A stretch of 64,000 bases of DNA from Marinobacter alexandrii (GTDB lineage Bacteria > Bacteroidota > Bacteroidia > Cytophagales > Cyclobacteriaceae), in assembly GCA_039984955.1 (NCBI GenBank), contig JBDWTN010000007.1, positions 248,001 to 312,000 of the forward strand, in the 5' to 3' direction. The notes below the pieces were generated by a model. It had not been told where the DNA came from. It saw only the letters and a list, made by a program, of their open reading frames with translations, and did not search any database. Each line of letters starts with the position of its first letter. The first letter of the stretch is position 1. Shown one piece after another: positions 1-64,000 of the stretch. A program made the translations under genes and the position numbers.

Positions 1-2
1 CG

Positions 3-1187
3 TTTGTAGCAAACTGCCAATCCAATCTTGTCTTCTATACTGAAGAGGGTGAGAACTTCACACTTTACGTAAATGGTTCGCAGATAAATCAGGAGCCAGC
101 ATCCAGAGCAAAGGCCTCTGGAATCACAGGCGATTTCGCTCAGGTAAAAATTATCTTCGAAACTCCAGGTGCTCCCGAAATCAAAAAAGGGATCATGATG
201 GAGGTTGGAAAAGAAATGACATCTGCAATCCAAAAGAACAATAAAGGAAAATACGTTCTTAGACCGGTAAGCTCTGCTCCTATTCCAAGAGAATCGGAAA
301 CTGAGGCTGTGCCGATTACGAATACAACTCCACCTCCTACCCAGACTTCCACAACTGCCAGTACTCAATCGTCTAGCACTACCTCTGCAATTAACACAGA
401 TAGTGAAACGATTGGCATCAATATGAAGGTCGGTGACCAATCTGTTGGCATAAGTGTGAATATGGGTGGACTGGAAAGCACACAATCAAATGAGACTCAG
501 CAACCCACCAATCAATCAGGCAACACACAGATATCTGCTACTCAATTATCTGCTAGAGTGGAAGGAAAAAAGATTATTCTGAGTGATGGACGAGTTTTTA
601 ACTTCAACTACTACAATGCCAACCGGATGGGCCCGGTTATAGAAATGAAGAATCCGATAGGTGCTTCTGTAACTATCTCTTATGATGGTGTAGAGTCATA
701 TTCCGGTGAAGTACCATTCCAATACAATGAAAATGATTGGAAGAAAAGTAATGCATATTTCAAACTGACAGTAATAGAAGCAGCAGGTACATGGTCTGTA
801 AAGTTGAAACATAGCGGTAAAATCATCATTGATGGAGCCTCCAGTCAATCAGTTGAGCCAAATCAAGCTCCTAACCCATCCATAAGCACTGGATGCGCAT
901 CCCCTATGAGTGATGGGAACTTCAACCGTTCAAAAGAATCCATTGAGGGGAAGTCGTTCGGAGATGAAAAGATGACGGTATTTAAGCAGATTGTTAGGGC
1001 AAATTGTTTCTCCGTAGATCAAGTAATTGGTTTCATGGAGCTTTTCACTTACGAAGAAGAAAAGCTGGATGTCGCAAAGTTCGCCTACCTCAAAACAGTA
1101 GATAAAGGCAACTACTATCAGGTCAATGATGCACTCACCTACTCAGATTCAGTTGCAGAACTAGAAGGTTTTCTGGCAGATCAATAA
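3..1187 (+). CDS. DUF4476 domain protein (5'-truncated by window edge)
   Basis: The reading frame is open to the left edge, so the true start lies outside the window; an in-frame ATG at 195 falls inside the protein. The visible 394 residues start with a beta-rich stretch (NLVFYTEEGENFTLYVNG), pass through a Thr/Ser/Gln-rich linker and end in a roughly 95-residue domain with the pattern KMTVFKQIVRANCFSVDQVIGFMELF and DKGNYYQVNDALTY, which I recognise as DUF4476. That domain occurs in secreted or periplasmic Bacteroidota proteins of unknown function. It is the first visible gene of a plus-strand series of envelope lipoprotein-type genes ending in a terminator near 4450. Domain call is confident; function unknown. 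Confidence 0.8.
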   Translation, partial: FVANCQSNLVFYTEEGENFTLYVNGSQINQEPASRAKASGITGDFAQVKIIFETPGAPEIKKGIMMEVGKEMTSAIQKNNKGKYVLRPVSSAPIPRESETEAVPITNTTPPPTQTSTTASTQSSSTTSAINTDSETIGINMKVGDQSVGISVNMGGLESTQSNETQQPTNQSGNTQISATQLSARVEGKKIILSDGRVFNFNYYNANRMGPVIEMKNPIGASVTISYDGVESYSGEVPFQYNENDWKKSNAYFKLTVIEAAGTWSVKLKHSGKIIIDGASSQSVEPNQAPNPSISTGCASPMSDGNFNRSKESIEGKSFGDEKMTVFKQIVRANCFSVDQVIGFMELFTYEEEKLDVAKFAYLKTVDKGNYYQVNDALTYSDSVAELEGFLADQ

Positions 1188-1200
1188 CACTGCCCAAACT

Positions 1201-1230
1201 GACTTCAAAAGTTTCAAAACCTTGGAAGTC
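1201..1230. repeat. REP-like imperfect palindrome
   Basis: Inverted repeat with arms gacttcaaaagttt and aaaccttggaagtc (11 of 14 positions pair). It resembles the palindromes flanking the transposase gene at 4543-5088, which have the core gacttccgaagttt, and is probably a diverged member of that family. Confidence 0.45.
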
Positions 1231-1256
1231 TCATTTTTCACCTAGAGAATCTCAAA

Positions 1257-2498
1257 ATGAAACATACTCTAATTCTATTGATAATAGTAAGCTTCACTTC
1301 GCAAGCGCAAAAGAAGCTACTTAAACAAGCATTTGCGCTAGAATCCAGTGAACAGTATGAACAGGCTGCAGAAAAGTACAAAGAAGTCCTTTACAAGAAC
1401 GCTACGAGAACAGATGCTATCTCTGGACTTGAACGAACTGCTCAAAAGGTTATAGATAAAAAGCTTTCCGCATACTTCATCTCACGAAATTCAGGAGAAT
1501 TAGAAGAAGCAGTTAACATGTTTGAAAATGTAATTCAGTATCAAGAGGAGTTGAAATACTTCAACATTTCAGCAAAGATTCCCGCCTACTACCACACAGA
1601 CTATAAAGCTGATAAACAACGTTTGAAAACCGAATCTGAATTCAAATTAACAAAGGAAAAGAAAGAAGATAACGAGAGCAAATACACAGAAGCTGTTAGT
1701 CTTTACAATCAATATAAATGGGTATTGGCATGGGATATTTTCAGTACAATAAGCGGTTACAAGGAATCTTCGGCTTATCTCGACAAAATCAAAGCAAAGG
1801 CCACAAGGGTTTCCATCCTTGAAAACAGTAAGAATAGGTCAAGCAAAGGAGATGTATTCAGAAACAGCCTACTAGCTGAAATCATTCAGCTTGACAATCC
1901 ACTCATTCGGGTGATCAGTAGAGATAACCTGGATCAATTGATTGAAGAACAAAAGCTAGGTTTGACAGGATTACTAAACGAGCAGTCCGTCGCTGATTTA
2001 GGGGAAATTTTAGGAGTTGAGGTGATGCTACTTACTCGGGTGTTGAATTACAACATGAGTGACATCACCAATACCCGTGAGAATAAAACAGCGTATGTAG
2101 CAACTAGTAAGCAAGTGTATGATCCTGCTACGCAAACTACGAATTATATTAAAGATTACTACCCGGTTACTTATCAAGAATATTTCATAAAAAATGCTTT
2201 AGAAGTTTCACTTCAATATCAACTCATTGACGTAGCAACAGCTGAAGTTCTGTCATCAGATGTCATATTTGAAAATTATGAGAACAATATAAGCTATGCT
2301 TTCTATGAAGGTGATCACAATACACTTCATCCTTCAAATGGATCAGCCATCTACACTAAGGGGAAGGAACGAAAAGAATTCTTAAAGCTCTTCTCTCAAA
2401 ATCCAACAACATTAACTCAAAAGGAGATGGATAGTGAAGTGCAAAAGATGCTATCTAAAAAAGTAGCAAAATCATTAGATAACTATTTCAGAAAATGA
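1257..2498 (+). CDS. CsgG-like periplasmic/outer-membrane protein
   Basis: A 413-residue protein with a short signal peptide (residues 1-17, ending SQAQ, no lipobox cysteine). Residues 20-60 and 140-180 look like TPR-type helical repeats (FALESSEQYEQAAEKYKEVLY; YTEAVSLYNQYKWVLAWDIF). Around residues 215-260 the sequence VISRDNLDQLIEEQKLGLTG followed by LGVEVMLLTRVLNY matches the CsgG/curli-assembly fold (R..L..ll.EQ..g.tG...G...Gvd.ll.g.v). CsgG-like proteins form or support outer-membrane secretion channels, but this one is not next to curli genes. It overlaps the following lipoprotein gene by four bases (ATGA), so the two are translated together. Function in secretion or envelope maintenance is an inference. 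Confidence 0.7.
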   Translation: MKHTLILLIIVSFTSQAQKKLLKQAFALESSEQYEQAAEKYKEVLYKNATRTDAISGLERTAQKVIDKKLSAYFISRNSGELEEAVNMFENVIQYQEELKYFNISAKIPAYYHTDYKADKQRLKTESEFKLTKEKKEDNESKYTEAVSLYNQYKWVLAWDIFSTISGYKESSAYLDKIKAKATRVSILENSKNRSSKGDVFRNSLLAEIIQLDNPLIRVISRDNLDQLIEEQKLGLTGLLNEQSVADLGEILGVEVMLLTRVLNYNMSDITNTRENKTAYVATSKQVYDPATQTTNYIKDYYPVTYQEYFIKNALEVSLQYQLIDVATAEVLSSDVIFENYENNISYAFYEGDHNTLHPSNGSAIYTKGKERKEFLKLFSQNPTTLTQKEMDSEVQKMLSKKVAKSLDNYFRK

Positions 2499-3826
2499 AA
2501 AAGTTTATCATTATAGCACTAATATTGGGCGCTTGCAGAGCTTATCAACCTCCTACTCCAACGTCTGTTGAGAAAGAAGAATCTCTTTCCAATCAACCGG
2601 AATGGGTGAAGCGAAAACCTACTTCTAACAAGCATTACATAGGTGTAGGAAATGCTTCACTTTCGGATCCAGACTACCAAGTAAATGCCAAGCTAGAAGC
2701 ACTGGATGATTTAGCATCAGAGATCAGCGTAACAATCGAATCGACATCACTTTTAAATCAAATTGAAAATCAAGCAGGATTTAGTGAGCAATTTCAGGCG
2801 GCTATCAAGTCAACAACAACCCAATCTATCGAGCTACACGAGCAAGTTGATACCTGGAGCGATGATCAATATTACTGGGTTCAGTATCGATTAAGTAAAA
2901 GTCAACTCCAACAGCTTAGGAAAGAAAAGAAGCAAGCTGCCTTAAACATTTCCAGGGATCATTTCCAAAATGGAAGCAAAGCAAGGCAGAGAGGACAAAT
3001 TATACAATCGCTTCATTTCTATGCCCAAAGCATAGAGTCACTGGCAGATTATCTCAATGAAAGAAATGAAGTCATTATAGAAGAAAAATCGATCGATTTA
3101 AGCATAGAAGCTTACTCGAGGATATTTTCTACCCTATCGGAAATTACTCTTATTTCAGACTCAGCTTCTTATCAGTTTAGTCCTGGCGAATCACAAAAAA
3201 GAATACAAATTAATGCCATTACAAAAGACAATATTCCTGTATCAAACCTGTCAATTAACATAAGCGATCGTTCAAGTGAAGTTACGAATCCAAGAGGGGA
3301 AATCCATCAAGTGATCAATAGGAGAACAGCTTCAAAAGGATTAACAGCAGTCGCCAATTTTCAATTTTTTGCCTCATACCCTATCATCCAAACATTGATA
3401 AAAGGAGTAACTCGACCGCAACTTACTATTCGATTCTTCATCCCTCCCATTACCATAGGTATTTCTTCTAGTGAACGGAACCTTGATCAAGAGGTCGATC
3501 AAGAAATCCTTCGCTCTATGCTTAAAAAACTCTTTACTCAAAAAGGGTATCGAGTAATTGATTCAAATGCAGAATATCAAGTAGAAATTAAATCAAATAC
3601 ACGAAAAGGAAGTGAGCTATCAGGCCTTTTTACCTCTTACCTGGATTTCACAATTGATATAAAAAATCAGTTGAATGAACGTATCTATTCCCGTTCCTTC
3701 TCAGAAATAAAAGGAATTCATACCTCTTATCAATCTGCGGGAATAAAAGCCTATCAAAATGCGGGAAAAGTCTATTTGGAAGAGCTGGAGAACTCCATTA
3801 ATAAAAATTTTATCAACAAAGATTAA
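2495..3826 (+). CDS. LPP20-family lipoprotein
   Basis: A 443-residue lipoprotein: N-terminal MKKFIIIALILGAC gives a lipobox with Cys14. Residues about 35-150 (PEWVKRKPTSNKHYIGVGNA ... KLEALDDLASEISVTIES) match the LPP20 domain, named after a Helicobacter lipoprotein and found in proteins working next to CsgG-like partners. A middle region is Ig-like or beta-rich; the C-terminal 130 residues (SMLKKLFTQKGYRVIDSNAEYQVEIKS) resemble the LPP20/CsgG-associated alpha/beta fold. Start overlaps the CsgG-like stop by four bases. With the next gene this makes two LPP20-type lipoproteins in one operon. Confidence 0.75.
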   Translation: MKKFIIIALILGACRAYQPPTPTSVEKEESLSNQPEWVKRKPTSNKHYIGVGNASLSDPDYQVNAKLEALDDLASEISVTIESTSLLNQIENQAGFSEQFQAAIKSTTTQSIELHEQVDTWSDDQYYWVQYRLSKSQLQQLRKEKKQAALNISRDHFQNGSKARQRGQIIQSLHFYAQSIESLADYLNERNEVIIEEKSIDLSIEAYSRIFSTLSEITLISDSASYQFSPGESQKRIQINAITKDNIPVSNLSINISDRSSEVTNPRGEIHQVINRRTASKGLTAVANFQFFASYPIIQTLIKGVTRPQLTIRFFIPPITIGISSSERNLDQEVDQEILRSMLKKLFTQKGYRVIDSNAEYQVEIKSNTRKGSELSGLFTSYLDFTIDIKNQLNERIYSRSFSEIKGIHTSYQSAGIKAYQNAGKVYLEELENSINKNFINKD

Positions 3827-3838
3827 ATCAGTTTCATT

Positions 3839-4411
3839 ATGAAAAATCAATCTATTTTATTCAAAACTCTCATAGTCATCGTACTTATCTCAATTATGGG
3901 AGCATGTAAAAACACCCCACCACAAACAGTCCCTACTGACGAGGTTGAGGTAATTGTACCATGTTCGGGATCAGAATACTTCAGCTCAGGAGAGGTCTTC
4001 AGATCCAATTCCATCGGAGAAAGCAAAGACCAAGTAGTTTCCAAAAAGAAAGCGTTGAGCAACGCTCGAGCAGATCTTGCCGCTCAGGTGGAAACAACAG
4101 TGAAAGCCGTAACTGACAATTATGTAAACTCGCGAGAATTTGAAAACAAAGAGGAAGTAGAAGAAAGATTTGAAAGTTTGAACAGGGAAATTGTCAATCA
4201 GGAATTGAGAGGGTCAAAGGTGATTTGTGAGAAGCAAACGCTTACCTCTAGAGGTAGTTATAAATCTTATATAGCACTTGAATTGGACCCTAATTTGGTT
4301 TTATCAGCCTACAACGATCGCCTTTCTGCAGATGAACGATTGAAGATTGATTATGATTATGAAAAGTTCAAGCAGACATTCAATTCAGAAATGGAAAAGA
4401 TGGGAAGATAA
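3839..4411 (+). CDS. LPP20-like lipoprotein
   Basis: A 190-residue protein with signal peptide and lipobox MGAC (Cys23). The mature part carries the LPP20 signature: KKKALSNARADLAAQVETTVKAV followed by a beta-strand region (VICEKQTLTSRGSYKSYIALELD). The body is rich in charged residues and the C-terminus is helical. It starts 12 bases after the preceding LPP20 gene and is followed by a strong rho-independent terminator, so it is the last gene of the envelope operon. Probably a periplasm-facing partner of the CsgG-like protein; the exact role is unknown. Confidence 0.75.
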   Translation: MKNQSILFKTLIVIVLISIMGACKNTPPQTVPTDEVEVIVPCSGSEYFSSGEVFRSNSIGESKDQVVSKKKALSNARADLAAQVETTVKAVTDNYVNSREFENKEEVEERFESLNREIVNQELRGSKVICEKQTLTSRGSYKSYIALELDPNLVLSAYNDRLSADERLKIDYDYEKFKQTFNSEMEKMGR

Positions 4412-4437
4412 CTTTCGAGTATCTCAATCTTTCCAGG

Positions 4438-4462
4438 GGCAGCCGCATGGCTGCCTTTTTTT
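4438..4462 (+). terminator. Rho-independent terminator
   Basis: Perfect 7-bp stem ggcagcc/ggctgcc with a gcat loop, followed directly by seven T. It ends the CsgG-like/LPP20 operon. Confidence 0.9.
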
Positions 4463-4464
4463 AT

Positions 4465-4498
4465 AGACTTCCGAAGTTTTTGAAAACTTCGAAAGTCT
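4465..4498. repeat. REP-like palindrome upstream of RAYT gene
   Basis: Imperfect palindrome with 15-base arms agacttccgaagttt and aaacttcgaaagtct (one mismatch). It lies 45 bases before the tyrosine transposase gene and matches the palindromes just after it, the layout expected of REP sequences and the RAYT that handles them. Confidence 0.8.
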
Positions 4499-4542
4499 AG
4501 TTTCTACTTAAAGATCTTCATTCTTTATATATTTTTGATTCC

Positions 4543-5088
4543 GTGGAAGCTGGTAAATATTATCACATTTATAATCGAGGAAACAATAAGGAAAATATTT
4601 TCAAGGAGAATAAGAATTATGAATTTTTTCTTAATCAGTATGATAAATACTTAACCTCCAATGTGAATACTTACTGCTACTGTTTGATGTCTAATCATTT
4701 CCATATGTTCATTCAAATCAAAGATGAAGCAGAATCGGAAGAAGTTATCAAAGCATTCAAAAACTTTTTCATCTCATATGCAAAGGCGATCAACAAATCT
4801 TATAATCGAACAGGTAGCCTATTTCAAAGTAAATTCAAGAAAAAACAAATTGATAATGACTATTACTTTTCAATGATCGTCGCATACATCCATCTCAATC
4901 CGGTGAGAGCCCAAATTGTTAAGTACCCTCAAGACTGGAATCACAGTTCTTACACTTCTCTATTGAGTGAAAAACCAACCAAGCTATCAAGGAAAGAGGT
5001 TATTGATTGGTTCGGGAACCAAGAAGCGTTTATTCAATTTCATCAGTCTTTTTTAGAGGAGAGCAAGGCCAGACAGATACTTTTTTAG
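4543..5088 (+). CDS. REP-associated tyrosine transposase (RAYT, Y1_Tnp/IS200-like)
   Basis: A 181-residue HUH-type transposase. The metal-binding HUH motif is MSNHFHMF (His52, His54) and the likely nucleophile is Tyr115 in MIVAYIHLNPVRA; the N-terminal YYHIYNRGNN is also typical. RAYT proteins cut and join single-stranded REP palindromes and are usually domesticated single-copy genes rather than active insertion sequences. The start is a GTG; no in-frame ATG lies nearby. Palindromes of one family flank the gene (4465-4498 and 5087-5166) with diverged copies near 1201 and 9489, strong support for a RAYT/REP system. Confidence 0.92.
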   Translation: MEAGKYYHIYNRGNNKENIFKENKNYEFFLNQYDKYLTSNVNTYCYCLMSNHFHMFIQIKDEAESEEVIKAFKNFFISYAKAINKSYNRTGSLFQSKFKKKQIDNDYYFSMIVAYIHLNPVRAQIVKYPQDWNHSSYTSLLSEKPTKLSRKEVIDWFGNQEAFIQFHQSFLEESKARQILF

Positions 5089-5166
5089 ACTTCCGAAGTT
5101 TTATACATGGACGACTGAGTATTCGGAAGTTAGAGATTTCTGAAGTTTTGGAAACTTCGGAAATCT
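5087..5166. repeat. REP-like palindrome cluster downstream of RAYT gene
   Basis: Two units. 5134-5166 is a clean palindrome with arms agatttctgaagttt and aaacttcggaaatct (one mismatch). 5087-5131 has agacttccgaagtt paired loosely with attcggaagttaga over a long loop. The second unit nearly reaches the end of the convergent receptor gene, so it may also act as a transcription stop. Confidence 0.8.
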
Positions 5167-5168
5167 TC

Positions 5169-7457
5169 CTAATCCAACACCTTATATCTAACAGATAACG
5201 TTAGTACCTGAGTCTGGAATTTGTAATTGTTTTCCAAGTTAAAGCCCTCCCCTACTACTTCAGTTCCAAAAACTCTTGAGTCAAGGACATCTCTGAGAGA
5301 TAACGTCACATGTCCTCGTTTTTGTTGGAAAGACTTTTGAATACTGGCATTGATATAATACTGTGATAGACTGATTGATTGTGCACCATATCGTGGAGCT
5401 CGATAATACTCAGTTAAATCAATTATCCAGTCTCTTTTTAAGCGAAAACGTTGCTTAAACCTGCTTTGCCAATTCCATCTTCCACTGAAAAATACGGCTT
5501 GACTCTCTTCTTTGAATTGCGTTCGATAGGCGCTTCCACTTGCTTCTAACGTAATCATTTCTGAAACATCAAATACTCCGTTCCATTCTATTCCGTCATC
5601 ATTTCGAGTACCCAAATTAGCATACGATACCAGTAACTGTTCCTCATTCAGAGGTGATGTCACCCGCTGAATAACATCTTCCGTTGTTCTTCTAAAACCT
5701 GTCAAATCAAAGCTCAACTTCTCCCAGCTTCCAGAATATGTGAGTTCATACAAATACCCAAATTCAGGCCTGAGGAATGGATTGCCAGTTTCCAAATTGA
5801 GAGGATCTGTATAAGATAAAAATGGACTTACCTCCCAAAAAGAAGGCCGATTGATTCTACGTGTAAAATTGAAACCCAGGCTGTAATCTCTTTCTCCAAT
5901 AGCATACTTCCATTGGAGACTCGGAAACAAGTTATTGAATCGTTGAGTAAATGTGCTATCCGTCGATTTTTGCAATGAAGTGGATCTGAATTGCTCGTAT
6001 CTTATTCCCAAAGCGTACTCCAATTGATTTCTTTTATTTTCAAGCACTGCATATCCAGCATACTTGTCCATTTCAATTTTAAACCGATTATCAACTTGAT
6101 CACTTTCGAAAAAAGACAATGTCTGATTTACATTTAAATCAAATGCATCAGAAACAGCCCCTACCTCTAATATTAGATTTTTGAAGAGGGGTTTCGAATA
6201 ATCGAGCTTAGCTTGATAATATCGCTGATCCTCCGTTTCATCTGATGATTGAACAGATTGTTGAATAGGTGTAAGAGAAACATTTACATTTTCGTTATTA
6301 AAACTGGTGTTGTTCGTTTCATTTTCTCCTCCTGCTGTGAATTGAAGCTTTACTGATTCGTTCCTTTTTAGCTTTTTCTCAGAAGACAATGTCAGCGAAA
6401 CTTCATCTTCAATTTCTAACCACTCATTAGTTAATTCTATAATCTGCATAGTAGAATTAGCATAGCCAAAAAGACCATTTTGTGTCTGATCGGCTTCATC
6501 ATCCCATCGCAGATAATTCACTTCGAGTCCTATCGAAAAACTCGTATCTGGTTCGTAAGATAGACCTACACTGATTTCACGTGTCAATCCTTGACCCTCT
6601 GAAAAAGTTAGGTTTTCATATTTCCTCAAACTGTCCCCAGGTGTAAGTCGTACCTGGTCTTCACTGTTTTCAAATAATGATCTTCTCTCGCTGGCATTGA
6701 CATTGAAGGTAAATTCATCTGATGAGATACTAGTGTTTAAGCCGACTGATCCTCGAAATGGAGACGAAAGACTCGTGAATACTTCCAGCTTCGTTGACTT
6801 TGATTTAGCGTAAACAAGGTTAATGATTCCTGCTACTCCTTCTGCGTCGTATTTTGCTGATGGATTTGTTATCAATTCAATTTTTTGCAATGCATCAGCT
6901 GAGATAAACTGAAGGGATTTGGGGTCTCGTTTGGTTTCTCTTCCATTCACATAAATGATCACATTTTCACTTCCTCTCACATTGATGTTTCCAGTGACGG
7001 TGGTGGTCACTGATGGAAGTGATTCAAGCACATCTACAGCTGTACTCCCTGCATTCGCCAAATCCGACCCTACATACAGTGTTTTCTTACCCAGATCATT
7101 CTCGATATAGCTTCGTTCAGTTCTAACAATCACTTCTTCCAACTCCTTAACATTTTCTTTAAGTACGAGTTTTCCAAGATTCAAATCAGCGGTGATCAAC
7201 CGTTCAAATTCCAACCGTTTATATCCAACCATTTGGAAAGTGATGAGGTATTGATCAGGTGGTAATAGTATTTCAAAGTGACCTTCATTGTCAGAAAATA
7301 CTCCTTCCAGTCTGGAAGAAATGGTTTGAGATTGAAAAGCAATGGTAGCGTAAGAGATGGGTTGGTTATCCTGGTCTACGATATTACCTGACACAGTAAT
7401 TTGTGACATCAAATGTGATATACAAAAATTCAATAGAACGAAGCAAACTGTTTTCAT
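5169..7457 (-). CDS. Outer-membrane beta-barrel receptor (TonB-dependent receptor-like)
   Basis: A 762-residue outer-membrane protein. After a signal peptide come a carboxypeptidase-regulatory-like domain (about residues 20-105, VSGNIVDQDNQPISYATIAF), a plug-like domain (about 125-225, VDVLESLPSVTTTVTGNINVRG and KIELITNPSAKYDAEGVAGIIN) and a long beta-barrel region of the OMP_b-brl_3 type. It ends on an aromatic/hydrophobic strand, SVRYKVLD. No SusD partner is adjacent, so the cargo is unknown. The ATG at 7457 gives MKTVCFVLLNFCISHLMSQ; an upstream TTG only adds five residues. It is divergent from the LytS/LytTR pair at 7839. Confidence 0.88.
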   Translation of the reverse strand: MKTVCFVLLNFCISHLMSQITVSGNIVDQDNQPISYATIAFQSQTISSRLEGVFSDNEGHFEILLPPDQYLITFQMVGYKRLEFERLITADLNLGKLVLKENVKELEEVIVRTERSYIENDLGKKTLYVGSDLANAGSTAVDVLESLPSVTTTVTGNINVRGSENVIIYVNGRETKRDPKSLQFISADALQKIELITNPSAKYDAEGVAGIINLVYAKSKSTKLEVFTSLSSPFRGSVGLNTSISSDEFTFNVNASERRSLFENSEDQVRLTPGDSLRKYENLTFSEGQGLTREISVGLSYEPDTSFSIGLEVNYLRWDDEADQTQNGLFGYANSTMQIIELTNEWLEIEDEVSLTLSSEKKLKRNESVKLQFTAGGENETNNTSFNNENVNVSLTPIQQSVQSSDETEDQRYYQAKLDYSKPLFKNLILEVGAVSDAFDLNVNQTLSFFESDQVDNRFKIEMDKYAGYAVLENKRNQLEYALGIRYEQFRSTSLQKSTDSTFTQRFNNLFPSLQWKYAIGERDYSLGFNFTRRINRPSFWEVSPFLSYTDPLNLETGNPFLRPEFGYLYELTYSGSWEKLSFDLTGFRRTTEDVIQRVTSPLNEEQLLVSYANLGTRNDDGIEWNGVFDVSEMITLEASGSAYRTQFKEESQAVFFSGRWNWQSRFKQRFRLKRDWIIDLTEYYRAPRYGAQSISLSQYYINASIQKSFQQKRGHVTLSLRDVLDSRVFGTEVVGEGFNLENNYKFQTQVLTLSVRYKVLD

Positions 7458-7623
7458 GAAAGTGAATAACAATACTCAGCTCTTCAATCAAAAATTTAAT
7501 CGGTCAGCGACTTTTTGCACCGGGTAAACGGAGAATAGCTTCTTAAAACATCGGTTTATTAAACATGAAGACCAAGTTCCGCATAACAAAATCAATAGAT
7601 ACAGAATAAAAGATGAAGTCGAA

Positions 7624-7757
7624 GCTGCCTAAAAGGTCTGTCATCCTGAATTTATGAAGGATCTTTTATCTATAGTTTGTCTACCTATGTATTATAAGAG
7701 ATTCTTCCTGCGTCAGAATGACACTATGGATAAAGAAAAGACCTTTTAAGACTGCCT
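7624..7757. repeat. Nested inverted repeat (MITE/REP-like intergenic element)
   Basis: The 381-base gap between the receptor and the LytS gene holds a symmetric element. Outer arms aaaaggtct (7631-7639) and agacctttt (7739-7747); inner arms gtcatcctga (7640-7649) and tcagaatgac (7713-7722). The inner motif resembles the intergenic repeat at 34884. No gene is seen in the rest of the gap, which must also carry the two divergent promoters. Confidence 0.7.
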
Positions 7758-7838
7758 CCTTTTGTAATTAACACTCCACAAACGAGCGTTCACCGGAAAT
7801 AATTTGAGTAAGCAATTGCTTCTACTATTTTAGGGGAT

Positions 7839-8828
7839 ATGAATGCACTTCTTCAGCGATTTCAACTGGTCAATGTTCTGGTCATCATACTTTCAGTTGC
7901 CTACTTGATAGTTGATGGAGAGCCATTTGAGGATATAGTCAATCTGATCTGGATTGAATCGGTCGTCCTATTTGTCATTATTCCACAGCTATTCTATCGT
8001 AGAAAATATCTTAAATCGTTTGTTTCGTTGGCTGGTGTCTTGATAGTTGGAGTCCTATTGATGGAAATGGTTATTGAAGGAGATGGGGAACTTGTAGATT
8101 TATTCAATGCATGGACCTGGACCCATGAATTTCCAGGACTGTTCTGGCCGATATTGGTTAGCTCTCTACTCAAAATCACTATCGACCTTACCATTCGCCA
8201 GCATCTGATGGTTAGCCTTGAAAAGGAACGCACAGACAGTGAAGCCAAGTTCTTGAAATCCCAGCTGAGTCCACATGTTTTGTTTAACAATCTGAACAAC
8301 ATTTATTCATTTGCTCTTCATAAGTCTAAACAAACGCCTAATCTCATCTTGAAACTTGCAGATGTGATGAGATATATGTTGTATGAAACCAAGGAACATC
8401 AGGTGCCACTTATCAAAGAGTTAGAACATTTGGATAGTTATGTTGAGCTTCAGAGGCTCCAACTGGAGAATCGAGGTGAGCTCTCTTTTGAACAGAAAGG
8501 AAACCCAAAAAGCAAACTAATCGCTCCTATGATGCTCATCAGTTTTGTAGAAAACTGCTTCAAACATGCTTCAGCAGGATCTATTGATGATTTACAGATT
8601 ATCATTCAGGTAGAAATAAAAGACAATCAGATCAATCTTTTTACACAAAACACCTATTCTCCAAGAGAAGGAGATGCGGAAGATCAGCTTCAAGAAGGCG
8701 GCATTGGGCTAGAAAATGTCAAAAGGAGACTTGAGTTACTTTACCCGAATGAACACGAACTGATCATCAAAGAACTCAGCAATTTGTACATCGTCAATCT
8801 TTCCATTCGATTGAAATCAACCGTATGA
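7839..8828 (+). CDS. LytS/YehU-family sensor histidine kinase
   Basis: A 329-residue membrane kinase. The N-terminal 120 residues hold about four hydrophobic segments. The His_kinase domain follows, with phosphoacceptor His146 in LSPHVLFNNLNNIYSF (the family usually has NPHFLFN, so this is a variant), then N-box FVENCFKHA and glycine box GGIGLENVKRR. Such kinases in Bacteroidota pair with a LytTR regulator. Its stop overlaps the regulator start by four bases (ATGA), so the two form a co-translated two-component system. The signal is unknown; the neighbouring outer-membrane receptor is divergent and could be a target. Confidence 0.92.
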   Translation: MNALLQRFQLVNVLVIILSVAYLIVDGEPFEDIVNLIWIESVVLFVIIPQLFYRRKYLKSFVSLAGVLIVGVLLMEMVIEGDGELVDLFNAWTWTHEFPGLFWPILVSSLLKITIDLTIRQHLMVSLEKERTDSEAKFLKSQLSPHVLFNNLNNIYSFALHKSKQTPNLILKLADVMRYMLYETKEHQVPLIKELEHLDSYVELQRLQLENRGELSFEQKGNPKSKLIAPMMLISFVENCFKHASAGSIDDLQIIIQVEIKDNQINLFTQNTYSPREGDAEDQLQEGGIGLENVKRRLELLYPNEHELIIKELSNLYIVNLSIRLKSTV

Positions 8829-9481
8829 ATTGCATCATTATCGAAGATCAACTACCTGCTCAGCGCGTCATCAAAAAGTATTTGAAAGATCTCCCCTCCT
8901 TTCAGTTAATTGGAACATTTGAAAATGCAGTAGTAGCACTTGACTTCTTAAAAAATCATTCTGTCGACCTTATATTCCTTGACATTAACCTACCAAAAAT
9001 ATCAGGAATCAGTTTCCTGAAAAATTTGAATGATCCACCACAAGTGATCATTACCAGTGCTTACTCTGAATATGCGCTGGAAGGGTTTGAACTAGATGTG
9101 GTTGATTACCTCCTTAAGCCATTCTCCTTTGAAAGATTCTTAAAATCGATTTCCAAAATCAGTCAAAAAAAGGATGATCGAAAAAGCATATTTGTAAAGT
9201 CTGATAAGGAATTTTTTCAGATCAATTTGAAAGAGATCATTTATATCAAGGGAGACGATGATTTCACAAGAGTATACACTGGAGAAAAACTATTTCTTGA
9301 TACACGCACTTTGAAAGTTTGGGAAGAGGAATTACCTGATTATTTCATGAGAATTCATAAATCATACATCATCAATAAAAGTCGAATTTCGAAGATTTCA
9401 GGTCAACGAATTTTTCTTGACGAAATCAAAATTCCGATTGGACGTACTTATAAGGAAATAGTAATAAGGATGTTGAGTTAA
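8825..9481 (+). CDS. LytTR-type response regulator
   Basis: A 218-residue regulator. The receiver domain (residues 1-115) has acidic residues Glu7/Asp8, phosphoacceptor Asp53 (LIFLDINLP), Thr77 and Lys98 (LLKPF). The LytTR DNA-binding domain follows at about 120-215 (SDKEFFQINLKEIIYIKGDDDFTRVYTG ... MRIHKSYIINKSRI). It is the partner of the overlapping LytS-type kinase. LytTR proteins bind pairs of short direct repeats; none was identified with certainty here. Confidence 0.94.
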   Translation: MNCIIIEDQLPAQRVIKKYLKDLPSFQLIGTFENAVVALDFLKNHSVDLIFLDINLPKISGISFLKNLNDPPQVIITSAYSEYALEGFELDVVDYLLKPFSFERFLKSISKISQKKDDRKSIFVKSDKEFFQINLKEIIYIKGDDDFTRVYTGEKLFLDTRTLKVWEEELPDYFMRIHKSYIINKSRISKISGQRIFLDEIKIPIGRTYKEIVIRMLS

Positions 9482-9488
9482 TAAAAAG

Positions 9489-9501
9489 AGACTTCGGAAG
9501 T
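9489..9501. repeat. Diverged REP half-site
   Basis: agacttcggaagt, a small dyad sharing the core of the palindromes around the RAYT gene. It lies between the convergent regulator and FtsX genes. Confidence 0.4.
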
Positions 9502-9512
9502 ATTACAAGATG

Positions 9513-12170
9513 TCATTCAGATCTCAAACCTTTCGCAGGGTTCACAACGGCTGCCTTCAATGATTCATAACTCACTGTGGCAATGGCAATAACGGTAATG
9601 ATGACACTGGCTATCGCAAAAACCAACCACCCAATTTCTATTCGAAACTCAAAATCCAAAAGCCATTCATCCATAAGTAAATAGCTCACCGGAATCGCAA
9701 TGAGTAACGAAATGGCTACCAGCTTCATAAAATTGACTGTAAGTAAATTGAATATCATTTTTATAGAAGCTCCAAGTACTTTTCTTATGCTTATCTCCTT
9801 GCTTCGCTGTTCTACCATAAAGGCAGATAATCCAAAAAGACCTAGACAAGCAACAAAAATTGCCAGTATGGCAAAACCTGTAAACACATTGCCTGTTCGT
9901 TGTACATCTTCATACATTGAGGCAAAAACTTCATCCATAAATGAATATCTAATAGGTTGATTAGGCATCATCTCATCCCACGTGGCTGTGATTGATTCTA
10001 AGGTTGCTTGCATATTCTTTGAATTCACTTTCACGGGAACAACAGATCCGTATCTTCCTAAAGCCAAGGCCAACGGCCCAATTCCTCCTCTCATACTTTC
10101 AAAGTGGAAATCCTCTATCACTCCAATTATTGTCCAACCTTGCCTGTTTTCGATCCTCGCTCCAAGTGGATCATCCAATCCCAGTTCTCTCGCCATTGTT
10201 TGATTAATGATAAGAGAAGTCGAATCACGCACTGATGACTTATCAAAATCTCTTCCAGACATGAGGTTCATTCCTAGTGTTTCTATATAATCATCGTCGA
10301 CCCTCCAGATTTGAGCACCAACAGCTTTGTCTATCTTACTCCTGCCTTCCACCCAAAATTCATTTTGATCTCTTCTAGTCCCCGAGACCGGTAAATAATT
10401 ACTAGCTGAAACGTTCATTACCTCGGGAATTTGTAGAAGTTCATTTTGCAATAAATCCAGCTTATCTCCTACCGAGCTTGCTCCTTGAAGCATGATTACA
10501 TGCTCTTTGTCATATCCAAGATCTTTATTCAGCATGAACTTCATTTGCTTATAGACGACCAAAGAGCCAACAATAAGAATGACAGAGCACGTAAACTGAA
10601 AAACCACCATTATACCTCGGAGGGTTGAAGTCTTAGCTCCTCTACTAACCTTTCCACTTATGGCTTCTATTGGTTTAAAAGCGGATAAGTAGAAAGCTGG
10701 ATAAATACCAGCAATTGTTCCTACAACTATCGCAAGCATCAACATTGATGGTATCAACCACCACTCGGCAAAAGGCATTTCCAGCGACTTTCCTGAGATT
10801 GTATTAAAGGCAGGCATCAAAGCTGCAGCGATAAGTACTCCTATCAGTGTGGAAATAAATGTCACAAGTATCGATTCGATAAGAAACTGGCCTATAAGAT
10901 TACCTCTAAATGACCCCACCACTTTTCTTAGTCCTACTTCTTTGGCACGATTTGCAGATTTAGCTGTGCTTAGGTTGATAAAGTTGATACATGCCAGTAG
11001 TAACACAAATAAAGCGATAGCAGAAAATAACCAAACGACTCCAATATCACCGTGCTTCAAAACTTCGTTAAGCTCTTTCGAGTGAAGGTATACCTCTCCA
11101 ATTGGCTGTAATTTATAGCTGCGGTATTCTTCCACAGCATCAGCATATTGATTCCCTCGTTCTTTTAGATAAGGAACATATTGTTCCTTCATTGCAAACG
11201 TCATTTTATCTTCTAACAATTCAGGATCTGTTCCTTTAGCAACTTTGAAGTAAGTGTTGTAGTTACTGCAGCACCAGCTGGTTTGCTCTCCAGACCAAAA
11301 TTCCTGTCCGGTCAGGGAAAGTAAGAAATCAAATTTGATGTGATTGCGCTCATCTGGATTTTCCATCACACCACCAACGACCCATGGATCTTCTAAATTC
11401 TCATCCAGAATCAACGTTTTCCCAATCGGATTTTCATCTTGGAAGTATTTCTCTGCTTTTTCCCTTGATATCAAAATAGAGTTAGGCTTTGTCAATGCTT
11501 CCTCGATACTTCCATAAACCATTTTTGGCTGCAAGATTTCCAACAACTCCTGATCCATGTAGGCAAAACTGTCTTCATACGCATTTTGCTTCCTATCAGC
11601 TCTTCTCACCTGATTGTCCCCTCCTGCAAACCAATTGTACGGAATCAGCCGTCCAGCCATTTCAATATCAGGGAATTGTTCCTTCATCATTTGAGCAATC
11701 AGTGGTTGGTGGGATAACCATTTTTCTGATTCAGCTGGATTATCCTCTACATTGATCAATCTAAAAATTTGATCCCCATCCACGTAATTTTTATCGTGTC
11801 CCAACTCATCAATAACAAAGAGTGAGATAAGCAAGCATGCAGCAATCCCTATTGCCAAACCACTTACTTTGATTAGTGAATACATTTTGTGCTTGACCAG
11901 TCCTCGCCAAGCTACTTTTAAATTATTTCTGAACATTGCATTAGTGTTTGAGTGTTTTGACCATAATTTTCTGAGTGCAAATGGACGAATCGAACTAAAT
12001 ACATCCCCTATAAAGCCAATATCAGCTTTGAACTTGGAGTGTCGATCTCTTCTAATGAGATACAGTTCATAAAGGTCACCTTGTAGTGTTTCGATAACCC
12101 TTTCTGAACAGAACCATTTTAGAAGAATATCAGCCCATTTGGGTGGACGAATTTCTTTATCAGGCTTCAT
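9513..12170 (-). CDS. FtsX-family permease with N-terminal prefix domain (MacB-like)
   Basis: An 885-residue inner-membrane protein. Residues 1-70 (PPKWADILLKWFCSERVIETLQGDLYELY) are the permease prefix domain found in PadR-linked FtsX proteins. Then comes the MacB/FtsX architecture: TM near 98-118, a large extracytoplasmic MacB_PCD domain, three TMs (about 380-480), a second extracytoplasmic domain, and three C-terminal TMs with the repeated signature EVGLRKVVG / EISIRKVLGAS. No ATPase gene is adjacent, so the ABC partner is elsewhere or absent. The start overlaps the PadR gene by 11 bases. Likely role: efflux or lipoprotein/peptide handling at the envelope. Confidence 0.9.
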   Translation of the reverse strand: MKPDKEIRPPKWADILLKWFCSERVIETLQGDLYELYLIRRDRHSKFKADIGFIGDVFSSIRPFALRKLWSKHSNTNAMFRNNLKVAWRGLVKHKMYSLIKVSGLAIGIAACLLISLFVIDELGHDKNYVDGDQIFRLINVEDNPAESEKWLSHQPLIAQMMKEQFPDIEMAGRLIPYNWFAGGDNQVRRADRKQNAYEDSFAYMDQELLEILQPKMVYGSIEEALTKPNSILISREKAEKYFQDENPIGKTLILDENLEDPWVVGGVMENPDERNHIKFDFLLSLTGQEFWSGEQTSWCCSNYNTYFKVAKGTDPELLEDKMTFAMKEQYVPYLKERGNQYADAVEEYRSYKLQPIGEVYLHSKELNEVLKHGDIGVVWLFSAIALFVLLLACINFINLSTAKSANRAKEVGLRKVVGSFRGNLIGQFLIESILVTFISTLIGVLIAAALMPAFNTISGKSLEMPFAEWWLIPSMLMLAIVVGTIAGIYPAFYLSAFKPIEAISGKVSRGAKTSTLRGIMVVFQFTCSVILIVGSLVVYKQMKFMLNKDLGYDKEHVIMLQGASSVGDKLDLLQNELLQIPEVMNVSASNYLPVSGTRRDQNEFWVEGRSKIDKAVGAQIWRVDDDYIETLGMNLMSGRDFDKSSVRDSTSLIINQTMARELGLDDPLGARIENRQGWTIIGVIEDFHFESMRGGIGPLALALGRYGSVVPVKVNSKNMQATLESITATWDEMMPNQPIRYSFMDEVFASMYEDVQRTGNVFTGFAILAIFVACLGLFGLSAFMVEQRSKEISIRKVLGASIKMIFNLLTVNFMKLVAISLLIAIPVSYLLMDEWLLDFEFRIEIGWLVFAIASVIITVIAIATVSYESLKAAVVNPAKGLRSE

Positions 12171-12489
12171 CCATGCCTAGGTTTAGTCCTTGAATGTTTT
12201 TGGAAAATTCCATCCGAATCTTATTCGCTTCGATTATTGCGTCCTTGCCTACAGAGGTGAGTAAGTAGTACTTTTTTCTCCTTCCTCCTCTCTCAGAAGT
12301 TGCACCTCCCTCATGAGAGGTAAGGCATCCCTTATCTTCCAATCGATAGAGTGCAGAATGAAGTGCACCAATACTTGGACTCTTTCCTGTCTTCTCCCTA
12401 AGCAATTCTTTCACTGCCACACCATAAGCCTCTTCACCAAGAGAGCCTACTGCTAACAGTACCAATTCTTCAAAAGCTCCAATCTTCAT
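12160..12489 (-). CDS. PadR-family transcriptional regulator
   Basis: A 109-residue winged-helix repressor of the short PadR class: ELVLLAVGSLGEEAYGVAVKELL, GALHSALYRLEDKGCLTSH and the basic wing ERGGRRKKYYLLTSVGKDAI. It is the upstream gene of a two-gene operon with the prefix-domain FtsX permease (11-base overlap). Three direct repeats of ttcctaaaaccaaat lie just upstream and overlap the predicted promoter, which points to autoregulation. Confidence 0.93.
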   Translation of the reverse strand: MKIGAFEELVLLAVGSLGEEAYGVAVKELLREKTGKSPSIGALHSALYRLEDKGCLTSHEGGATSERGGRRKKYYLLTSVGKDAIIEANKIRMEFSKNIQGLNLGMDEA

Positions 12490-12501
12490 CTAACTATTAT
12501 T

Positions 12502-12588
12502 TTCCTAAAACCAAATCAAATATAAATTGATATAATTCCTAAAACCAAATGAAATGACAATTATTTCATTCCTAAAACCAAATGATAT
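12502..12588 (-). promoter_or_regulatory. Three direct-repeat operators upstream of padR
   Basis: Three copies of ttcctaaaaccaaat plus five similar bases, at 12502-12521, 12536-12555 and 12569-12588, spaced 34 and 33 bases (about three helical turns). The first lies just downstream of the -10 box and the second covers the -35 region of the promoter below. Likely binding sites for the PadR protein. Confidence 0.7.
12517..12551 (-). promoter_or_regulatory. Predicted Bacteroidota promoter of the padR-ftsX operon
   Basis: On the minus strand TTTG, 21 bases, then TATATTTG, fitting the TTTG/TAnnTTTG promoter of this phylum. The -10 box (12524-12517) ends 27 bases before the padR ATG, and the operator repeats straddle it. 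Confidence 0.6.
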
Positions 12589-12615
12589 AGCATTTCACTA
12601 TTATGAATTAGGCCT

Positions 12616-12623
12616 TACTTTTG
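12616..12623 (+). promoter_or_regulatory. TAnnTTTG -10 box of the divergent lipoprotein gene
   Basis: TACTTTTG lies 21 bases before the ATG at 12645. It argues against the in-frame TTG at 12621, which would overlap this box, as the start. Confidence 0.5.
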
Positions 12624-12644
12624 AGTATCAGTATTTCAAATCCT

Positions 12645-13406
12645 ATGAAAAAGCTAGTAATCATTGCTATACTCTCATCACTCTTCTCGTGCAAAACAGA
12701 CAATCGAAATGAGGTTTTGGTACTTGGCTTAATTCATGGGAAACATCTGACAGAACAAGAATTCTCAACAGATGTGTTGAAAGACCTAATTATCAAAATT
12801 GATCCAGATATCATACTGACGGAAATTCCACCTGATCGCTTTCAAAAAGCCATACGGACTTACGAAGAAACTGGAGTAGTCAATGAGTCTAGAGTTGCGC
12901 GATTTCCTGAGTACGTCGATGTAATCATCCCCCTGACAAAAGAAATGAACTTTACCATTATTCCTACTGCAGCATGGACAGAAGAGATGGCAAATGCAAG
13001 ACTTGAAAAAATGCGTGCAATCAGAGATGATCCTAATCGCTATGATGATTGGCAAGCCTACGGACTTGCTCGACTTAAGTCCGATTCTATTAAAGAAGCA
13101 TCAGGAAGACAATTCGACCCCTACTGGATTAATTCTGATGCTTATGATGAAGCTGGGGAGGTTGCGTTGAATGTTTACAATGATCTCTTCAATGAAGAAT
13201 TAGGTTTGGGTGGATGGGACAATATCAATGAAGCTCACTATGCCTACATTGAAAAAGCATTAGACCAGCATACCAATCAAGCAAAGCGAATTGTGATTAC
13301 CTATGGAGCTGGACATAAAGGATGGTTTTTGAGAGAATTGAGAAAGAGAAAAGATATTAAGTTGATTGGGTTAGAGGAAGCGGTCGGTTTAGACTTGAAC
13401 GATTAA
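12645..13406 (+). CDS. Lipoprotein with Tiki/TraB-like fold (putative)
   Basis: A 253-residue lipoprotein; the start at ATG 12645 gives MKKLVIIAILSSLFSC with lipobox Cys16. The mature protein begins VLVLGLIHGKH, then DIILTEIPPDRF, and ends with ITYGAGHKGWFLRELRKR. An N-terminal G-x-x-H, a central glutamate and a C-terminal G-x-GH are the hallmarks I associate with the TraB/GumN/Tiki and DUF5694-type superfamily, some members of which are metal-dependent hydrolases. Substrate unknown. It is divergent from the PadR gene and shares its operator region, so co-regulation is possible. Confidence 0.6.
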   Translation: MKKLVIIAILSSLFSCKTDNRNEVLVLGLIHGKHLTEQEFSTDVLKDLIIKIDPDIILTEIPPDRFQKAIRTYEETGVVNESRVARFPEYVDVIIPLTKEMNFTIIPTAAWTEEMANARLEKMRAIRDDPNRYDDWQAYGLARLKSDSIKEASGRQFDPYWINSDAYDEAGEVALNVYNDLFNEELGLGGWDNINEAHYAYIEKALDQHTNQAKRIVITYGAGHKGWFLRELRKRKDIKLIGLEEAVGLDLND

Positions 13407-13464
13407 TTCTCTTTCTGCCCCTTAGCGAAACCAACAATACCCATTAGTAATAGTTATTTGGGGT

Positions 13465-14961
13465 ATGTCATATCAAAGACTTGCACTCATTCTCGGAAAT
13501 TGTCTTTTTCCTGATCATAATCGATTAAATCCAGATTCTTCAACGCTGTTTTTCATGGCTGAGGATATTGGACTTTGCACTCATTTCAACTATCACAAAC
13601 ATAAGCTGATACTATTTCTCTCTGCCATGAGGTCGCATGCTGAGGAAATTGAAAAAAAACATCAGCTCACGTACCATCAGCTTACCAAACAAAATCAGAA
13701 AAAATCCTATGAGGATAAACTGAAAGAAACCATTGATTCGTATGCCGACATTCAGGAGATTGTGACTTACGATATCGAAGATCACTTCTTTGAAAAACGT
13801 ATCAAAGATTTCTGCAAAAAGGAAAAACTTAGACTCACCATTGTAGACTCACCAGGGTTCATTACCTCAAAGGAAAAATTCAAAAAATTTAATGAAGATT
13901 ATAAGCCTTTCATGCAAACCTTTTATAAGCAGCAGCGAAAGGATTTAGGAGTTTTACTTGAAGAGGATAATGAATCTCCAATTAATGGAAGCTGGTCTTT
14001 TGATGATGAGAATCGAAAAAAACTACCTAATGATATTATCATACCAGATCAGCCCACCTCCCATCCTACCGAGCATACAGAAGAGATAAAAAAGTTGGTA
14101 AGTGAATTATTTTCAGATCATCCGGGTAGCACAGAAAATTTTCATTGGGCTACCACCAGGCGGCAGGTTTTATACCTTCTCAATGACTTTCTAAAAGAAC
14201 GTTTTAACGATTTTGGACCTTATGAAGATGCTATAGACAGCAAGGAAACTTTTGTTTTCCACTCCGTGCTTTCACCATATATCAATATGGGCTTGGTTAC
14301 ACCAGATGAAGTCGTCGATAAAGCAATTGAGTATTATCAAGAAAACGACACTCACTTCTCAAGCGTGGAGGGGTTTGTAAGGCAAATCATTGGCTGGAGA
14401 GAGTTTATGCGAGGTATTTACCATGAATATGATGAAAAACTAAATACCAATCATTTCGATCATCAGCGCAAAATGAAATCGTGTTGGTATGATGGAACAA
14501 CTGGTATTCCTCCTCTTGATGATTCCATCAAAAAGGCCATGAAATACGGCTATACCCATCACATAGAACGATTGATGATATTGGGAAACATCATGCTCCT
14601 TTGTGAACTAGACCCTGACGAAGTATATAAATGGTTTATGGAAATGTATGTGGACTCAGCGGACTGGGTGATGGCACCCAATGTATACGGGATGAGTCAA
14701 TATGCTGACGGTGGAATCTTTGCCACCAAACCCTATATAGGTGGAGCCAACTATATCAAAAAGATGAGTGACTATGGCAAAGGTGATTGGGAAGATACCG
14801 TGAACGGGCTCTATTGGCGGTTCATTGAAGAAAATCTGGAGACTTTTGCCAACAATCAACGAATGTCTATGATGGTAGCTACACTGAGGAAGATGAATAC
14901 AGAGAAAAAGGAAAAGATCTTTAAAGCTGCTGAGAAGTTTATTAGAAGAGTTACTAAATAG
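13465..14961 (+). CDS. Cryptochrome/photolyase-related protein (FeS-BCP/PhrB type, without cluster cysteines)
   Basis: A 498-residue flavoprotein of the DPRP/FeS-BCP family: N-terminal Rossmann-like part (LALILGNCLFPDH), then a helical FAD-binding part with VEGFVRQIIGWREFMRGIY, THHIERLMILGNIMLL, WVMAPNVYGMSQYADGG and KPYIGGANYIKKMSDY. Family relatives are (6-4) photolyases or photoreceptors carrying a [4Fe-4S] cluster held by four cysteines. Here the segment that usually reads MSDYC.GC...CPF is MSDYGKGDWEDTVNG, and the cysteine expected after TG in the WWDG/TG segment is replaced in TGIPPLDD. All four ligands therefore appear lost. Probably light-dependent DNA repair or sensing. A class I photolyase lies at 34969. 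Confidence 0.88.
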   Translation: MSYQRLALILGNCLFPDHNRLNPDSSTLFFMAEDIGLCTHFNYHKHKLILFLSAMRSHAEEIEKKHQLTYHQLTKQNQKKSYEDKLKETIDSYADIQEIVTYDIEDHFFEKRIKDFCKKEKLRLTIVDSPGFITSKEKFKKFNEDYKPFMQTFYKQQRKDLGVLLEEDNESPINGSWSFDDENRKKLPNDIIIPDQPTSHPTEHTEEIKKLVSELFSDHPGSTENFHWATTRRQVLYLLNDFLKERFNDFGPYEDAIDSKETFVFHSVLSPYINMGLVTPDEVVDKAIEYYQENDTHFSSVEGFVRQIIGWREFMRGIYHEYDEKLNTNHFDHQRKMKSCWYDGTTGIPPLDDSIKKAMKYGYTHHIERLMILGNIMLLCELDPDEVYKWFMEMYVDSADWVMAPNVYGMSQYADGGIFATKPYIGGANYIKKMSDYGKGDWEDTVNGLYWRFIEENLETFANNQRMSMMVATLRKMNTEKKEKIFKAAEKFIRRVTK

Positions 14962-15250
14962 CTTTATTCAATAATTGAATTAATAGAGCTCTCATTTAGA
15001 GGCACAGTTCTACTATTTCAACTAATTAGTGATACTAAAAGCCTAGAATATAGATCAGAGTGAAGCAGCAACCTTACTTTCACCAATCCCTTTAAAATTC
15101 ATTTTCAATCCATACAGCTCCTAAAGGACGTTTTCATAACCTTATTTTATCTCATCCCGTACACGGACGGAACTTTCGCAGAACCTCAGTTTTGTTGGAA
15201 AGTCATTTTTGAGTTTTTAAATCGATTTTATAATTAAAGATTAAACTATT
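14962..15250. other. Intergenic region, no gene seen
   Basis: About 290 bases, AT-rich, with no convincing reading frame, RNA structure or repeat. It should hold the promoter of the yiaA-like operon, but no clear TAnnTTTG box was found. Confidence 0.5.
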
Positions 15251-15652
15251 ATGAATCAGAAAACGTCAAACGCCTTTGTGGCAGCATCATGGATTGCCAT
15301 GGGTACAGGAATCGTGGGGTACCTCATTGGGCTCTTTAGAGCTGAGATGGAACTCAACGAAAAAGGTTACTACTTTACCATTTTAATGTATGGACTATTC
15401 TCTGTTATCTCATTACAAAAAGCCGTACGTGATCGGCTTGAAGGAATACCAGTAACAGACATCTATTACGGAATCAGTTGGTTCTCTACCCTACTATCCA
15501 TCCTGCTGTTAGTCATCGGGCTTTGGAACGCTGAGCTCCTACCTAGCGAGAAAGGCTTCTATGCATTTTCATTCCTCCTCGCCATATATGGCGCAATCGC
15601 GGTACAGAAAAATACTCGAGATAATCAAGTAGCTTTCGATCCAAAAGAATAA
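15251..15652 (+). CDS. yiaA: YiaA-like inner-membrane protein
   Basis: A 133-residue protein with four hydrophobic helices made of two similar halves: FVAASWIAMGTGIVGYLIGLF ... EKGYYFTILMYGLFSVISLQKAVRD, then YGISWFSTLLSILLLVIGLW ... EKGFYAFSFLLAIYGAIAVQKNTRD. The duplicated E-K-G-[FY]-[YF] motif is characteristic of the YiaA/YiaB two-helix family. Function unknown. Its stop is directly followed by the ATG of the phospholipase-D-like lipoprotein, so the two are an operon. Confidence 0.85.
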   Translation: MNQKTSNAFVAASWIAMGTGIVGYLIGLFRAEMELNEKGYYFTILMYGLFSVISLQKAVRDRLEGIPVTDIYYGISWFSTLLSILLLVIGLWNAELLPSEKGFYAFSFLLAIYGAIAVQKNTRDNQVAFDPKE

Positions 15653-17176
15653 ATGAAGTTTCAATTCCTCTTTTTGCTTGCTATTTCGATTGCTTGCTCT
15701 GCAGACAAGCGCCAGTACGATCCCATTACAGAAGATTACTGCGCACTGCTAACTGAGCCAAGTGTCAAGAAACTAGAACAGCTCATGAATTTTGCAGAAC
15801 TCGATTCAACTAAAACGGGTGTACTAGTACTCGAAGAAGGCGATGTTTCGATGATCTTCAGAGCTTGGCTAAGTGATGCGGCACAAGAAAGCATTGATAT
15901 TCAGTATTTCATATTCTCCGGCGACAATGTAGGATTGATTGCTGTGGATTACTTGCTGAGAGCAGCAGAAAGAGGAGTTATGGTTCGATTACTGGTGGAT
16001 GATATCATGGTGGAAGCAGATGCGGATGAATTACTCGCACTAGACTCTCACCCCAACTTAGAAATTAGAATCTACAATCCAACAGCAAACATTGGAAAGA
16101 ACTTGTCATCCAAGATAAAAACTTTAGCTCAGGATTTTCGAGGGGTGAATCAACGGATGCATAATAAAACCTTCAATGTAGATGGCAAAGTAATAATCAC
16201 TGGAGGTCGTAACATCGCCGATGAATACTTTGACTATGATCATGCATACAACTTTCGGGATCGAGACGTAATGCTAGTTGGAGAAACCGTCTCTTCAGTA
16301 ACTAACTCCTTCGAAACATTTTGGAAAAATGATCTGAGCGTACCCATTGAAGACTTAATCAGCTTGAGCAAGGAAGAAATGAACGTTGATGTGAAGTTTG
16401 AATACTTACACCAATACGCTTGTAGCACAAATAACTTTTGGCCTGAGGTACGCGAAAACATTGAAAACGTACCCGTATTGTTTCACCAACTGAATGCTAC
16501 CGGACAAGTCGCCTGGGTAGATGACGTGTCTTTCGTTTCAGATTTGCCAGGCAAAAATGATGGATCTGAAGGACTAGGCGGTGGTGGTATGAGTACTGAT
16601 GCTTTAATCAAACTAATTTCGGAGGCAGAAGAATCTATCTTCATCCAAACACCATATCTGGTAACAACCGAGCTAAGTCAACAGCTCTTCCAAAAAGCCA
16701 TTAAACGAGGCGTGGAAATTAAGATTCTCACCAACAGTCTGATGTCTACAGACAATTTGGAAGCTTTTAGTGGATATAAGCGAGAAAGAAAAGTACTCTT
16801 AGATATAGGCGTTCAAATTTATGAGTTTAAGCCTGATGCGGCTATCCGCTATCAGGTGATGACAGGCGCCCTGCAACGCAAAATCAATTTCAGACCAACC
16901 TTTGGACTGCATGCTAAGTCTATGGTGGTAGACAATGAAATTGCAGTAATTGGTACGTTTAATCTGGACCCTCGGAGTGCCAATCTCAATACAGAATGCA
17001 TTGCCGTAATACAAGATTCAACTATCGCCACCAACTTAGCCAACACGATGCTTGTGGAATTACAGCCAGAGAATGCCTGGCAAACCACTGTAGATTTCAA
17101 TCCAGATGAATATGCCAGTAAAGGCAAGCGATTTCAGCTCTGGCTAAGAGGTGTAGTGCCTAAGTCTATTTTGTAA
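15653..17176 (+). CDS. Phospholipase D-family lipoprotein (cardiolipin synthase-like)
   Basis: A 507-residue protein with lipobox SIAC (Cys15). It has two HKD motifs: RMHNKTFNVDGKVIITGGRN (His170, Lys172) and GLHAKSMVVDNEIAVIGTFN (His420, Lys422), both with the downstream Asp and the GG/GS-type residues, so both half-sites of the PLD active centre look intact. The overall layout resembles the ClsC/YmdC-like group, which use phosphatidyl transfer. The lipid anchor suggests action at the periplasmic face or outer membrane. It follows yiaA with no gap. Confidence 0.88.
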   Translation: MKFQFLFLLAISIACSADKRQYDPITEDYCALLTEPSVKKLEQLMNFAELDSTKTGVLVLEEGDVSMIFRAWLSDAAQESIDIQYFIFSGDNVGLIAVDYLLRAAERGVMVRLLVDDIMVEADADELLALDSHPNLEIRIYNPTANIGKNLSSKIKTLAQDFRGVNQRMHNKTFNVDGKVIITGGRNIADEYFDYDHAYNFRDRDVMLVGETVSSVTNSFETFWKNDLSVPIEDLISLSKEEMNVDVKFEYLHQYACSTNNFWPEVRENIENVPVLFHQLNATGQVAWVDDVSFVSDLPGKNDGSEGLGGGGMSTDALIKLISEAEESIFIQTPYLVTTELSQQLFQKAIKRGVEIKILTNSLMSTDNLEAFSGYKRERKVLLDIGVQIYEFKPDAAIRYQVMTGALQRKINFRPTFGLHAKSMVVDNEIAVIGTFNLDPRSANLNTECIAVIQDSTIATNLANTMLVELQPENAWQTTVDFNPDEYASKGKRFQLWLRGVVPKSIL

Positions 17177-17197
17177 GGAAGTCTGCCTGATAATTCG

Positions 17198-17216
17198 ATA
17201 ATCTTTCTAAGATTAT
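17198..17216. terminator. AT-rich stem-loop
   Basis: Perfect 8-bp inverted repeat ataatctt/aagattat with a 3-base loop, 21 bases after the PLD gene and followed by the T-rich stretch tacctttt. Weak terminator or operator; the stem is low in GC. Confidence 0.4.
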
Positions 17217-17294
17217 TACCTTTTCTCACTGGATTGAGTGACTTGAAAACAGGAGTGCTTTACCCAATCCCTAAAAAACCGCTAATTTCATCTC

Positions 17295-18725
17295 ATGAAA
17301 TTCAACCTGAAAAACTTAAAAACCTTAATCGTAATACTTACCATCATTTTTTCCGGATGTAGTACAGCAGAGCAAACTCAGTCATCAATTACTGTATTGA
17401 AAGGAGCCACTTCTCATGATGGGAACGGCAATACTATCGAGCAAAGTGTAATTCTTATTCAAGATGGAAAGATTAAGTCCATTGGTGATCAAAGTCTGGA
17501 AATTCCATCAGGTGCTGAAATCATTGATGTTACTGGCAAATACATCACCCCAGGACTAGTGGACAGCCATATGCACTTTGCACAAACAGGTTTTTTTGAT
17601 GGAAGACCTGATGTAGTTGATTTGAGAGATTCGTTAGATTTTGATCTGCTGCAGGCTGATCTGAGGAGTAATCCAGATTCTTATTATGAAGCGTACTTAA
17701 GGTCTGGTGTGACTGCTGTCTATGATGTGGGTGGATTTCCGTGGAGCATTGAACGTCAAGCAGAAGCCGAAAGCAATCTTAGCGCTCCGCATGTTGCTGC
17801 AGCAGGACCGCTCTTCTCTGCTCTTTCTGAGACAAGACTCTCTCCGTTCAACACTGAAAATGATAAGCAAATGCTCAATCTATCAGATTCAGAGTTTGGA
17901 AGAGAAACCGTAAGAAAACATACAAAAATGGGTTCGACCGGAGTAAAAATCTGGGGTATTCAAGTCGGTGATTCTTCATTTATGAATGCTTTGAATGCTG
18001 TGGCCGACGAGACCAAACTACAAGGAAACAAGCTTATTGTACATGCCACCACTCTGGACCAGGCTAAAGAAGCGCTACGATTGGGTGCCAAAGTGTTGGT
18101 GCATAGCGTTCAAGATGTGGAAGTTGATGATGAATTCATCAAGCTTGCCCAAGAAAATGACGTGATCTATTCTCCTACTATCACCGTGGTACGAGGATAC
18201 CTGAATACGTTCCGTTCGCTCAAAAAAATAAGAGAAGTGAGTGATTCAAATGATGTGATGGATGATCGGGCAAAGGCTTTACTTCAGTCAAGCACTGAAT
18301 TCTATTCCTTCTACCCTGCTCAAGTTGATCTAGAAGAGCAAATGTTTGGCTTTGAACAACGAATCAATGCAATGGAGGAGGTTATGGCAATTAACCTAAA
18401 GAAAGTTCATGAAGCTGGCATTACAATCGCTGTTGCAACAGACGCTGGCAATCCAGGTACATTTCACGGCTTATCCATTTATGATGAGATGATCGCCATG
18501 CAAGAAGCAGGAATTCCGCCAAATGAAATCATTACTATGGCCACTAAAAACGGTGCGCTAGCAATGGATCGCATCGAAGATTTCGGAACACTCGAAGAAG
18601 GAAAGCTCGCCGACTTAATAATTTTGAAGGAAGATCCATCTACTGACATATCGAATATGCGTTCTATTACGCATGTGATGAGGGGTGGATTATTGAGGCC
18701 TGTAAATGAGCCATTTAACAAATAG
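17295..18725 (+). CDS. Amidohydrolase-family lipoprotein (imidazolonepropionase-like)
   Basis: A 476-residue metal-dependent hydrolase with lipobox FSGC (Cys22). Amidohydrolase motifs: HxH in VDSHMHFAQ (His92, His94), Lys in GVKIWGIQ as candidate carboxylated lysine, HATT and LVHSVQD for the later metal histidines, and ATDAGNPGTFHG for the catalytic Asp. The beta-sandwich flanks (GKIKSIGDQSLEIPSGAEIID; GTLEEGKLADLIIL) are complete. Relatives include peptidases and lactonases acting in the periplasm; substrate unknown. It stands 12 bases before the DUF1801 gene. Confidence 0.87.
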   Translation: MKFNLKNLKTLIVILTIIFSGCSTAEQTQSSITVLKGATSHDGNGNTIEQSVILIQDGKIKSIGDQSLEIPSGAEIIDVTGKYITPGLVDSHMHFAQTGFFDGRPDVVDLRDSLDFDLLQADLRSNPDSYYEAYLRSGVTAVYDVGGFPWSIERQAEAESNLSAPHVAAAGPLFSALSETRLSPFNTENDKQMLNLSDSEFGRETVRKHTKMGSTGVKIWGIQVGDSSFMNALNAVADETKLQGNKLIVHATTLDQAKEALRLGAKVLVHSVQDVEVDDEFIKLAQENDVIYSPTITVVRGYLNTFRSLKKIREVSDSNDVMDDRAKALLQSSTEFYSFYPAQVDLEEQMFGFEQRINAMEEVMAINLKKVHEAGITIAVATDAGNPGTFHGLSIYDEMIAMQEAGIPPNEIITMATKNGALAMDRIEDFGTLEEGKLADLIILKEDPSTDISNMRSITHVMRGGLLRPVNEPFNK

Positions 18726-18736
18726 ATTATTCTGAA

Positions 18737-19186
18737 ATGCGTGCAAATCCAGATCTAAAAACATTCTTAAAGCCGTACAACGAAAGCATTCAAAAACTAA
18801 CATTTGAGCTGAGAGATTTCATTACAGACTTAGTACCTCAAATAAATGAGTTGATTTGGGATAATTACAATGCAGTAGCTATTGCATATTCCAAATCCGA
18901 AAAACTGAAAGATGCCTTTTGCCATATTTCGGTTTACGCTAAGCATGTCAATTTTGGATTTAATCGTGGCGCAGAGTTGATCAATACCAGTGTGGAGCTA
19001 AATGGAGGCGGAAAACTGATAAGACATATTTCCGTAAAGGATTTTCAATCTTTCCCGAAAAAAGACATTGAAGGTATGATTTGGGAAGCTATAGCGATTT
19101 CAGAAAAACACAATAGCCTCCTTATTGATAATGTTTCAGCTAAAAGTATAGTTATGTCTATATCTGAAAAGAAATTAAGGCCTTGA
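18737..19186 (+). CDS. DUF1801 domain protein (YdhG-like)
   Basis: A 149-residue cytosolic protein with the pattern TFELRDFITDLVPQINELIWDNYNAVAIAYS ... FCHISVYAKHVNFGFNRGAEL, which matches the DUF1801 (YdhG/YjbR-like) fold. No enzyme activity is established for the family. It starts 12 bases after the amidohydrolase, likely one operon, and is convergent with the serine-hydrolase-like gene. Confidence 0.75.
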   Translation: MRANPDLKTFLKPYNESIQKLTFELRDFITDLVPQINELIWDNYNAVAIAYSKSEKLKDAFCHISVYAKHVNFGFNRGAELINTSVELNGGGKLIRHISVKDFQSFPKKDIEGMIWEAIAISEKHNSLLIDNVSAKSIVMSISEKKLRP

Positions 19187-19201
19187 ATGAATCAAGCCTT
19201 T
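19177..19201. terminator. Bidirectional terminator between convergent genes
   Basis: Stem of about 9 bp (aaggc-ttga / tcaagcctt with one bulged c), loop atgaa, overlapping the DUF1801 stop. Followed by only three T on the plus strand and a T-rich run on the minus strand. Confidence 0.5.
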
Positions 19202-19228
19202 ACCTCCTATCATTTCATTAGAATCAAA

Positions 19229-20869
19229 TTAGTCTACTCGTTCAAAAAGTATCGGTTTGAATGAATAATCACTGATGGTAAATTCACTCTTTTCCTTATT
19301 GAAGCGTAAATACCCATGATGGGTGGATTTGGAACTAAAAATATTTGTCATGACCGGAAGGTAATTCATGAGTTTCTCTCCCTTCACATGTATCGCCATA
19401 CCTTCCTCTTGATCCTTCTTCAATTCATAAATCACTCCAAGTGCTTCGTTTCGATAGGTTCCTAAAAATGGATTGAGGTCTACCTTCTCACCTATCGCAG
19501 CGTATGATTCGTAACGATAATTAACAATCCCATTTCTTAAGAAATCCATTTTCTTTGGTTTTCCTTTCTCCAAAGTGAATTTCAAAGAGTAGTCAGCGAT
19601 AGCCCCTAATACCTTAAAGCGATCTTTTGCAATGGGCAGTAGTTTGAATTCTGGCCCTGAATCTTCGACGTATTTGTATACGAGTGTATCATTTTCAATA
19701 ACCAATTCTCGCAAATATCCATTTTTATAGGTGATGTAGTTACCTTCGTACTTCTTCAAACTCTTCGTTGAAATTTTATATTTTTTTGGTACAGCAACAT
19801 TTTGATTTTGTCCCAAAATAAGGTCTAGTATGTTATATGCATGATTGGGAGCAGATACACTTGAGTTATTACTCAGCGTAAGTACCCAAAAATTTTCATC
19901 AGGAACCTTCAAAAACATCGCACTAAATCCATCCCAATAACCGCTGTGTCCATAGAATGGATAACCTTTATTAATCCCGTGCTGTACTCCCAAAGCATAA
20001 CTAATTTTACTTCCGTCGTTTAAAAGTCCCCTCTCCGTCAAACGTGATTCTACGTCTTTCACAGGATGAGTATTACCCTCCAAGGATTCAGCCCAAACCA
20101 TCAAGTCATTCATATTCGTATATAGACGTCCATCTCCTGAAGAGGTGAAATGTCGAGTTTGATCTATTTCATAATCATCCTCTGACATGGTATAGCTCAC
20201 TGCTCTGTTCTTCATCACAGCATTGCTCTTTTCATAATAGGATGTATTCAGCATTCCCAAGGGTTTGAATAGGAATTCTGTTGCATATGCATTGATCGTA
20301 GTATCACTGAGTTCTTGAATGACTTTATTCAGAAGCACATAATTGGAGTTACTGTACTCATATTCGTTCCCAGGCTTAAAACCTAATTTGGGGTTCTTTT
20401 TAATGAGTTTATAGGCTTTACTTGTATTGATGGGACTCTCCCACACATGTCCTGTCATACCAAATGCAACAAGATAATCCATGATCCCACTAGTATGGTG
20501 AAGCAGGTGATTGATCGTAACCCCCCCCTCTGAATAGTCTGGAAGATCTTCAAGAATATCATTCACCTTTGTGTCAAGCGTAAGCTTCCCTTGATCTTCA
20601 AGCTTTAAAATACTGCAAGCTGTTATATGCATAGCCAGCCCCCCAACTTCAAAAAGAGTCTCTTCTGATATCTCAATTTCATAATCCAGGTTGCTCAGAC
20701 CGAATGCATTTTTATAAACATACTGTCCGTCTTTGTGAACTGCCACCGCAATTCCAGGCTCATTAGCAAATTTTTCAAAAAGACTATCCAATTGAACTTG
20801 TTGGCCAAAAGTTGAGGTAATAAAAAATGACCATACCAGGATTGTGGATAATAGAACTAATTTCTTCAT
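19229..20869 (-). CDS. Beta-lactamase class C-fold protein lacking the SxxK motif
   Basis: A 546-residue secreted protein (signal peptide ending TSTFGQQ). The first 350 residues have the serine hydrolase fold: GIAVAVHKDGQYVYKNAFGLSNLDYE, YSN (Tyr172-Asn174, YEYSNSNYVLLN) and GHSGYWDGFSA. In active members the segment FEVGS.SK.. carries the catalytic Ser and Lys; here it reads FEVGGLAMHITA, so Ser is Gly77 and Lys is Met80. The C-terminal 190 residues form a beta-rich extension seen in Bacteroidota serine hydrolases. It is probably inactive as a hydrolase, perhaps a binding protein. It contains a run of eight G around residue 115. The reading frame is otherwise intact. Confidence 0.85.
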   Translation of the reverse strand: MKKLVLLSTILVWSFFITSTFGQQVQLDSLFEKFANEPGIAVAVHKDGQYVYKNAFGLSNLDYEIEISEETLFEVGGLAMHITACSILKLEDQGKLTLDTKVNDILEDLPDYSEGGVTINHLLHHTSGIMDYLVAFGMTGHVWESPINTSKAYKLIKKNPKLGFKPGNEYEYSNSNYVLLNKVIQELSDTTINAYATEFLFKPLGMLNTSYYEKSNAVMKNRAVSYTMSEDDYEIDQTRHFTSSGDGRLYTNMNDLMVWAESLEGNTHPVKDVESRLTERGLLNDGSKISYALGVQHGINKGYPFYGHSGYWDGFSAMFLKVPDENFWVLTLSNNSSVSAPNHAYNILDLILGQNQNVAVPKKYKISTKSLKKYEGNYITYKNGYLRELVIENDTLVYKYVEDSGPEFKLLPIAKDRFKVLGAIADYSLKFTLEKGKPKKMDFLRNGIVNYRYESYAAIGEKVDLNPFLGTYRNEALGVIYELKKDQEEGMAIHVKGEKLMNYLPVMTNIFSSKSTHHGYLRFNKEKSEFTISDYSFKPILFERVD

Positions 20870-21217
20870 TTCTGTATCTAAATTGGGGTGTACAATAGTT
20901 ATCTATCTGCTAATTGCAAACAGACTTGGTACAAGGGTAGGATTCATTCAGCGGTAATAAGTAGTTATTTATAATACAGAAGTTCTGTTTTATAAAACCG
21001 TATCTATTGATCTAGAAGAACTGACGTGATGGGTTTGATTCCTATCAAAATACATAAAGATAAGTTTCAACGAACTGAAAGATTGTAAATACTGGAATCT
21101 ATTCAACAGATACCTCCAACTTCCAAAAAACCTAATATGATGCATTGCTTGAAACTTAAGTACTCATTCATTGTCCAAAACCTTTGGAATTGTTCGATCA
21201 TAGAATAAACTCATTAG
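20870..21217. other. Divergent promoter region, no gene seen
   Basis: 348 bases between divergent genes with no supported reading frame. The only structure noted is a small perfect dyad acagaagttctgt at 20976-20988, a possible operator. Confidence 0.4.
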
Positions 21218-21640
21218 ATGAATCATTATACAACATCATTCGAAATCAATCGATCAGCAGCAGATGTTTTTAGTGCAATAAGCACACAATTGGAAGCTTG
21301 GTGGGGCCATCAAGATCATCCTATTACTCAACTTGAAACAGCATTTAAGGTTTCATGGGGTAAGCCCTGGTATCAGTTTAAGGTCATTGCCTATCAGAAA
21401 GACAAAGAAATGATTTGGGAATGTATTGATGCAAATCAAATAATCAATGGTTTGGAAGGTGTGCAAAAAGAGTGGGTAGGCACTAAAGTGCATTGGAGAC
21501 TGACATCTTTGGATGGGGAACGAACTAGATTAGATTTTGAGCATGAAGGACTCGTTCCTGATTTTATTTGTTTCGACATATGTATCAATGCCTGGTCAGG
21601 TTTTTTGGAACAGCATCTGGTTTCCTATTTAGAAAACTAA
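21218..21640 (+). CDS. SRPBCC (START/AHSA1-like) domain protein
   Basis: A 140-residue cytosolic protein. The N-terminal YTTSFEINRSAADVFSAISTQLEAWW and later VSWGKPWYQFKVIAYQKDKEMIWECI and RLDFEHEGLVPD are typical of the helix-grip SRPBCC fold used to bind small hydrophobic ligands. No ligand can be deduced. It stands alone between longer gaps. Confidence 0.78.
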   Translation: MNHYTTSFEINRSAADVFSAISTQLEAWWGHQDHPITQLETAFKVSWGKPWYQFKVIAYQKDKEMIWECIDANQIINGLEGVQKEWVGTKVHWRLTSLDGERTRLDFEHEGLVPDFICFDICINAWSGFLEQHLVSYLEN

Positions 21641-21832
21641 CTAATAAGCTAATGGCTATATTTAGTTGTAAAAGGAATTAAAAAGTATGGGTAAAGTTCA
21701 ACAGACGATAAGATACTGATGATCGTAGGAACCCATTCTAGAAAACTTAATTAGAGGTACCTTTTTTCACAATCAAGCGCAACTAATTAGGTTTACAATA
21801 CATCTTTCCTTAAAACCATGATCCCACTCAAC

Positions 21833-22816
21833 ATGAAAAAGTCTTTTTCTATCCTAATTTCATTACTCCTTTGCTTATCAACTATTGTGGCACAAAAAGA
21901 AATAGTTCAACTTCCTGAGTTAGCCAAAGAGTTGAAAGAAATGAGAGATGATGATCAAAAGCTACGTAACAAATGGGTGAGTCTCTACAGGAAAGGGAAG
22001 ACAGAGAGTGATAAGTTTAAAGAACTAACTGATCAGACGATAGCCAGTGATCGTGCCAATACTGCCCGCATGAGGGAGATTATTGAACAACATGGATGGC
22101 CTACTTACAACCTTGTTGGTGAAGGGCCAAGTAACAATGCTTGGTTGATTGTGCAACATGCAGATCGGAATCCACTATTTCAAGCTAAGTGCCTCCCCTT
22201 ACTCAAAGACGCTGTGGACAATGGGCAAGCAAATCCCAGTAACTATGCCTATTTATATGATCGTGTACGCGTATCGAGAGGTGAAAAGCAATTATACGCT
22301 ACGCAAAGTTGGACGAACAATGGTTTAGATAAAGGTTCTTATTACCCAATTGATGATGAATCGAATGTTCAGAATCGACGTGAAGAAATGACTGTCGATA
22401 GAACGGTGGTGGAAAATGCTCAATCTATGGGGTTTGAATATACAATTCCTACAGCTCAGAAGGCAGAAGCGCGTGCTAAAAAACTCAATGCTGATTATCA
22501 AGAGGCTTTGACTCAAGCAAAAATAGCAATGTCTGATAAGGAATATACCAAAGCCGCTGATAAATATATGGAGGCGACAAGCGCGTACGGATCTGTTTCT
22601 ACCGAGGATTTTGTTGAAGCGGCAAGAGCCTTGTCACTGGCAGAACATACTGATATAGGAAAAGCAACTACGTTTTTGACGAGGGCCTTAGCAAGAGGGT
22701 GGGACGGACTTGATGAGTCTAAAACAAATTCGGATTTTGATTTCTTACGCAAATCAAAACCTGAGCAATGGTCAGATTTGCTCATTGTTGCTGAACAGAT
22801 GAGCTTGGATCGTTAA
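21833..22816 (+). CDS. DUF6624 domain protein, secreted
   Basis: A 327-residue protein starting at ATG 21833 (MKKSFSILISLLLCLSTIVAQ signal peptide); an ATG 15 bases upstream only adds a non-typical leader. Residues about 30-165 have the DUF6624 pattern: DDQKLRNKWVSLYRKG, DRANTARMREIIEQHGWPTYNLVG, LIVQHADRNPLFQAKCLPLL and YLYDRVRVSRGEKQLYATQ. The C-terminal third is a helical, TPR-like region (ALTQAKIAMSDKEYTKAADKYMEA). Function unknown. Confidence 0.75.
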   Translation: MKKSFSILISLLLCLSTIVAQKEIVQLPELAKELKEMRDDDQKLRNKWVSLYRKGKTESDKFKELTDQTIASDRANTARMREIIEQHGWPTYNLVGEGPSNNAWLIVQHADRNPLFQAKCLPLLKDAVDNGQANPSNYAYLYDRVRVSRGEKQLYATQSWTNNGLDKGSYYPIDDESNVQNRREEMTVDRTVVENAQSMGFEYTIPTAQKAEARAKKLNADYQEALTQAKIAMSDKEYTKAADKYMEATSAYGSVSTEDFVEAARALSLAEHTDIGKATTFLTRALARGWDGLDESKTNSDFDFLRKSKPEQWSDLLIVAEQMSLDR

Positions 22817-22818
22817 AG

Positions 22819-23481
22819 CTACTTTTCACTACCTTGAAAAACAATTTCTGGTCTCGTAATTTCAAGCTTAAGGAGGTTGGATGTATCCCCCATCACTTCA
22901 TCTACCAATCCAAATTCTTTAGCCTCAATGGCATTCATAAAGCGATCCCTTTTGAAAAAATCTTCTATCTCCTGCAACGTATGGCCTGTATTTTTTCCCA
23001 TAATGTGAAAAAGCTGAGTTTGTAATCGTTCCTGTTCTCGTGTGGCAATTAAGACATCCTCTGTATACCCTTTTGATCCTCCTCCTGCCGGATGTTGATG
23101 AATAGTCGCTTGGGCCAAAGCGAATTTCTTTCCTTTCTGACCAGAGGTTAAAAGAAAGGTGGCCATACTTCCGCAAAAGCCTACAGCTACGGTAGACACA
23201 GGAGCAGAAATCATTTGAATTGCATCGTAAATCGCCATGCCTGCATACACAACACCGCCTGGTGAATGTATGTAAATATCGATTTGTCTTTTGGGATCCT
23301 GATTATTCAAATAAAGCAGCTGAGCAACAACGGAATTGGCTAATTGATCATCGATGGCAGTTCCTATAAAGATGATACGCTCTTTGAGCAAAAGACTATA
23401 AATATCATATGCACGTTCTCCATGACCTGAGCGATCCAAAACCATGGGTATGTAGTTATTATGAATAGGGTTTGAATTCAT
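22819..23481 (-). CDS. ClpP-family serine protease (accessory paralogue)
   Basis: A 220-residue ClpP-like protease. The triad can be read: Ser105 in GFCGSMATFLL, His128 in ATIHQHPAGG, Asp179 in KRDRFMNAIEAKEFGLVD, with spacing close to that of E. coli ClpP. The substrate-groove motif IHSPGGVVYAGMAIYDAIQ is present. It differs from housekeeping ClpP (CGSM for the common ASMG context, HQHPAGG for HQPLGG) and is not beside tig or clpX, so it is probably a second ClpP. Its start overlaps the stop of the small gene upstream by four bases, which in turn overlaps a sigma factor gene. Such linkage suggests regulated proteolysis of the sigma factor or its partner. Confidence 0.87.
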   Translation of the reverse strand: MNSNPIHNNYIPMVLDRSGHGERAYDIYSLLLKERIIFIGTAIDDQLANSVVAQLLYLNNQDPKRQIDIYIHSPGGVVYAGMAIYDAIQMISAPVSTVAVGFCGSMATFLLTSGQKGKKFALAQATIHQHPAGGGSKGYTEDVLIATREQERLQTQLFHIMGKNTGHTLQEIEDFFKRDRFMNAIEAKEFGLVDEVMGDTSNLLKLEITRPEIVFQGSEK

Positions 23482-23747
23482 TTTGTGAAAATTGAATGGA
23501 TTCTATCTTGAAAAAGAAAGTTCTTTTTACCTGTGAATAGCTCTCTTTCTACTTCTTTTATTTCACCTCTAAGCTTCTGCCTACCATGAAGTTTTATTAA
23601 GTCATATGCCTCTCTTTGGAGATTGACCTTTTCAAATAGCTGCTCATCAATTACAAGCTTTGCATCTATGAGCAATCTTTCTTCTTTTTTTCCTCGATTA
23701 AGAAGCCAATTCTCGATCTGTAGGGTTTCAGCTAAGGAAGTCCTCAT
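23478..23747 (-). CDS. Small protein between ECF sigma factor and ClpP (possible anti-sigma/adaptor)
   Basis: An 89-residue, soluble, highly charged helical protein (IENWLLNRGKKEERLLIDAKLVIDEQ... LKLR-type heptads; GEIKEVERELFTG). No signal peptide or membrane segment. It overlaps the sigma gene by 20 bases and the ClpP gene by four, so all three are tightly coupled. I recognise the shape as a recurring small protein beside Bacteroidota sigma factors but know no proven function. Candidate roles: soluble anti-sigma factor or proteolysis adaptor. Both are inference. Confidence 0.7.
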   Translation of the reverse strand: MRTSLAETLQIENWLLNRGKKEERLLIDAKLVIDEQLFEKVNLQREAYDLIKLHGRQKLRGEIKEVERELFTGKKNFLFQDRIHSIFTK

Positions 23748-24246
23748 AGTTCAGTGATTTAGATTTAACTTCATTTCTTATTTTCTCCAGGCATTTAAAT
23801 TTTTGCACTGTCGCAGATCGCTCGCTTCGATAGCCAAACCTTTTTGACAAAGATTTCATACTTGAATTCTCATAGTAGAAGGATTGAAGTAGATCAAGGC
23901 ATTTTTCACCCGATCGCTTTACCAAGTGGTAGATTTTTTCCTTTACTAGGCTGCTACTTTCTTCTTCTGGTAAGTCTATGAAATCAAATGAGACCTTTTT
24001 CTGTCCTTTGGCTATGGTGGAAATCCAAAGGTTTTTCACCGCCTTCATGAGATATGCCAGGTCATTCTCAACGTTCGATGCTTCTACTACTTTTTTTTCA
24101 TAAACTCTGATTAGGGCTTCTTGAAATACCTCTTTGGCATCTTCCAACGAGCCACCATTTTTATGAATGTAGCTACATGCTATTGGAAAGTAGTTTTCAT
24201 ACCACTTTGTAAGCATTGCTTCTTTTATACAAATTTCAGTTGTCAT
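23728..24246 (-). CDS. ECF-type RNA polymerase sigma factor
   Basis: A 172-residue sigma-70 family protein. Region 2 is visible in YFPIACSYIHKNGGSLEDAKEVFQEALIRVYEK (core binding and -10 recognition) and LAYLMKAVKNLWIS; region 4 in CLDLLQSFYYENSSMKSLSKRFGYRSERSATVQKFKCLEKIR (-35 helix-turn-helix). No membrane anti-sigma gene follows; instead a small soluble protein and a ClpP paralogue come next in an overlapping operon. A near-palindrome lies 32 bases upstream of its start. Confidence 0.88.
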   Translation of the reverse strand: MTTEICIKEAMLTKWYENYFPIACSYIHKNGGSLEDAKEVFQEALIRVYEKKVVEASNVENDLAYLMKAVKNLWISTIAKGQKKVSFDFIDLPEEESSSLVKEKIYHLVKRSGEKCLDLLQSFYYENSSMKSLSKRFGYRSERSATVQKFKCLEKIRNEVKSKSLNYEDFLS

Positions 24247-24278
24247 TGCATATCAATTTATCTCTAAGACTGATTAAA

Positions 24279-24293
24279 GGTTGATATATCACC
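24279..24293. promoter_or_regulatory. Near-palindrome upstream of the sigma gene
   Basis: ggttgatatatcacc, a 15-base dyad with one asymmetric pair, 32 bases upstream of the sigma factor ATG. Possible operator or autoregulated promoter element; weak evidence. Confidence 0.3.
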
Positions 24294-24418
24294 TAAAAAG
24301 ATATTTTTTTTCAACCCAAGGTTAAAATGTTTTTACATTGCATAATTTGAATAAGTTCCAAGCATCATAACCTTGAGAACATTGCAAGCGTTTTTTCGAT
24401 CAGATAAACACCTAACTC

Positions 24419-25006
24419 ATGTACTCCAAAGTAATCCTTTCAATAGCTATCCTAGCAATCTTTATTTCCTCATGTCAGCAGACAAAAGAGCCAACTCCTC
24501 CCATGGTAGATGGTGATATTACTGACTTCCAACAGTTAGGAGTTGAGCCCATCGAACTCATGCAAGGTTCTAATCTCTATCTCTACCAAAATGATCATTT
24601 TGTGTGGCTTGGTTTTGATTATCCGGAAGAAAGTTTCGGTACTATGGATTTGAAATTGATAACTCCGACCCTTTCAGACACGCTAAACATGCATATTTCT
24701 GCCCAGATAGGTGAATGGTACCTTTCAGAAGGTTCACCACGACCCGATAACCCGGAAAGCGATCTTTGGTGGAATCATCAAGGCTGGTATGCAAACGAAG
24801 TATGGCCAAATGGCACAGATCGAAGTAGTGAAAACCCTCAACCTAAGTTCAAAAATGCCAAAGCACGTGAAATTCAAATCAGCAAAGAACGATTTGGTAG
24901 AGGCAAGTGGATGATGCAAGCTGAAATCAGAGCTATCCGAACAGGTTCAGGCTTTACAGGTACTTCCTTTCCTAAGAATGGATGGTATGAATTAACGGTG
25001 TTTTAG
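24419..25006 (+). CDS. Hypothetical lipoprotein, beta-rich
   Basis: A 195-residue lipoprotein (Cys19 in IFISSC). The mature part starts VDGDITDFQQLGVEPIELMQGSNLYL and continues HFVWLGFDYPEESFGTMDLKLITP, reminiscent of the CBM9-like carbohydrate-binding sandwich, with many Trp (WWNHQGWYANEVWP). No catalytic motif. It is the first gene of a run of short plus-strand genes with no clear family. Function unknown. Confidence 0.6.
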   Translation: MYSKVILSIAILAIFISSCQQTKEPTPPMVDGDITDFQQLGVEPIELMQGSNLYLYQNDHFVWLGFDYPEESFGTMDLKLITPTLSDTLNMHISAQIGEWYLSEGSPRPDNPESDLWWNHQGWYANEVWPNGTDRSSENPQPKFKNAKAREIQISKERFGRGKWMMQAEIRAIRTGSGFTGTSFPKNGWYELTVF

Positions 25007-25041
25007 CTAAAAAAGTAGCGCTCTTATTTAATTTTAATGGC

Positions 25042-25542
25042 GTGACTCAATTCAACTATAAAAATCGAAACCTACTTTCAGGTCCACACCTATTGGGTGT
25101 ACTATTAATAATTGCCGGCTTATTCGCTCTCTCGAGCCCCCTTTTCATGTTAGTAGGAGGCTCTTCGGAACGTGTCTTCGGTGTGGGGATAGGTGCTATT
25201 CTTATAGGAATAGGTATCGTCACATCGTACGAAGGAACCAAAATAGATTTCTCTAAGAAGAGACTTAAGGAATACCTTTCTATTTGTGGGTACAAACGTG
25301 GTGAGTGGAGTGACTTAGCTGAAATAATGAAAATAAGCATTGCTTCTAAAAACTACAGAACTTCAAATACGCCGAACGGAATAAGTCCAACTATCTCTGG
25401 CATATCTACACATTATGAAATGTTACTATCTACCAGTAGCCATGAATATAGGTTTCTTTATCAAAATGAAACCAAAGCAATCAAGGATGCTAAAAAACTA
25501 GCTTCAGGTTTAAACGTATCTTTAGATATCAATTCTTTCTAG
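25042..25542 (+). CDS. Hypothetical membrane protein (GTG start)
   Basis: A 166-residue protein with a GTG start. Two hydrophobic segments lie at about residues 15-35 (HLLGVLLIIAGLFALSSPLF) and 40-65 (VFGVGIGAILIGIGIVTSY), followed by a roughly 100-residue soluble tail with a pattern of beta-strands (HYEMLLSTSSHEYRFLYQNETKAIKDAKKLASGL). It resembles small Bacteroidota proteins with two helices plus a PH-like domain, but I cannot name the family. It lies 35 bases after the lipoprotein gene. Confidence 0.6.
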   Translation: MTQFNYKNRNLLSGPHLLGVLLIIAGLFALSSPLFMLVGGSSERVFGVGIGAILIGIGIVTSYEGTKIDFSKKRLKEYLSICGYKRGEWSDLAEIMKISIASKNYRTSNTPNGISPTISGISTHYEMLLSTSSHEYRFLYQNETKAIKDAKKLASGLNVSLDINSF

Positions 25543-25572
25543 AAAAGTCTATCATCAAATTGTCATTCAGAG

Positions 25573-26553
25573 ATGAAAAAACAACTTCTAATATTCGGTC
25601 TTTTAGTGTTTTCAGCAGCTTCATTAAGCGCTCAAAGTAACTATCAAGATACAACCAAGCATTACTCCTTTCAAGTCAATTATTGGTTCAACCTACATCA
25701 TTTTTTATGGCTTGAATCATTCATGAATGTCTCGAAAGACAGCACTATCATCAGTCAGACACTTTCTAAAGTTTCACAAAAAAAGTTGGATATTTCTCTT
25801 GCATATTATAGAGAAAAACTGGCCTCACAAGACCTAAGGACAAGCGACTATATGACTGAATTTAAGCACTGGATTACGAAAGGAGATAACGACCTGAGTA
25901 TGGTGCCTTCAGAGTTTCAAGCACACGTAGACATGCTTAAAAATGTCAGCGATATATATCAAAAGTATTTTTGGCCATCGCATGAAAAAAGTTGTATCAA
26001 TAGTATTAAAGAGAACATTGGTCTAATACGGAAAACGGAAGAAAAATTTGTAGATGAAATCACTACCCTTACTAGACAATTTTGGCAATCAGAGAAGTTG
26101 AAAGTAGATGTAACTTATGTAGGAAAAGCAACAAAGTGGAACCCAAGAAACCTACCATATACTTCGCTTTTTCCTACTCATGTGGTAATGAACACCGTTG
26201 GCACAAATGACACCAAAGGCAACTGGATAGAGCTCCTTTATCACGAATCTGCACATCACCTTATCCTTTCTAATTCATATTTTATAGGTGGCACTCTTAA
26301 CGACATAGGTGAAGTAATGGATGTGAAGCTCCCAAGACAGCTAGGGCATTCCTATCTGTTTTATTTCACAGGTCAGCTAACTAAAAAGCTTCTTGAAGAA
26401 TCTAGTGTGTCTTATCCTAGTACATACATGGAGCGAAATGGTATATTCTCCAAGTACTATCCATATTTGGATGTGCACCTAAAAGCCTATATGAATCGTG
26501 AGGTTACCTTAACGGAAGCTTCAGAAAGCATAATAAAAGATCTTCAAGAATAG
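25573..26553 (+). CDS. Secreted putative zinc peptidase (HExxH)
   Basis: A 326-residue protein with a signal peptide (SAASLSAQ). It has the gluzincin-type motif HESAHH (His224, Glu225, His228) in GNWIELLYHESAHHLILSNS, followed by Glu residues downstream (NDIGEVMDVKLP) that could be the third ligand. The rest is helical. The motif suggests a metal-dependent protease, but the third ligand is not certain and no family was recognised. Confidence 0.6.
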   Translation: MKKQLLIFGLLVFSAASLSAQSNYQDTTKHYSFQVNYWFNLHHFLWLESFMNVSKDSTIISQTLSKVSQKKLDISLAYYREKLASQDLRTSDYMTEFKHWITKGDNDLSMVPSEFQAHVDMLKNVSDIYQKYFWPSHEKSCINSIKENIGLIRKTEEKFVDEITTLTRQFWQSEKLKVDVTYVGKATKWNPRNLPYTSLFPTHVVMNTVGTNDTKGNWIELLYHESAHHLILSNSYFIGGTLNDIGEVMDVKLPRQLGHSYLFYFTGQLTKKLLEESSVSYPSTYMERNGIFSKYYPYLDVHLKAYMNREVTLTEASESIIKDLQE

Positions 26554-26584
26554 CATATCATAAGTTTTGAACCCCTATTAAATT

Positions 26585-26968
26585 ATGTTATCAAGCCTTA
26601 CTCCTAAAAAGCTATTCCTGATCGATGGTATAGGAGCAATAATCTCTGCGTTCTTTTTGGGTATAATCTTGGTTCTATTTGAAAGTATTATTGGAATGCC
26701 ATTAAATGTGCTGTATGCATTAGCTGCTTCAGCACTACTATTTGCTTGTTATTCGTTGAGTTGTCATTTCTTGTCCCCCAGTAAGTGGCAATTATATCTT
26801 AAACTCATTGCAGCAGTTAATACATTTTATTGCTTCCTCACTCTAGGCTTGGTTACATACTATTATACTAGTCTCACAATGTTGGGCTTAGTCTATTTTC
26901 TAATTGAAATAGTGATCATTGCTTTGTTGATACGAACTGAATTTTTGTTCGCTCAGAAGAAATCTTAA
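26585..26968 (+). CDS. Hypothetical four-helix membrane protein
   Basis: A 127-residue protein with four hydrophobic segments (IDGIGAIISAFFLGIILVLF, NVLYALAASALLFACYSLS, LKLIAAVNTFYCFLTLGLV, LVYFLIEIVIIALLI). It has no charged catalytic motif. Located 31 bases after the HExxH gene, likely co-transcribed. Function unknown. Confidence 0.6.
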   Translation: MLSSLTPKKLFLIDGIGAIISAFFLGIILVLFESIIGMPLNVLYALAASALLFACYSLSCHFLSPSKWQLYLKLIAAVNTFYCFLTLGLVTYYYTSLTMLGLVYFLIEIVIIALLIRTEFLFAQKKS

Positions 26969-27046
26969 ACCCATTTCAGATACCTATATTCCTGTTTCAC
27001 TAACTATTTGCTTTCTATATATCAAGCTATGATAGAAGTTTGATTC

Positions 27047-27808
27047 ATGGATTTTTTCACAGAGCTCGCATATCGAAACTTTGCACTCTTCACTTTTGGC
27101 ATCATTTGTCTTATTGGGACATTAGTCACCGGCATCCTTTCTTTTACTACTACAACAGAAGTATTGGGAATTAATGCTTTTATCAAGCCCTTCAAGTTTT
27201 TTCTATCTACAGTCATTTTTTCCTGGTCTATGGGATGGTACTTGGGTTATCTCAATCATCCAACAGTCATTACCATTTATTCATGGACAGTGATTCTTGT
27301 TCTCAGCTTTGAACTAATCTACATTACTTTGAGAGCCGCACAGGGCCAACTTTCCCATTTCAATATTTCTACACAGCAAAACGCATTGATGTTTAGTTTG
27401 ATGGGCATTACCATAAGCATCATGACACTGTTTACGCTCTATATCGGAATGCTTTTCTTTCAAAGCAAATTACCTGAACTTCCTTCGTCCTACCTGTGGG
27501 GGATTCGTCTGGGGATTATTTGCTTTGTGATTTTTGCTTTCGAAGGTGGTATTATGGGAGCTAAATTGGCTCATACTATTGGTGCCGCTGATGGAGGCCA
27601 GGGTTTAAAGCTATTGAACTGGAGCACCAAACATGGAGATTTAAGGATTGCTCACTTTGTGGGCATGCATGCGTTACAAATACTTCCTTTGATTGGTTTT
27701 TATCTACTCTCCTCATCCAAACAAATGATTATTTTTTCTTCAGTCTATTTTATTACTTGCACTGTCGTACTTATCCAAGCATTACTGAAGATCCCGTTGA
27801 TTAAATGA
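27047..27808 (+). CDS. Conserved multi-spanning membrane protein, partner of cytochrome c
   Basis: A 253-residue protein with about seven hydrophobic segments. Notable conserved-looking motif near residues 180-215: MGAKLAHTIGAADGGQGLKLLNWSTKHGDLRIAHFVGMHALQ, whose histidines sit at membrane ends, as in heme- or quinone-handling proteins. It overlaps the following heme-binding gene by four bases (ATGA), so the products likely work together, perhaps in an electron-transfer step. No family name recognised. Confidence 0.65.
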   Translation: MDFFTELAYRNFALFTFGIICLIGTLVTGILSFTTTTEVLGINAFIKPFKFFLSTVIFSWSMGWYLGYLNHPTVITIYSWTVILVLSFELIYITLRAAQGQLSHFNISTQQNALMFSLMGITISIMTLFTLYIGMLFFQSKLPELPSSYLWGIRLGIICFVIFAFEGGIMGAKLAHTIGAADGGQGLKLLNWSTKHGDLRIAHFVGMHALQILPLIGFYLLSSSKQMIIFSSVYFITCTVVLIQALLKIPLIK

Positions 27809-28140
27809 TAAACCATATATATATACTTATCGTCATCCTATATCCTTTATACATGGGTTGGGATTCTTCTGATCTAGTACGGGTCACTAATCATCGTTTG
27901 AAGCAAGAAGCGACAATCACTCAAAAAGCTTTTGACATACTAAAAGCTAAGTGTAATTCTTGTCACATGACAGAATACGAAAGAAAAGTATTTACGATAG
28001 AAAATATGAGCAAATCTGCCAAGGCTATCCATAAGCAGGTTTTCCTAAAGAAAAAGATGCCTAAAGGAGATCAAATAAAACTCACAGAAAAAGAATACAA
28101 AGTGCTTAAAGAATGGCTTCTCGAACTTGGAGTTGAATAA
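27805..28140 (+). CDS. Small c-type cytochrome-like protein
   Basis: A 111-residue protein with an N-terminal hydrophobic anchor (IYILIVILYPLYMGW) and one CxxCH heme c motif, KCNSCHM (Cys50, Cys53, His54). A possible axial Met lies in KKKMPKGDQIKLTEKEYK. It is co-translated with the membrane protein before it. Likely a membrane-anchored periplasmic heme protein. Confidence 0.75.
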   Translation: MINHIYILIVILYPLYMGWDSSDLVRVTNHRLKQEATITQKAFDILKAKCNSCHMTEYERKVFTIENMSKSAKAIHKQVFLKKKMPKGDQIKLTEKEYKVLKEWLLELGVE

Positions 28141-28251
28141 AGAAGCTTATCATTCCCCTTTAGAAAAGACATCAAACTTTCCTTCCTTCTGGTAGTTGAA
28201 TGTGATCAACCAAAGTCAATAATATTGATGAAAATCTCTTTGATTAGCGTG

Positions 28252-28278
28252 TAAGAAAAGCCCCCACGAAGGAGGACT
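28252..28278 (-). terminator. Rho-independent terminator of the giant secreted gene
   Basis: On the minus strand the stem agtcctc/gggggct (two G-T pairs) with a UUCG-containing loop is followed by tttctt. It lies about 16 bases after the stop of the type IX-secreted gene. Confidence 0.65.
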
Positions 28279-28293
28279 CTTACTGCCACTTAG

Positions 28294-31200
28294 TTATCTC
28301 GCGATAACGATCTTTGTTGCGTATAATTTTTTTGTATCACTAACCAAATTGAGAAGATAAACGCCAGGATTAAGATCTGATAGATTTATTTTATTAGATC
28401 GCGTCTTCTCTTTAGCCAATTCTCCTTTAAGTGTATAAATAATAATATCTGCAGATGCCAACCCTTCGATTTTCAGGTAATTACTTACAGGATTTGGGTA
28501 GATATGAAAAGAGTTTGAATCCAAGCCAAGTACACTTTCAATTACCTCAAATGATTGCTCCATCTTAGTTGCCGCTTCAAAATTTACATCCCCGGATTGC
28601 AATGCTGTAACGGTAACTGTTCCTACACCTGTTGGAGTCAAATTGGAACCAATTAAAGTAGCTGGTCCTGTTGTTTCATAAGAAACGAGTAATCCACTAG
28701 AAGCAGTAGCTGCTAGAGCAATAGGATTCGTATCAATTCCAATCTCAAAGTCATTAAGTTCAGGAAACGAAATGGTTTGATTAGCTTTTGCAATGGTCAA
28801 TAACTGATCCATAGAAACTGCATCATGATAGTTGTCATTTCCAATTTGACTAGCAGTTATTGTGACAGATCCTGCTCCGACAATAGTAACCTCATTTCCA
28901 TCAATTGTGACTACATCAAGGTCCGATGATATATATACAATAGCATTTCCAGAGTTACCACCAGTTGCGGATAACGTGAAAGGAGCATCTCCAAATGTCC
29001 TAGTTGTCAATGCTTCGAAAATGATTTGCTGGCTCGCCTTATCTACTACCAATGTCTGCTCTACATCCATCGCAGCTTCATAGTCATCGTTTCCTGGCTG
29101 ACTTGCAGTAATAACAGTCGAACCGGCTCCCACAATAATTACTTCTCCATTTTCTATAGTAGCAATAGTCAAATCTGAACTAGCAAAATCAACTACTAAG
29201 TCAGCCGTGGAAGATGCTACTAGACTAAAGTCTGGTTCACCAAAAGTTTTTTCAGGTAAGGATTCAAAGAAAATAGACTGAGTTCCTTTCGCAACAGTGA
29301 ACTCTCTGAAGACAGATGGTGCCGGATTATAGTCCACATCGCCGGATTGTTTTGCTTGAACTTCCACTGTTCCTGCTCCTGTGATCGTCAGCAAATTTTC
29401 ACTTACGATAGCTGGTCCTGATATGATTTCAAAACTCACATCTAGCCCCGATGATGCGGTTGCCTCAAGGGTAAAGGCATCATCTTCTACTGATTTATCT
29501 GCAATTGGATCAAACGTGATCGTCTGAGATAGTCGATTAAAAATCCAACCGATTACATTCCCATTATCAATAGAATTAAAGGCATTAAAAGTGGCTCCTC
29601 CTGTTGCTGTTACCTCTTCCATCTCCAGAAAATAACCGTTTACAACACCTGTACTTTGAGAGATTGTCAATGAGGAAGAAACGGTTTGTGGCTCAATGAT
29701 GATAGGGTCTAATTCAGTTCCAACTGCAATAAATTCATCTACAGTTAGAACTCGATCACCCACCGTAGACACATCTGATCCTGCTTGAAAGGTCAAGGTC
29801 GAAAGAGTCAAATCCGTATAAAAATCTACTCGTTGAGAAACTGTGAGATTATTCAGCGTAATGGTTTCACTTACGTCGCTACCAACAATGAGAGATCCTG
29901 AAATAATAATTTCAGAACTTCCTCCATTAATCGTGGTATTGGTTGAACCATCGGATCTAATGGAATTTGACTCCAAGGTTGACGTACCAAGGTTGAGTGT
30001 TTTACTTTCAGAACCTAAGAAAAAGAATTGGGATATGTCAACATAATATCCATTCGTATTAATTGTCCCACTTTCAAAATTAATATCCCTCAGCACCACA
30101 TCGCTTTCCAAGGTCCATGTTCCTCCCGATAGAAAATTTGCAATCCAGTTCGATCCGGGCCCGTCACTAAAATCGATCGTCGTACTACCTGTAGTTAAAA
30201 AGTTAAAATTTCCAATATCAAGGTTTGAATTAACGGATAAATCTAACGAACCATAGATATTCATCTCTTTTGTGCTACCTGAAATAGTAAAAAACTGATC
30301 AGCCAACGAAGCATCAAAGTCATTGAAATTGGCACTTGTCCCATCAATTACTACGACCTCACTATCCTGACTAAATGAATTAGCATCAAAAATCACATTA
30401 TCTAAGACTCCTGGAACAGCCACATGAAAGGTAGACCCACCTGAGGTAGTTGTCCAGTGATTGGCAAAATCAGACCAGTTACCACCATCTCCGACCCAGT
30501 AATAATCATCACCAGTCAGTCCTGTAATATTCCACCCGGTATTATTCCCATTATCTATGGTTTCAGTCGCATTAAATGTAGCTCCACCTGAGACGTTGAT
30601 ATCCTGCAAGATCAAATATGTTGCATTTACAGTACCAGTTGCTTTTGAAAGTGACACTTGTGTTCCAGCTAAAGTTGAAGCAAGTGAAATAGGATTTGCT
30701 TTTGTTCCAGGCAATACTAAATCACTAGTAACAGTAGTAGTGGTGCTTTCTTCAAATGAAATGCTAGATCCTTCTTTGATCGTAAGATTTTCAATGGTAT
30801 GAGACCCTTCCACGACTATCGTACCATCCAATACAACATTGTAAAAGTCAAAACTTCGATTGGAGGTACTTTGTATATCAATTTCATCTGTAATCTGAAC
30901 GGTAGACGTTCCTTCATTAAATACCGGTGAGCTTGATGAATTTGATAAATCAAAATTGTCACAGTAAATATTACTTGCTCCTGCATTAAATATCCCATCT
31001 ATGAGCTGTAACCCACGACCTACATCCAAAGGATTGTTATTTAAATTCAAAACTCCGTCCCATAACTGTAAATCAAGACTGATTGAAACAGAGTCCTGAA
31101 AATTCACCGTGCCACTTCCATTGAGTCTGAGGACTCTAAATCGACCAGTTTCTCCATAGGTCAGCGTATGCGTACCACTTCCTTCCATCTCCATGGTGTA

Positions 31201-32547
31201 GACATCTTTATCCACCTCATCTGTGAAAGTGGCTGAACCATAAATATTAAGTCTCAGTCCGAAAGCACCATACAATCTCGGTGAATTGGTAACTCCAGTC
31301 CAGTCCATATCATTACAATCTACATCAATGTCCAGAGTGACTGTTTCGTCTGGTACCGTAAATGAATTGATATCAAAAAAGACATTATCATATCTGGCAG
31401 GATAGTCCGTATGGAAAGTGGTTCCGCCAGAACTAGTAGCCCAGTGACTCGCAAAATCGGTCCAGTCGCCTGCATTTCCTACCCAATAGTAATTCTGCGA
31501 TACTGGCGCATTGATGGTCCATCCCGTTGTATTTCCATTTCCGGTTGAATTGTTGGCCGTGAATGTGGCTGCTCCGGTGGCATGAATATCGCTCAACTCT
31601 ACATAGGAAAGAATAATTGATCCTGATAATGCTTCAAAAGTAGCTTCACTCCCACTAGTTGTAGTATTAATGACTGACGGACTAAATTTATCTCCCTGTG
31701 ACACCAAGTTCCCCACGGTAAAAATATCTCCGGACCTTAGTTCAAGTTCAATTTCATCAGGAATGGTTATTTCATTAAAAGTAGAATTATATCTTAACCG
31801 ACCATTTTGACTATAAAATTCGACATCATAATAGGTAAATGGACCATCTCCATCTCTGTCTGAATAAAAAGAAGTCGTGATAATCTTAGATGTTCCAGCA
31901 TTCATTGTGATGTTCGTGCCTCCTATCCAAAATCTATCTGCAGCGATTTCTGATGATCCTAAAACAATCGTTTTGCTATTTGATCCTGAAGTATTGAAAC
32001 CAATTTCAATGGTCAGATTATTACCATTCGTATCAAGGGAACCAGCCGTCATATTAAGGTTTTCGGTCTCCAAATTATCTTGAAGAGTCCATCCCCCACC
32101 TACTCCAACAAACATCAGATTAGCATCTGTACCCAAAGAAGTACCATTCGTTGTAATTGTATGACCCGTTGAAGTTGCTTCGAATTCTAAGTCATCAAAA
32201 TCAGCTGTCATATCCGCAGCAAGTGTCAATGAGGCATAAATGTCCATAGCGTTACCATTTCCATCAATTACAGGAAAATTGGGAACTCCAGTCCAGTCCA
32301 TCGAAAGACAATTGGCAGCTGCATCTAATGTCACAACTTGACCAAAGCTGTCAAATGAATTGGCATCAAAAATGACATTGTCTGATGCTGTCGGTGGTTG
32401 TGTATGGAAGGTAGATCCATTAGATGTTGTAGCCCAGTGATTGGCAAAATCAGACCAGTTTCCTGATCCTCCCACCCAATAGTAATCCTGTGAAAAAAGA
32501 GGTAATCCACACGAAAAAAGGACGAGTAAGATTATTAGATTTTTCAT
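28294..32547 (-). CDS. Giant type IX-secreted repeat protein
   Basis: A 1417-residue secreted protein (signal peptide ending PLFSQ). Three similar modules, each starting with YYWVG..G.W.DFA.HW.T.S, begin near residues 22, 348 and 680; each has beta-strand repeats of the parallel-beta type and about 330 residues. Then follow four Ig-like/MBG-type repeats of about 80 residues (Q.I.F ... FGDAPFTLSATGG...; VVDKASQQIIFEALTTRTFG), from about residue 1010 to 1340. The last 80 residues (FHIYPNPVSNYLKIEGL ... DLNPGVYLLNLVSDTKKLYATKIVIAR) are a Por/type IX sorting domain. So it is exported by T9SS and anchored or released at the surface, probably an adhesin or matrix protein. An upstream ATG at 32568 is possible. 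Confidence 0.92.
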   Translation of the reverse strand: MKNLIILLVLFSCGLPLFSQDYYWVGGSGNWSDFANHWATTSNGSTFHTQPPTASDNVIFDANSFDSFGQVVTLDAAANCLSMDWTGVPNFPVIDGNGNAMDIYASLTLAADMTADFDDLEFEATSTGHTITTNGTSLGTDANLMFVGVGGGWTLQDNLETENLNMTAGSLDTNGNNLTIEIGFNTSGSNSKTIVLGSSEIAADRFWIGGTNITMNAGTSKIITTSFYSDRDGDGPFTYYDVEFYSQNGRLRYNSTFNEITIPDEIELELRSGDIFTVGNLVSQGDKFSPSVINTTTSGSEATFEALSGSIILSYVELSDIHATGAATFTANNSTGNGNTTGWTINAPVSQNYYWVGNAGDWTDFASHWATSSGGTTFHTDYPARYDNVFFDINSFTVPDETVTLDIDVDCNDMDWTGVTNSPRLYGAFGLRLNIYGSATFTDEVDKDVYTMEMEGSGTHTLTYGETGRFRVLRLNGSGTVNFQDSVSISLDLQLWDGVLNLNNNPLDVGRGLQLIDGIFNAGASNIYCDNFDLSNSSSSPVFNEGTSTVQITDEIDIQSTSNRSFDFYNVVLDGTIVVEGSHTIENLTIKEGSSISFEESTTTTVTSDLVLPGTKANPISLASTLAGTQVSLSKATGTVNATYLILQDINVSGGATFNATETIDNGNNTGWNITGLTGDDYYWVGDGGNWSDFANHWTTTSGGSTFHVAVPGVLDNVIFDANSFSQDSEVVVIDGTSANFNDFDASLADQFFTISGSTKEMNIYGSLDLSVNSNLDIGNFNFLTTGSTTIDFSDGPGSNWIANFLSGGTWTLESDVVLRDINFESGTINTNGYYVDISQFFFLGSESKTLNLGTSTLESNSIRSDGSTNTTINGGSSEIIISGSLIVGSDVSETITLNNLTVSQRVDFYTDLTLSTLTFQAGSDVSTVGDRVLTVDEFIAVGTELDPIIIEPQTVSSSLTISQSTGVVNGYFLEMEEVTATGGATFNAFNSIDNGNVIGWIFNRLSQTITFDPIADKSVEDDAFTLEATASSGLDVSFEIISGPAIVSENLLTITGAGTVEVQAKQSGDVDYNPAPSVFREFTVAKGTQSIFFESLPEKTFGEPDFSLVASSTADLVVDFASSDLTIATIENGEVIIVGAGSTVITASQPGNDDYEAAMDVEQTLVVDKASQQIIFEALTTRTFGDAPFTLSATGGNSGNAIVYISSDLDVVTIDGNEVTIVGAGSVTITASQIGNDNYHDAVSMDQLLTIAKANQTISFPELNDFEIGIDTNPIALAATASSGLLVSYETTGPATLIGSNLTPTGVGTVTVTALQSGDVNFEAATKMEQSFEVIESVLGLDSNSFHIYPNPVSNYLKIEGLASADIIIYTLKGELAKEKTRSNKINLSDLNPGVYLLNLVSDTKKLYATKIVIAR

Positions 32548-32728
32548 AATGGTGCTTGGAATTTTCATATTAAAATTCCTTCATATTACTTCTTAAGCCA
32601 AGTTTTATGGGTAAACAACCAAAATTTTGAGGGAATGACTACTGAAGCAATCAATAGGGCTAAGCATGAATCAACAAGTTGATCATTTGGCCGATCAAAC
32701 CTTATTGATCAATAGTAGTTGAGGTTGC

Positions 32729-33430
32729 ATGTCAAAACATTACTTAATAATCGGAGGGAGTACTGGTATAGGACTTCAACTAGTAAGAAATTTATCATCA
32801 GAGGGACATGAGGTTACAGTTCTCTCAAGAAATGAAGGTGAATTAACCAATGTGACTAATATTAATCATATGGTTTACGACGTAACGTCCGACGAACTTC
32901 CTGACTTAAGCATGGAGAAGCTTGATGGATTTGTGTATTGTCCTGGATCTATCAATCTCAAACCTTTTCATCGATTAAAGCCTTCGGATTTCGTTGATGA
33001 TTTTCAGCTTAATGTTATTGGAGGCATTAAGGTTTTACAACACATATTACCAGCCCTTAAAAAAGCTGAAAATCCATCAATTGTATTCTTTAGCACGGTG
33101 GCAGTACAGCAAGGTATGGGATTTCATAGTTCAATAGCTGCCAGCAAGGGTGCCATTGAAGGATTGACCAAATCCCTAGCCGCAGAATTTGCTCCAAAAA
33201 TACGTGTCAATTGTATAGCCCCTTCTGTTACAGACACGCCATTAGCAGAAAGACTATTATCTACAGACGAAAAGAAAGAAGCCTCCGGTAAGAGACATGC
33301 ACTAAATCGTGTAGGAACACCAGAAGATATCGCTCATATGGCAAGCTTTCTTCTATCTCCTAAATCTGGATGGATGACTGGTCAGATACTCGGTGTAGAT
33401 GGTGGAATGTCTACATTACGGTCAATTTGA
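32729..33430 (+). CDS. SDR-family protein lacking catalytic tyrosine (photolyase neighbour)
   Basis: A 233-residue short-chain dehydrogenase fold. The nucleotide site is intact (GGSTGIGLQL, residues 9-18; Asn95), Ser122 is present and Lys140 is present, but the tyrosine of YxxxK is Ile136 (SSIAASKGAIEGL). The C-terminal PSVTDTPLAERLLS and GQILGVDGGMS are typical. It starts an operon-like run with the SDR-DUF2867 gene (5-base gap) and the photolyase. Related SDR proteins near photolyases in other bacteria also seem to lack this Tyr, from memory. A reductase role is therefore doubtful. Confidence 0.85.
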   Translation: MSKHYLIIGGSTGIGLQLVRNLSSEGHEVTVLSRNEGELTNVTNINHMVYDVTSDELPDLSMEKLDGFVYCPGSINLKPFHRLKPSDFVDDFQLNVIGGIKVLQHILPALKKAENPSIVFFSTVAVQQGMGFHSSIAASKGAIEGLTKSLAAEFAPKIRVNCIAPSVTDTPLAERLLSTDEKKEASGKRHALNRVGTPEDIAHMASFLLSPKSGWMTGQILGVDGGMSTLRSI

Positions 33431-33435
33431 TCTAG

Positions 33436-34893
33436 ATGAAAATATTACTCACAGGATCTACAGGTTATATTGGTCGGCGTTTACTTCCTGATCTCGTGAA
33501 GGCTGGTCATCAAGTAGTATGTCCTGTTAGGGATAAACGCCGTTTTGATTTCGAAGACTTTGATGAAGGCTTTCTTGCATCCGTTGACGTAATAGCGTGT
33601 GATTTTCTAGATCGGGAAAGTTTGGATAAGCTGCCAAAAGACATTGATGCGGCCTACTATCTCATTCATTCCCTCACTTCGAATAGCAAGGAGTTTAGTA
33701 AGTTGGAAGCCACTACCGCTGAAAATTTCATTTCCTACCTAAATACTACCAAGGCACAACAAACTGTGTATTTGGGAGGGATCGCAAACGACGAAGAGCT
33801 TTCGGATCATTTATCCTCACGTCAAAATGTAGAAGAGATTCTTAAACAATCGAAAACCAACCTTACGGTATTGAGGTCAGCGATCATCATTGGCTCAGGA
33901 GGTGCTTCTTTCGAGATCATTAGAGATATTGTGGAGAAACTTCCGGTCATGATAGCTCCAAAATGGCTCAACAGCAGGTGCCAACCTATTGGTATTTACA
34001 ATGTAATGGAGTATCTCATCGGGGTTCTTGGAAACGAAAAAGCGTTCAATTCCACTTTTGATATTGGTGGGAAAGATATTCTTACCTACAAACAAATGCT
34101 TCTCCAATTTGCAGAAGTTAGAGGATTGAAACGGTATATTCTGACGGTTCCGGTTCTTACCATAAAATTATCTTCTTTATGGCTCTATCTAGTTACCTCC
34201 ACCTCCTATCGATTAGCCAGAAACCTGGTTGACAGCATGAAAAATGAAGTGGTGGTTCGAGATAATAGCATTGAAAGTATTGTGACCATCAAAAAACTTA
34301 GCTATAAGGAATCACTAGAAAGAACCTTTCAAAAGATCAGTCAAGAGCAAGTAGTTTCTAGTTGGATGGATTCCTTTGCCAGTCCAGACTTTAATAATGT
34401 ATTTCTTAATCAAGTAGAAGCTCCCAAGCATGGTTGTTTCAAAGACTATAAGAGCTTCACATTTTCCAGAGACCCGCAAGAGGTTATTGAAAATGTTTGG
34501 TCAATCGGTGGAGCGCGAGGATGGTATTACGGTAATTTCCTATGGAAAATCAGAGGGTTTCTGGACAAGTTAGTTGGAGGAGTAGGTTTAAGAAGAGGAA
34601 GAAGAAACCCAAGCGATCTTAAGGGAGGTGATTCATTAGATTTTTGGCGTGTACTATACGCAGACAAAGAAGAATGTCGGCTGCTCCTTTTTGCTGAAAT
34701 GAAACTACCAGGTGATGCATGGTTAGAATTCAAGATAAAGTCCAATGGAGACAATCATCAATTAATTCAAACAGCCACTTTCAGACCTCTGGGCCTATGG
34801 GGTCGTCTTTATTGGTATCTGGTGTTTCCATTCCATGGGTTCATTTTCAGAAACATGGCGAAGAACATAATATCTTATGATCAGTCATCCTGA
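33436..34893 (+). CDS. SDR/NmrA-like and DUF2867 fusion protein
   Basis: A 485-residue protein with two domains: residues 1-300 an extended-SDR/NmrA NAD(P)-binding fold (LLTGSTGYIGRRLLPDLVKAGH) and residues 325-480 DUF2867 (VIENVWSIGGARGWYYGNFLWKIRG ... FRPLGLWGRLYWYLVFPFHGFIFRNM). It follows the Tyr-less SDR by five bases and precedes the photolyase, a gene order seen in photolyase-linked clusters. Function unproven; likely a light/stress related oxidoreductase. The last codons run into the intergenic palindrome at 34884-34947. Confidence 0.85.
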   Translation: MKILLTGSTGYIGRRLLPDLVKAGHQVVCPVRDKRRFDFEDFDEGFLASVDVIACDFLDRESLDKLPKDIDAAYYLIHSLTSNSKEFSKLEATTAENFISYLNTTKAQQTVYLGGIANDEELSDHLSSRQNVEEILKQSKTNLTVLRSAIIIGSGGASFEIIRDIVEKLPVMIAPKWLNSRCQPIGIYNVMEYLIGVLGNEKAFNSTFDIGGKDILTYKQMLLQFAEVRGLKRYILTVPVLTIKLSSLWLYLVTSTSYRLARNLVDSMKNEVVVRDNSIESIVTIKKLSYKESLERTFQKISQEQVVSSWMDSFASPDFNNVFLNQVEAPKHGCFKDYKSFTFSRDPQEVIENVWSIGGARGWYYGNFLWKIRGFLDKLVGGVGLRRGRRNPSDLKGGDSLDFWRVLYADKEECRLLLFAEMKLPGDAWLEFKIKSNGDNHQLIQTATFRPLGLWGRLYWYLVFPFHGFIFRNMAKNIISYDQSS

Positions 34894-34947
34894 ACTTGTT
34901 TCAGGATCTTTAGTTAATATCTTGGCAGACGCTGAAACAAACTCAGC
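34884..34947. repeat. Pair of facing palindromes
   Basis: Hairpin cctgaa/ttcagg (34889-34905) and hairpin gctga/tcagc (34931-34947), which are inverted near-copies of each other (cctgaaacaagttcagg versus gctgaaacaaactcagc). It covers the end of the SDR-DUF2867 gene and the ATG at 34948. The first part, gtcatcctgaa, also occurs in the element at 7624. Confidence 0.6.
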
Positions 34948-34968
34948 ATGGCAGCAAACTTTCAATTT

Positions 34969-36270
34969 ATGAGCAAACCACAGGTTACCATTTTCTGGTT
35001 TAGAAGAGATTTCCGTTTAGAAGATAATGCAGGACTCTATCACGCCCATCAAGAAGCATATCCTGTTCAACCGACATTCATTTTTGATACAAATATTCTT
35101 GACGATCTAAAAGAAAAAAAAGACGCAAGAGTAGAGTTTATTCACCAGGAGATAACACGCCTGCAAGCAGAAATTATTGCGCAAGGAGGTTCGATGGATA
35201 TTCGAATTGGAGATCCAATTGAAGTGTGGAAAAATCTTGCCAACGATTATGACATCAAAACAGTTTGGGCCAATAGGGATTATGAACCTTATGCTAGGGA
35301 AAGGGATAAAAAAGTGTACGATTTTCTTAAAGAAAATGGTGCTGAGTTTAAAGCAAAAAAAGATCATGTCATTTTCGAGAAAGATGAAATTTTGAAAGGC
35401 AATGGAGACCCATATGTTGTCTATACGCCATACAGTAATCTCTGGAAAAAGACTTTACAAGAAGATCATATTAGGGCTTATAAATCTGAGGAAGAATCTA
35501 ATTGGAATCAAGCTGAAGTACTAAAAATCCCTACGCTTAATGAGATTGGATTTGAGTCAACCAACATCGAATTTCCAACAAAAGAATTGAATGAAAAAAT
35601 AGTCGAAAAATACGACGAGACCAGAGACCTTCCGGCTGTCAAAGGAACGAGTAGAATGAGTCTCCATTTACGCTTCGGAACCGTTAGTATTCGTGAACTT
35701 GTAAGACGTGCAAAATCTCTAAATGAAAAGTATCAAAACGAACTCATTTGGCGTGATTTTTATCAAGCTATTTTATGGCATTTCCCACAAGTAGTAGATG
35801 CTAATTTTAATCGAAAATACGACGATTTGAAATGGAGAAATAATGAAGAAGAATTTGAAAAATGGAAGAAAGGAAAAACAGGATATCCTATCGTTGATGC
35901 CGGAATGAGAGAACTCAATGCTACTGGATTTATGCATAACAGAGTACGTATGATTGTCTCCAGTTTTCTTACTAAACATCTACTGATCGATTGGCGCTGG
36001 GGCGAGGCTTACTTCGCAGAAAAGCTTCTGGATTTCGAACTTGCCAGCAATAATGGCGGATGGCAATGGGCTGCTGGAACGGGAGTAGATGCACAGCCAT
36101 ATTTTCGAATTTTCAATCCGTATTCACAAACTGATAAATTTGACAAAGACCATAAGTACATTAACAAATGGGTGCCAGAAATTGACACGAAGTATTATCC
36201 TGATCCAATCGTTGATCACAAGGTTGCCAGAGAAAGATGTCTGGAAGTTTACAAGGAAGGAATGGCATAA
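34969..36270 (+). CDS. phrB: Class I deoxyribodipyrimidine photolyase
   Basis: A 433-residue photolyase starting at the second ATG (MSKPQVTIFWFRRDFRLEDN); an ATG 21 bases upstream lies inside the palindrome and is less likely. The N-terminal alpha/beta domain has FWFRRDFRL. The FAD domain has SRMSLHLRFGTVSIRELV, ELIWRDFYQAILWHFP, GYPIVDAGMRELNATGFMHNRVRMIVSSFLTKHLLIDWRWGE and FELASNNGGWQWAAGTGVDAQPYFRIFNP, the class I CPD photolyase motifs. It repairs UV-induced pyrimidine dimers with blue light. It is the last gene of the SDR/DUF2867/photolyase group. Confidence 0.95.
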   Translation: MSKPQVTIFWFRRDFRLEDNAGLYHAHQEAYPVQPTFIFDTNILDDLKEKKDARVEFIHQEITRLQAEIIAQGGSMDIRIGDPIEVWKNLANDYDIKTVWANRDYEPYARERDKKVYDFLKENGAEFKAKKDHVIFEKDEILKGNGDPYVVYTPYSNLWKKTLQEDHIRAYKSEEESNWNQAEVLKIPTLNEIGFESTNIEFPTKELNEKIVEKYDETRDLPAVKGTSRMSLHLRFGTVSIRELVRRAKSLNEKYQNELIWRDFYQAILWHFPQVVDANFNRKYDDLKWRNNEEEFEKWKKGKTGYPIVDAGMRELNATGFMHNRVRMIVSSFLTKHLLIDWRWGEAYFAEKLLDFELASNNGGWQWAAGTGVDAQPYFRIFNPYSQTDKFDKDHKYINKWVPEIDTKYYPDPIVDHKVARERCLEVYKEGMA

Positions 36271-36437
36271 TAATGAGATTGTAGAAATTAACTACAATTA
36301 AATTATAACTATTTAATTTTCAGAAGTTAACATTACACTATTTAAGTATTAACTTATAGCTAAATAAGTGATAATTATTGTTTTCAATCAGTGAAATCAA
36401 TGGATTCATTTAATCGCTTTTCGCTTATCTTTATCTT

Positions 36438-36959
36438 ATGAGAGTAACATTCCTATTCCTTGCTATAAGCATCGCAGGTCTTTCTTCCTGCATTGAATAT
36501 GATCCAAATTATGGCCAGGCTCCCAGCCAAGCCAAAGCTCCAGATATTGCTTTTGTTGGAGACCCACAACTGACCTTTAGGGACACAGTCTACATCCCCA
36601 TCTACTCAGATATTTATAGTGAAACGAAGGATGTCAAATTCAATCTGACTGCTACTTTAAGCATCAGAAATACAAGCTTTCAAGATACGATATATGTATC
36701 AGATATTGACTATTATGATTCCGAAGGTGAGCTCATTCGACACTACCTCGACAGTACCTTATTGCTACGACCTATGCAATCCGTTGATTACGTCATTGAA
36801 GAGGATGACACACAAGGGGGAACTGGTCCAAATTTCATCGTCAATTGGGGGGCTAATAATCAAAAGTTGAAGCCTATTTTTCAAGGAGTGATGATCTCCA
36901 CACATGGGCAGCAAGGCATCTCTTTTCTGACTAACGGTTTATCAATTAGCAAACAATAA
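36438..36959 (+). CDS. DUF3124 lipoprotein
   Basis: A 173-residue lipoprotein (Cys18, AGLSSC). The mature domain TVYIPIYSDIYSETKDVKFNLTATLSIRNTS ... YYDSEGELIRHYLDSTLLLRPMQSVDYVIEEDDTQGGTGPNFIVNWG fits DUF3124. Function unknown. Stands alone upstream of the GCS2-like gene. Confidence 0.75.
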   Translation: MRVTFLFLAISIAGLSSCIEYDPNYGQAPSQAKAPDIAFVGDPQLTFRDTVYIPIYSDIYSETKDVKFNLTATLSIRNTSFQDTIYVSDIDYYDSEGELIRHYLDSTLLLRPMQSVDYVIEEDDTQGGTGPNFIVNWGANNQKLKPIFQGVMISTHGQQGISFLTNGLSISKQ

Positions 36960-37063
36960 AAATCATCTCAAAATATTTGATTCAAGTCACCTCTTGATCT
37001 GTCAAAGATCATATCTATTGGAATGATATTCTATAATCTTTATCTCCCAAATAAGACATCATT

Positions 37064-38947
37064 ATGGGAGAGCATCTTGTCAAGCCTGCTACAGATAAAG
37101 AAGTACGTTCAAAATTCATTCGACATCTACTCAATGACATCAATTGCCTCGAGCTTATGCTGGATCGAGGACTCATTGAAAAAGGTATTAATCGTATTGG
37201 CGCTGAACAAGAATTTTGCTTAATCTCAAAAAATTGGCGACCTGAAAAAAATGCCGAAGAGTTACTCAAGAAAATTGATGATCATCATTTTACTACAGAG
37301 TTAGCTCGCTTCAATTTAGAGATCAACCTCGATCCTGTAGAGTTAAAAGGTGACTGTTTTACAACCGTTCAGAATCAACTAGAAAGGTTACTTAGTAAAG
37401 CAAAAGATAAAGCTCTAGAGGAAGATACATTAACCATCCTGGTCGGGATACTTCCAACCATTAGTAAGACGGAATTAGCTTTTGAATTTATGACGCCTCA
37501 ACCGAGGTATTGGCTATTGAATGAAATGGTAAAAGACATTAGAGGTACTGACTTTCATCTCCACATCAAAGGAGTAGATGAACTAGCCATGTCTCATGAT
37601 TCTGTATTGATGGAAGCATGTAACACCAGCTTTCAATTGCACTTACAGGTAGAACCTGATGATTTCGTGAAAAGCTATAATTGGGCGCAAGCCATCTCCG
37701 GTCCGGTCCTGGGTGTTTGTGCCAACTCTCCCCTTCTACTTGGCAGAGAGCTTTGGAGTGAAACTCGCATTGCACTGTTCCAGCAAAGTATCGATACACG
37801 CATCGCCAGCTATGCATTAAAAGACCAGCTACCAAGAGTCAGTTTTGGTGAAGACTGGGAAACAGGAACTGCTGCTGATATCTTCAAGAATGATGTAGCA
37901 CAACACAAAGTAATACTCGCCAGAGAATTAGCCTCTGACTCGCTGGCAGAGTTAGACGCAGGGCATATCCCTAAGCTGGAAGCACTAAGCACACATAATA
38001 GCACCATCTATCGATGGAATAGACCCTGCTACGGAGTTGGAGGAGGAAAAGCACACCTCAGAATAGAAAACAGATACATCCCATCTGGGCCTACCATCCT
38101 TGATGAGATGGCCAATTTCGCACTTTGGGTGGGTTTGATGATGGGTAGGCCTCAAAAGTATGATGATATAGCCCAACTTATGGAGTTTAGAGATGTTAAG
38201 TCAAACTTCATTAAAGCAGCCAGAACGGGCAAGGAATCGGTTCTTCGATGGGACGGTGAACTCATATCTGTTAGGGATCTCATGCTGGATGTTCTTTTGC
38301 CTATTGCCAGGAAAGGATTGAAGAAAGTGCATATTGATACAGAAACAGCAAATAGGCTTCTGAATATCATTGAGGAACGAACGAAGAAGCAAACAGGAGC
38401 TCAATGGACAATCGCTAGCTACAGGAAACTTAGAAAAACCCTAAGACAAGATGACGCCCTGTTAGCTTTAACTAAAGCAATACAAGAAAATCAACAAGCT
38501 AATAAACCTGTACATGAGTGGTCAGAAATTAGCTCTACGTCAGAAACTCATGAAAATGCTTTTCAAATAGGACACATCATGTCCACACGCCTTTTCACAG
38601 TTTATGAGGATGATTTAGCAGAAATGGCCACCCAGTTGATGATTTGGAAAGATATTCACCATGTCCCTGTTGAAAACAAAGTGGGAGAGATTACCGGATT
38701 ACTTACCTGGACTCATATGGAAAAACTCAGAGACTATCAATCCGATCATGATTCTTCACTCTGTGTAAATGATATCATGGCTAAAAATGTAATTCTTAGC
38801 TATCCCGAAATGCCTATCAAAGAAGCCATTCAAATCATGAAGCAAAATGAAGTTGGATGCCTTCCTGTGGTCTACAATCAGCATCTGGTTGGGATCGTCA
38901 CAATAAAAGATGTAATTCAATATGACCAAGATCAAGGTGCACAGTAA
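37064..38947 (+). CDS. GCS2-type glutamate-amine ligase fused to two CBS domains
   Basis: A 627-residue protein. Residues 1-480 are like glutamate-cysteine ligase type 2 (GAEQEF near 47, ELARFNLEINLDP, GTDFHLHIKGVDELA, FQLHLQVEPDDF, AISGPVLGVCANSPLLLG). Residues about 500-560 (HIMSTRLFTVYEDDLAEMATQLM) and 567-620 (DIMAKNVILSYPEMPIKEAIQIMKQNEVGCLPVVYNQHLVGIVTIKDV) are CBS domains, which bind adenosyl nucleotides and could tune the enzyme. The product overlaps the next gene, a zinc deacylase, by 26 bases, suggesting one pathway. The substrate (glutathione-like or another gamma-glutamyl compound) is not established. Confidence 0.82.
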   Translation: MGEHLVKPATDKEVRSKFIRHLLNDINCLELMLDRGLIEKGINRIGAEQEFCLISKNWRPEKNAEELLKKIDDHHFTTELARFNLEINLDPVELKGDCFTTVQNQLERLLSKAKDKALEEDTLTILVGILPTISKTELAFEFMTPQPRYWLLNEMVKDIRGTDFHLHIKGVDELAMSHDSVLMEACNTSFQLHLQVEPDDFVKSYNWAQAISGPVLGVCANSPLLLGRELWSETRIALFQQSIDTRIASYALKDQLPRVSFGEDWETGTAADIFKNDVAQHKVILARELASDSLAELDAGHIPKLEALSTHNSTIYRWNRPCYGVGGGKAHLRIENRYIPSGPTILDEMANFALWVGLMMGRPQKYDDIAQLMEFRDVKSNFIKAARTGKESVLRWDGELISVRDLMLDVLLPIARKGLKKVHIDTETANRLLNIIEERTKKQTGAQWTIASYRKLRKTLRQDDALLALTKAIQENQQANKPVHEWSEISSTSETHENAFQIGHIMSTRLFTVYEDDLAEMATQLMIWKDIHHVPVENKVGEITGLLTWTHMEKLRDYQSDHDSSLCVNDIMAKNVILSYPEMPIKEAIQIMKQNEVGCLPVVYNQHLVGIVTIKDVIQYDQDQGAQ

Positions 38948-40133
38948 AGCTTTAGAAAAAACAATTGGAATAGACAGAGTAATCGGTGAGATAAATGGAC
39001 TTCACAAAGGCCCAACCTTAATTTTTATGGGTGGTATTCATGGAAACGAGCCGGCAGGAGTATTTGCATTGAATCGTTTCATTGAATCTATGAGGCACCT
39101 AAGAGACGCTATGTATGGTAATATCATTTGTCTGACTGGGAATCTGGGAGCATTACGAGAAGGTATACGATTCCACGACGAGGATCTAAACAGGGTCTGG
39201 ACCCGGGAAAGAATGGCATCACTTAGCCAATCAAATGGAATAGGAAGCAACAATGAAGTCAATGAACAAAGAGAAATTTTCTCTATCATTCAGCATGTTT
39301 TAGATACTCATTCAGGTCCCTTTTACTTCTTCGATTTACACACTACTTCCAGTGAGACCATTCCATTCCTTACCGTGAATGATAGTTTACTCAACAGAGA
39401 TTTCACTATTCAATACCCGCTACATATCATACTTGGGATAGAAGAGTATCTGGATGGGCCTATTCTTAGCTATATCAATGAGCTGGGATATGTAGCATTT
39501 GGCTTTGAAGCCGGACAACATGATGACATGTCCTCAATTGAAAACAATATGGCATTTTGTTACCTCTCTGCCGTATTCACAGGACTCATCAATAAAGATC
39601 TTGTAGACTATCATCACTACCATGATATGCTGGCAAAAACCAGTGGAGATGTACAATCAATTTATGAGATCCATTTCAGATACTTAATAAAGACTGGTGA
39701 GCTATTTACTATGGAGACTGGTTTCTTCAATTTCCAGAAAGTATATAAGAATCAGCTTGTTGCAAAGAGTGATGGAAAAGAAGTTCGAGCTAAAAACGAT
39801 GGACGAATATTTATGCCACTCTATCAGGCTCAAGGTTCAGATGGTTTTTTTACTATTAAGAAAATTTGGAAGCCTTTTCTAAGAATTTCAGCAATCATCA
39901 GAAAATACAGATTGGATCGTATGCTTGTGCTACTTCCAGGTGTGAAATGGATAGATCATAGCAAATCAGGACTCATCGTCAATAAAAAGATTGCTCGTTT
40001 TCTTGCGAGGGAAATTTTTCACCTATTTGGATATAGGAGTATGGTTATTGATAAAAATCATGCAAAGATGTTTTACAGGGATGCGTCGGCACGCTTTGAA
40101 GAATATCTGAATCAGCCTTGGATTACTCATTAG
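38922..40133 (+). CDS. Succinylglutamate desuccinylase/aspartoacylase-like zinc deacylase
   Basis: A 403-residue protein of the AstE/AspA family: GGIHGNEPAG (His40 and Glu43), DEDLNRVW and FFDLHTTSSETIPF give the zinc-binding HxxE...H set. Members remove acyl groups from amino acids such as N-succinylglutamate. It overlaps the GCS2-CBS gene by 26 bases, so the two are made together and may form and cleave the same glutamyl compound. The C-terminal 130 residues are a beta-rich extension (GQLVAKSDGKEVRAKND-type region). Confidence 0.8.
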   Translation: MTKIKVHSKALEKTIGIDRVIGEINGLHKGPTLIFMGGIHGNEPAGVFALNRFIESMRHLRDAMYGNIICLTGNLGALREGIRFHDEDLNRVWTRERMASLSQSNGIGSNNEVNEQREIFSIIQHVLDTHSGPFYFFDLHTTSSETIPFLTVNDSLLNRDFTIQYPLHIILGIEEYLDGPILSYINELGYVAFGFEAGQHDDMSSIENNMAFCYLSAVFTGLINKDLVDYHHYHDMLAKTSGDVQSIYEIHFRYLIKTGELFTMETGFFNFQKVYKNQLVAKSDGKEVRAKNDGRIFMPLYQAQGSDGFFTIKKIWKPFLRISAIIRKYRLDRMLVLLPGVKWIDHSKSGLIVNKKIARFLAREIFHLFGYRSMVIDKNHAKMFYRDASARFEEYLNQPWITH

Positions 40134-40136
40134 CAG

Positions 40137-41309
40137 TTAGAAAGCCTCAGCAATATTGAGATAATAATTATTAGTATTCTGACCAAAGCCCCAATCAAAT
40201 CTAATATTGAGATCTTCTCGCTTATCAAGCAAAAACCTAAGCCCAAACCCTACTGAAGGACGAACATTGCTGAGCTCAAAAGAGTCAATGCTGGAAGCTA
40301 CATCACCAGCACCAATAAAGGCTACCATGCCGAATCTTCCTTTGATATCTCTCCGATATTCAACCTGTGCCGCAATCATATTTCGTTCAATAAATCTTCC
40401 TTCATAATAGCCTCTCATAATCTCAGATCCTCCGAAAAAAGCATGTTCGTTTAATGGTACATCCTTATGTGAAAAGTGTGTTTTGAGTTGAATAGCTATC
40501 ACATCTCCTCGATTCTTGAAAGGCATAAAGAATCGTCTAAGGTCTATTCTGGTCAATTGAAAAGTACTGGTACTCCCAAATAATTCATCATAAAACCCAT
40601 GTGTAAATTCAAAATACCAGCCCTGCTTACTATTCAGCAAGTTATTTCTGTTATCAAAAACGGCTGCTAGCTGAAGGCCTACAGAAGTAGACCCACTGAT
40701 ACCGAATTGATCACTATTAGCTAGTTCTCCATCCGGATCAAAAAACTCCACACCGCTAATTCGATTGTAACGAAAACCCCCACCTAAAAAGAAATACCTA
40801 TAAAATACTTGCTTTAGCAAAATAGGCTCAATTAAGACCTGATTATATTCATATTCCTCCTCATTGGAATCAGGAGTATCTCTGCCCACACCATAGTAGA
40901 GTCTTGGAAATTTTCTAAAAATGATATTACCCTCAAGCATCCACTTCTCCTGAGGTGAGAAAATTTCAAAACCAGAAAATAGGATAAACTGGTTTTTTAA
41001 AGTGTATTGAAAGGAGATTGGCATATTGGATGTTCTAGTCTCATCTCCAGATCCTTTGAACTTAAATAGCCACTTTGCTCCTACACCAAGAGCAAGACTT
41101 GTGGATGGACTGTATGAAACAACAGGCGCCATGATGATTTTAGCTGGATATAGTGCGGTATCCTGCTGTGCAGCTAACTTATTAGGATAAATGGTGAAGA
41201 AATCGATGAATCGATCTATACCGGATTGTGCATGGGACACATTGAATTGCCAGAACAGTAAAATCATACATATGACACATCTGTGAGTAGCAAGCCTTTT
41301 TATTTCCAT
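40137..41309 (-). CDS. BamA/TamA-family outer-membrane protein (surface antigen D15-like)
   Basis: A 390-residue outer-membrane beta-barrel with a signal peptide but no room for several POTRA domains. Late strands GSEIMRGYYEGRFIERNMIAAQVEYRRDIKGRFGMVAFIGAGDVAS match the Omp85/D15 barrel with its RGY-type motif. The last residues NYYLNIAEAF end in Phe, as expected for an outer-membrane barrel. Substrate unknown. It is convergent with the deacylase gene, three bases apart. Confidence 0.85.
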   Translation of the reverse strand: MEIKRLATHRCVICMILLFWQFNVSHAQSGIDRFIDFFTIYPNKLAAQQDTALYPAKIIMAPVVSYSPSTSLALGVGAKWLFKFKGSGDETRTSNMPISFQYTLKNQFILFSGFEIFSPQEKWMLEGNIIFRKFPRLYYGVGRDTPDSNEEEYEYNQVLIEPILLKQVFYRYFFLGGGFRYNRISGVEFFDPDGELANSDQFGISGSTSVGLQLAAVFDNRNNLLNSKQGWYFEFTHGFYDELFGSTSTFQLTRIDLRRFFMPFKNRGDVIAIQLKTHFSHKDVPLNEHAFFGGSEIMRGYYEGRFIERNMIAAQVEYRRDIKGRFGMVAFIGAGDVASSIDSFELSNVRPSVGFGLRFLLDKREDLNIRFDWGFGQNTNNYYLNIAEAF

Positions 41310-41372
41310 AGATGCTCAAAAATAAGTACTCAACCCTCCAAAATAGGTAATCATTGGATAACCTATTTTCTA

Positions 41373-41747
41373 TTAGTTGCGCATATGTCTCACCGACCAT
41401 GCCCACCAAATCAATATGGGATGGATAAGGATCAATCTTCCCCACCCTACCCAAGCGGGCACACATAAACCACCTTCAAGACAACTACCTTGCTGAATGA
41501 AATAAACATGAGAAGGGACAAATCCTAGGAGCATAACTATGATTAAATAAGCCGCAGATTTTCTGCTTCGCTCAGAAAATAGCATTCCACCAAGAACTAT
41601 TTCACAGAACCCGCTCAAATAATTAATCATTTCAGGAAACACAAAATACTCAGGTATAAGCGGTAAATAAAAATCTGGATTAATGAAGTGATTTATACCA
41701 GCAATCACATAGAAAATTCCTTGTACAAAAGGGCTGATTTTTTTCAT
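41373..41747 (-). CDS. DoxX-like membrane protein
   Basis: A 124-residue protein with four helices; FVQGIFYVIAGINHFINPDFYLPLIPEYF and the later GFCEIVLGGMLF are typical of DoxX-like quinone-associated or unknown-function proteins. The ATG at 41747 overlaps the stop of the preceding gene by four bases (ATGA), so that start was preferred over a GTG six bases upstream. Function unknown. Confidence 0.7.
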   Translation of the reverse strand: MKKISPFVQGIFYVIAGINHFINPDFYLPLIPEYFVFPEMINYLSGFCEIVLGGMLFSERSRKSAAYLIIVMLLGFVPSHVYFIQQGSCLEGGLCVPAWVGWGRLILIHPILIWWAWSVRHMRN

Positions 41748-42142
41748 ATCCACTGAATCTTTTGTTTCTGATGCGTCTTTTTAAGGATTAAGAAAAACGG
41801 TATCCACCAGATAAAATCATTTGTAATCAAGGTGTAGAAAAAGCCGAAAGGTACCTTGTCCTGAAGATAATTCATCACAAAGCCTAAGGGCCCAAAGATT
41901 TTACCCAGGAACCCAACTGCAACAATCGGCCAGTGAGTCAATGGATCTTGAGCAGCCCACCAATACCCCAAACCATAAACTCCTATGACCATACCCATAC
42001 CTTGCCAAATCATGGGTTGTGTAGGGAATTCCATTCCTACCAATTCAAAAAAATGGTTGGGAAATAGAACTACCCAAGCTCCCCATATAAGGTTATAAAT
42101 AGCCGCAATTTTAAGAGTCAGTGACATCCAATTCGATTTCAT
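41744..42142 (-). CDS. Conserved four-helix membrane protein
   Basis: A 132-residue protein with about four hydrophobic segments (IAAIYNLIWGAWVVLF; MIWQGMGMVIGVYGLGYWWA; IVAVGFLGKIFGPLGFV; NDFIWWIPFFLIL). It is rich in Trp and ends in a basic tail. It overlaps the DoxX-like gene by four bases and the two are probably co-expressed. No function known. Confidence 0.65.
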   Translation of the reverse strand: MKSNWMSLTLKIAAIYNLIWGAWVVLFPNHFFELVGMEFPTQPMIWQGMGMVIGVYGLGYWWAAQDPLTHWPIVAVGFLGKIFGPLGFVMNYLQDKVPFGFFYTLITNDFIWWIPFFLILKKTHQKQKIQWI

Positions 42143-42228
42143 AACTATGAAACCTAACTCAACTCATATTGTTCTTTCTATTGATTTTGATACCACTTGT
42201 TCCGCCTGAGAATTGACTGATACCAAAC

Positions 42229-44886
42229 TTATTCATTCCTCAACGTATCTGATGGGTTCATATTGGCACTTTTATACGATTGAACAATCACTACAAAAAG
42301 CAATAAAAGAAGCGTAATAAACCCTGAAAAGAGGACGAGCATAAAATTTGGGGAAATCCGATAAGCAAAATTGGACAACCACTGATCTGCCAAGTACATG
42401 ACAGCAGGAATTGCAATAAAGGTTGACAACAGCATCATAATCGCATATTCTTTACTGAGAGAATAAAGAATTTCAAGTACTGACGCTCCAAAAACTTTTC
42501 TTACGCCAATTTCCTTTTGACGTGTGATAGTGATGAAACCTATGATTCCAATTAATCCCATCACCGCAAGAATCATAGATACTCCTGTCAGTCCTGAAAT
42601 TAGTATGCCAGCATTTTTTTCTCGTGTATATAATTGATCCAAATGATCATCCAAAAAGGTCACATCAAAAGGGACTTGTTTTTCAACTTTGAGATAGGCA
42701 TCTTCTATTGCTGAAACTACGGAAACAACGTCTCTTGTCTCAACCTTAACCATGGCACTATAGACCCATGATGCCTCTGCACGCACCTCCATCAACATAG
42801 GCTGAGTCTCGTACTGTAAGCTGAAATAATCAAAATCTGGAATGATATCAGCAATGGTGTAATGCGACCCATAGCCAAACTGCTCGTTTTGCCATTCCGG
42901 TTCGAGGACTAGCGTTTGACCAATAAGTTCATTGGATAAAATCCCAAGCCCATCAGCCAATTTATTGGCAGCCGTTTCATTGATAATAAATACACTATCC
43001 CGATCATTTAGCTGATCAAAAGCTTCGGAACTGATTCCTAAAATGTCTAAGCTTGATACAGTAGTTTGGATGTGTGTTCCGTCTGCGTATCTTTCACTTC
43101 CTCCTCTCATCTCGTATGTTAGCTGGTTATACATAGATGTTCCAGGAATTAGTCCTGTTCCTACTGCATTCACTCCCGGCAATCTTTCCAGTTCTGCTTT
43201 GATCAACCCATACTTTTCTCTGCCTTCTACATTAAAGAAAAGGATATCTTCTTTTTCAAACCCTAACTCTTTGGTATGTACAAACGTCATCTGTTGCTGA
43301 ATAGTCATAACCATGCTGATCAAAACAATCAACATAAAAAACTGAGTGGCCAGAATACCATTTCTTGCATTCCATAAGCGACTTCTTGAAGTAGTTAGCT
43401 TTCCTTTGAACAGTTTAACCAATGATTTTTTACTGAATACAATTGCCGGGTATATCCCACTGATAAGCCCTGTGAAAAGTAAAACCGCAGCAATCACAAA
43501 AAAAGACGATGGAGACCACAAGACTTCTTTCTCTATCCCAATATCCATCAGCTCATTGAAAGGTGTAATAGCTGTGTAAACGACTATCCATGCAAACGGA
43601 ATGCATATCAAGGTTAGCATAATAGCCTCTAAAAGAATTTGAATAGCAATATCATTGGACCTTGCACCCATCACTTTTCTTACACCCATTTCTTTCTGTC
43701 GCCCTGAATAAATAGCAATGGAAAGGTTTGCATAATTGGTCCAAACGATAAGTAGTATAATCAATCCAACGATGCTAAAAGTGAAGATGTATGATAGGTT
43801 AGCTGTAGGCTTTAATTCATAGAGCATTCCGTCTGTAAAGTGAATGGAAGTAAGCGGAACAGAACTCACTCCTCGCTGTAGCTCATCCTCACTATACCCT
43901 GGAAAAATGCTATCCATGTCACCGTTTAGTTGTTTAAGTACGTGATCGATTGAAGAATGCTCGGTAAGTTTGATATATGTGTATGCTCCCCAACTAGGAA
44001 TTAATTCTTGATGAATGATCATTTCAAAATCGAAATGCACATTCCCTTTGACATCCTCAATTACACCACCAATCTCAAAGGATTCATCTTGAATATTAAT
44101 AATGTCTCCCACGACATTCGCCAATCTCCAATCTTTTCCATAAATCTGAATCGCTTTACTTTTGGTGAGCACAACCTTACTGAAAGTGTCGAATGATTGG
44201 TTCGATGAACCAGCAATGAAATCTTGAGGGAAAATATCTTGAAAAGCCTTTCCATTATTCGTGTATAGAATTTCATCCTCAATCAATTCCTTACCATTCA
44301 CTCTTACATAATACTTACCGTTCGGTCCAATATCTGATTTGTTGGGCACAAAGTGACAAGCAGCTTCTACCTGATCATAGCTTATTAGCTTTTCTGTGAG
44401 GTAGTGTTGCTCTTCTGGTGTAGATCCATACCATTGAGGGAAACTCATACAGGTATAAGTTTGATCTCTATACTTATTCATCAACCTATAAACTTGATCT
44501 GATTCTGGGAAAGCCTCATCATAGGTCAGTTCATGCTGAATGTAAAGAGCAATCAAGAACACTGAGGCTATTCCAGCTGTCAGTCCCAAAAGATTCATTG
44601 TGGTGAATGAAAGTCGCTTAATCAGATTCCGCAAGGCGATTCTAACGTAGTTATTGAACATAGGAAGGTATTGTTTAGTCTTAGAATATTTTTCAAATGA
44701 ATAGGGCTTAAAAAACTTAATCACATCACGAATGAACCATAGATCGGCTTTTAGCTTTCCATATTGATTTCTTCGATGGTAATAGCCCTCTTCAAGATCA
44801 CCGACAATCTCTTCCTGCAATTCTTCTGACACGAACCATCGAAGAAACCTAGCTGCCCACTTTGGTGGTTGTTTTCCGATATTCAT
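42229..44886 (-). CDS. FtsX-family permease with N-terminal prefix domain (second copy)
   Basis: An 885-residue inner-membrane permease, the same length as the one at 9513. Residues 1-70 (PPKWAARFLRWFVSEELQEEIVGDLEEGYYHRR) are the permease prefix domain; then the MacB/FtsX layout of TM, extracytoplasmic domain, three TMs, second extracytoplasmic domain and three TMs, with EMGVRKVMGARSNDI and EIGVRKVFGASVLEI. The ATG at 44886 overlaps the PadR stop by four bases; a GTG 24 bases further upstream is unlikely. No adjacent ATPase. Confidence 0.9.
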   Translation of the reverse strand: MNIGKQPPKWAARFLRWFVSEELQEEIVGDLEEGYYHRRNQYGKLKADLWFIRDVIKFFKPYSFEKYSKTKQYLPMFNNYVRIALRNLIKRLSFTTMNLLGLTAGIASVFLIALYIQHELTYDEAFPESDQVYRLMNKYRDQTYTCMSFPQWYGSTPEEQHYLTEKLISYDQVEAACHFVPNKSDIGPNGKYYVRVNGKELIEDEILYTNNGKAFQDIFPQDFIAGSSNQSFDTFSKVVLTKSKAIQIYGKDWRLANVVGDIINIQDESFEIGGVIEDVKGNVHFDFEMIIHQELIPSWGAYTYIKLTEHSSIDHVLKQLNGDMDSIFPGYSEDELQRGVSSVPLTSIHFTDGMLYELKPTANLSYIFTFSIVGLIILLIVWTNYANLSIAIYSGRQKEMGVRKVMGARSNDIAIQILLEAIMLTLICIPFAWIVVYTAITPFNELMDIGIEKEVLWSPSSFFVIAAVLLFTGLISGIYPAIVFSKKSLVKLFKGKLTTSRSRLWNARNGILATQFFMLIVLISMVMTIQQQMTFVHTKELGFEKEDILFFNVEGREKYGLIKAELERLPGVNAVGTGLIPGTSMYNQLTYEMRGGSERYADGTHIQTTVSSLDILGISSEAFDQLNDRDSVFIINETAANKLADGLGILSNELIGQTLVLEPEWQNEQFGYGSHYTIADIIPDFDYFSLQYETQPMLMEVRAEASWVYSAMVKVETRDVVSVVSAIEDAYLKVEKQVPFDVTFLDDHLDQLYTREKNAGILISGLTGVSMILAVMGLIGIIGFITITRQKEIGVRKVFGASVLEILYSLSKEYAIMMLLSTFIAIPAVMYLADQWLSNFAYRISPNFMLVLFSGFITLLLLLFVVIVQSYKSANMNPSDTLRNE

Positions 44887-45197
44887 ACCAGATCTGGAAT
44901 TTGTGCCCACAAAGACTGTCTGGATTTCTTTATAGCCTGGATTGTCTCTTTGCCATCATTCGTTGGGACAAAAATTCGCTTCCTCCTCCCTCCTCTTTCA
45001 TCGGTAGCCCCTCCCATTTCTGATTGGATTAGTCCTTTCTTTTCTAATCTGGAGAGTACCGTATGAATGGCACTAATGGAAATAGATTTATTGGTATGTA
45101 TCTTATACTCCTCACTCACGGAAAAGCCATAAGCATCCTTCTCCATTTTCATAATGAGGAGTAAGACCGTTTCTTCTAAATAACCGAGCTGTTGCAT
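44883..45197 (-). CDS. PadR-family transcriptional regulator (second copy)
   Basis: A 104-residue PadR winged-helix protein: EETVLLLIMKMEKDAYGFSVSEEY, ISAIHTVLSRLEKKGLIQSE and ERGGRRKRIFVPTNDGKETI. It is translationally coupled to the second prefix-domain FtsX permease. Three direct repeats lie in the 128-base divergent region upstream; their sequence differs from those of the first module, suggesting separate specificities. Confidence 0.93.
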   Translation of the reverse strand: MQQLGYLEETVLLLIMKMEKDAYGFSVSEEYKIHTNKSISISAIHTVLSRLEKKGLIQSEMGGATDERGGRRKRIFVPTNDGKETIQAIKKSRQSLWAQIPDLV

Positions 45198-45200
45198 TTA

Positions 45201-45314
45201 TTCAATATTTGTAGAACATAAAGCTAAAGAAAAAGTATTGATTACTTCAACACTTGTAGTATTAACTAAATCTCCCTCTAAAGGTTTCAATTACTTCAAC
45301 ATTTGTAGAATATA
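45201..45314. promoter_or_regulatory. Three direct-repeat operators between padR and the hydrolase gene
   Basis: Three copies related to ttcaacatttgtagaatata at 45201-45220, 45246-45265 and 45295-45314. The repeat nearest the PadR gene is the most diverged. The last ends 11 bases before the divergent alpha/beta hydrolase ATG. Likely PadR sites acting on both genes. Confidence 0.65.
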
Positions 45315-45325
45315 ATGATGTAGGC

Positions 45326-46204
45326 ATGCAAGCTGGAAAATCGAACACTTTGACAAGAGATGGGTTTAACATCACATTGAAAACACTTCACTATCAAATC
45401 CATCGTACTTCAAAATCTGAGAAATGGATTGTCTTCCTTCATGGCGCTGGTGGAAGTATCGCTACATGGAAGCAACAGCTCCCAGCTTTTAAAGCCCAGT
45501 TTAATCTGCTGGCTATTGATTTGAGAGACCATGGAAAATCAAAAAACATTGATCCTTCTTACGCTTCTTACCATTTTAATATTGTCTCAAATGACATACT
45601 AGAAGTACTAGAAAAAGAAAATATTAAAAAAGCGCATTTTGTTACGCTCTCCTTCGGAAGCGTGCTCATTCAAGCACTCTACAATCGCAGGTCTGATCTG
45701 GTAGACAAAATGGTCATCATAGGTGGAATATTTAATGCCAATTGGATGATTAAAGGTTTTGTGCATCTGGCAAGACTTTTTAATCTTTTCCTCTCCTATC
45801 CTGCGATGTATCGCATTTTTTCTTTTCTATTGATGCCAAAAAGACGAAATCAGGTCGCCAGAAGGGTCTATCAGATGCAAGCCAAAAAGCTAACACAGCA
45901 AGAGTATTTAAAATGGATCGGGCTTTACAGTGAATTTTTCATTTTGCTAAAGAAATTTAGCAATCAACAGATTGATCAAGAAATGTTGATCATTATGGGT
46001 GGCGATGATTACATATTCCTACCTAGTGCTAGACAGTTTGCAAACAATCGGCAAAATGCCAGCTTCTCCATTGTTCCGAAAGCAGGGCACATTTGCAACA
46101 TTGAAAAGCCCAGTGCAGTGAATAAGGAAATACTTAATTTCTTAGATGCTCATAAAGACCTACCAGAAAGACGCCTGACCACAGTACCGTTCGATACCAA
46201 TTGA
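45326..46204 (+). CDS. Alpha/beta hydrolase
   Basis: A 292-residue hydrolase. Motifs: oxyanion/HG region FLHGAGGSIATWKQQLPAF, IDLRDHGKSK, nucleophile elbow in VTLSFGS (Ser present, the preceding small residue is Thr-Leu instead of Gly), acid in IMGGDDYIF and His in KAGHICNIEKP. It lacks a signal peptide. Its start lies 11 bases after a PadR-type repeat, so it may belong to the PadR regulon. The C-terminal 71 bases overlap a convergent membrane gene. Confidence 0.85.
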   Translation: MQAGKSNTLTRDGFNITLKTLHYQIHRTSKSEKWIVFLHGAGGSIATWKQQLPAFKAQFNLLAIDLRDHGKSKNIDPSYASYHFNIVSNDILEVLEKENIKKAHFVTLSFGSVLIQALYNRRSDLVDKMVIIGGIFNANWMIKGFVHLARLFNLFLSYPAMYRIFSFLLMPKRRNQVARRVYQMQAKKLTQQEYLKWIGLYSEFFILLKKFSNQQIDQEMLIIMGGDDYIFLPSARQFANNRQNASFSIVPKAGHICNIEKPSAVNKEILNFLDAHKDLPERRLTTVPFDTN

Positions 46205-46538
46205 TCTTCACAAGGGAATTTGCAGCATCGATTATATCAACATTAGCATTGATTTTATTATGAAGTGGAACCGCTACCAAAAAAGTATTGGCCCATGCTA
46301 GTATAATGAGTACAAAAGCAAGTAAGCGCAACCCGCTAAATCCTTGATAAAGTTGATAACTATGCAGCGCTACCTGCCCAATCATCAAAGGCATCACAAT
46401 GATGGAAATGACGGTCGTATATTTCTGATGCCACGTAAAGAGGTTTTCCGAGGAAAAATAGGTGAAACTTGGATACACCACTAACTGCGTCATCCAGATA
46501 AGAATCACTAAACCAAAATCTATAAGCCTGATAATCAT
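46134..46538 (-). CDS. Hypothetical four-helix membrane protein (DUF1772-like)
   Basis: A 134-residue protein with four hydrophobic helices (IDFGLVILIWMTQLVVYPSF; TVISIIVMPLMIGQVALHSY; LLAFVLIILAWANTFLVAVPLH; VLWSGVFLVGLYEHL). The motif PLHNKI and NWYRTVLW resembles DUF1772-type small membrane proteins. The ATG at 46538 is preferred to an upstream TTG. Its 3' end overlaps the end of the convergent hydrolase gene by 71 bases. Confidence 0.65.
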   Translation of the reverse strand: MIIRLIDFGLVILIWMTQLVVYPSFTYFSSENLFTWHQKYTTVISIIVMPLMIGQVALHSYQLYQGFSGLRLLAFVLIILAWANTFLVAVPLHNKINANVDIIDAANSLVKINWYRTVLWSGVFLVGLYEHLRN

Positions 46539-46637
46539 GCTATCAAAACACAATTCTGGTTATTGTGTTTGCAAAAAACACATTGAAATAATGTTTTTAA
46601 GCGAAATAATAACGTTCTTGCATGAAAATAGAAAATC

Positions 46638-46745
46638 ATGGGAAAAGGACAAGACGCTAAAAAAGCTACAAAGAAGGAGCCTCTAAAAACGGCCAAAGAG
46701 AAGAAAGCAGAAAAAAAAGAGAAAAAAGGAAACAAGAAGTATTGA
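46638..46745 (+). CDS. Lysine-rich microprotein
   Basis: A 35-residue reading frame (MGKGQDAKKATKKEPLK..., 15 Lys, six Glu, ending GNKKY) in an otherwise empty stretch between two minus-strand genes. Nearly half of residues are Lys, like small nucleic-acid- or ribosome-associated proteins such as Thx, though not the same sequence. It could be a real small gene; the low-complexity composition also allows chance. Confidence 0.4.
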   Translation: MGKGQDAKKATKKEPLKTAKEKKAEKKEKKGNKKY

Positions 46746-46768
46746 TCTCAATTAGTTTGACAAGCTGC

Positions 46769-47110
46769 TCAACTCACCAATTCAATTCGTAATCCTACAC
46801 CGAGCAGCTTCTCCCCATTTACCCAACTAGCAGTTACATATGTCTCTGCTTGATTTTCCAAAGCTGGCTTAATTTTTTCAGCCATATCCCTATTCAGATA
46901 TCCAATTTGGTTACCTAATCTGGATAAAACTTTAATGGCATTTTTATCGAATTGATTGTCTGGCTCAGCCTCCAATTGCAGTTTATCCCCCTCTGCGACC
47001 TCTCCACGTATGATCTCCTGACGAGAAGATCCATCTGCATTACCTTTAGACACACCTACCACTTTCGAGTCGTAGAGATACACAGAAGGTATTTTAATAA
47101 TTTTAGCCAT
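46769..47110 (-). CDS. HIRAN domain protein
   Basis: A 113-residue protein with the HIRAN pattern: SVYLYDSKVVGVSKGN ... LQLEAEPDNQFDKNAIKVLSRLGNQIGYLNRDMAEKIKP. HIRAN domains bind DNA ends or damaged sites and are usually part of larger repair proteins; here it stands alone. The ATG at 47110 was chosen over a TTG six bases upstream. It is divergent from the M20 peptidase gene, 17 bases away. Confidence 0.75.
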   Translation of the reverse strand: MAKIIKIPSVYLYDSKVVGVSKGNADGSSRQEIIRGEVAEGDKLQLEAEPDNQFDKNAIKVLSRLGNQIGYLNRDMAEKIKPALENQAETYVTASWVNGEKLLGVGLRIELVS

Positions 47111-47127
47111 ATCCAAATTTAAAAAAC

Positions 47128-48639
47128 ATGCGAATTATTCCTCTGCTGATTACTCTCTTATCTTTTTCGCTCTTTTCTCAAGACATCAACAAACTTTCTA
47201 ACAAGTACATTGAGGAAAATGGCGTACAGATTATCAATGATTTCAAAACTCTCTTATCCATTCCGAATGTGGCATTCGATCTTCCAAACGTCAACAAGAA
47301 TGCTAATCACATTAAATCTGAATTAGAAAAACGAGGAGTTGAATCCAAACTCCTGAGAATGGTCGGTACACCGCCGATTGTCTATGGATACCTCCCTGTA
47401 AAAGGTGCGAAGCGAACCATTGCATTTTATGTGCACTATGATGGTCAGCCTGTCGATAAAACCAACTGGACCAATGATCCCTGGAAGCCTGCCTATTATT
47501 CAAAAGCACTTAGCGATGGGGGTACTCCAATGGATTTTCCCAAAACCTATCAGGACATCAATCCGGAACACCGCATCTATGCTCGATCAGCAGGTGATGA
47601 TAAAGCTCCAATCATCACCATATTAACAGCTTTGGATATGATCCAATCAAACAAATTAAAGGTGACCTCCAATCTGGTATTCTTCTTTGAAGGACAAGAA
47701 GAGGCCGGATCTAGGCAGTTGCAACAATACCTAAATGACAACCGAGCGCTCGTAGATGAGATAGACTTATGGCTCTTTTGCGATGGGCCGGTTCATCAGT
47801 CCAGAAGACCACAGCTCGTTTTTGGGGTACGAGGAGTTACTGGCATGGAAATCACCACGTACGGGCCAAATCGTCCATTGCATAGTGGTCATTACGGGAA
47901 TTGGGCTCCCGTTCCCGGTCAGTTTCTCTCTAAACTCATTGCTAGTATGAAAGATGATAGCGGAGATATTATCATTGATGGCTATTATGATGATATAGAG
48001 CCTTTAAGTGAGCTCGAGAAAAAAGCGCTGGCTGATATCCCTCTGATAGATGAAGAACTCAAAAAAGAACTGGGGATCAATGACCCAGAAGGGGTTGAAT
48101 CATACAATGAACGATTGCTGCGACCATCGCTTACCATTAGAGGACTGAGTAGCGGAAATACAGGCAAACTAGCTAGAAATGTAGTTCCTGCAACAGCTAC
48201 TGCATCTATCGGAATAAGACTAGTCAAAGGGTGCGATCCGGAAAAACAAAAAGACCTGGTAGAAGCTCATATTCAGAAACAAGGCTTTTATATCGTAAGG
48301 GAAGATCCTGACCAAGAAACTCGAATGAAATATCCTAAGATTGCTAAGGTAACTCGATCGAGCGGCTACCCTGCTGCACGTACCTCCATGGACTTACCAA
48401 TTATAAGAGACGTGATCAAAAGATCAAAAGAAGTTGCTGGTGAGGATTTGATACTCCTCCCAACTTTAGGTGGCTCCCTTCCGCTCTATTTGTTTACGGA
48501 TGAACTAAAAAAGCCAGCAATCATTGTTCCTATCGCCAATCATGACAACAATCAGCATGCTGCAGACGAAAATCTTCGAATTGAAAATCTGTGGTATGGT
48601 ATACAGCTAATGAGCGGGCTCATGACAATGGATAAGTGA
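47128..48639 (+). CDS. M20-family peptidase (dipeptidase-like)
   Basis: A 503-residue secreted peptidase with signal peptide (SFSLFSQ). Metal-binding motifs of M20/M25/M40: AFYVHYDGQPVD (His), RSAGDDKAPI (Asp), FFEGQEEAGS (Glu-Glu), later H-containing GGSLPLYLFTDELKKP and NHDNNQHAADE. The long insertion is the lid domain. Probably degrades peptides outside the cytoplasm. Confidence 0.88.
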   Translation: MRIIPLLITLLSFSLFSQDINKLSNKYIEENGVQIINDFKTLLSIPNVAFDLPNVNKNANHIKSELEKRGVESKLLRMVGTPPIVYGYLPVKGAKRTIAFYVHYDGQPVDKTNWTNDPWKPAYYSKALSDGGTPMDFPKTYQDINPEHRIYARSAGDDKAPIITILTALDMIQSNKLKVTSNLVFFFEGQEEAGSRQLQQYLNDNRALVDEIDLWLFCDGPVHQSRRPQLVFGVRGVTGMEITTYGPNRPLHSGHYGNWAPVPGQFLSKLIASMKDDSGDIIIDGYYDDIEPLSELEKKALADIPLIDEELKKELGINDPEGVESYNERLLRPSLTIRGLSSGNTGKLARNVVPATATASIGIRLVKGCDPEKQKDLVEAHIQKQGFYIVREDPDQETRMKYPKIAKVTRSSGYPAARTSMDLPIIRDVIKRSKEVAGEDLILLPTLGGSLPLYLFTDELKKPAIIVPIANHDNNQHAADENLRIENLWYGIQLMSGLMTMDK

Positions 48640-48795
48640 GTGACCGCCCTAAAGGACTTGTCTTTTCGACGACAGGAGAAATATGTCTTAAGACACAATA
48701 TTCGTTCGTTGAATGGTTTTTACTAACTAGCAAAAAGATATTTCATATGCATTCAATATGACAAGTTTTTAACGCGATCTAAAATCAACACCCAC

Positions 48796-48803
48796 TATAT
48801 TTG
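48796..48803 (+). promoter_or_regulatory. TAnnTTTG -10 box
   Basis: TATATTTG, 14 bases before the ATG at 48818, is an exact match to the Bacteroidota -10 consensus. The -35 element is not clear. Confidence 0.5.
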
Positions 48804-48817
48804 ACAAAAAAACATCA

Positions 48818-49231
48818 ATGTATACCTTCCTACTTCACCTTCACTCCGGCCTTCGTTGGCTTATTCTTGTAGCAGTCATTATAGCTGTTCTTAAATCATT
48901 GGTTGGGCTATTTGCAGGATCTAACTATTCTAAATTTGACAAAATTCTGGCCGTGTCTTTTGTGGGATTGATGCACCTACAACTAGTGATTGGTTTGGTG
49001 TTATACTTCTTTTATAGCCCTTTCGTGACGTACAACATGGGTGATCCTGTTCAACGTTTTTGGTCTGTAGAGCACATCGCATTGATGCTTTTCGCGGTAG
49101 CAGCCGCACAAGTTGGGCGTTCGATTAGTAAAAAGACCAATGATGCCCAGGTAAAATTTAGATTCCAGTCTATCTTCTTTGGAATGTCGCTGGCGTTAAT
49201 GCTATTGGGAATTCCTTGGGGAAGAATCTAA
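48818..49231 (+). CDS. Conserved four-helix membrane protein (cytochrome b-like)
   Basis: A 137-residue protein with four hydrophobic helices and histidines at helix edges (LHLHSGLRWLILV; FVGLMHLQLVIGLVLYFF; VEHIALMLFAVAAAQVG). The His pattern suggests heme or metal coordination as in small cytochrome b-like proteins; no proven function. Preceded by a good TAnnTTTG box, so it has its own promoter. Confidence 0.6.
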   Translation: MYTFLLHLHSGLRWLILVAVIIAVLKSLVGLFAGSNYSKFDKILAVSFVGLMHLQLVIGLVLYFFYSPFVTYNMGDPVQRFWSVEHIALMLFAVAAAQVGRSISKKTNDAQVKFRFQSIFFGMSLALMLLGIPWGRI

Positions 49232-49252
49232 ATAGTTACGAGTACTGAGTTT

Positions 49253-49792
49253 CTAGTCACGAGCCACTATCAAACTTGGAACTAAAAACTCATAGATCTC
49301 TTTCCAGCCTTTTGGCTTGAGTTCAGCATCTGTCTCTGTATCAGAATAAGATGAACTTAAGTAGATGGACTTTGATCCTAGGTTTCTTGCTAGCTGTACA
49401 TCTGTAGCTCTATCACCAATCACAAAAGAGTTTGGAAGGTCATAATCACCTTCCATGTATTCTTTCAACATCCCAGTTCCTGGTTTCCGATTAGGATGAT
49501 TGTCTTTTTCAAAGTGTTCATCAATGTGAACAGCATCAAAATGAATGCCTTCTGTTTCTAGCAAACGAATGATGAAATTGTGTAGTGGCCAAAACTCATG
49601 AGCTGGAAAAGCTTCGGTTCCTAACCCATCTTGATTGGTCACCATCACAAACAGGTAGTTTGTTTCTTCTTTGATCTTCTTGAGGTAATACAATGCCTCA
49701 GGAAGAAAATCCAACTTTTCAATGGTCTCAATGTTCCCATCAGCTTCTTGAATGATGGTGCCGTCACGGTCTATAAATAGTATGGGTCGCAT
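49253..49792 (-). CDS. Histidinol-phosphatase domain, HisB N-terminal type, without dehydratase
   Basis: A 179-residue HAD phosphatase: FIDRDGTI (nucleophile Asp), TNQDGLGT (typical of HisB), RKPGTGML and VIGDRATDVQLA. HisB proteins in many bacteria continue after KGWKEIYEFL into the imidazoleglycerol-phosphate dehydratase; here the frame leaves homology at that point with VPSLIVARD and stops. So it is a lone N-terminal domain or a truncated HisB copy. The start at MRPILF was chosen; upstream in-frame codons are non-conserved. No other his gene is nearby. Confidence 0.8.
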   Translation of the reverse strand: MRPILFIDRDGTIIQEADGNIETIEKLDFLPEALYYLKKIKEETNYLFVMVTNQDGLGTEAFPAHEFWPLHNFIIRLLETEGIHFDAVHIDEHFEKDNHPNRKPGTGMLKEYMEGDYDLPNSFVIGDRATDVQLARNLGSKSIYLSSSYSDTETDAELKPKGWKEIYEFLVPSLIVARD

Positions 49793-49860
49793 GGATGCGA
49801 AGGTAAATCCAGAGTAGCAAAAAGCCTTACCTATTTTACAATCAAACAACAAATTTTAAG

Positions 49861-49882
49861 TACTTATAGTCGACTATAAGTA
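49861..49882. promoter_or_regulatory. Perfect 22-bp palindrome
   Basis: A perfect self-complementary 22-base sequence (tacttatagtc and its reverse complement) between the HisB-like gene and the cassette array. It begins 69 bases upstream of the HisB-like ATG (49792). Likely operator for a dimeric regulator; none is identified. Confidence 0.55.
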
Positions 49883-49956
49883 TTTAATAAAATGGATAAT
49901 GTCCTATGCAAAAAGAATCAGAATGTTCTTTACGATGGTTGAATAGGCGAAAGAGG

Positions 49957-49964
49957 TATATTTG
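49957..49964 (+). promoter_or_regulatory. TAnnTTTG box, candidate cassette-array promoter
   Basis: TATATTTG lies 38 bases before the first cassette core (GTTGGGG at 50002), the place an integron Pc-type promoter would take. All cassette genes point away from it. The -35 element is not clear. Confidence 0.45.
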
Positions 49965-50021
49965 AAAGGTAAATAAACGACATAATGTTGTTTACATTAA
50001 TGTTGGGGATCATAGTCGCAC

Positions 50022-50522
50022 ATGAGAGCATTCATCACAATATTCATATTAACTGCCAGTCACGGTCTTTTTGCGCAGATTGAACAACCTGATTTGGACA
50101 GTCTTTATGTCCGAACTATTAGAAGCCAAATTGGTCTAGCAATTTCCAGTGGACATAAATATTTCGAAGTAACTCCCAACACAGAACGAATTAAAGATCA
50201 TGTTGGAATTGCCGTTTTCAAGTTTCTATCTGACAGTGAACTTATAGACAAGGCAATTAAAGAAAAGAGGCCGATAACAATTTACCGAGTTGTCCATAAG
50301 ATCATCTCAACTGATACAGTAGACGTGAACTTTGGAGAAGTTACAGTAACAGCTAAGCGAACTATTCTCCTCGGAAAGAAAGCCAACTTTGCTGTTGGTT
50401 GTGGCGGAACGAACGGTTACATTCCAAATAAGAGGTTTGTTTACTATTCAACTGATGAAGAATGGAAAGAAGTAGAATTCGTGAAGCCTTTGAACTACCG
50501 TGAACGTCTAAAGCAAAACTGA
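50022..50522 (+). CDS. Secreted hypothetical protein (cassette 1)
   Basis: A 166-residue protein with a signal peptide (TASHGLFAQ). The mature part has a mixed alpha/beta pattern (HVGIAVFKFLSDSELIDKAIKEKRPITIYRVV) and two Gly-rich turns (FAVGCGGTNGYIPNK). No family recognised. It begins 20 bases after the first cassette core and its stop is followed by the first attC-like site, as expected for a gene cassette with little room for its own promoter. Confidence 0.65.
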   Translation: MRAFITIFILTASHGLFAQIEQPDLDSLYVRTIRSQIGLAISSGHKYFEVTPNTERIKDHVGIAVFKFLSDSELIDKAIKEKRPITIYRVVHKIISTDTVDVNFGEVTVTAKRTILLGKKANFAVGCGGTNGYIPNKRFVYYSTDEEWKEVEFVKPLNYRERLKQN

Positions 50523-50528
50523 AAAAAC

Positions 50529-50763
50529 GATCCCCAACAAAATGTATAAGGCATGTGCTTGCGTGCTTTCTACGAACTGCATCTGGACATGACCGTTTCG
50601 TCCGCCTCCGAGAGAGTTTTGTGCTGTTTGGATACTTCAGCTTGCGGGATTTTTTCACTTCACAACGCAGTGCATTCTGCAAACTTTGGAAGCACCGGCA
50701 GACTTCACTATTTTAGTTCAGTCCACAAAGTGAGAGCACACGCCTCATACATGGACGTTGTGC
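50529..50763 (+). repeat. attC-like site 1
   Basis: Outer bases GATCCCCAAC at 50529 and the core GTTGTGC at 50757. Arms pair over about 25 bases: CAACaaaATGTATAAGGCATG from 50535 against CACACGCCTCATACATggac before 50757 (a few mismatches). Length about 235 bases, longer than most attC but near the largest known. Its 5' half resembles sites 3 and 4. A short reading frame inside (50553-50780) is not thought to be a gene. Confidence 0.7.
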
Positions 50764-50782
50764 TTCATAATTCTCCATAGCT

Positions 50783-51577
50783 ATGCGAATTACATTGATT
50801 TTATTGCTAACCTCCATTTCAACATCGGTTTTTGGTCAAACTAGTTGGAATCAGTCCTTTGAGGATTGTGGAATTGAAGGAAGCATTACAATTTATGATT
50901 ATAACCTTCATAAATGGACGACTAGTGACATGGATGATAGTCAAGTGCCGACTCTTCCTGCTTCAACTTTTAAAATTGTAAATACTCTAATAGCTCTTGA
51001 AACAAAAGTCGTCAAAGATGAAAACGAGATTATTCCATGGATTGACAATTATGACACCTTAAAATATGGTCACCGTCCACATATCTATCATAGTATGAGT
51101 ATGAAAGAGGCTTTTGAATTATCTGCTGGATGGGCGTATGTTGAACTAGCAAAGAAAATCGGAAAAGATAGATATAAGAATATTTTGACTCAAATTGGAT
51201 ATGGAAATGTTGACTTGTCTATAGAGGATCCTGATTTTTGGAATTTTGGTGAATTTGCAATTTCTCCAGCAAACCAAATCAATGTGTTAGTAAAAATCTA
51301 TGAAGAAACACTGCCTTTTTCGAAGAGATCATATAAAACTCTTAAAGCAATAATGGTAACGGAAGTAACTGATGACTATGTTATTCGAGCTAAGACAGGT
51401 TGGACAAGAGCTAATGGAAAAGATACAGGATGGTGGGTTGGATACATTGAAAAAGCTGATAATGTGTACTTTTTCGCAACACGTCTGATCAAAGACCGAA
51501 ATGAGTTGAACTCGAATTTTGGTAGTTGCCGAAAGGACATAACAAAGAGAATCTTTAAGGAACTTGGAATATTATAA
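50783..51577 (+). CDS. Class D (OXA-type) beta-lactamase (cassette 2)
   Basis: A 264-residue secreted protein (signal peptide ending SVFGQ). Class D motifs: PASTFK (Ser61, Lys64), YGN (140-142), and KTG (204-206, IRAKTGW), plus the FWNFGEFAISPANQ stretch that normally follows. The second motif, usually SxV, is SAG (114-116), a variation near the active site. It probably hydrolyses beta-lactams or is an ancestral homologue; spectrum cannot be judged. It lies in a cassette with matching core and attC-like ends (GTTGTGC and GCACAAC, exact complements), which is the classic context of OXA genes. Confidence 0.9.
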   Translation: MRITLILLLTSISTSVFGQTSWNQSFEDCGIEGSITIYDYNLHKWTTSDMDDSQVPTLPASTFKIVNTLIALETKVVKDENEIIPWIDNYDTLKYGHRPHIYHSMSMKEAFELSAGWAYVELAKKIGKDRYKNILTQIGYGNVDLSIEDPDFWNFGEFAISPANQINVLVKIYEETLPFSKRSYKTLKAIMVTEVTDDYVIRAKTGWTRANGKDTGWWVGYIEKADNVYFFATRLIKDRNELNSNFGSCRKDITKRIFKELGIL

Positions 51578-51584
51578 AACGAAA

Positions 51585-51700
51585 GCACAACAAACACTAA
51601 AATGAATATGCGTACTGATTTTTGATAGGACAATGCAAAGCAGAAGCTTCCGTGCTTCTAGCAACCGGGACGCATATTCATTTTAGCTGAGACGTTGGCA
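51585..51700 (+). repeat. attC-like site 2
   Basis: The best site: GCACAAC, then arm taaaatgaatatgcgt (51598-51613), central region with a small hairpin agaagc/gcttct, then the perfect 16-base complement acgcatattcatttta (51670-51685), a short spacer and the core GTTGGCA (51694). 116 bases, an ordinary attC length. Confidence 0.85.
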
Positions 51701-51721
51701 GTAATACCTCCAGATTAACAA

Positions 51722-52126
51722 ATGACACTTTACGAAAGAAAGCTTAAAAAACTGCATGAGGTTCTTTATAAAAACCAGGGTCAAATCGATGCTATAATTG
51801 CTGTTAGAAACTATATAGACTCCAACTATGAAACCGATTTGAACTTGAATTCGCTATCAAAAATTCAGTTTATTTCAAAGTATCATCTCATACGTCTATT
51901 CAAAAAGTATTACGGTCTCACACCAAGACAATATTTGATAGATAAACGAATTGAAAAATCTAAAGAACACTTGCTAAATGCAATGACGGTCACTAAAACC
52001 TGCTATGCCGTTGGGTTTTCAAGTTTGGGATCATTCAGTGTTCTATTCAAAACTAAAACTGGAAAAACACCAGCTCAATTTCGAAAAGAGCAACTTTCAA
52101 GAAGCAACTTAGTCTCTAATTCTTAA
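51722..52126 (+). CDS. AraC-type regulator, DNA-binding domain only (cassette 3)
   Basis: A 134-residue protein with both helix-turn-helix units of the AraC/XylS domain: LNLNSLSKIQFISKYHLIRLFKKYYGLTPRQYLIDKRIEKSKEHLLN and TVTKTCYAVGFSSLGSFSVLFKTKTGKTPAQFRKEQL. The ligand-binding domain is absent. It is followed after 31 bases by a VOC-family gene, both in one cassette, so it may control that gene or be a free regulator. Confidence 0.88.
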   Translation: MTLYERKLKKLHEVLYKNQGQIDAIIAVRNYIDSNYETDLNLNSLSKIQFISKYHLIRLFKKYYGLTPRQYLIDKRIEKSKEHLLNAMTVTKTCYAVGFSSLGSFSVLFKTKTGKTPAQFRKEQLSRSNLVSNS

Positions 52127-52157
52127 TCTTTGAAGGAGAAAAATTAAACAATAGCAG

Positions 52158-52553
52158 ATGAAGTTAACACTTATAAGTATCCCTGTTCGGGATCAGGAAA
52201 AGGCACTTAGATTCTACACTGAAAAACTAGGATTTATTAAGAAACTCGATACACCGATGGACGGTGGTAATCGTTGGCTAACACTTGTTTCAGCAGAATG
52301 GCAGGATGGGCCAGAACTGCTATTGGAACCAGCACCTAACCACTTTGAACCTTCCAAAGTATTTCAAGATGCCTTGATGAAAGCAGGGATTCCGTGGACT
52401 CAGTTTGATGTAGACAATGTCGACGCTGAATATGAAAGGTTGACAAAAATGGAGGTTGAATTTAGTGTAAAACCAACTCAAATGGGAACTGTAAAATTTG
52501 CAGTTTTTAATGACACCTGCGGAAACAATATTCAACTCGTAGAGAAGCTATAA
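52158..52553 (+). CDS. VOC/glyoxalase-family protein (cassette 3)
   Basis: A 131-residue protein with the VOC fold: TLISIPVRDQEKALRFYTEKLGFIKKLDTP ... WLTLVSAEWQDGPELLLEPAPN ... VKFAVFNDTCGNNIQLVEKL. Metal ligands seem partly present (Glu in ELLLEP). Members include glyoxalases and fosfomycin- or bleomycin-resistance proteins; the exact role is not clear. Shares a cassette with the AraC-type gene. Confidence 0.82.
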   Translation: MKLTLISIPVRDQEKALRFYTEKLGFIKKLDTPMDGGNRWLTLVSAEWQDGPELLLEPAPNHFEPSKVFQDALMKAGIPWTQFDVDNVDAEYERLTKMEVEFSVKPTQMGTVKFAVFNDTCGNNIQLVEKL

Positions 52554-52561
52554 AACACTCC

Positions 52562-52713
52562 TGCCGACAATATGTAAAGGCATGTGCTTAGTGCTTTCTG
52601 TATCTGAACCGCAAAGATTCGCCTTTGGATGGTTCCAAACCTGCTTTTCCTATCTTTAAGATACTAAATCAGTTTATTGAAATATTTATAGGAAGGGAAG
52701 CTAAAGGTTAAAT
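52562..52713 (+). repeat. attC-like site 3 (degenerate)
   Basis: Starts TGCCGAC then ATGTAAAGGCATGTGCTTAGTGC, close to the 5' half of site 1 (ATGTATAAGGCATGTGCTT). The core GTTAAAT at 52707 fits GTTRRRY, but the 3' arm no longer pairs with the 5' arm, so the site is decayed. Confidence 0.55.
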
Positions 52714-52725
52714 GCAATTAGAAAA

Positions 52726-53352
52726 ATGAAGATTCCTGAATTGTATAAGAAATATCATATCGACAAGGATTATACGTCCATTGGTCTTTTCAGAGAACTA
52801 AATAAGAAATTCGAAATAAAACAGGTGTTCTACCCCGGATCGCATGTTCATATCGCACCTTCATTGATTTTTTCAAACGTGACTTATGCTGACTCTTTTA
52901 GGAATACTTACAAGTTTTTTGAAGAAAAAGAGACAATTGATTTCATTACTAAGAACAAAGAGTATTCAGAAGAATCCAAAATTCGTTTTTACCAGCAGGA
53001 CTATAACAAACCTTTTAAAGAACTTAGTAAGGAATTTGACCTTGTAATTTCTCAATATGCAGGATTTGTTGGACAAGCAACAAAGCCCTATCTCAAAAAA
53101 GGGGGACTACTGGTATGTAACAATTCTCATGGAGATGCGTCAATGGCATCCTTAGATCGAGACTTTAGATTAACAGCTGTTTATGGAAGAAAAACGGATG
53201 ATAAATTCACCATTTCTGAAAAAAATTTGGATGAATATTTAATACCAAAAGATGACGTTCAACCAACTAAAGAGCAATTGACAAAATCAATGAGAGGAAA
53301 AGCATATACAAAAAGTCCTTCTGGCTATATTTTTAAGAAAATAAATGAATAA
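52726..53352 (+). CDS. Methyltransferase-like hypothetical protein (cassette 4)
   Basis: A 208-residue protein without signal peptide. A Rossmann-like segment in the middle (FKELSKEFDLVISQYAGFVGQATKPYLKKGGLLVCNNSHGDAS) resembles the D-L-V-[IL]-S / LKKGGLL part of SAM-dependent methyltransferases, but the N-terminal glycine-rich motif I is not clear. The rest is charged. Function unknown. It follows the degenerate attC-like site and ends before the last one. Confidence 0.55.
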   Translation: MKIPELYKKYHIDKDYTSIGLFRELNKKFEIKQVFYPGSHVHIAPSLIFSNVTYADSFRNTYKFFEEKETIDFITKNKEYSEESKIRFYQQDYNKPFKELSKEFDLVISQYAGFVGQATKPYLKKGGLLVCNNSHGDASMASLDRDFRLTAVYGRKTDDKFTISEKNLDEYLIPKDDVQPTKEQLTKSMRGKAYTKSPSGYIFKKINE

Positions 53353-53356
53353 AAGT

Positions 53357-53380
53357 AGTTAACAATGTATAAGCGTATTG
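53357..53380 (+). repeat. attC-like site 4, 5' half only
   Basis: AGTTAACaatGTATAAGCG just after the last cassette gene is related to the 5' halves of sites 1 and 3, and its first seven bases match the reverse complement of the cassette start (GTTAAAT) with one difference. No 3' half was found, so the array end is broken. Confidence 0.4.
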
Positions 53381-53483
53381 AAACCACTTCTTACACAAAC
53401 CATTTCAGCAACCATAACGGGCGCGTCTAAATTTAATCCTTGACAATTTTTTCCAGCATTAATTGTTCTATCATAAAAGCGCT

Positions 53484-54101
53484 ATGCTTAAAATAAGGAT
53501 AATATTACTGTCATCATTATTTCTCGGTATGTTCACTGGAATTGCTCAAGAAAAAAATACGATGAATCTAGCCATAGAAGCTGGGTTTATTCCATTTTCC
53601 AGTTCTGAAAATATAGGACTATTCCTGAATGTAGAGCCTCAAGTAAAAGTTTCAAACAATACCCTGGTTGGGTTGAGGATAGCAGTTACTATAAATTCTC
53701 AAACATATGAAAGCAAGGATGAGTCTCAATTCATTATCGATAACATTGAGTATGAAAATGGGTTCCTTTCCATTGTCCCGACTTTTAGTTACTCTTTGAA
53801 TGAAGCTCTTTTATGGGATAAGTACATTTTTCGCCCGTACATAGGTTTGGGTGTAGGGCCCTATTTACTGGCTAACTATGTAGATATTTTCCAAATAGGC
53901 ACAGTTAATTCGTCATATGTTGAAGTGCCTGTTCATTATCAGATAGGCTTACTTTTCAGGAGTGGTTTTGAATTAGGCAAATCAAGACTTGGGTTGGAAT
54001 ACAATTTCATTTCAAAGGCTGATATTGAAATACCCAGTGGTCAAAAAATAGGAACAGTTAATAGCAGCTACTTGGGACTGTCTATTGGATTTACTATTTG
54101 A
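53484..54101 (+). CDS. Outer-membrane beta-barrel protein
   Basis: A 205-residue protein starting at ATG 53484 (signal peptide ending TGIAQ; an upstream TTG is unlikely). Alternating hydrophobic strands (LAIEAGFIPFSS, LVGLRIAVTINSQ, FRPYIGLGVGPYLLANYVD, YQIGLLFRSGFELGKSRLGLEYNFISKAD) and a final YLGLSIGFTI fit a small outer-membrane barrel. The motif IGTVNSSY appears twice. Function unknown. Confidence 0.75.
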   Translation: MLKIRIILLSSLFLGMFTGIAQEKNTMNLAIEAGFIPFSSSENIGLFLNVEPQVKVSNNTLVGLRIAVTINSQTYESKDESQFIIDNIEYENGFLSIVPTFSYSLNEALLWDKYIFRPYIGLGVGPYLLANYVDIFQIGTVNSSYVEVPVHYQIGLLFRSGFELGKSRLGLEYNFISKADIEIPSGQKIGTVNSSYLGLSIGFTI

Positions 54102-54141
54102 GCAAAAGGAATAAAAATGTAGAAGAGATCTCGACAGCATA

Positions 54142-54192
54142 TTACTCATCAACCACCAGCTTATACCCCACTCCATGGGTATTCATGATTTC
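54142..54192 (-). pseudogene. 3'-end remnant of a winged-helix regulator gene
   Basis: On the minus strand 16 codons read EIMNTHGVGYKLVVDE then stop, closely like the end (IMNIRGIGYKLIINE) of the membrane-anchored regulator at 54824-55705. An in-frame stop lies immediately upstream and nothing else of the gene remains. It is therefore the decayed end of a duplicated copy. Confidence 0.75.
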
Positions 54193-54324
54193 TTAGCCTT
54201 CGTTCGTGTCTTCACGAATGAGAAAGTATTCACAAGTTTGGAGACATGGATCAATGCATTAAATCGCCTATTTTAGTGTATCAAACGATCTGGTGTATTT
54301 TAGATTAAGAATTCAAGATTTGCA

Positions 54325-54801
54325 ATGAGAAAAAATAATCTAGAAATAAGGGAAGCTCTACTTGAAGATCTCCAAATCCTCAAAACATTCGAACAGGGAA
54401 TTATTCAATTTGAACGCCCTTTCGCTTCAAACCTAAAAAAGGATCCTGTAGAATATTACGATTTAAAAGAACTTATTCTACGACATGATGCGCATGTATT
54501 AGTAGCTACAATTGAAGGTGAAATTGTTGGTTCTGGTTATGCGCTGATCAAAAACTCTAAACCATATTTCGATCCAGAACAATATGTTTATCTGGGTTTT
54601 ATGTTTGTCTCTCCTCAGCACAGAGGAAAAGGTATCAATGGAGAAATTACTGAAAGATTAGTCGGATGGGCCAAAAGCAAAAACCTATTCGAAATTCAGC
54701 TAGACGTTTACGCTGAAAACGAAAGTGCCTTAAGCGCTTATAAAAAAATGGGATTCAAGCCAGATTTGTTAAAAATGAGATTAGTTATTCCAGAACATTG
54801 A
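54325..54801 (+). CDS. GNAT-family N-acetyltransferase
   Basis: A 158-residue acetyltransferase: VLVATIEGEIVGSGYALI, YLGFMFVSPQHRGKGINGEITERLVGWAKSKNLFEIQLDVYAENESALSAYKKMGF. The R-G-K-G acetyl-CoA loop and the C-terminal AYKKMGF are intact. Substrate unknown. It lies between a regulator remnant and the complete regulator gene. Confidence 0.9.
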   Translation: MRKNNLEIREALLEDLQILKTFEQGIIQFERPFASNLKKDPVEYYDLKELILRHDAHVLVATIEGEIVGSGYALIKNSKPYFDPEQYVYLGFMFVSPQHRGKGINGEITERLVGWAKSKNLFEIQLDVYAENESALSAYKKMGFKPDLLKMRLVIPEH

Positions 54802-54823
54802 GGAAGTACTCGAATCACTTACA

Positions 54824-55705
54824 TCATTCATTGATTATTAGTTTATATCCTATCCCACGGATATTCATGATTTTGATGGAAGGATCAGCTTGAAGTTTAC
54901 CGCGAAGTTTTGAGATGAATACATCCAAAGTACGACCGATATAGTTTCCTTCATCTCCCCATACCTTGTTGAGCATATCCTCTCGTTTTACAGCTGAATT
55001 AACGGATGAAAGAAGTAGCTGAAGTAGATCTGCTTCCTTACCTGTTAGCTCTATTTTCTGCTCTTCCAGAATCAGCAACGCATTTCGCTGATCAAATCGA
55101 TACTTTCCTATTCTGATTGTTCCATCCTCTTTTGACGTCTTTCTATTTCTAAAGACAACAAACCCTACTCCAAAGAGAGCGATCAACCCAATACTTATCG
55201 GAATAGTTAGATTCGTGTTCAGGTTTGATTTTTCTGCTTCTCCAAGAAGTTTTTTTGAAGCAAGGATGGGCTTATCCAAAATCGTAAATAATAAACTGTA
55301 ACATTCCTTGACTTGATTTCTGGACGTACACGAAATGATATCTTGATGATCTAGGTTATTTATTTCGAAACTATAAACCACCATGCCTGAGAAACAAGAC
55401 TCGACTTCCACAATGTATCGAATTGAAGTTTTTGCCTGCTTCATTATCTCATCAATTGTGCGGACAAGTTCTTCTGGCTGAAACCCAAACTCAGATTCAA
55501 ACTCAATCCTATATTGATTACCGTTTTTGATAATGGGCAAAACTCTGGAAGTGCTATCACCAGCACTCAACAGCACCTTATGCCCGATCATTCTTAGAGA
55601 AACCTCTAGGTGCTTTTCTGCAAAGGTGTCTTGTGCCTCAATCCTTAACACAAGGAGCAACAAAGTACTTATGAAAAAAAAGAATCGAATGAACTGCGAA
55701 ATCAT
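54824..55705 (-). CDS. Membrane-anchored winged-helix regulator (ToxR-like, inverted topology)
   Basis: A 293-residue protein: signal peptide or anchor (residues 1-25), extracytoplasmic sensor of about 140 residues with three Cys (104, 126, 135), one TM (166-186, TIPISIGLIALFGVGFVVF), and a cytoplasmic OmpR/PhoB-type winged helix (200-293: LTGKEADLLQLLLSSVNSAVKREDMLNKVWGDEGNYIGRTLDVFISKLRGKL). ToxR has the DNA-binding end first; here it is last. It is divergent from a TonB-like gene 135 bases away, which is likely its target or partner. Confidence 0.85.
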   Translation of the reverse strand: MISQFIRFFFFISTLLLLVLRIEAQDTFAEKHLEVSLRMIGHKVLLSAGDSTSRVLPIIKNGNQYRIEFESEFGFQPEELVRTIDEIMKQAKTSIRYIVEVESCFSGMVVYSFEINNLDHQDIISCTSRNQVKECYSLLFTILDKPILASKKLLGEAEKSNLNTNLTIPISIGLIALFGVGFVVFRNRKTSKEDGTIRIGKYRFDQRNALLILEEQKIELTGKEADLLQLLLSSVNSAVKREDMLNKVWGDEGNYIGRTLDVFISKLRGKLQADPSIKIMNIRGIGYKLIINE

Positions 55706-55840
55706 ATGACAAAGCTATTTGAATCTTGACCAGTCAAAACTGTTTTACACAAGATTTACATCATTTTACATTTCATTTATGCCCTAAGACTCCAATAGCT
55801 CGTATTCTTGACATAGAATTTGAATCAAACTGAAAATTAG

Positions 55841-56620
55841 ATGAAGAAGAATTTTGTAATTATATGTACGGCTTTAGGCACACTGGGTTTAATGGCCATT
55901 GGATTCATTAATCAACCTCAAAATGAACCAGTCAGCGAAACTGATATGCTTGTGACTAAAGAAAAAAAGGCAGTTGAGAAAGACGAGCCATCTACTACTT
56001 CAAGCAATTTCGCATACGATATAGGCTCACAATTCTTGGCTACCATCTCCAAAGAAGACTTAGAAAAAGCGACTTCAATCAATGATATTATTCCAAAAGA
56101 GGCCGATTGGAGTGCATATCCGATACAAAAAGTTCAGGTTCGACTCGTTAAGTATGATTTGGAGGTAAGCAAAGGCAGCAATGATCTGATCTTGAATGAG
56201 GCACAAATAGCCTTGCTGAAAACAGCCAAGTACTCGGATAACCTTCAACTTACTGCGGATTACGCTGGTACGCTTGAAACGGAGGATCTAAACTATTTCG
56301 TTACAGTGGTTCCAGAGAAAGAGGCAACATATGCAGACGGTAAGGATGCATTACTTTCATATCTGAAGAAAAATAGTGCGGTAATTGAGACTTACGTTAA
56401 AGGTGATAGGCCTGGAGCAGGTAAGATTTCATTTACGATCGATACCAAAGGAGCAATCGCAAATGTCACCCTTAGTAGGTCTTCAGGTAATCTGTACATT
56501 GATCAGCATATGGTTGGACTAATTTCTAAGGCGACAGGTAAATGGATTCCCGCTGAAAATGCTAAAGGAGAAAAAATTGAGCAGGTAATGATGTTCTCAT
56601 ACGGCAGCCTGGGCTGCTAA
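55841..56620 (+). CDS. TonB-like energy transducer protein
   Basis: A 259-residue protein with an N-terminal membrane anchor (FVIICTALGTLGLMAIGFI). The C-terminal 65 residues (GAGKISFTIDTKGAIANVTLSRSSGNLYIDQHMVGLISKATGKWIPAENAKGEKIEQVMMFSYG) look like the TonB C-terminal fold, without the long Pro-rich stretch. It may energise an outer-membrane receptor or serve as a signalling partner of the divergent regulator. Such pairs are common in Bacteroidota. Confidence 0.75.
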   Translation: MKKNFVIICTALGTLGLMAIGFINQPQNEPVSETDMLVTKEKKAVEKDEPSTTSSNFAYDIGSQFLATISKEDLEKATSINDIIPKEADWSAYPIQKVQVRLVKYDLEVSKGSNDLILNEAQIALLKTAKYSDNLQLTADYAGTLETEDLNYFVTVVPEKEATYADGKDALLSYLKKNSAVIETYVKGDRPGAGKISFTIDTKGAIANVTLSRSSGNLYIDQHMVGLISKATGKWIPAENAKGEKIEQVMMFSYGSLGC

Positions 56621-56725
56621 ATCGAACAGCTAGATTGCGCGATTTCACAGGTTTTTAACTTAAATAGTATCTCAATCAATGTCGATATAGAAGATAGGTT
56701 GGATAGTACTCAGCTAATACAGCTA

Positions 56726-59700
56726 TCAATTATCCTCTTCAACTTTCTTTTCAAACTTCTTTTCCTGTTTATCAGATTTATGAATTCCTACACTACTAAC
56801 TGCGCCGCTCAGAAGCGCTTTGCTCCAATAATTGAAAATTGCTTTGGATGTATCTCGCTTCTGGAAGATGATTCCTTTTCTTAAGAATAGAAAGCTTGGA
56901 TTCCTATTTCTCACTACGAATGTATTTGCAAAAAACGTTTTTAACCCTGCGCCAAGCCCTGCTTTCTCATGGGTTTGCGCATTCAAAAGTTGAATTCGCA
57001 GATCGTTGTACTTAAATTTCATCTCTCCTTGAGCCAAAGTATCATTAGCTATAAAATTGAAAAAAAGCTGCTTTGCAATTCCTTGATCAATGCGAACATT
57101 CGCCACCGGAACTAACATACGGTTCATAGAATCAAGAGGGAAGTTCTCAATCTTTCCTCCTAATGAAAATTGATCATTAGAACTACTCAAGTTAAAAATC
57201 CCATCAATTTCAAAGGAACCAGCATTCATTAGTTTACCATCTCCACTAAGAATCATTAGTCCATTTTTAGAAACATCTTTGGTTTTTATATTCAAAAGGT
57301 CAACATCCAGTTCATTGAACGATATCTCTCCTGGTTGCTCATAATCCATTACTTTTTCTTGATACACGATATCACCAGATAAATGAATCGTATCTATCTG
57401 AATGTGGATGTCAAGATCCCTCAGATCTGATTGAGGGAGCTTGCGACTTTGATTTTCATCGAATGGAACTGCTTTATCCCTATAAATGAAGGCATCCACT
57501 CCTTCCATATTGAGACGATCTATTTGATAAGTGTCATGATTGATGAATTCAGATAAATCAAATCGTTTTACTTGAGTTCGTTCAATGAATACATCAAACC
57601 AGTCGTTTTGGTATTGGGTGATGTCCGAATACTCTTCTTTGGTATATCGAGACTTTAGCTTGATACCATTCAAATCGATAGAGTGTTCTGGATGTCTAAG
57701 CTCATAGCTGTCAATCTCCATTCGATAGCCATCATCAATAGCTAACACAAACTCACTTCCGCCAAATTTTAGTTTATGAATCCGGTCAGAAATATTTCGT
57801 GTGGTCAACGTATCATTTGATTCAACACCCTCAATTTCAAGATAGCCATCGTTTACATTGTACTCCTTCTGATCATTTGAAAAGGTCCAGTCAATATCTT
57901 TAATGGATAGATTTTGAATATCTAACCGATTACCGATTTCAAAATTTCCTTTTTCTTCCGCTTTAACTGTCACTTCATTTTTTCCAGAGATTTCCATGAT
58001 TGTGAGTGACTCCAGTGAGATTGCATTCTCATTATAAAGAGCATTGGCGTCTAAGCCAACAATGTTAGTTTCATAAACCTGAGCTTCTACTAGACCCTCT
58101 TTTGATTCAAACAATATGGAGTCTAATGAAACATAATCATCATTGGTATTGTACCTAAAGCCATGCAAGTCCATGCTTTCTTTGGAAGTAAACAATGATT
58201 TGAGGTGTTCTATGTGAAGGTTCACATCAGTAGAATATAACACTCTATCAGCACTGACAATTGCATTCGGGTATTGCACATCGGTTAACTCCAGAGAGGC
58301 ATTCTTGAGTTTTAAATCTTTTAATTTTAAATTTTCATTGGTTAGATTGATGTTTCCTGAAAGCACAATCGCTGAGGCTAGGTCAATGACAAAATCAACA
58401 GAATCTTTTGTCAAAATAGAATCATTTTCCTCCTTCGGAAGAAACACATCAATTAGAGGATTTTGAATGATTAACTCCGAAGATGAAAGCACCTTGTCAT
58501 CAAAAAATCTTGACTGTTCGAATTCCTTTAGTCCGATCATTGGTATAAATGCATTAATCAACAATGAATTGGAATCAGCTTCCATCGGAGCAATCAGTAT
58601 ATCATGAAAATCCATTTCTCCTCCTTCCAGAACATAATCGAGGCGACTCATCTTTAATAGATGATTGAATTTGGATGATCGGATGTCAATATTTCTGGAA
58701 TCAAGACTTCTAAAAGCGGTACTGTCCCCTACAAAAACATCTGTACTCAAGCTATCAACAGAAATCATTATGTCATTCAATATTCCCTTTAAGGACGCAT
58801 CTACAATGACTAATTCTTTTTCAATATGATCCACGGATTGACTTGATTCTATTGAACTAGAAATACGAAAAGTTATATCTGGCCGAATGATCAGTGCCTT
58901 CTTAAAGTAATTTACTTTTCCTTGCAAAACACTATCTATGTTTACTTCATGCACTAGTAGACTATCTATGGTTCCATTAATTTTTTGATTTTCTGTGCCG
59001 ACATTAAGTCTCCAATTCTCAAAATAAAAATTCTCAAGATTTCCTGTTGCTCCCATCCGTTCCCCATAGACTTTTATACTATCTTGAAGAAGGTTGAAAT
59101 CATTTACTTCAAGATTAATATCTCCAAAGATCTGACTCCAAAACTTAGTCTCCGAATTAAAATCTACTCGTTTTGCTATTAGTGAGACTCCTCCTATCTG
59201 CACATCTTCGGATAGAGCCAACGAACTCCCTCTAAGGATGAAATTTTGAATATTGATTTTTTTAAAATAAGTCTGGATAGTTTGATAAATTGAATCAACC
59301 TTTATCTGCTTATCAGGATCACTTTCTCCAAAAAGTTCAAGGCCCGTGCTTAGGACACTTATGGTATCTGCCGAAAGATGTTTTTCCAGGAATGCTTTGC
59401 GGTAATCTATGCCATGAATTTCAAGGGAAGGGAGCTCCAATGCTACTGTTAATATATTGGAGTAGGATGACATAGAGGGAGCTATTCCAAGATCTTTAAT
59501 AAGTAGGTCTGAGTTAATCGAGTTTATTTTCAACAAATCGAAACTCATAACATGTACGCTATCTGGTAGAAAGTAGCGATAGTTATGTACATCCAACTCA
59601 ATGTCTTCGAAATATTTATTTCGTGTATCAAATCGATAGGTTGAAGAGTCTATTCGAATTTTATGAAAGATCAGATTTGTTTCTTCAGCTTTGATGCGTT

Positions 59701-60751
59701 GATAATTTTTCTCGCCATCAATTTTTAAATCAATGTGAGCATCATCAACAGTCAATTTTCCAATCTCTAGTGAATTGAAAACATTAAATAGCAATGACAA
59801 AATAGAGTTATCATCTTCTCGCTGTTTCTGGTCTGCATGTGTTTCATCATCGATAAAGACAGTTGGCTCTGTAAGAATAAGCTCTTTTATCTTTAACTCG
59901 CTTTCCTGATATGCCGCTACATAGTCAACACCTTTGAGTAATAATTCAGGTACCTGAATTTGATAAACATTAACATCATTATTTCCAGTAAAAGTAATCT
60001 CTGAGCTAGGGAGAGGCATTATTTGAAAGTTTTTAAACCGAAGAATTGAATCCTTTGTTGATAGTAAAAAACTATCAAAAGTTATCGTATGGATATCATC
60101 GGGCAAAAAGAACTTCTGGTTTCTGATCTCTAATTCAATAGATTCAGAGTAAAATACGCTATTAACTCTTCCTAGCGAATCCATCATCAGGTTTTGAACG
60201 ACAAAGTCAATATTACCCATTTTAAACTGACTTGGATGATGTGCTAGTGATCCATCTTGTATCCGGAAGTAATCGATTTTAAGAACTTCCATATAGTCCG
60301 AAATTGCTTGATAAAGATTGCCTGCCTCCAAGCTGAAATTCCCTTTCTCGGAAGAATTTAGCTTCATCATTGTGATATTCGGATCCACGATTCTCACATT
60401 GCTGATTTCAAGTTCTTTGTCAATATAGAAACCAATAATGGACTTGAAATCAATCAATAGTTGACCAAGTTCTATTTCATAAATATTAGACAATCCAAGG
60501 TTTTCAAAACCTTCGGAGGAATCCGCATTGAGCTTGAGATGATTGATTGTAATCCTTCTCTCAAATATGTCCAAGTCCAGTGATTCAAAGCTTAACTTGT
60601 AAAAACCTTTGGACTCCCGTTTTACCAGCTCATTAAGAATTTCATCTGCATAGTTCTTTCCAAGAGCCCAGAATCCCATAACTACCGCTACCCCAACAAA
60701 TAAAGTTGCTGCGGCTAGTAAAAATTTTTTCTTGGCTTTTGATTTTTTCAA
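56726..60751 (-). CDS. Large AsmA-like envelope protein
   Basis: A 1341-residue protein with one N-terminal TM (about residues 10-30, FLLAAATLFVGVAVVMGFWAL) and long beta-rich repeats (LELRSL-like pattern; FDLLKINSINSDLLIKDLGI; DIHIQIDTIHLSGDIVYQEK). This layout fits AsmA/TamB-like bridge proteins that carry lipids or help outer-membrane assembly. The start is a TTG (an in-frame stop lies just upstream and the next ATG would cut the TM). The C-terminus is basic and may be an insertion signal. Exact family uncertain. Confidence 0.65.
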   Translation of the reverse strand: MKKSKAKKKFLLAAATLFVGVAVVMGFWALGKNYADEILNELVKRESKGFYKLSFESLDLDIFERRITINHLKLNADSSEGFENLGLSNIYEIELGQLLIDFKSIIGFYIDKELEISNVRIVDPNITMMKLNSSEKGNFSLEAGNLYQAISDYMEVLKIDYFRIQDGSLAHHPSQFKMGNIDFVVQNLMMDSLGRVNSVFYSESIELEIRNQKFFLPDDIHTITFDSFLLSTKDSILRFKNFQIMPLPSSEITFTGNNDVNVYQIQVPELLLKGVDYVAAYQESELKIKELILTEPTVFIDDETHADQKQREDDNSILSLLFNVFNSLEIGKLTVDDAHIDLKIDGEKNYQRIKAEETNLIFHKIRIDSSTYRFDTRNKYFEDIELDVHNYRYFLPDSVHVMSFDLLKINSINSDLLIKDLGIAPSMSSYSNILTVALELPSLEIHGIDYRKAFLEKHLSADTISVLSTGLELFGESDPDKQIKVDSIYQTIQTYFKKINIQNFILRGSSLALSEDVQIGGVSLIAKRVDFNSETKFWSQIFGDINLEVNDFNLLQDSIKVYGERMGATGNLENFYFENWRLNVGTENQKINGTIDSLLVHEVNIDSVLQGKVNYFKKALIIRPDITFRISSSIESSQSVDHIEKELVIVDASLKGILNDIMISVDSLSTDVFVGDSTAFRSLDSRNIDIRSSKFNHLLKMSRLDYVLEGGEMDFHDILIAPMEADSNSLLINAFIPMIGLKEFEQSRFFDDKVLSSSELIIQNPLIDVFLPKEENDSILTKDSVDFVIDLASAIVLSGNINLTNENLKLKDLKLKNASLELTDVQYPNAIVSADRVLYSTDVNLHIEHLKSLFTSKESMDLHGFRYNTNDDYVSLDSILFESKEGLVEAQVYETNIVGLDANALYNENAISLESLTIMEISGKNEVTVKAEEKGNFEIGNRLDIQNLSIKDIDWTFSNDQKEYNVNDGYLEIEGVESNDTLTTRNISDRIHKLKFGGSEFVLAIDDGYRMEIDSYELRHPEHSIDLNGIKLKSRYTKEEYSDITQYQNDWFDVFIERTQVKRFDLSEFINHDTYQIDRLNMEGVDAFIYRDKAVPFDENQSRKLPQSDLRDLDIHIQIDTIHLSGDIVYQEKVMDYEQPGEISFNELDVDLLNIKTKDVSKNGLMILSGDGKLMNAGSFEIDGIFNLSSSNDQFSLGGKIENFPLDSMNRMLVPVANVRIDQGIAKQLFFNFIANDTLAQGEMKFKYNDLRIQLLNAQTHEKAGLGAGLKTFFANTFVVRNRNPSFLFLRKGIIFQKRDTSKAIFNYWSKALLSGAVSSVGIHKSDKQEKKFEKKVEEDN

Positions 60752-60895
60752 GCTAGGGCTAATTCTATGAGCGCATACAGTAAAAACACAAAGTACACTA
60801 ATTGTTTTTGATACTCATCAAAAATAGTATGACTAGCTAGTAAACTAATTATTTGTTCTTTTAACTTAATCAATCAAAATTTTTAAGATCTGCTT

Positions 60896-61225
60896 ATGAA
60901 ACAAGTCAGCGTCATTAATTCTATTGAAGTGCCAGAAGGATTCGAAAAAACAGCCATTAGCGTTCGTGATACTTATATCGCCTACTTCAAATCAAAACCA
61001 GGTTTTGTCAGTTCCACTTTTTACCGCTCAATCAATAGTGATAATAAATTCAATTTTGTCAATATCGTGGTTTGGGATTCTTATGAATCATTTCAAGCAG
61101 TAGTAAATAGTGGATTTAATAGTGATGATGGATTAAACACTGATGATATGAAGGTACTTGGCAAAGGGTTTCCAAGCCCAATAAAAGTGTCGCCGGGTCA
61201 ATTTGAGATCATAAGGAATGATTGA
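60896..61225 (+). CDS. Antibiotic biosynthesis monooxygenase-fold protein
   Basis: A 109-residue protein with the ABM dimeric alpha-beta barrel pattern: VINSIEVPEGFEKTAISVRDTYIAYFKSKPGFVSSTFYRSIN ... FNFVNIVVWDSYESFQAVVNS. Members oxidise small aromatic compounds or bind heme; a role cannot be fixed from sequence. Stands alone before the GNAT gene. Confidence 0.78.
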   Translation: MKQVSVINSIEVPEGFEKTAISVRDTYIAYFKSKPGFVSSTFYRSINSDNKFNFVNIVVWDSYESFQAVVNSGFNSDDGLNTDDMKVLGKGFPSPIKVSPGQFEIIRND

Positions 61226-61270
61226 AGAGTCATAGGTTATTCATTATCAACACCTTAAATATTTGTTTTT

Positions 61271-61843
61271 TTGAAAAAGATAACTAGATCCGATACATCA
61301 AAAGTCATTCAGATCCTCACCCAATCCTTCCAGACCAATCCGAGTGCTCTATGGGTGATCAAGCAGGATGAGAAAGTACAGCAACGACTAAAAGCATTGA
61401 TAGAATATGCTGTGAAAACTGGAATCACCAATGAGGGTGTATTTCTATCCGATGACAAATCTGCTGCTGCAATTTGCTTTAAAGAACCATCTAAATCCAA
61501 CTTTCAGAGTTACCTGGATCAGGTTGTGTTGATTTGGAAAGCTATTGGTATTTCTCGCGTACCTCTGGTCTTAAAACGCGAAGGATACCTCAAAAAGCAT
61601 CGTCCAAATGAACCTCATCTGAACTTCTGGTTTCTTGGCGTAGACCCTAATCAAAAAGGTGCAGGAGGTGTTCAAGATCTAAAAAAAGGGATTTTCGAGT
61701 TCTCAAAAAGGCAAGAGCTTCCTGTTCTACTGGAAACCTCCGTTGAACGAAATAAGAACGTCTACGAACGATTCGGATTTTACACGTATCATATCTGGAA
61801 GCAATCACAGGATTACACACTTTGGTTCATGAGAAGGGATTAA
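61271..61843 (+). CDS. GNAT-family N-acetyltransferase (TTG start)
   Basis: A 190-residue protein. A TTG is the only possible start because a stop lies 15 bases upstream and the next ATG is near the end. N-terminal DTSKVIQILTQSFQTNPSALWVI and C-terminal LNFWFLGVDPNQKGAGGVQDLKKGIFEFSKRQELPVLLETSVERNKNVYERFGFYTYHI fit GNAT enzymes of the variant with QKGAGG in the acetyl-CoA loop. Substrate unknown. Confidence 0.78.
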   Translation: MKKITRSDTSKVIQILTQSFQTNPSALWVIKQDEKVQQRLKALIEYAVKTGITNEGVFLSDDKSAAAICFKEPSKSNFQSYLDQVVLIWKAIGISRVPLVLKREGYLKKHRPNEPHLNFWFLGVDPNQKGAGGVQDLKKGIFEFSKRQELPVLLETSVERNKNVYERFGFYTYHIWKQSQDYTLWFMRRD

Positions 61844-61901
61844 TACAAGTTTATTGGTTTCGTTAATTAGGGAGTTCTTGTTTATTCTATTTTATGTCTT
61901 T

Positions 61902-61926
61902 GAACCGGACGGGTTCTTCATTTTTG
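61902..61926 (+). terminator. Weak terminator-like hairpin
   Basis: gaacc/ggttc stem with loop ggacg, then ttcattttt, 58 bases after the GNAT gene. Short stem, so only a candidate. Confidence 0.4.
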
Positions 61927-62038
61927 GCTTAGCTCAAAAACGAAGCAAAAACCCAAGGCTATAAAATAAATTTCTAAAATTCAGCCTGTTAGAAAGCATA
62001 AATCCAAACTAGCTGCACTCAAACAATTATCAAGGATG

Positions 62039-63337
62039 TTAATTTGATAGACCAGCCTCGGATACTGTGATCAATAGAGCAAGCTTGATGGCTCTTGCAC
62101 CATCAATGTTGGCCCACCACTCATCCAAGGAATGGGCATTTTTTCCTCTTCCTCCCCTTCCGATCGTTACGGATGGTATACCTAGAGAAATAGGAATATT
62201 ACCATTGGTGGAACCTGTAGTTTCTCTCAATCGAGCACCTAACAAAATTGTGGAGGCAATAGAGCGCTGAATGAGTGGCAATTCCCTTGAAAGCTCTCCT
62301 GAAGGTCTGTCCCCAATAGGCTCCAGATTCAAGATTACTTTATCCTCTACGCCAGATTTATTGTAATCATCTACCGCTCTTTCCATATTTGATTTAAACA
62401 GGCTATCCATTGCTACTATTCGCATGGGGTCAAGCGAGCGGATATCCACCTCAAACCACGATTCAAACGGTATCGAATTAACCGACGTGCCTCCTCCAAT
62501 CCGTCCGATATTGAAAGAAGTCTTCGGTCCTTTGGCCACATACTTGCCTGCCTCCATTGTAAAATAATCAATAGCTTTTGCGAGAGCATGGTGTGGGTTT
62601 GCCAAACCAAAAGCTCCCCAGGAATGTCCTCCTGGACCGCTGAAATTGGCCCGATATCTAACCGATCCTAAAGCTTTGTAATTGATCCTACCTACAGAAC
62701 CTCCATCAATGCCAATCCAGGAATCTATTTTCACATCGCTCTTTTCACTAAATAGGTGCTTGACTCCTCGAAGGTCTCCAATACCTTCTTCTCCTACTGT
62801 TCCAACAAACAATAAATCATTTTCCGTTTCAATAGTTGCATGATTCATCGCCCTTAAAATTTGAAGAACCATGGCTAATCCTCTTGTATCATCCCCTACT
62901 CCAGGAGCATAGAGTGTATCTCCCTTTCTGGTCACTGTCACATCTGTCTCTTCTGGAAAAACAGTATCGAGGTGAGCATCCAGAGCTACCGTCTTTTTCG
63001 AGTTAGTCCCTTTTCTTAGCGCTATAACATTTCCAACTTCATCAATCCAAGCACTATCTACTCCTGCCGATTCAAGCATATCCTTAAACATTTTTGCCCT
63101 TTTTTCTTCTCCAAAAGGAGGAGCAGGAACCTCCGTAAGATCTATCAAAGTTTTCATCAAAGGCTCATCTTGTTCATCTATGTAGACAAAAGCATCCTGT
63201 ACTCGAGCTCTTTTAAGCAGGTTGGAGGTCGCTTTTACATGTTTGCCATCAATGTTTGCTTCTTTTAGTGCTTTTTTACTTTGAGCAAAAGTCGAACTCA
63301 ATGTGAAAATTATTAGTAGACTTGAAATTAGTTTCAT
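62039..63337 (-). CDS. M20-family metallohydrolase (peptidase T-like)
   Basis: A 432-residue secreted hydrolase (signal peptide ending STFAQS). M20 motifs: VALDAHLDTVFPE (His, Asp), GVGDDTRGLAMVLQ (Asp), FVGTVGEEGIGDLRG (Glu-Glu), SGPGGHSWGAFGLANPHH, and IGRGGRGKNAHSLDEWW (His near the end). Likely degrades peptides in the periplasm or outside. It is followed, 14 bases away on the same strand and upstream in transcription, by the aspartase gene. Confidence 0.88.
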   Translation of the reverse strand: MKLISSLLIIFTLSSTFAQSKKALKEANIDGKHVKATSNLLKRARVQDAFVYIDEQDEPLMKTLIDLTEVPAPPFGEEKRAKMFKDMLESAGVDSAWIDEVGNVIALRKGTNSKKTVALDAHLDTVFPEETDVTVTRKGDTLYAPGVGDDTRGLAMVLQILRAMNHATIETENDLLFVGTVGEEGIGDLRGVKHLFSEKSDVKIDSWIGIDGGSVGRINYKALGSVRYRANFSGPGGHSWGAFGLANPHHALAKAIDYFTMEAGKYVAKGPKTSFNIGRIGGGTSVNSIPFESWFEVDIRSLDPMRIVAMDSLFKSNMERAVDDYNKSGVEDKVILNLEPIGDRPSGELSRELPLIQRSIASTILLGARLRETTGSTNGNIPISLGIPSVTIGRGGRGKNAHSLDEWWANIDGARAIKLALLITVSEAGLSN

Positions 63338-63351
63338 TTGGAAAATAGGGT

Positions 63352-64000
63352 TTAGGATTGTTGTTGAGTAAGGTTAGCTGGTTCTAAGATTTTATCCAGT
63401 TCTACTTGGGGCATTAAATCGTATTTCAAAACAAGTTCATAAATGCTCTCATTTGATCTTTGAGCTTCTTTGGCTAAGCTACTACATTGGTCATACCCTA
63501 GCGTAGGACAGAGTGCCGTTACCAACCCAATACTGTTTCGAAAAGTATCCAGGCAGTGTTCTGAGTTTGCAGTAATCCCTCGAATACATTTCTGTCGTAA
63601 CATCTTGATCCCTTTAGTAAGTAAATGAATAGAATCAAATAAGCTAAAAACGATCACTGGCTCAAAAGCATTAAGCTCTAGTTGACCAGCTTCGGCAGCC
63701 ATATTTACGGTGAGGTCATTCCCAATCACCTTAAATGCAATTTGATTTACCGCTTCGGGGATAACTGGATTTACCTTACCAGGCATAATCGACGATCCCG
63801 GTTGAGCAGGAGGTAAATTAATTTCATTGAAGCCGGCTCTAGGTCCAGAGGAAAGCAAACGCAAGTCGTTACAAATTTTTGAAAGTTTGATGGCTATACG
63901 CTTGATAGCAGATGAGAACATAATAAACGACCCTGTATCTTGAGTAGCCTCGACAAGGTCTGTCGCACCCACAATAGGTAGTCCTGAAATGGAAGCTAAG
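63352..64000 (-). CDS. aspA: Aspartate ammonia-lyase, C-terminal part (cut by window edge)
   Basis: About 216 codons of the C-terminal part; the frame stays open to the edge. The signature GSSIMPGKVNPVIPEAVNQ is the class II fumarase/aspartase motif, and ATQDTG, LSKICNDLRLLSSGPRAGFNEINLPPAQPG, and IGNDLTVNMAAEAGQLELNAFEPV point to aspartase rather than fumarase. It converts aspartate to fumarate and ammonia. It precedes the M20 hydrolase gene in transcription, 14 bases apart, so they may be co-expressed. Confidence 0.9.
   Translation of the reverse strand, partial: LASISGLPIVGATDLVEATQDTGSFIMFSSAIKRIAIKLSKICNDLRLLSSGPRAGFNEINLPPAQPGSSIMPGKVNPVIPEAVNQIAFKVIGNDLTVNMAAEAGQLELNAFEPVIVFSLFDSIHLLTKGIKMLRQKCIRGITANSEHCLDTFRNSIGLVTALCPTLGYDQCSSLAKEAQRSNESIYELVLKYDLMPQVELDKILEPANLTQQQS

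Follow-up and report, generated by a model that had tools for sequence, protein, structure and literature searches.

The window (the 64,000-nucleotide stretch of a Bacteroidota genome that we analysed) contains a gene-cassette array with attC-like sites, starting at 50002. We propose that it is very probably a stranded array (a CALIN that has kept its attI-like site) from a Bacteroidota integron lineage run by integrases that lack the patch of IntI. This proposal draws on the pairing of cassette ends, the covariation of the hairpins, the position of the attI-like site, the absence of the patch, and the association of recombinases with arrays. From these comparisons of sequences, we infer that the patch-less recombinase would be the agent of cassette recombination. 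The original prediction was of an integrase-less cassette array with attC-like sites, and it is upheld by the attI-like site, by this genome's further arrays, and by those found in other genera.

Cassettes and their genes

The features of the array are (a strand is given where one was assigned):

50002..50756, + strand: cassette 1, with a 10-nt core link
50022-50522, + strand: ORF of cassette 1 (166 amino acids; no Pfam or NCBIfam match)
50529..50765, - strand: attC-like site 1 (bottom strand predicted to fold; AAC to GTT 221 nt)
50757..51693, + strand: cassette 2, with a 9-nt core link
50783-51577, + strand: class D beta-lactamase-like ORF of cassette 2 (264 amino acids; PF00905, 1.3e-32)
51582..51702, - strand: attC-like site 2 (bottom strand predicted to fold; AAC to GTT 105 nt)
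51694..52706, + strand: cassette 3, with a core link that has one mismatch
51722-52126, + strand: AraC-type HTH ORF of cassette 3 (Pfam)
52158-52553, + strand: VOC (glyoxalase) ORF of cassette 3 (Pfam)
52561..52638, - strand: left part of attC-like site 3 (similar to sites in L041 and L040)
52639..52706: remnant of an IS110-family element that targets attC (one of its ends), up to the GTT core (identified by alignment with the IS end of L153)
52707..53363, + strand: unit 4 (7/9 core match; weak boundary)
52726-53352, + strand: ORF of unit 4 (208 amino acids; function unassigned)
53355..53380, - strand: possible left remnant of site 4 (about 15 nt of the left arm)

The start of unit 1, GTTGGGGATC (50002), pairs with its end, GATCCCCAAC (50538), at 10/10 positions. 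Similarly, GTTGTGCTT (50757) and AAGCACAAC (51591) of unit 2 pair at 9/9 positions, and GTTGGCAG (51694) and CTGCCGAC (52568) of unit 3 at 7/8, with one mismatch. If bases are assumed to be uniform, the chance of an exact match at the 6 free positions of the core is 0.00024 per candidate, or 0.0046 with up to one mismatch. Two exact core matches and two with one mismatch had been predicted; this is correct for units 1, 2, and 3, but the start of unit 4 (52707) matches its end (53363) at 7/9 positions, with two mismatches.

All of the array's genes are in one direction, as predicted, and Pfam agrees with the proposed OXA-type, AraC, and VOC genes (a class D-like transpeptidase domain, an AraC HTH, and a glyoxalase/VOC domain). 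Judging by model scores, the predicted product of cassette 2 is clearly a class D beta-lactamase homologue that lies outside the curated NCBIfam families: it scores 352.3 bits against NF047782 (cut-off 590) and 203.6 bits against NF012161 (cut-off 250). Its top-ranked plasmid match is at 37.3% identity. Around OXA relatives of 55–65% identity (6 loci, with flanks of at most 1.5 kb), no cassette was detectable; a relative of 41% identity, in L050, is within a detectable cassette.

attC-like sites

Within the window, only sites 1 and 2 are complete as hairpins. CALINs are described in passages of PMC9024848 as clusters of at least two attC sites without an adjoining integrase, and the window has two whole sites, one interrupted site, and no integrase nearby. 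However, it retains an attI-like site and a leader. A search of the window with Rfam gave 0 matches.

Site 3 was broken up by an IS110-family element that targets attC; one of the element's ends is left. In its left part, 24 nt are 96% identical to a site in L041 and 31 nt are 87% identical to a site in L040. Its right part aligns to the IS110-family end with a local score of 52 (the maximum of 2000 shuffles was 34). In three loci (L153, L082, and L040), an end of an IS110-family element lies directly against an attC core. The L153 element encodes a transposase (PF01548, 3.9e-19), and the junctions in L082 and L040 are coding ends of the element that lie where the contigs end. Members of the IS1111-attC group (a passage of PMC11187229, citing Tetu and Holmes 2008) are also DEDD transposase elements inserted at the attC core, but here a Bacteroidota element is at another kind of attC. 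For site 4, the fold gave no right arm, and we found no match to other sites or to the IS.

The sites covary in the manner of bottom-strand hairpins with an R box, an unpaired spacer, and an L arm. In alignment A5 (23 of 26 listed sites), covariation with the consensus fold was 0.662, versus 0.172 for shuffled alignments and at most 0.176 for slid ones, and 94.0% of cells were paired. Double changes were seen in 15/17 pairs of the L arm; 4/5 pairs of the R box are invariant, and hence uninformative about covariation. The total of 16 pairs with double changes was reached by 15/500 shuffles. Site 1 shares a consensus fold with 8 attC-like sites of the same genome (alignment A6, 9 own sites).

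We also tallied wobbles and core positions across 40/41 sites (dropping L142; 3 of the 40, from L153, are on the other strand, and near-duplicates occur among the sites of L118 and L137). The arms of the 37 forward sites have 61 bottom-strand wobbles and 22 top-strand wobbles. In the core pairing, where positions 1–9 match by requirement, there is a fixed mismatch at position 11, and pairing resumes at positions 12–15. Neither the consensus of the 23 sites (A5) nor that of the 9 own sites (A6) has a conserved extrahelical base in the L arm, as aligned by MAFFT, on which this result depends; both have invariant G-T wobbles instead. It had been remarked that the sites look unlike VCR or class 1 attC, and this fits. 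The motif suggested for the sites, ATGTATAAGGCATG, has one exact occurrence in the genome, so it is not a general site motif.

We also made a covariance model, R1, solely from sites in other genera. With filters off, in a stretch of 3.8 kb, its best hit was exactly on site 2, on the bottom strand (17.3 bits, E = 0.0017), and more broadly its best hits at full sensitivity coincide with predicted sites. With default filters, R1 had no hit in 194.5 kb of own-genome loci. In the whole genome, where 150/2226 candidates were scored, it gave a single hit, at another place (24.3 bits, E = 0.046). One search of the fetched loci covered 41/80 of them.

The attI-like site and its copies

Upstream of the first cassette are:

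49856..49887: near-perfect palindrome of 32 bp that bounds the shared leader on its left and also precedes attI copies C2, C5a, and C7a
49957..49964, + strand: candidate -7 box, TATATTTG, of a putative promoter reading into the array, found in 5/6 own attI leaders
49966..50001, + strand: attI-like site, followed by GTT at 50002 (6 copies in the genome)

A pattern of 18 bases for the attI-like site, with up to one mismatch, has 6 copies in the genome: the window's and five elsewhere. One copy (L040) lies directly 3' of the stop codon of a tyrosine recombinase gene, which carries a frameshift. So "integrase-less" is right for the window alone but not for the genome, where a recombinase adjoins another copy of the same attI. 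An attI next to an integrase gene was found in 9/78 loci, by an exact link within 400 nt. Among the own-genome arrays other than the window's, 4/5 have exact core links, and the fifth has two mismatches.

A candidate box of the TATATTTG type is also found behind the integrase of L088, which is from the same genus. We take the box to be of the type TANNTTTG, which is present in 4/13 leaders from other genera (in two of them, far from GTT). Inverted repeats beyond chance (p ≤ 0.03) were seen at attI in 8/20 leaders, so we do not claim that attI is generally palindromic. A search for empty sites gave none: the GNAT gene beside the array was not found in the 9 other members of the genus, and what follows accC varies from species to species.

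Recombinases without the patch

The genome has 9 integrase-like places, none of them within the window. At the curated cut-off, no IntI was found in this genome, and its recombinases are below the cut-off of TIGR02249. Alignment A2 and the distance between conserved boxes show recombinases without the IntI-specific additional domain (the patch, of roughly 40 residues). The distance from the KR-box to HxLRH was measurable in 80/87 proteins; it is 100–101 amino acids in 20 of these and 56–67 in the other 60, including all 17 array integrases. In a quick tree, the 20 patched proteins form one clade (support 100), while the 17 array integrases and L088 lie inside one 44-row clade (support 88). (L088 is labelled with the array group, and has only an attI-like site before the contig end.) The genome's second patch-less recombinase is intact, with 277 amino acids, and is on another contig; we found no recognisable attI within 264 nt upstream of it or behind it.

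In Arundinibacter, Aquiflexum, Winogradskyella, Flavobacterium, Algibacter, Zunongwangia, and other Bacteroidota, attC arrays are preceded by related recombinases that have no patch. We tested the flanks of 33/80 fetched loci, picked by title and a complete integrase. (L141 and L146 have non-Bacteroidota titles; left out were the Bacteroidota loci L130, L145, L151, and L165, whose integrase ORFs are cut or missing, and L125, whose title lacks a phylum.) The 3' flanks (147.6 kb) contained 33 core-linked sites, the 5' flanks (297.7 kb) contained 3 (all from L153, whose array is in the opposite direction), and the shuffles (729.8 kb) contained 0. Where the 3' flank exceeded 600 nt, 13/25 loci had a linked site (one, in L142, is chance-like). 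Across 26 mostly canonical IntI loci, none had a chain of at least two links, and under another criterion, one link was found, in L187; because many of these loci have little array-side sequence, they do not serve as a working positive control for the chain test.

An N-terminal extension is present in 16/17 array integrases, with weak likeness to HARP; integrases of this genome's own type are without it. PF07443 (HARP) matched 4/10 proteins at E ≤ 0.1 (the best at 24.3 bits, below the gathering score of 25) and 4/28 members of alignment A3 at E ≤ 0.05. A structural model of the N-terminal region matched HARP (4o66) with Z = 5.1 (57/67 residues, rmsd 2.6) and XPB with Z = 7.0, both below 8, and Foldseek gave no match at E ≤ 0.001 (best 0.014). 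The integrases' N-terminal repeats have a possible, weak match to the HARP domain of SMARCAL1 by Pfam and by fold, below cut-off, and here the repeats are fused to a recombinase instead of a helicase.

Proposed mechanism and alternatives

We propose that a patch-less tyrosine recombinase, encoded just upstream of attI and in the same direction, would insert circular cassettes at attI by way of the folded bottom strand of the attC hairpin. Entry by this route would explain why the start of each cassette is the complement of its own end. The N-terminal extension, often with HARP-like repeats, may stand in for the patch and help to grip the folded DNA, and the array would be expressed from the leader. 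In this genome, the platform would comprise the six attI copies, one with its adjacent frameshifted integrase; the intact recombinase is on another contig. Counting against the proposal are this frameshift, the intact recombinase with no recognisable attI, the many patch-less relatives with no array within reach, and the own-type integrases that are without the extension.

We also considered that this might be an ordinary decayed CALIN, to which a canonical patched IntI from elsewhere delivered the cassettes, with the patch-less recombinase as a bystander. Loss of IntI and off-target insertion are both known to give rise to CALINs (passages of PMC8618304), and 2/148 genomes of the family have an IntI above the cut-off. 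However, this genome is not one of the two, attI lies directly 3' of a patch-less integrase, and this arrangement is repeated in several genera, so we consider a decayed CALIN to be unlikely.

Alternatively, the patch-less recombinases could be transposon or Xer-like passengers at attI/attC-like hairpins, with an unknown factor moving the cassettes. One genome has 18 copies of a patch-less recombinase, as for a transposon recombinase; the genes are in tandem in L104 and L113; and many patch-less relatives have no array within reach. But the position is fixed: in several genera the linked arrays lie 3' and run the same way as the integrase gene, with the first cassette 30–323 nt past the integrase stop (in 9/78 integrase loci, all titled Bacteroidota), which makes this quite improbable. 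That the palindromes are unrelated repeats (REP-like sequences, terminators, or IS ends) with core pairing by chance is hardly credible: sites 3 and 4 are incomplete and R1 misses the own loci at default filters, but the shuffles gave no linked sites, five own-genome arrays have exact core links, the sites covary, and R1, run at full sensitivity, scores best on predicted sites.

Comparison with known integrons

The proposed lineage shares with IntI integrons (class 1 and Vibrio chromosomal) an attI at the head of the array, co-directional cassettes, and attC hairpins with R''/R' core pairing and a G beside the bottom-strand AAC. It differs in that the integrase lacks the patch, usually has an N-terminal extension, and points in the same direction as the cassettes; in the invariant G-T wobbles, with no conserved extrahelical base seen; and in the pairing that resumes at positions 12–15 after the fixed mismatch at 11. 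In passages of PMC9668308, which cites Messier and Roy (2001), the patch of IntI is regarded as necessary, and it serves to define and detect integrons. R''/R' core pairing extends over 9–11 nt in most cassettes of IntI integrons, as described in part of PMC2727003. In Treponema integrons, intI is likewise transcribed toward the cassettes, but that integrase is classed as intI (both from passages of PMC3607928).

We lean towards a separate Bacteroidota integron lineage in which HARP-, XPB-, or MutS domain I-like N-terminal domains replaced the patch in most members and attC is marked by invariant bottom-strand G-T wobbles, not extrahelical bases. As suggested by the six attI copies in this genome, a single integrase may act on many attI platforms scattered through a genome.

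More broadly, our results point to a little-noticed integron type, whose recombinase is missing the very part by which integron recombinases are usually defined. One survey (a passage of PMC9024848) found just a single complete integron in Bacteroidetes, and a patch-less lineage, if true, could account for this. How a recombinase reads a folded attC without the patch becomes testable. If our proposal is true, it would also open up a so far hidden reservoir of mobile cassettes, with beta-lactamase-like and toxin-antitoxin genes among their contents.

A cassette array with an attI-like site

The original prediction of a gene cassette array was right in substance. From the left, the array region (49,856-53,380) opens with a 32-bp palindrome. 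A short leader containing TATATTTG comes next, followed by an attI-like site and the cassettes.

Cassettes in the window, with the pairing of each start core with its own end core
50002-50756: cassette 1; 166-aa ORF, no family assigned; 10/10
50757-51693: cassette 2; class D beta-lactamase-like ORF; 9/9
51694-52706: cassette 3; AraC-type HTH and VOC protein; 7/8
52707-53363: unit 4; 208-aa ORF, no family assigned; 7/9 (weak)

Two exact core pairs and two with one mismatch had been claimed: units 1 and 2 are exact and unit 3 has one mismatch, but unit 4 pairs at only 7 of 9 positions. The OXA-type enzyme, AraC regulator, and VOC protein named as cargo correspond to the ORFs of cassettes 2 and 3.

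The cassette 2 ORF is clearly homologous to class D enzymes (the closest model is OXA-1327, 352 bits vs. a cut-off of 590), and we describe its product as a predicted class D beta-lactamase-like protein. Among sequenced plasmids, the top-ranked match shares 37.3% identity with it. Relatives at 55-65% identity are present in 6 of 59 related genomes, with detectable cassettes around none of them; at locus L050, a 41% identical relative is located in a cassette.

The attI pattern (18 bases, at most one mismatch) occurs six times in this genome: once on contig C2, three times on C5, and twice on C7, including the window. A leader of about 150 bp is common to four copies (C2, C5a, C7a, and the window), and its palindrome precedes these dispersed copies at window 49856-49887, L041:7618-7649, L082:6033-6064, and L083:5591-5622. 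An exact core closes the first cassette at five of the six copies; the first cassette of C5b has two core mismatches. Cargo in this genome's cassettes includes Fic/Doc and ParE proteins, which are common cargo of chromosomal integrons.

Incomplete sites and an IS110-family element

The left part of site 3 resembles other attC sites of this genome. From 52639, the site is an end of an IS110-family element, and the GTT core is regained at 52707 (score 52; the highest of 2000 shuffles was 34). Just a short left end remains of site 4. A whole element of the same kind lies inside an attC at L153, from a Flammeovirgaceae MAG (DEDD transposase, PF01548 3.9e-19), and attC is described as a known target of IS1111-attC group elements (PMC11187229, citing Tetu and Holmes 2008). 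The element's C-terminal coding end adjoins attC cores at contig ends of C2 and C5. At L082:7010-7149 (C2) and L040:19345-19484 (C5), the same coding end is fused to attC cores, and the assembly is broken there.

The recombinases lack the IntI patch

None of the nine integrase-like places in the genome has an IntI above the TIGR02249 cut-off. The "integrase-less" label of the original prediction applies to the window alone: on C5, one attI lies immediately 3' of the stop codon of a co-directional tyrosine recombinase gene, which is frameshifted. This recombinase, the sole attI-adjacent one found in the genome, lacks the patch (the IntI-specific insertion of about 40 residues). An intact patch-less recombinase (277 aa) lies at the end of C6; just upstream is an inverted repeat (TTGGGTTGAATG...CATTCAACCCAA; L039:19613-19876), possibly its own recombination site.

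Across 148 genomes of the family, IntI is above the cut-off in 2, and relatives of the C5 recombinase (E <= 1e-40), not necessarily all integron enzymes, are found in 104. A single genome (G115) has 18 copies, which suggests that this enzyme family is also used by a transposon. Alignments to IntI (PDB 2a3v) form two separate stretches that omit the patch region. Of 87 proteins, 80 allowed the distance from the KR-box to HxLRH to be measured: it is 56-67 aa in 60 of them and 100-101 aa in the other 20. In a quick tree, the 20 patched proteins form a single clade (support 100), and the 17 array-associated patch-less integrases, together with that of L088, fall within a 44-row clade (support 88). 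Loci L104 and L113 each have a tandem pair of unlike tyrosine recombinase genes.

Similar arrays in other Bacteroidota

Patch-less integrases with this attI and array arrangement recur across Bacteroidota. A scan with an integrase alignment, in which each species was represented by a single genome, gave at least 80 loci, and 33 (31 titled Bacteroidota) were tested for linked attC-like sites. We found 33 linked sites in 147.6 kb 3' of the integrase vs. 3, all at L153, in 297.7 kb of 5' flank; dinucleotide shuffles gave 0 in 729.8 kb. At least one linked site was present at 13 of the 25 loci with over 600 nt of 3' flank (that of L142 is chance-like).

Hosts and linked sites
Algibacter onchidii: 7
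Arundinibacter roseus: 6
Winogradskyella ursingii: 3
Flavobacterium aciduliphilum: 3
Aquiflexum sp.: 2
Zunongwangia mangrovi: 2
Alkalitalea saponilacus: 1
Remaining hosts: MAGs of Bacteroidales, Mesonia, and other Bacteroidetes

Four more arrays adjoin integrases in family genomes (L097, L105, L111, and L114). By an exact-link test, 9 of 78 loci have a first cassette that begins 30-323 nt past the stop codon of the integrase. Treponema integrons are alike in direction: intI there is also transcribed toward the cassettes (PMC3607928).

An N-terminal extension is present in 16 of 17 array-associated integrases (345-683 aa in total) and absent from the frameshifted C5 integrase (L040) and from L088. 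For the L120 integrase, AlphaFold models are of high confidence, with pLDDT of 85.9 (whole) and 89.0 (N-terminal part). IntI is the best Foldseek match to the whole model (E 1.7e-17). The N-terminal part has two beta-beta-alpha-beta-beta-alpha repeats and resembles XPB (Z 7.0), eIF1 (7.0), the N-terminal part of MutS (5.1-6.1), and the HARP domain of SMARCAL1 (5.1, 57/67 residues), with every Z below the level at which the tool tells kinship from common arrangement. Pfam's HARP model scores 24.3 bits, under its cut-off of 25. We infer that this domain reads folded DNA. By eye, the N-terminal parts of the L149 (675 aa) and L156 (683 aa) integrases resemble a second, degenerate core-binding/recombinase unit that is fused to the active unit.

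Structure of the attC-like sites

The consensus of 23 bottom strands (six named genera and three MAGs) folds into an R helix of 5 pairs, a spacer, and an L arm of 17 pairs, with 94.0% of cells paired. The covariation score is 0.662 vs. 0.172 shuffled and at most 0.176 slid; double changes affect 16 of 22 pairs, a count reached by 15 of 500 shuffles. Two G-U pairs are invariant (23/23), and 8 of 9 long sites in this genome have G-U at the corresponding pairs. Across 37 forward sites, arm wobbles number 61 on the bottom strand vs. 22 on the top. Beyond positions 1-9, paired by requirement, start and end pair in 24 of 40 sites at position 10, 0 at 11, and 34, 36, 27, and 17 at 12-15, then at background level. 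The mismatch at 11 is A.C in 28 of 40, which on the bottom strand reads as a T.G wobble. In canonical attC sites there are extrahelical bases, the central spacer is unpaired, and most cassettes pair over 9-11 nt (PMC2727003); in contrast, our consensus has no conserved extrahelical base.

R1, a covariance model of the 23 sites, which are all from other genera, gave 64 matches (up to E 1) when 41 loci were searched, including sites outside the training set (L122, 5; L133, 2; L139, 4). At patched-IntI loci there were only two weak matches (E 0.05 and 0.2), both at L160. With default filters, R1 had no match at this genome's own loci. With filters off, R1 scores site 2 highest in 3.8 kb of the window (bottom strand; 17.3 bits, E 0.0017) and, in 5 kb of L040, the first of the sites at that locus (13.6 bits, E 0.017). 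Over the whole genome, with 150 of 2226 candidates scored, R1 has a single match (G000:C7:3249353-3249518, 24.3 bits, E 0.046).

Is the platform an integron?

For Bacteroidetes, the IntegronFinder 2.0 paper gives previously reported In0 and one complete integron, in Salinibacter ruber M1 (PMC9024848). In the literature searched, we found no account of integrons whose integrase lacks the patch; subscription papers and preprints were mostly outside its scope, so our claim of novelty is limited to that literature. Judging from sequence, the platform would work like an integron, with recombination that we infer, but by the usual patch-based definition it is not one.
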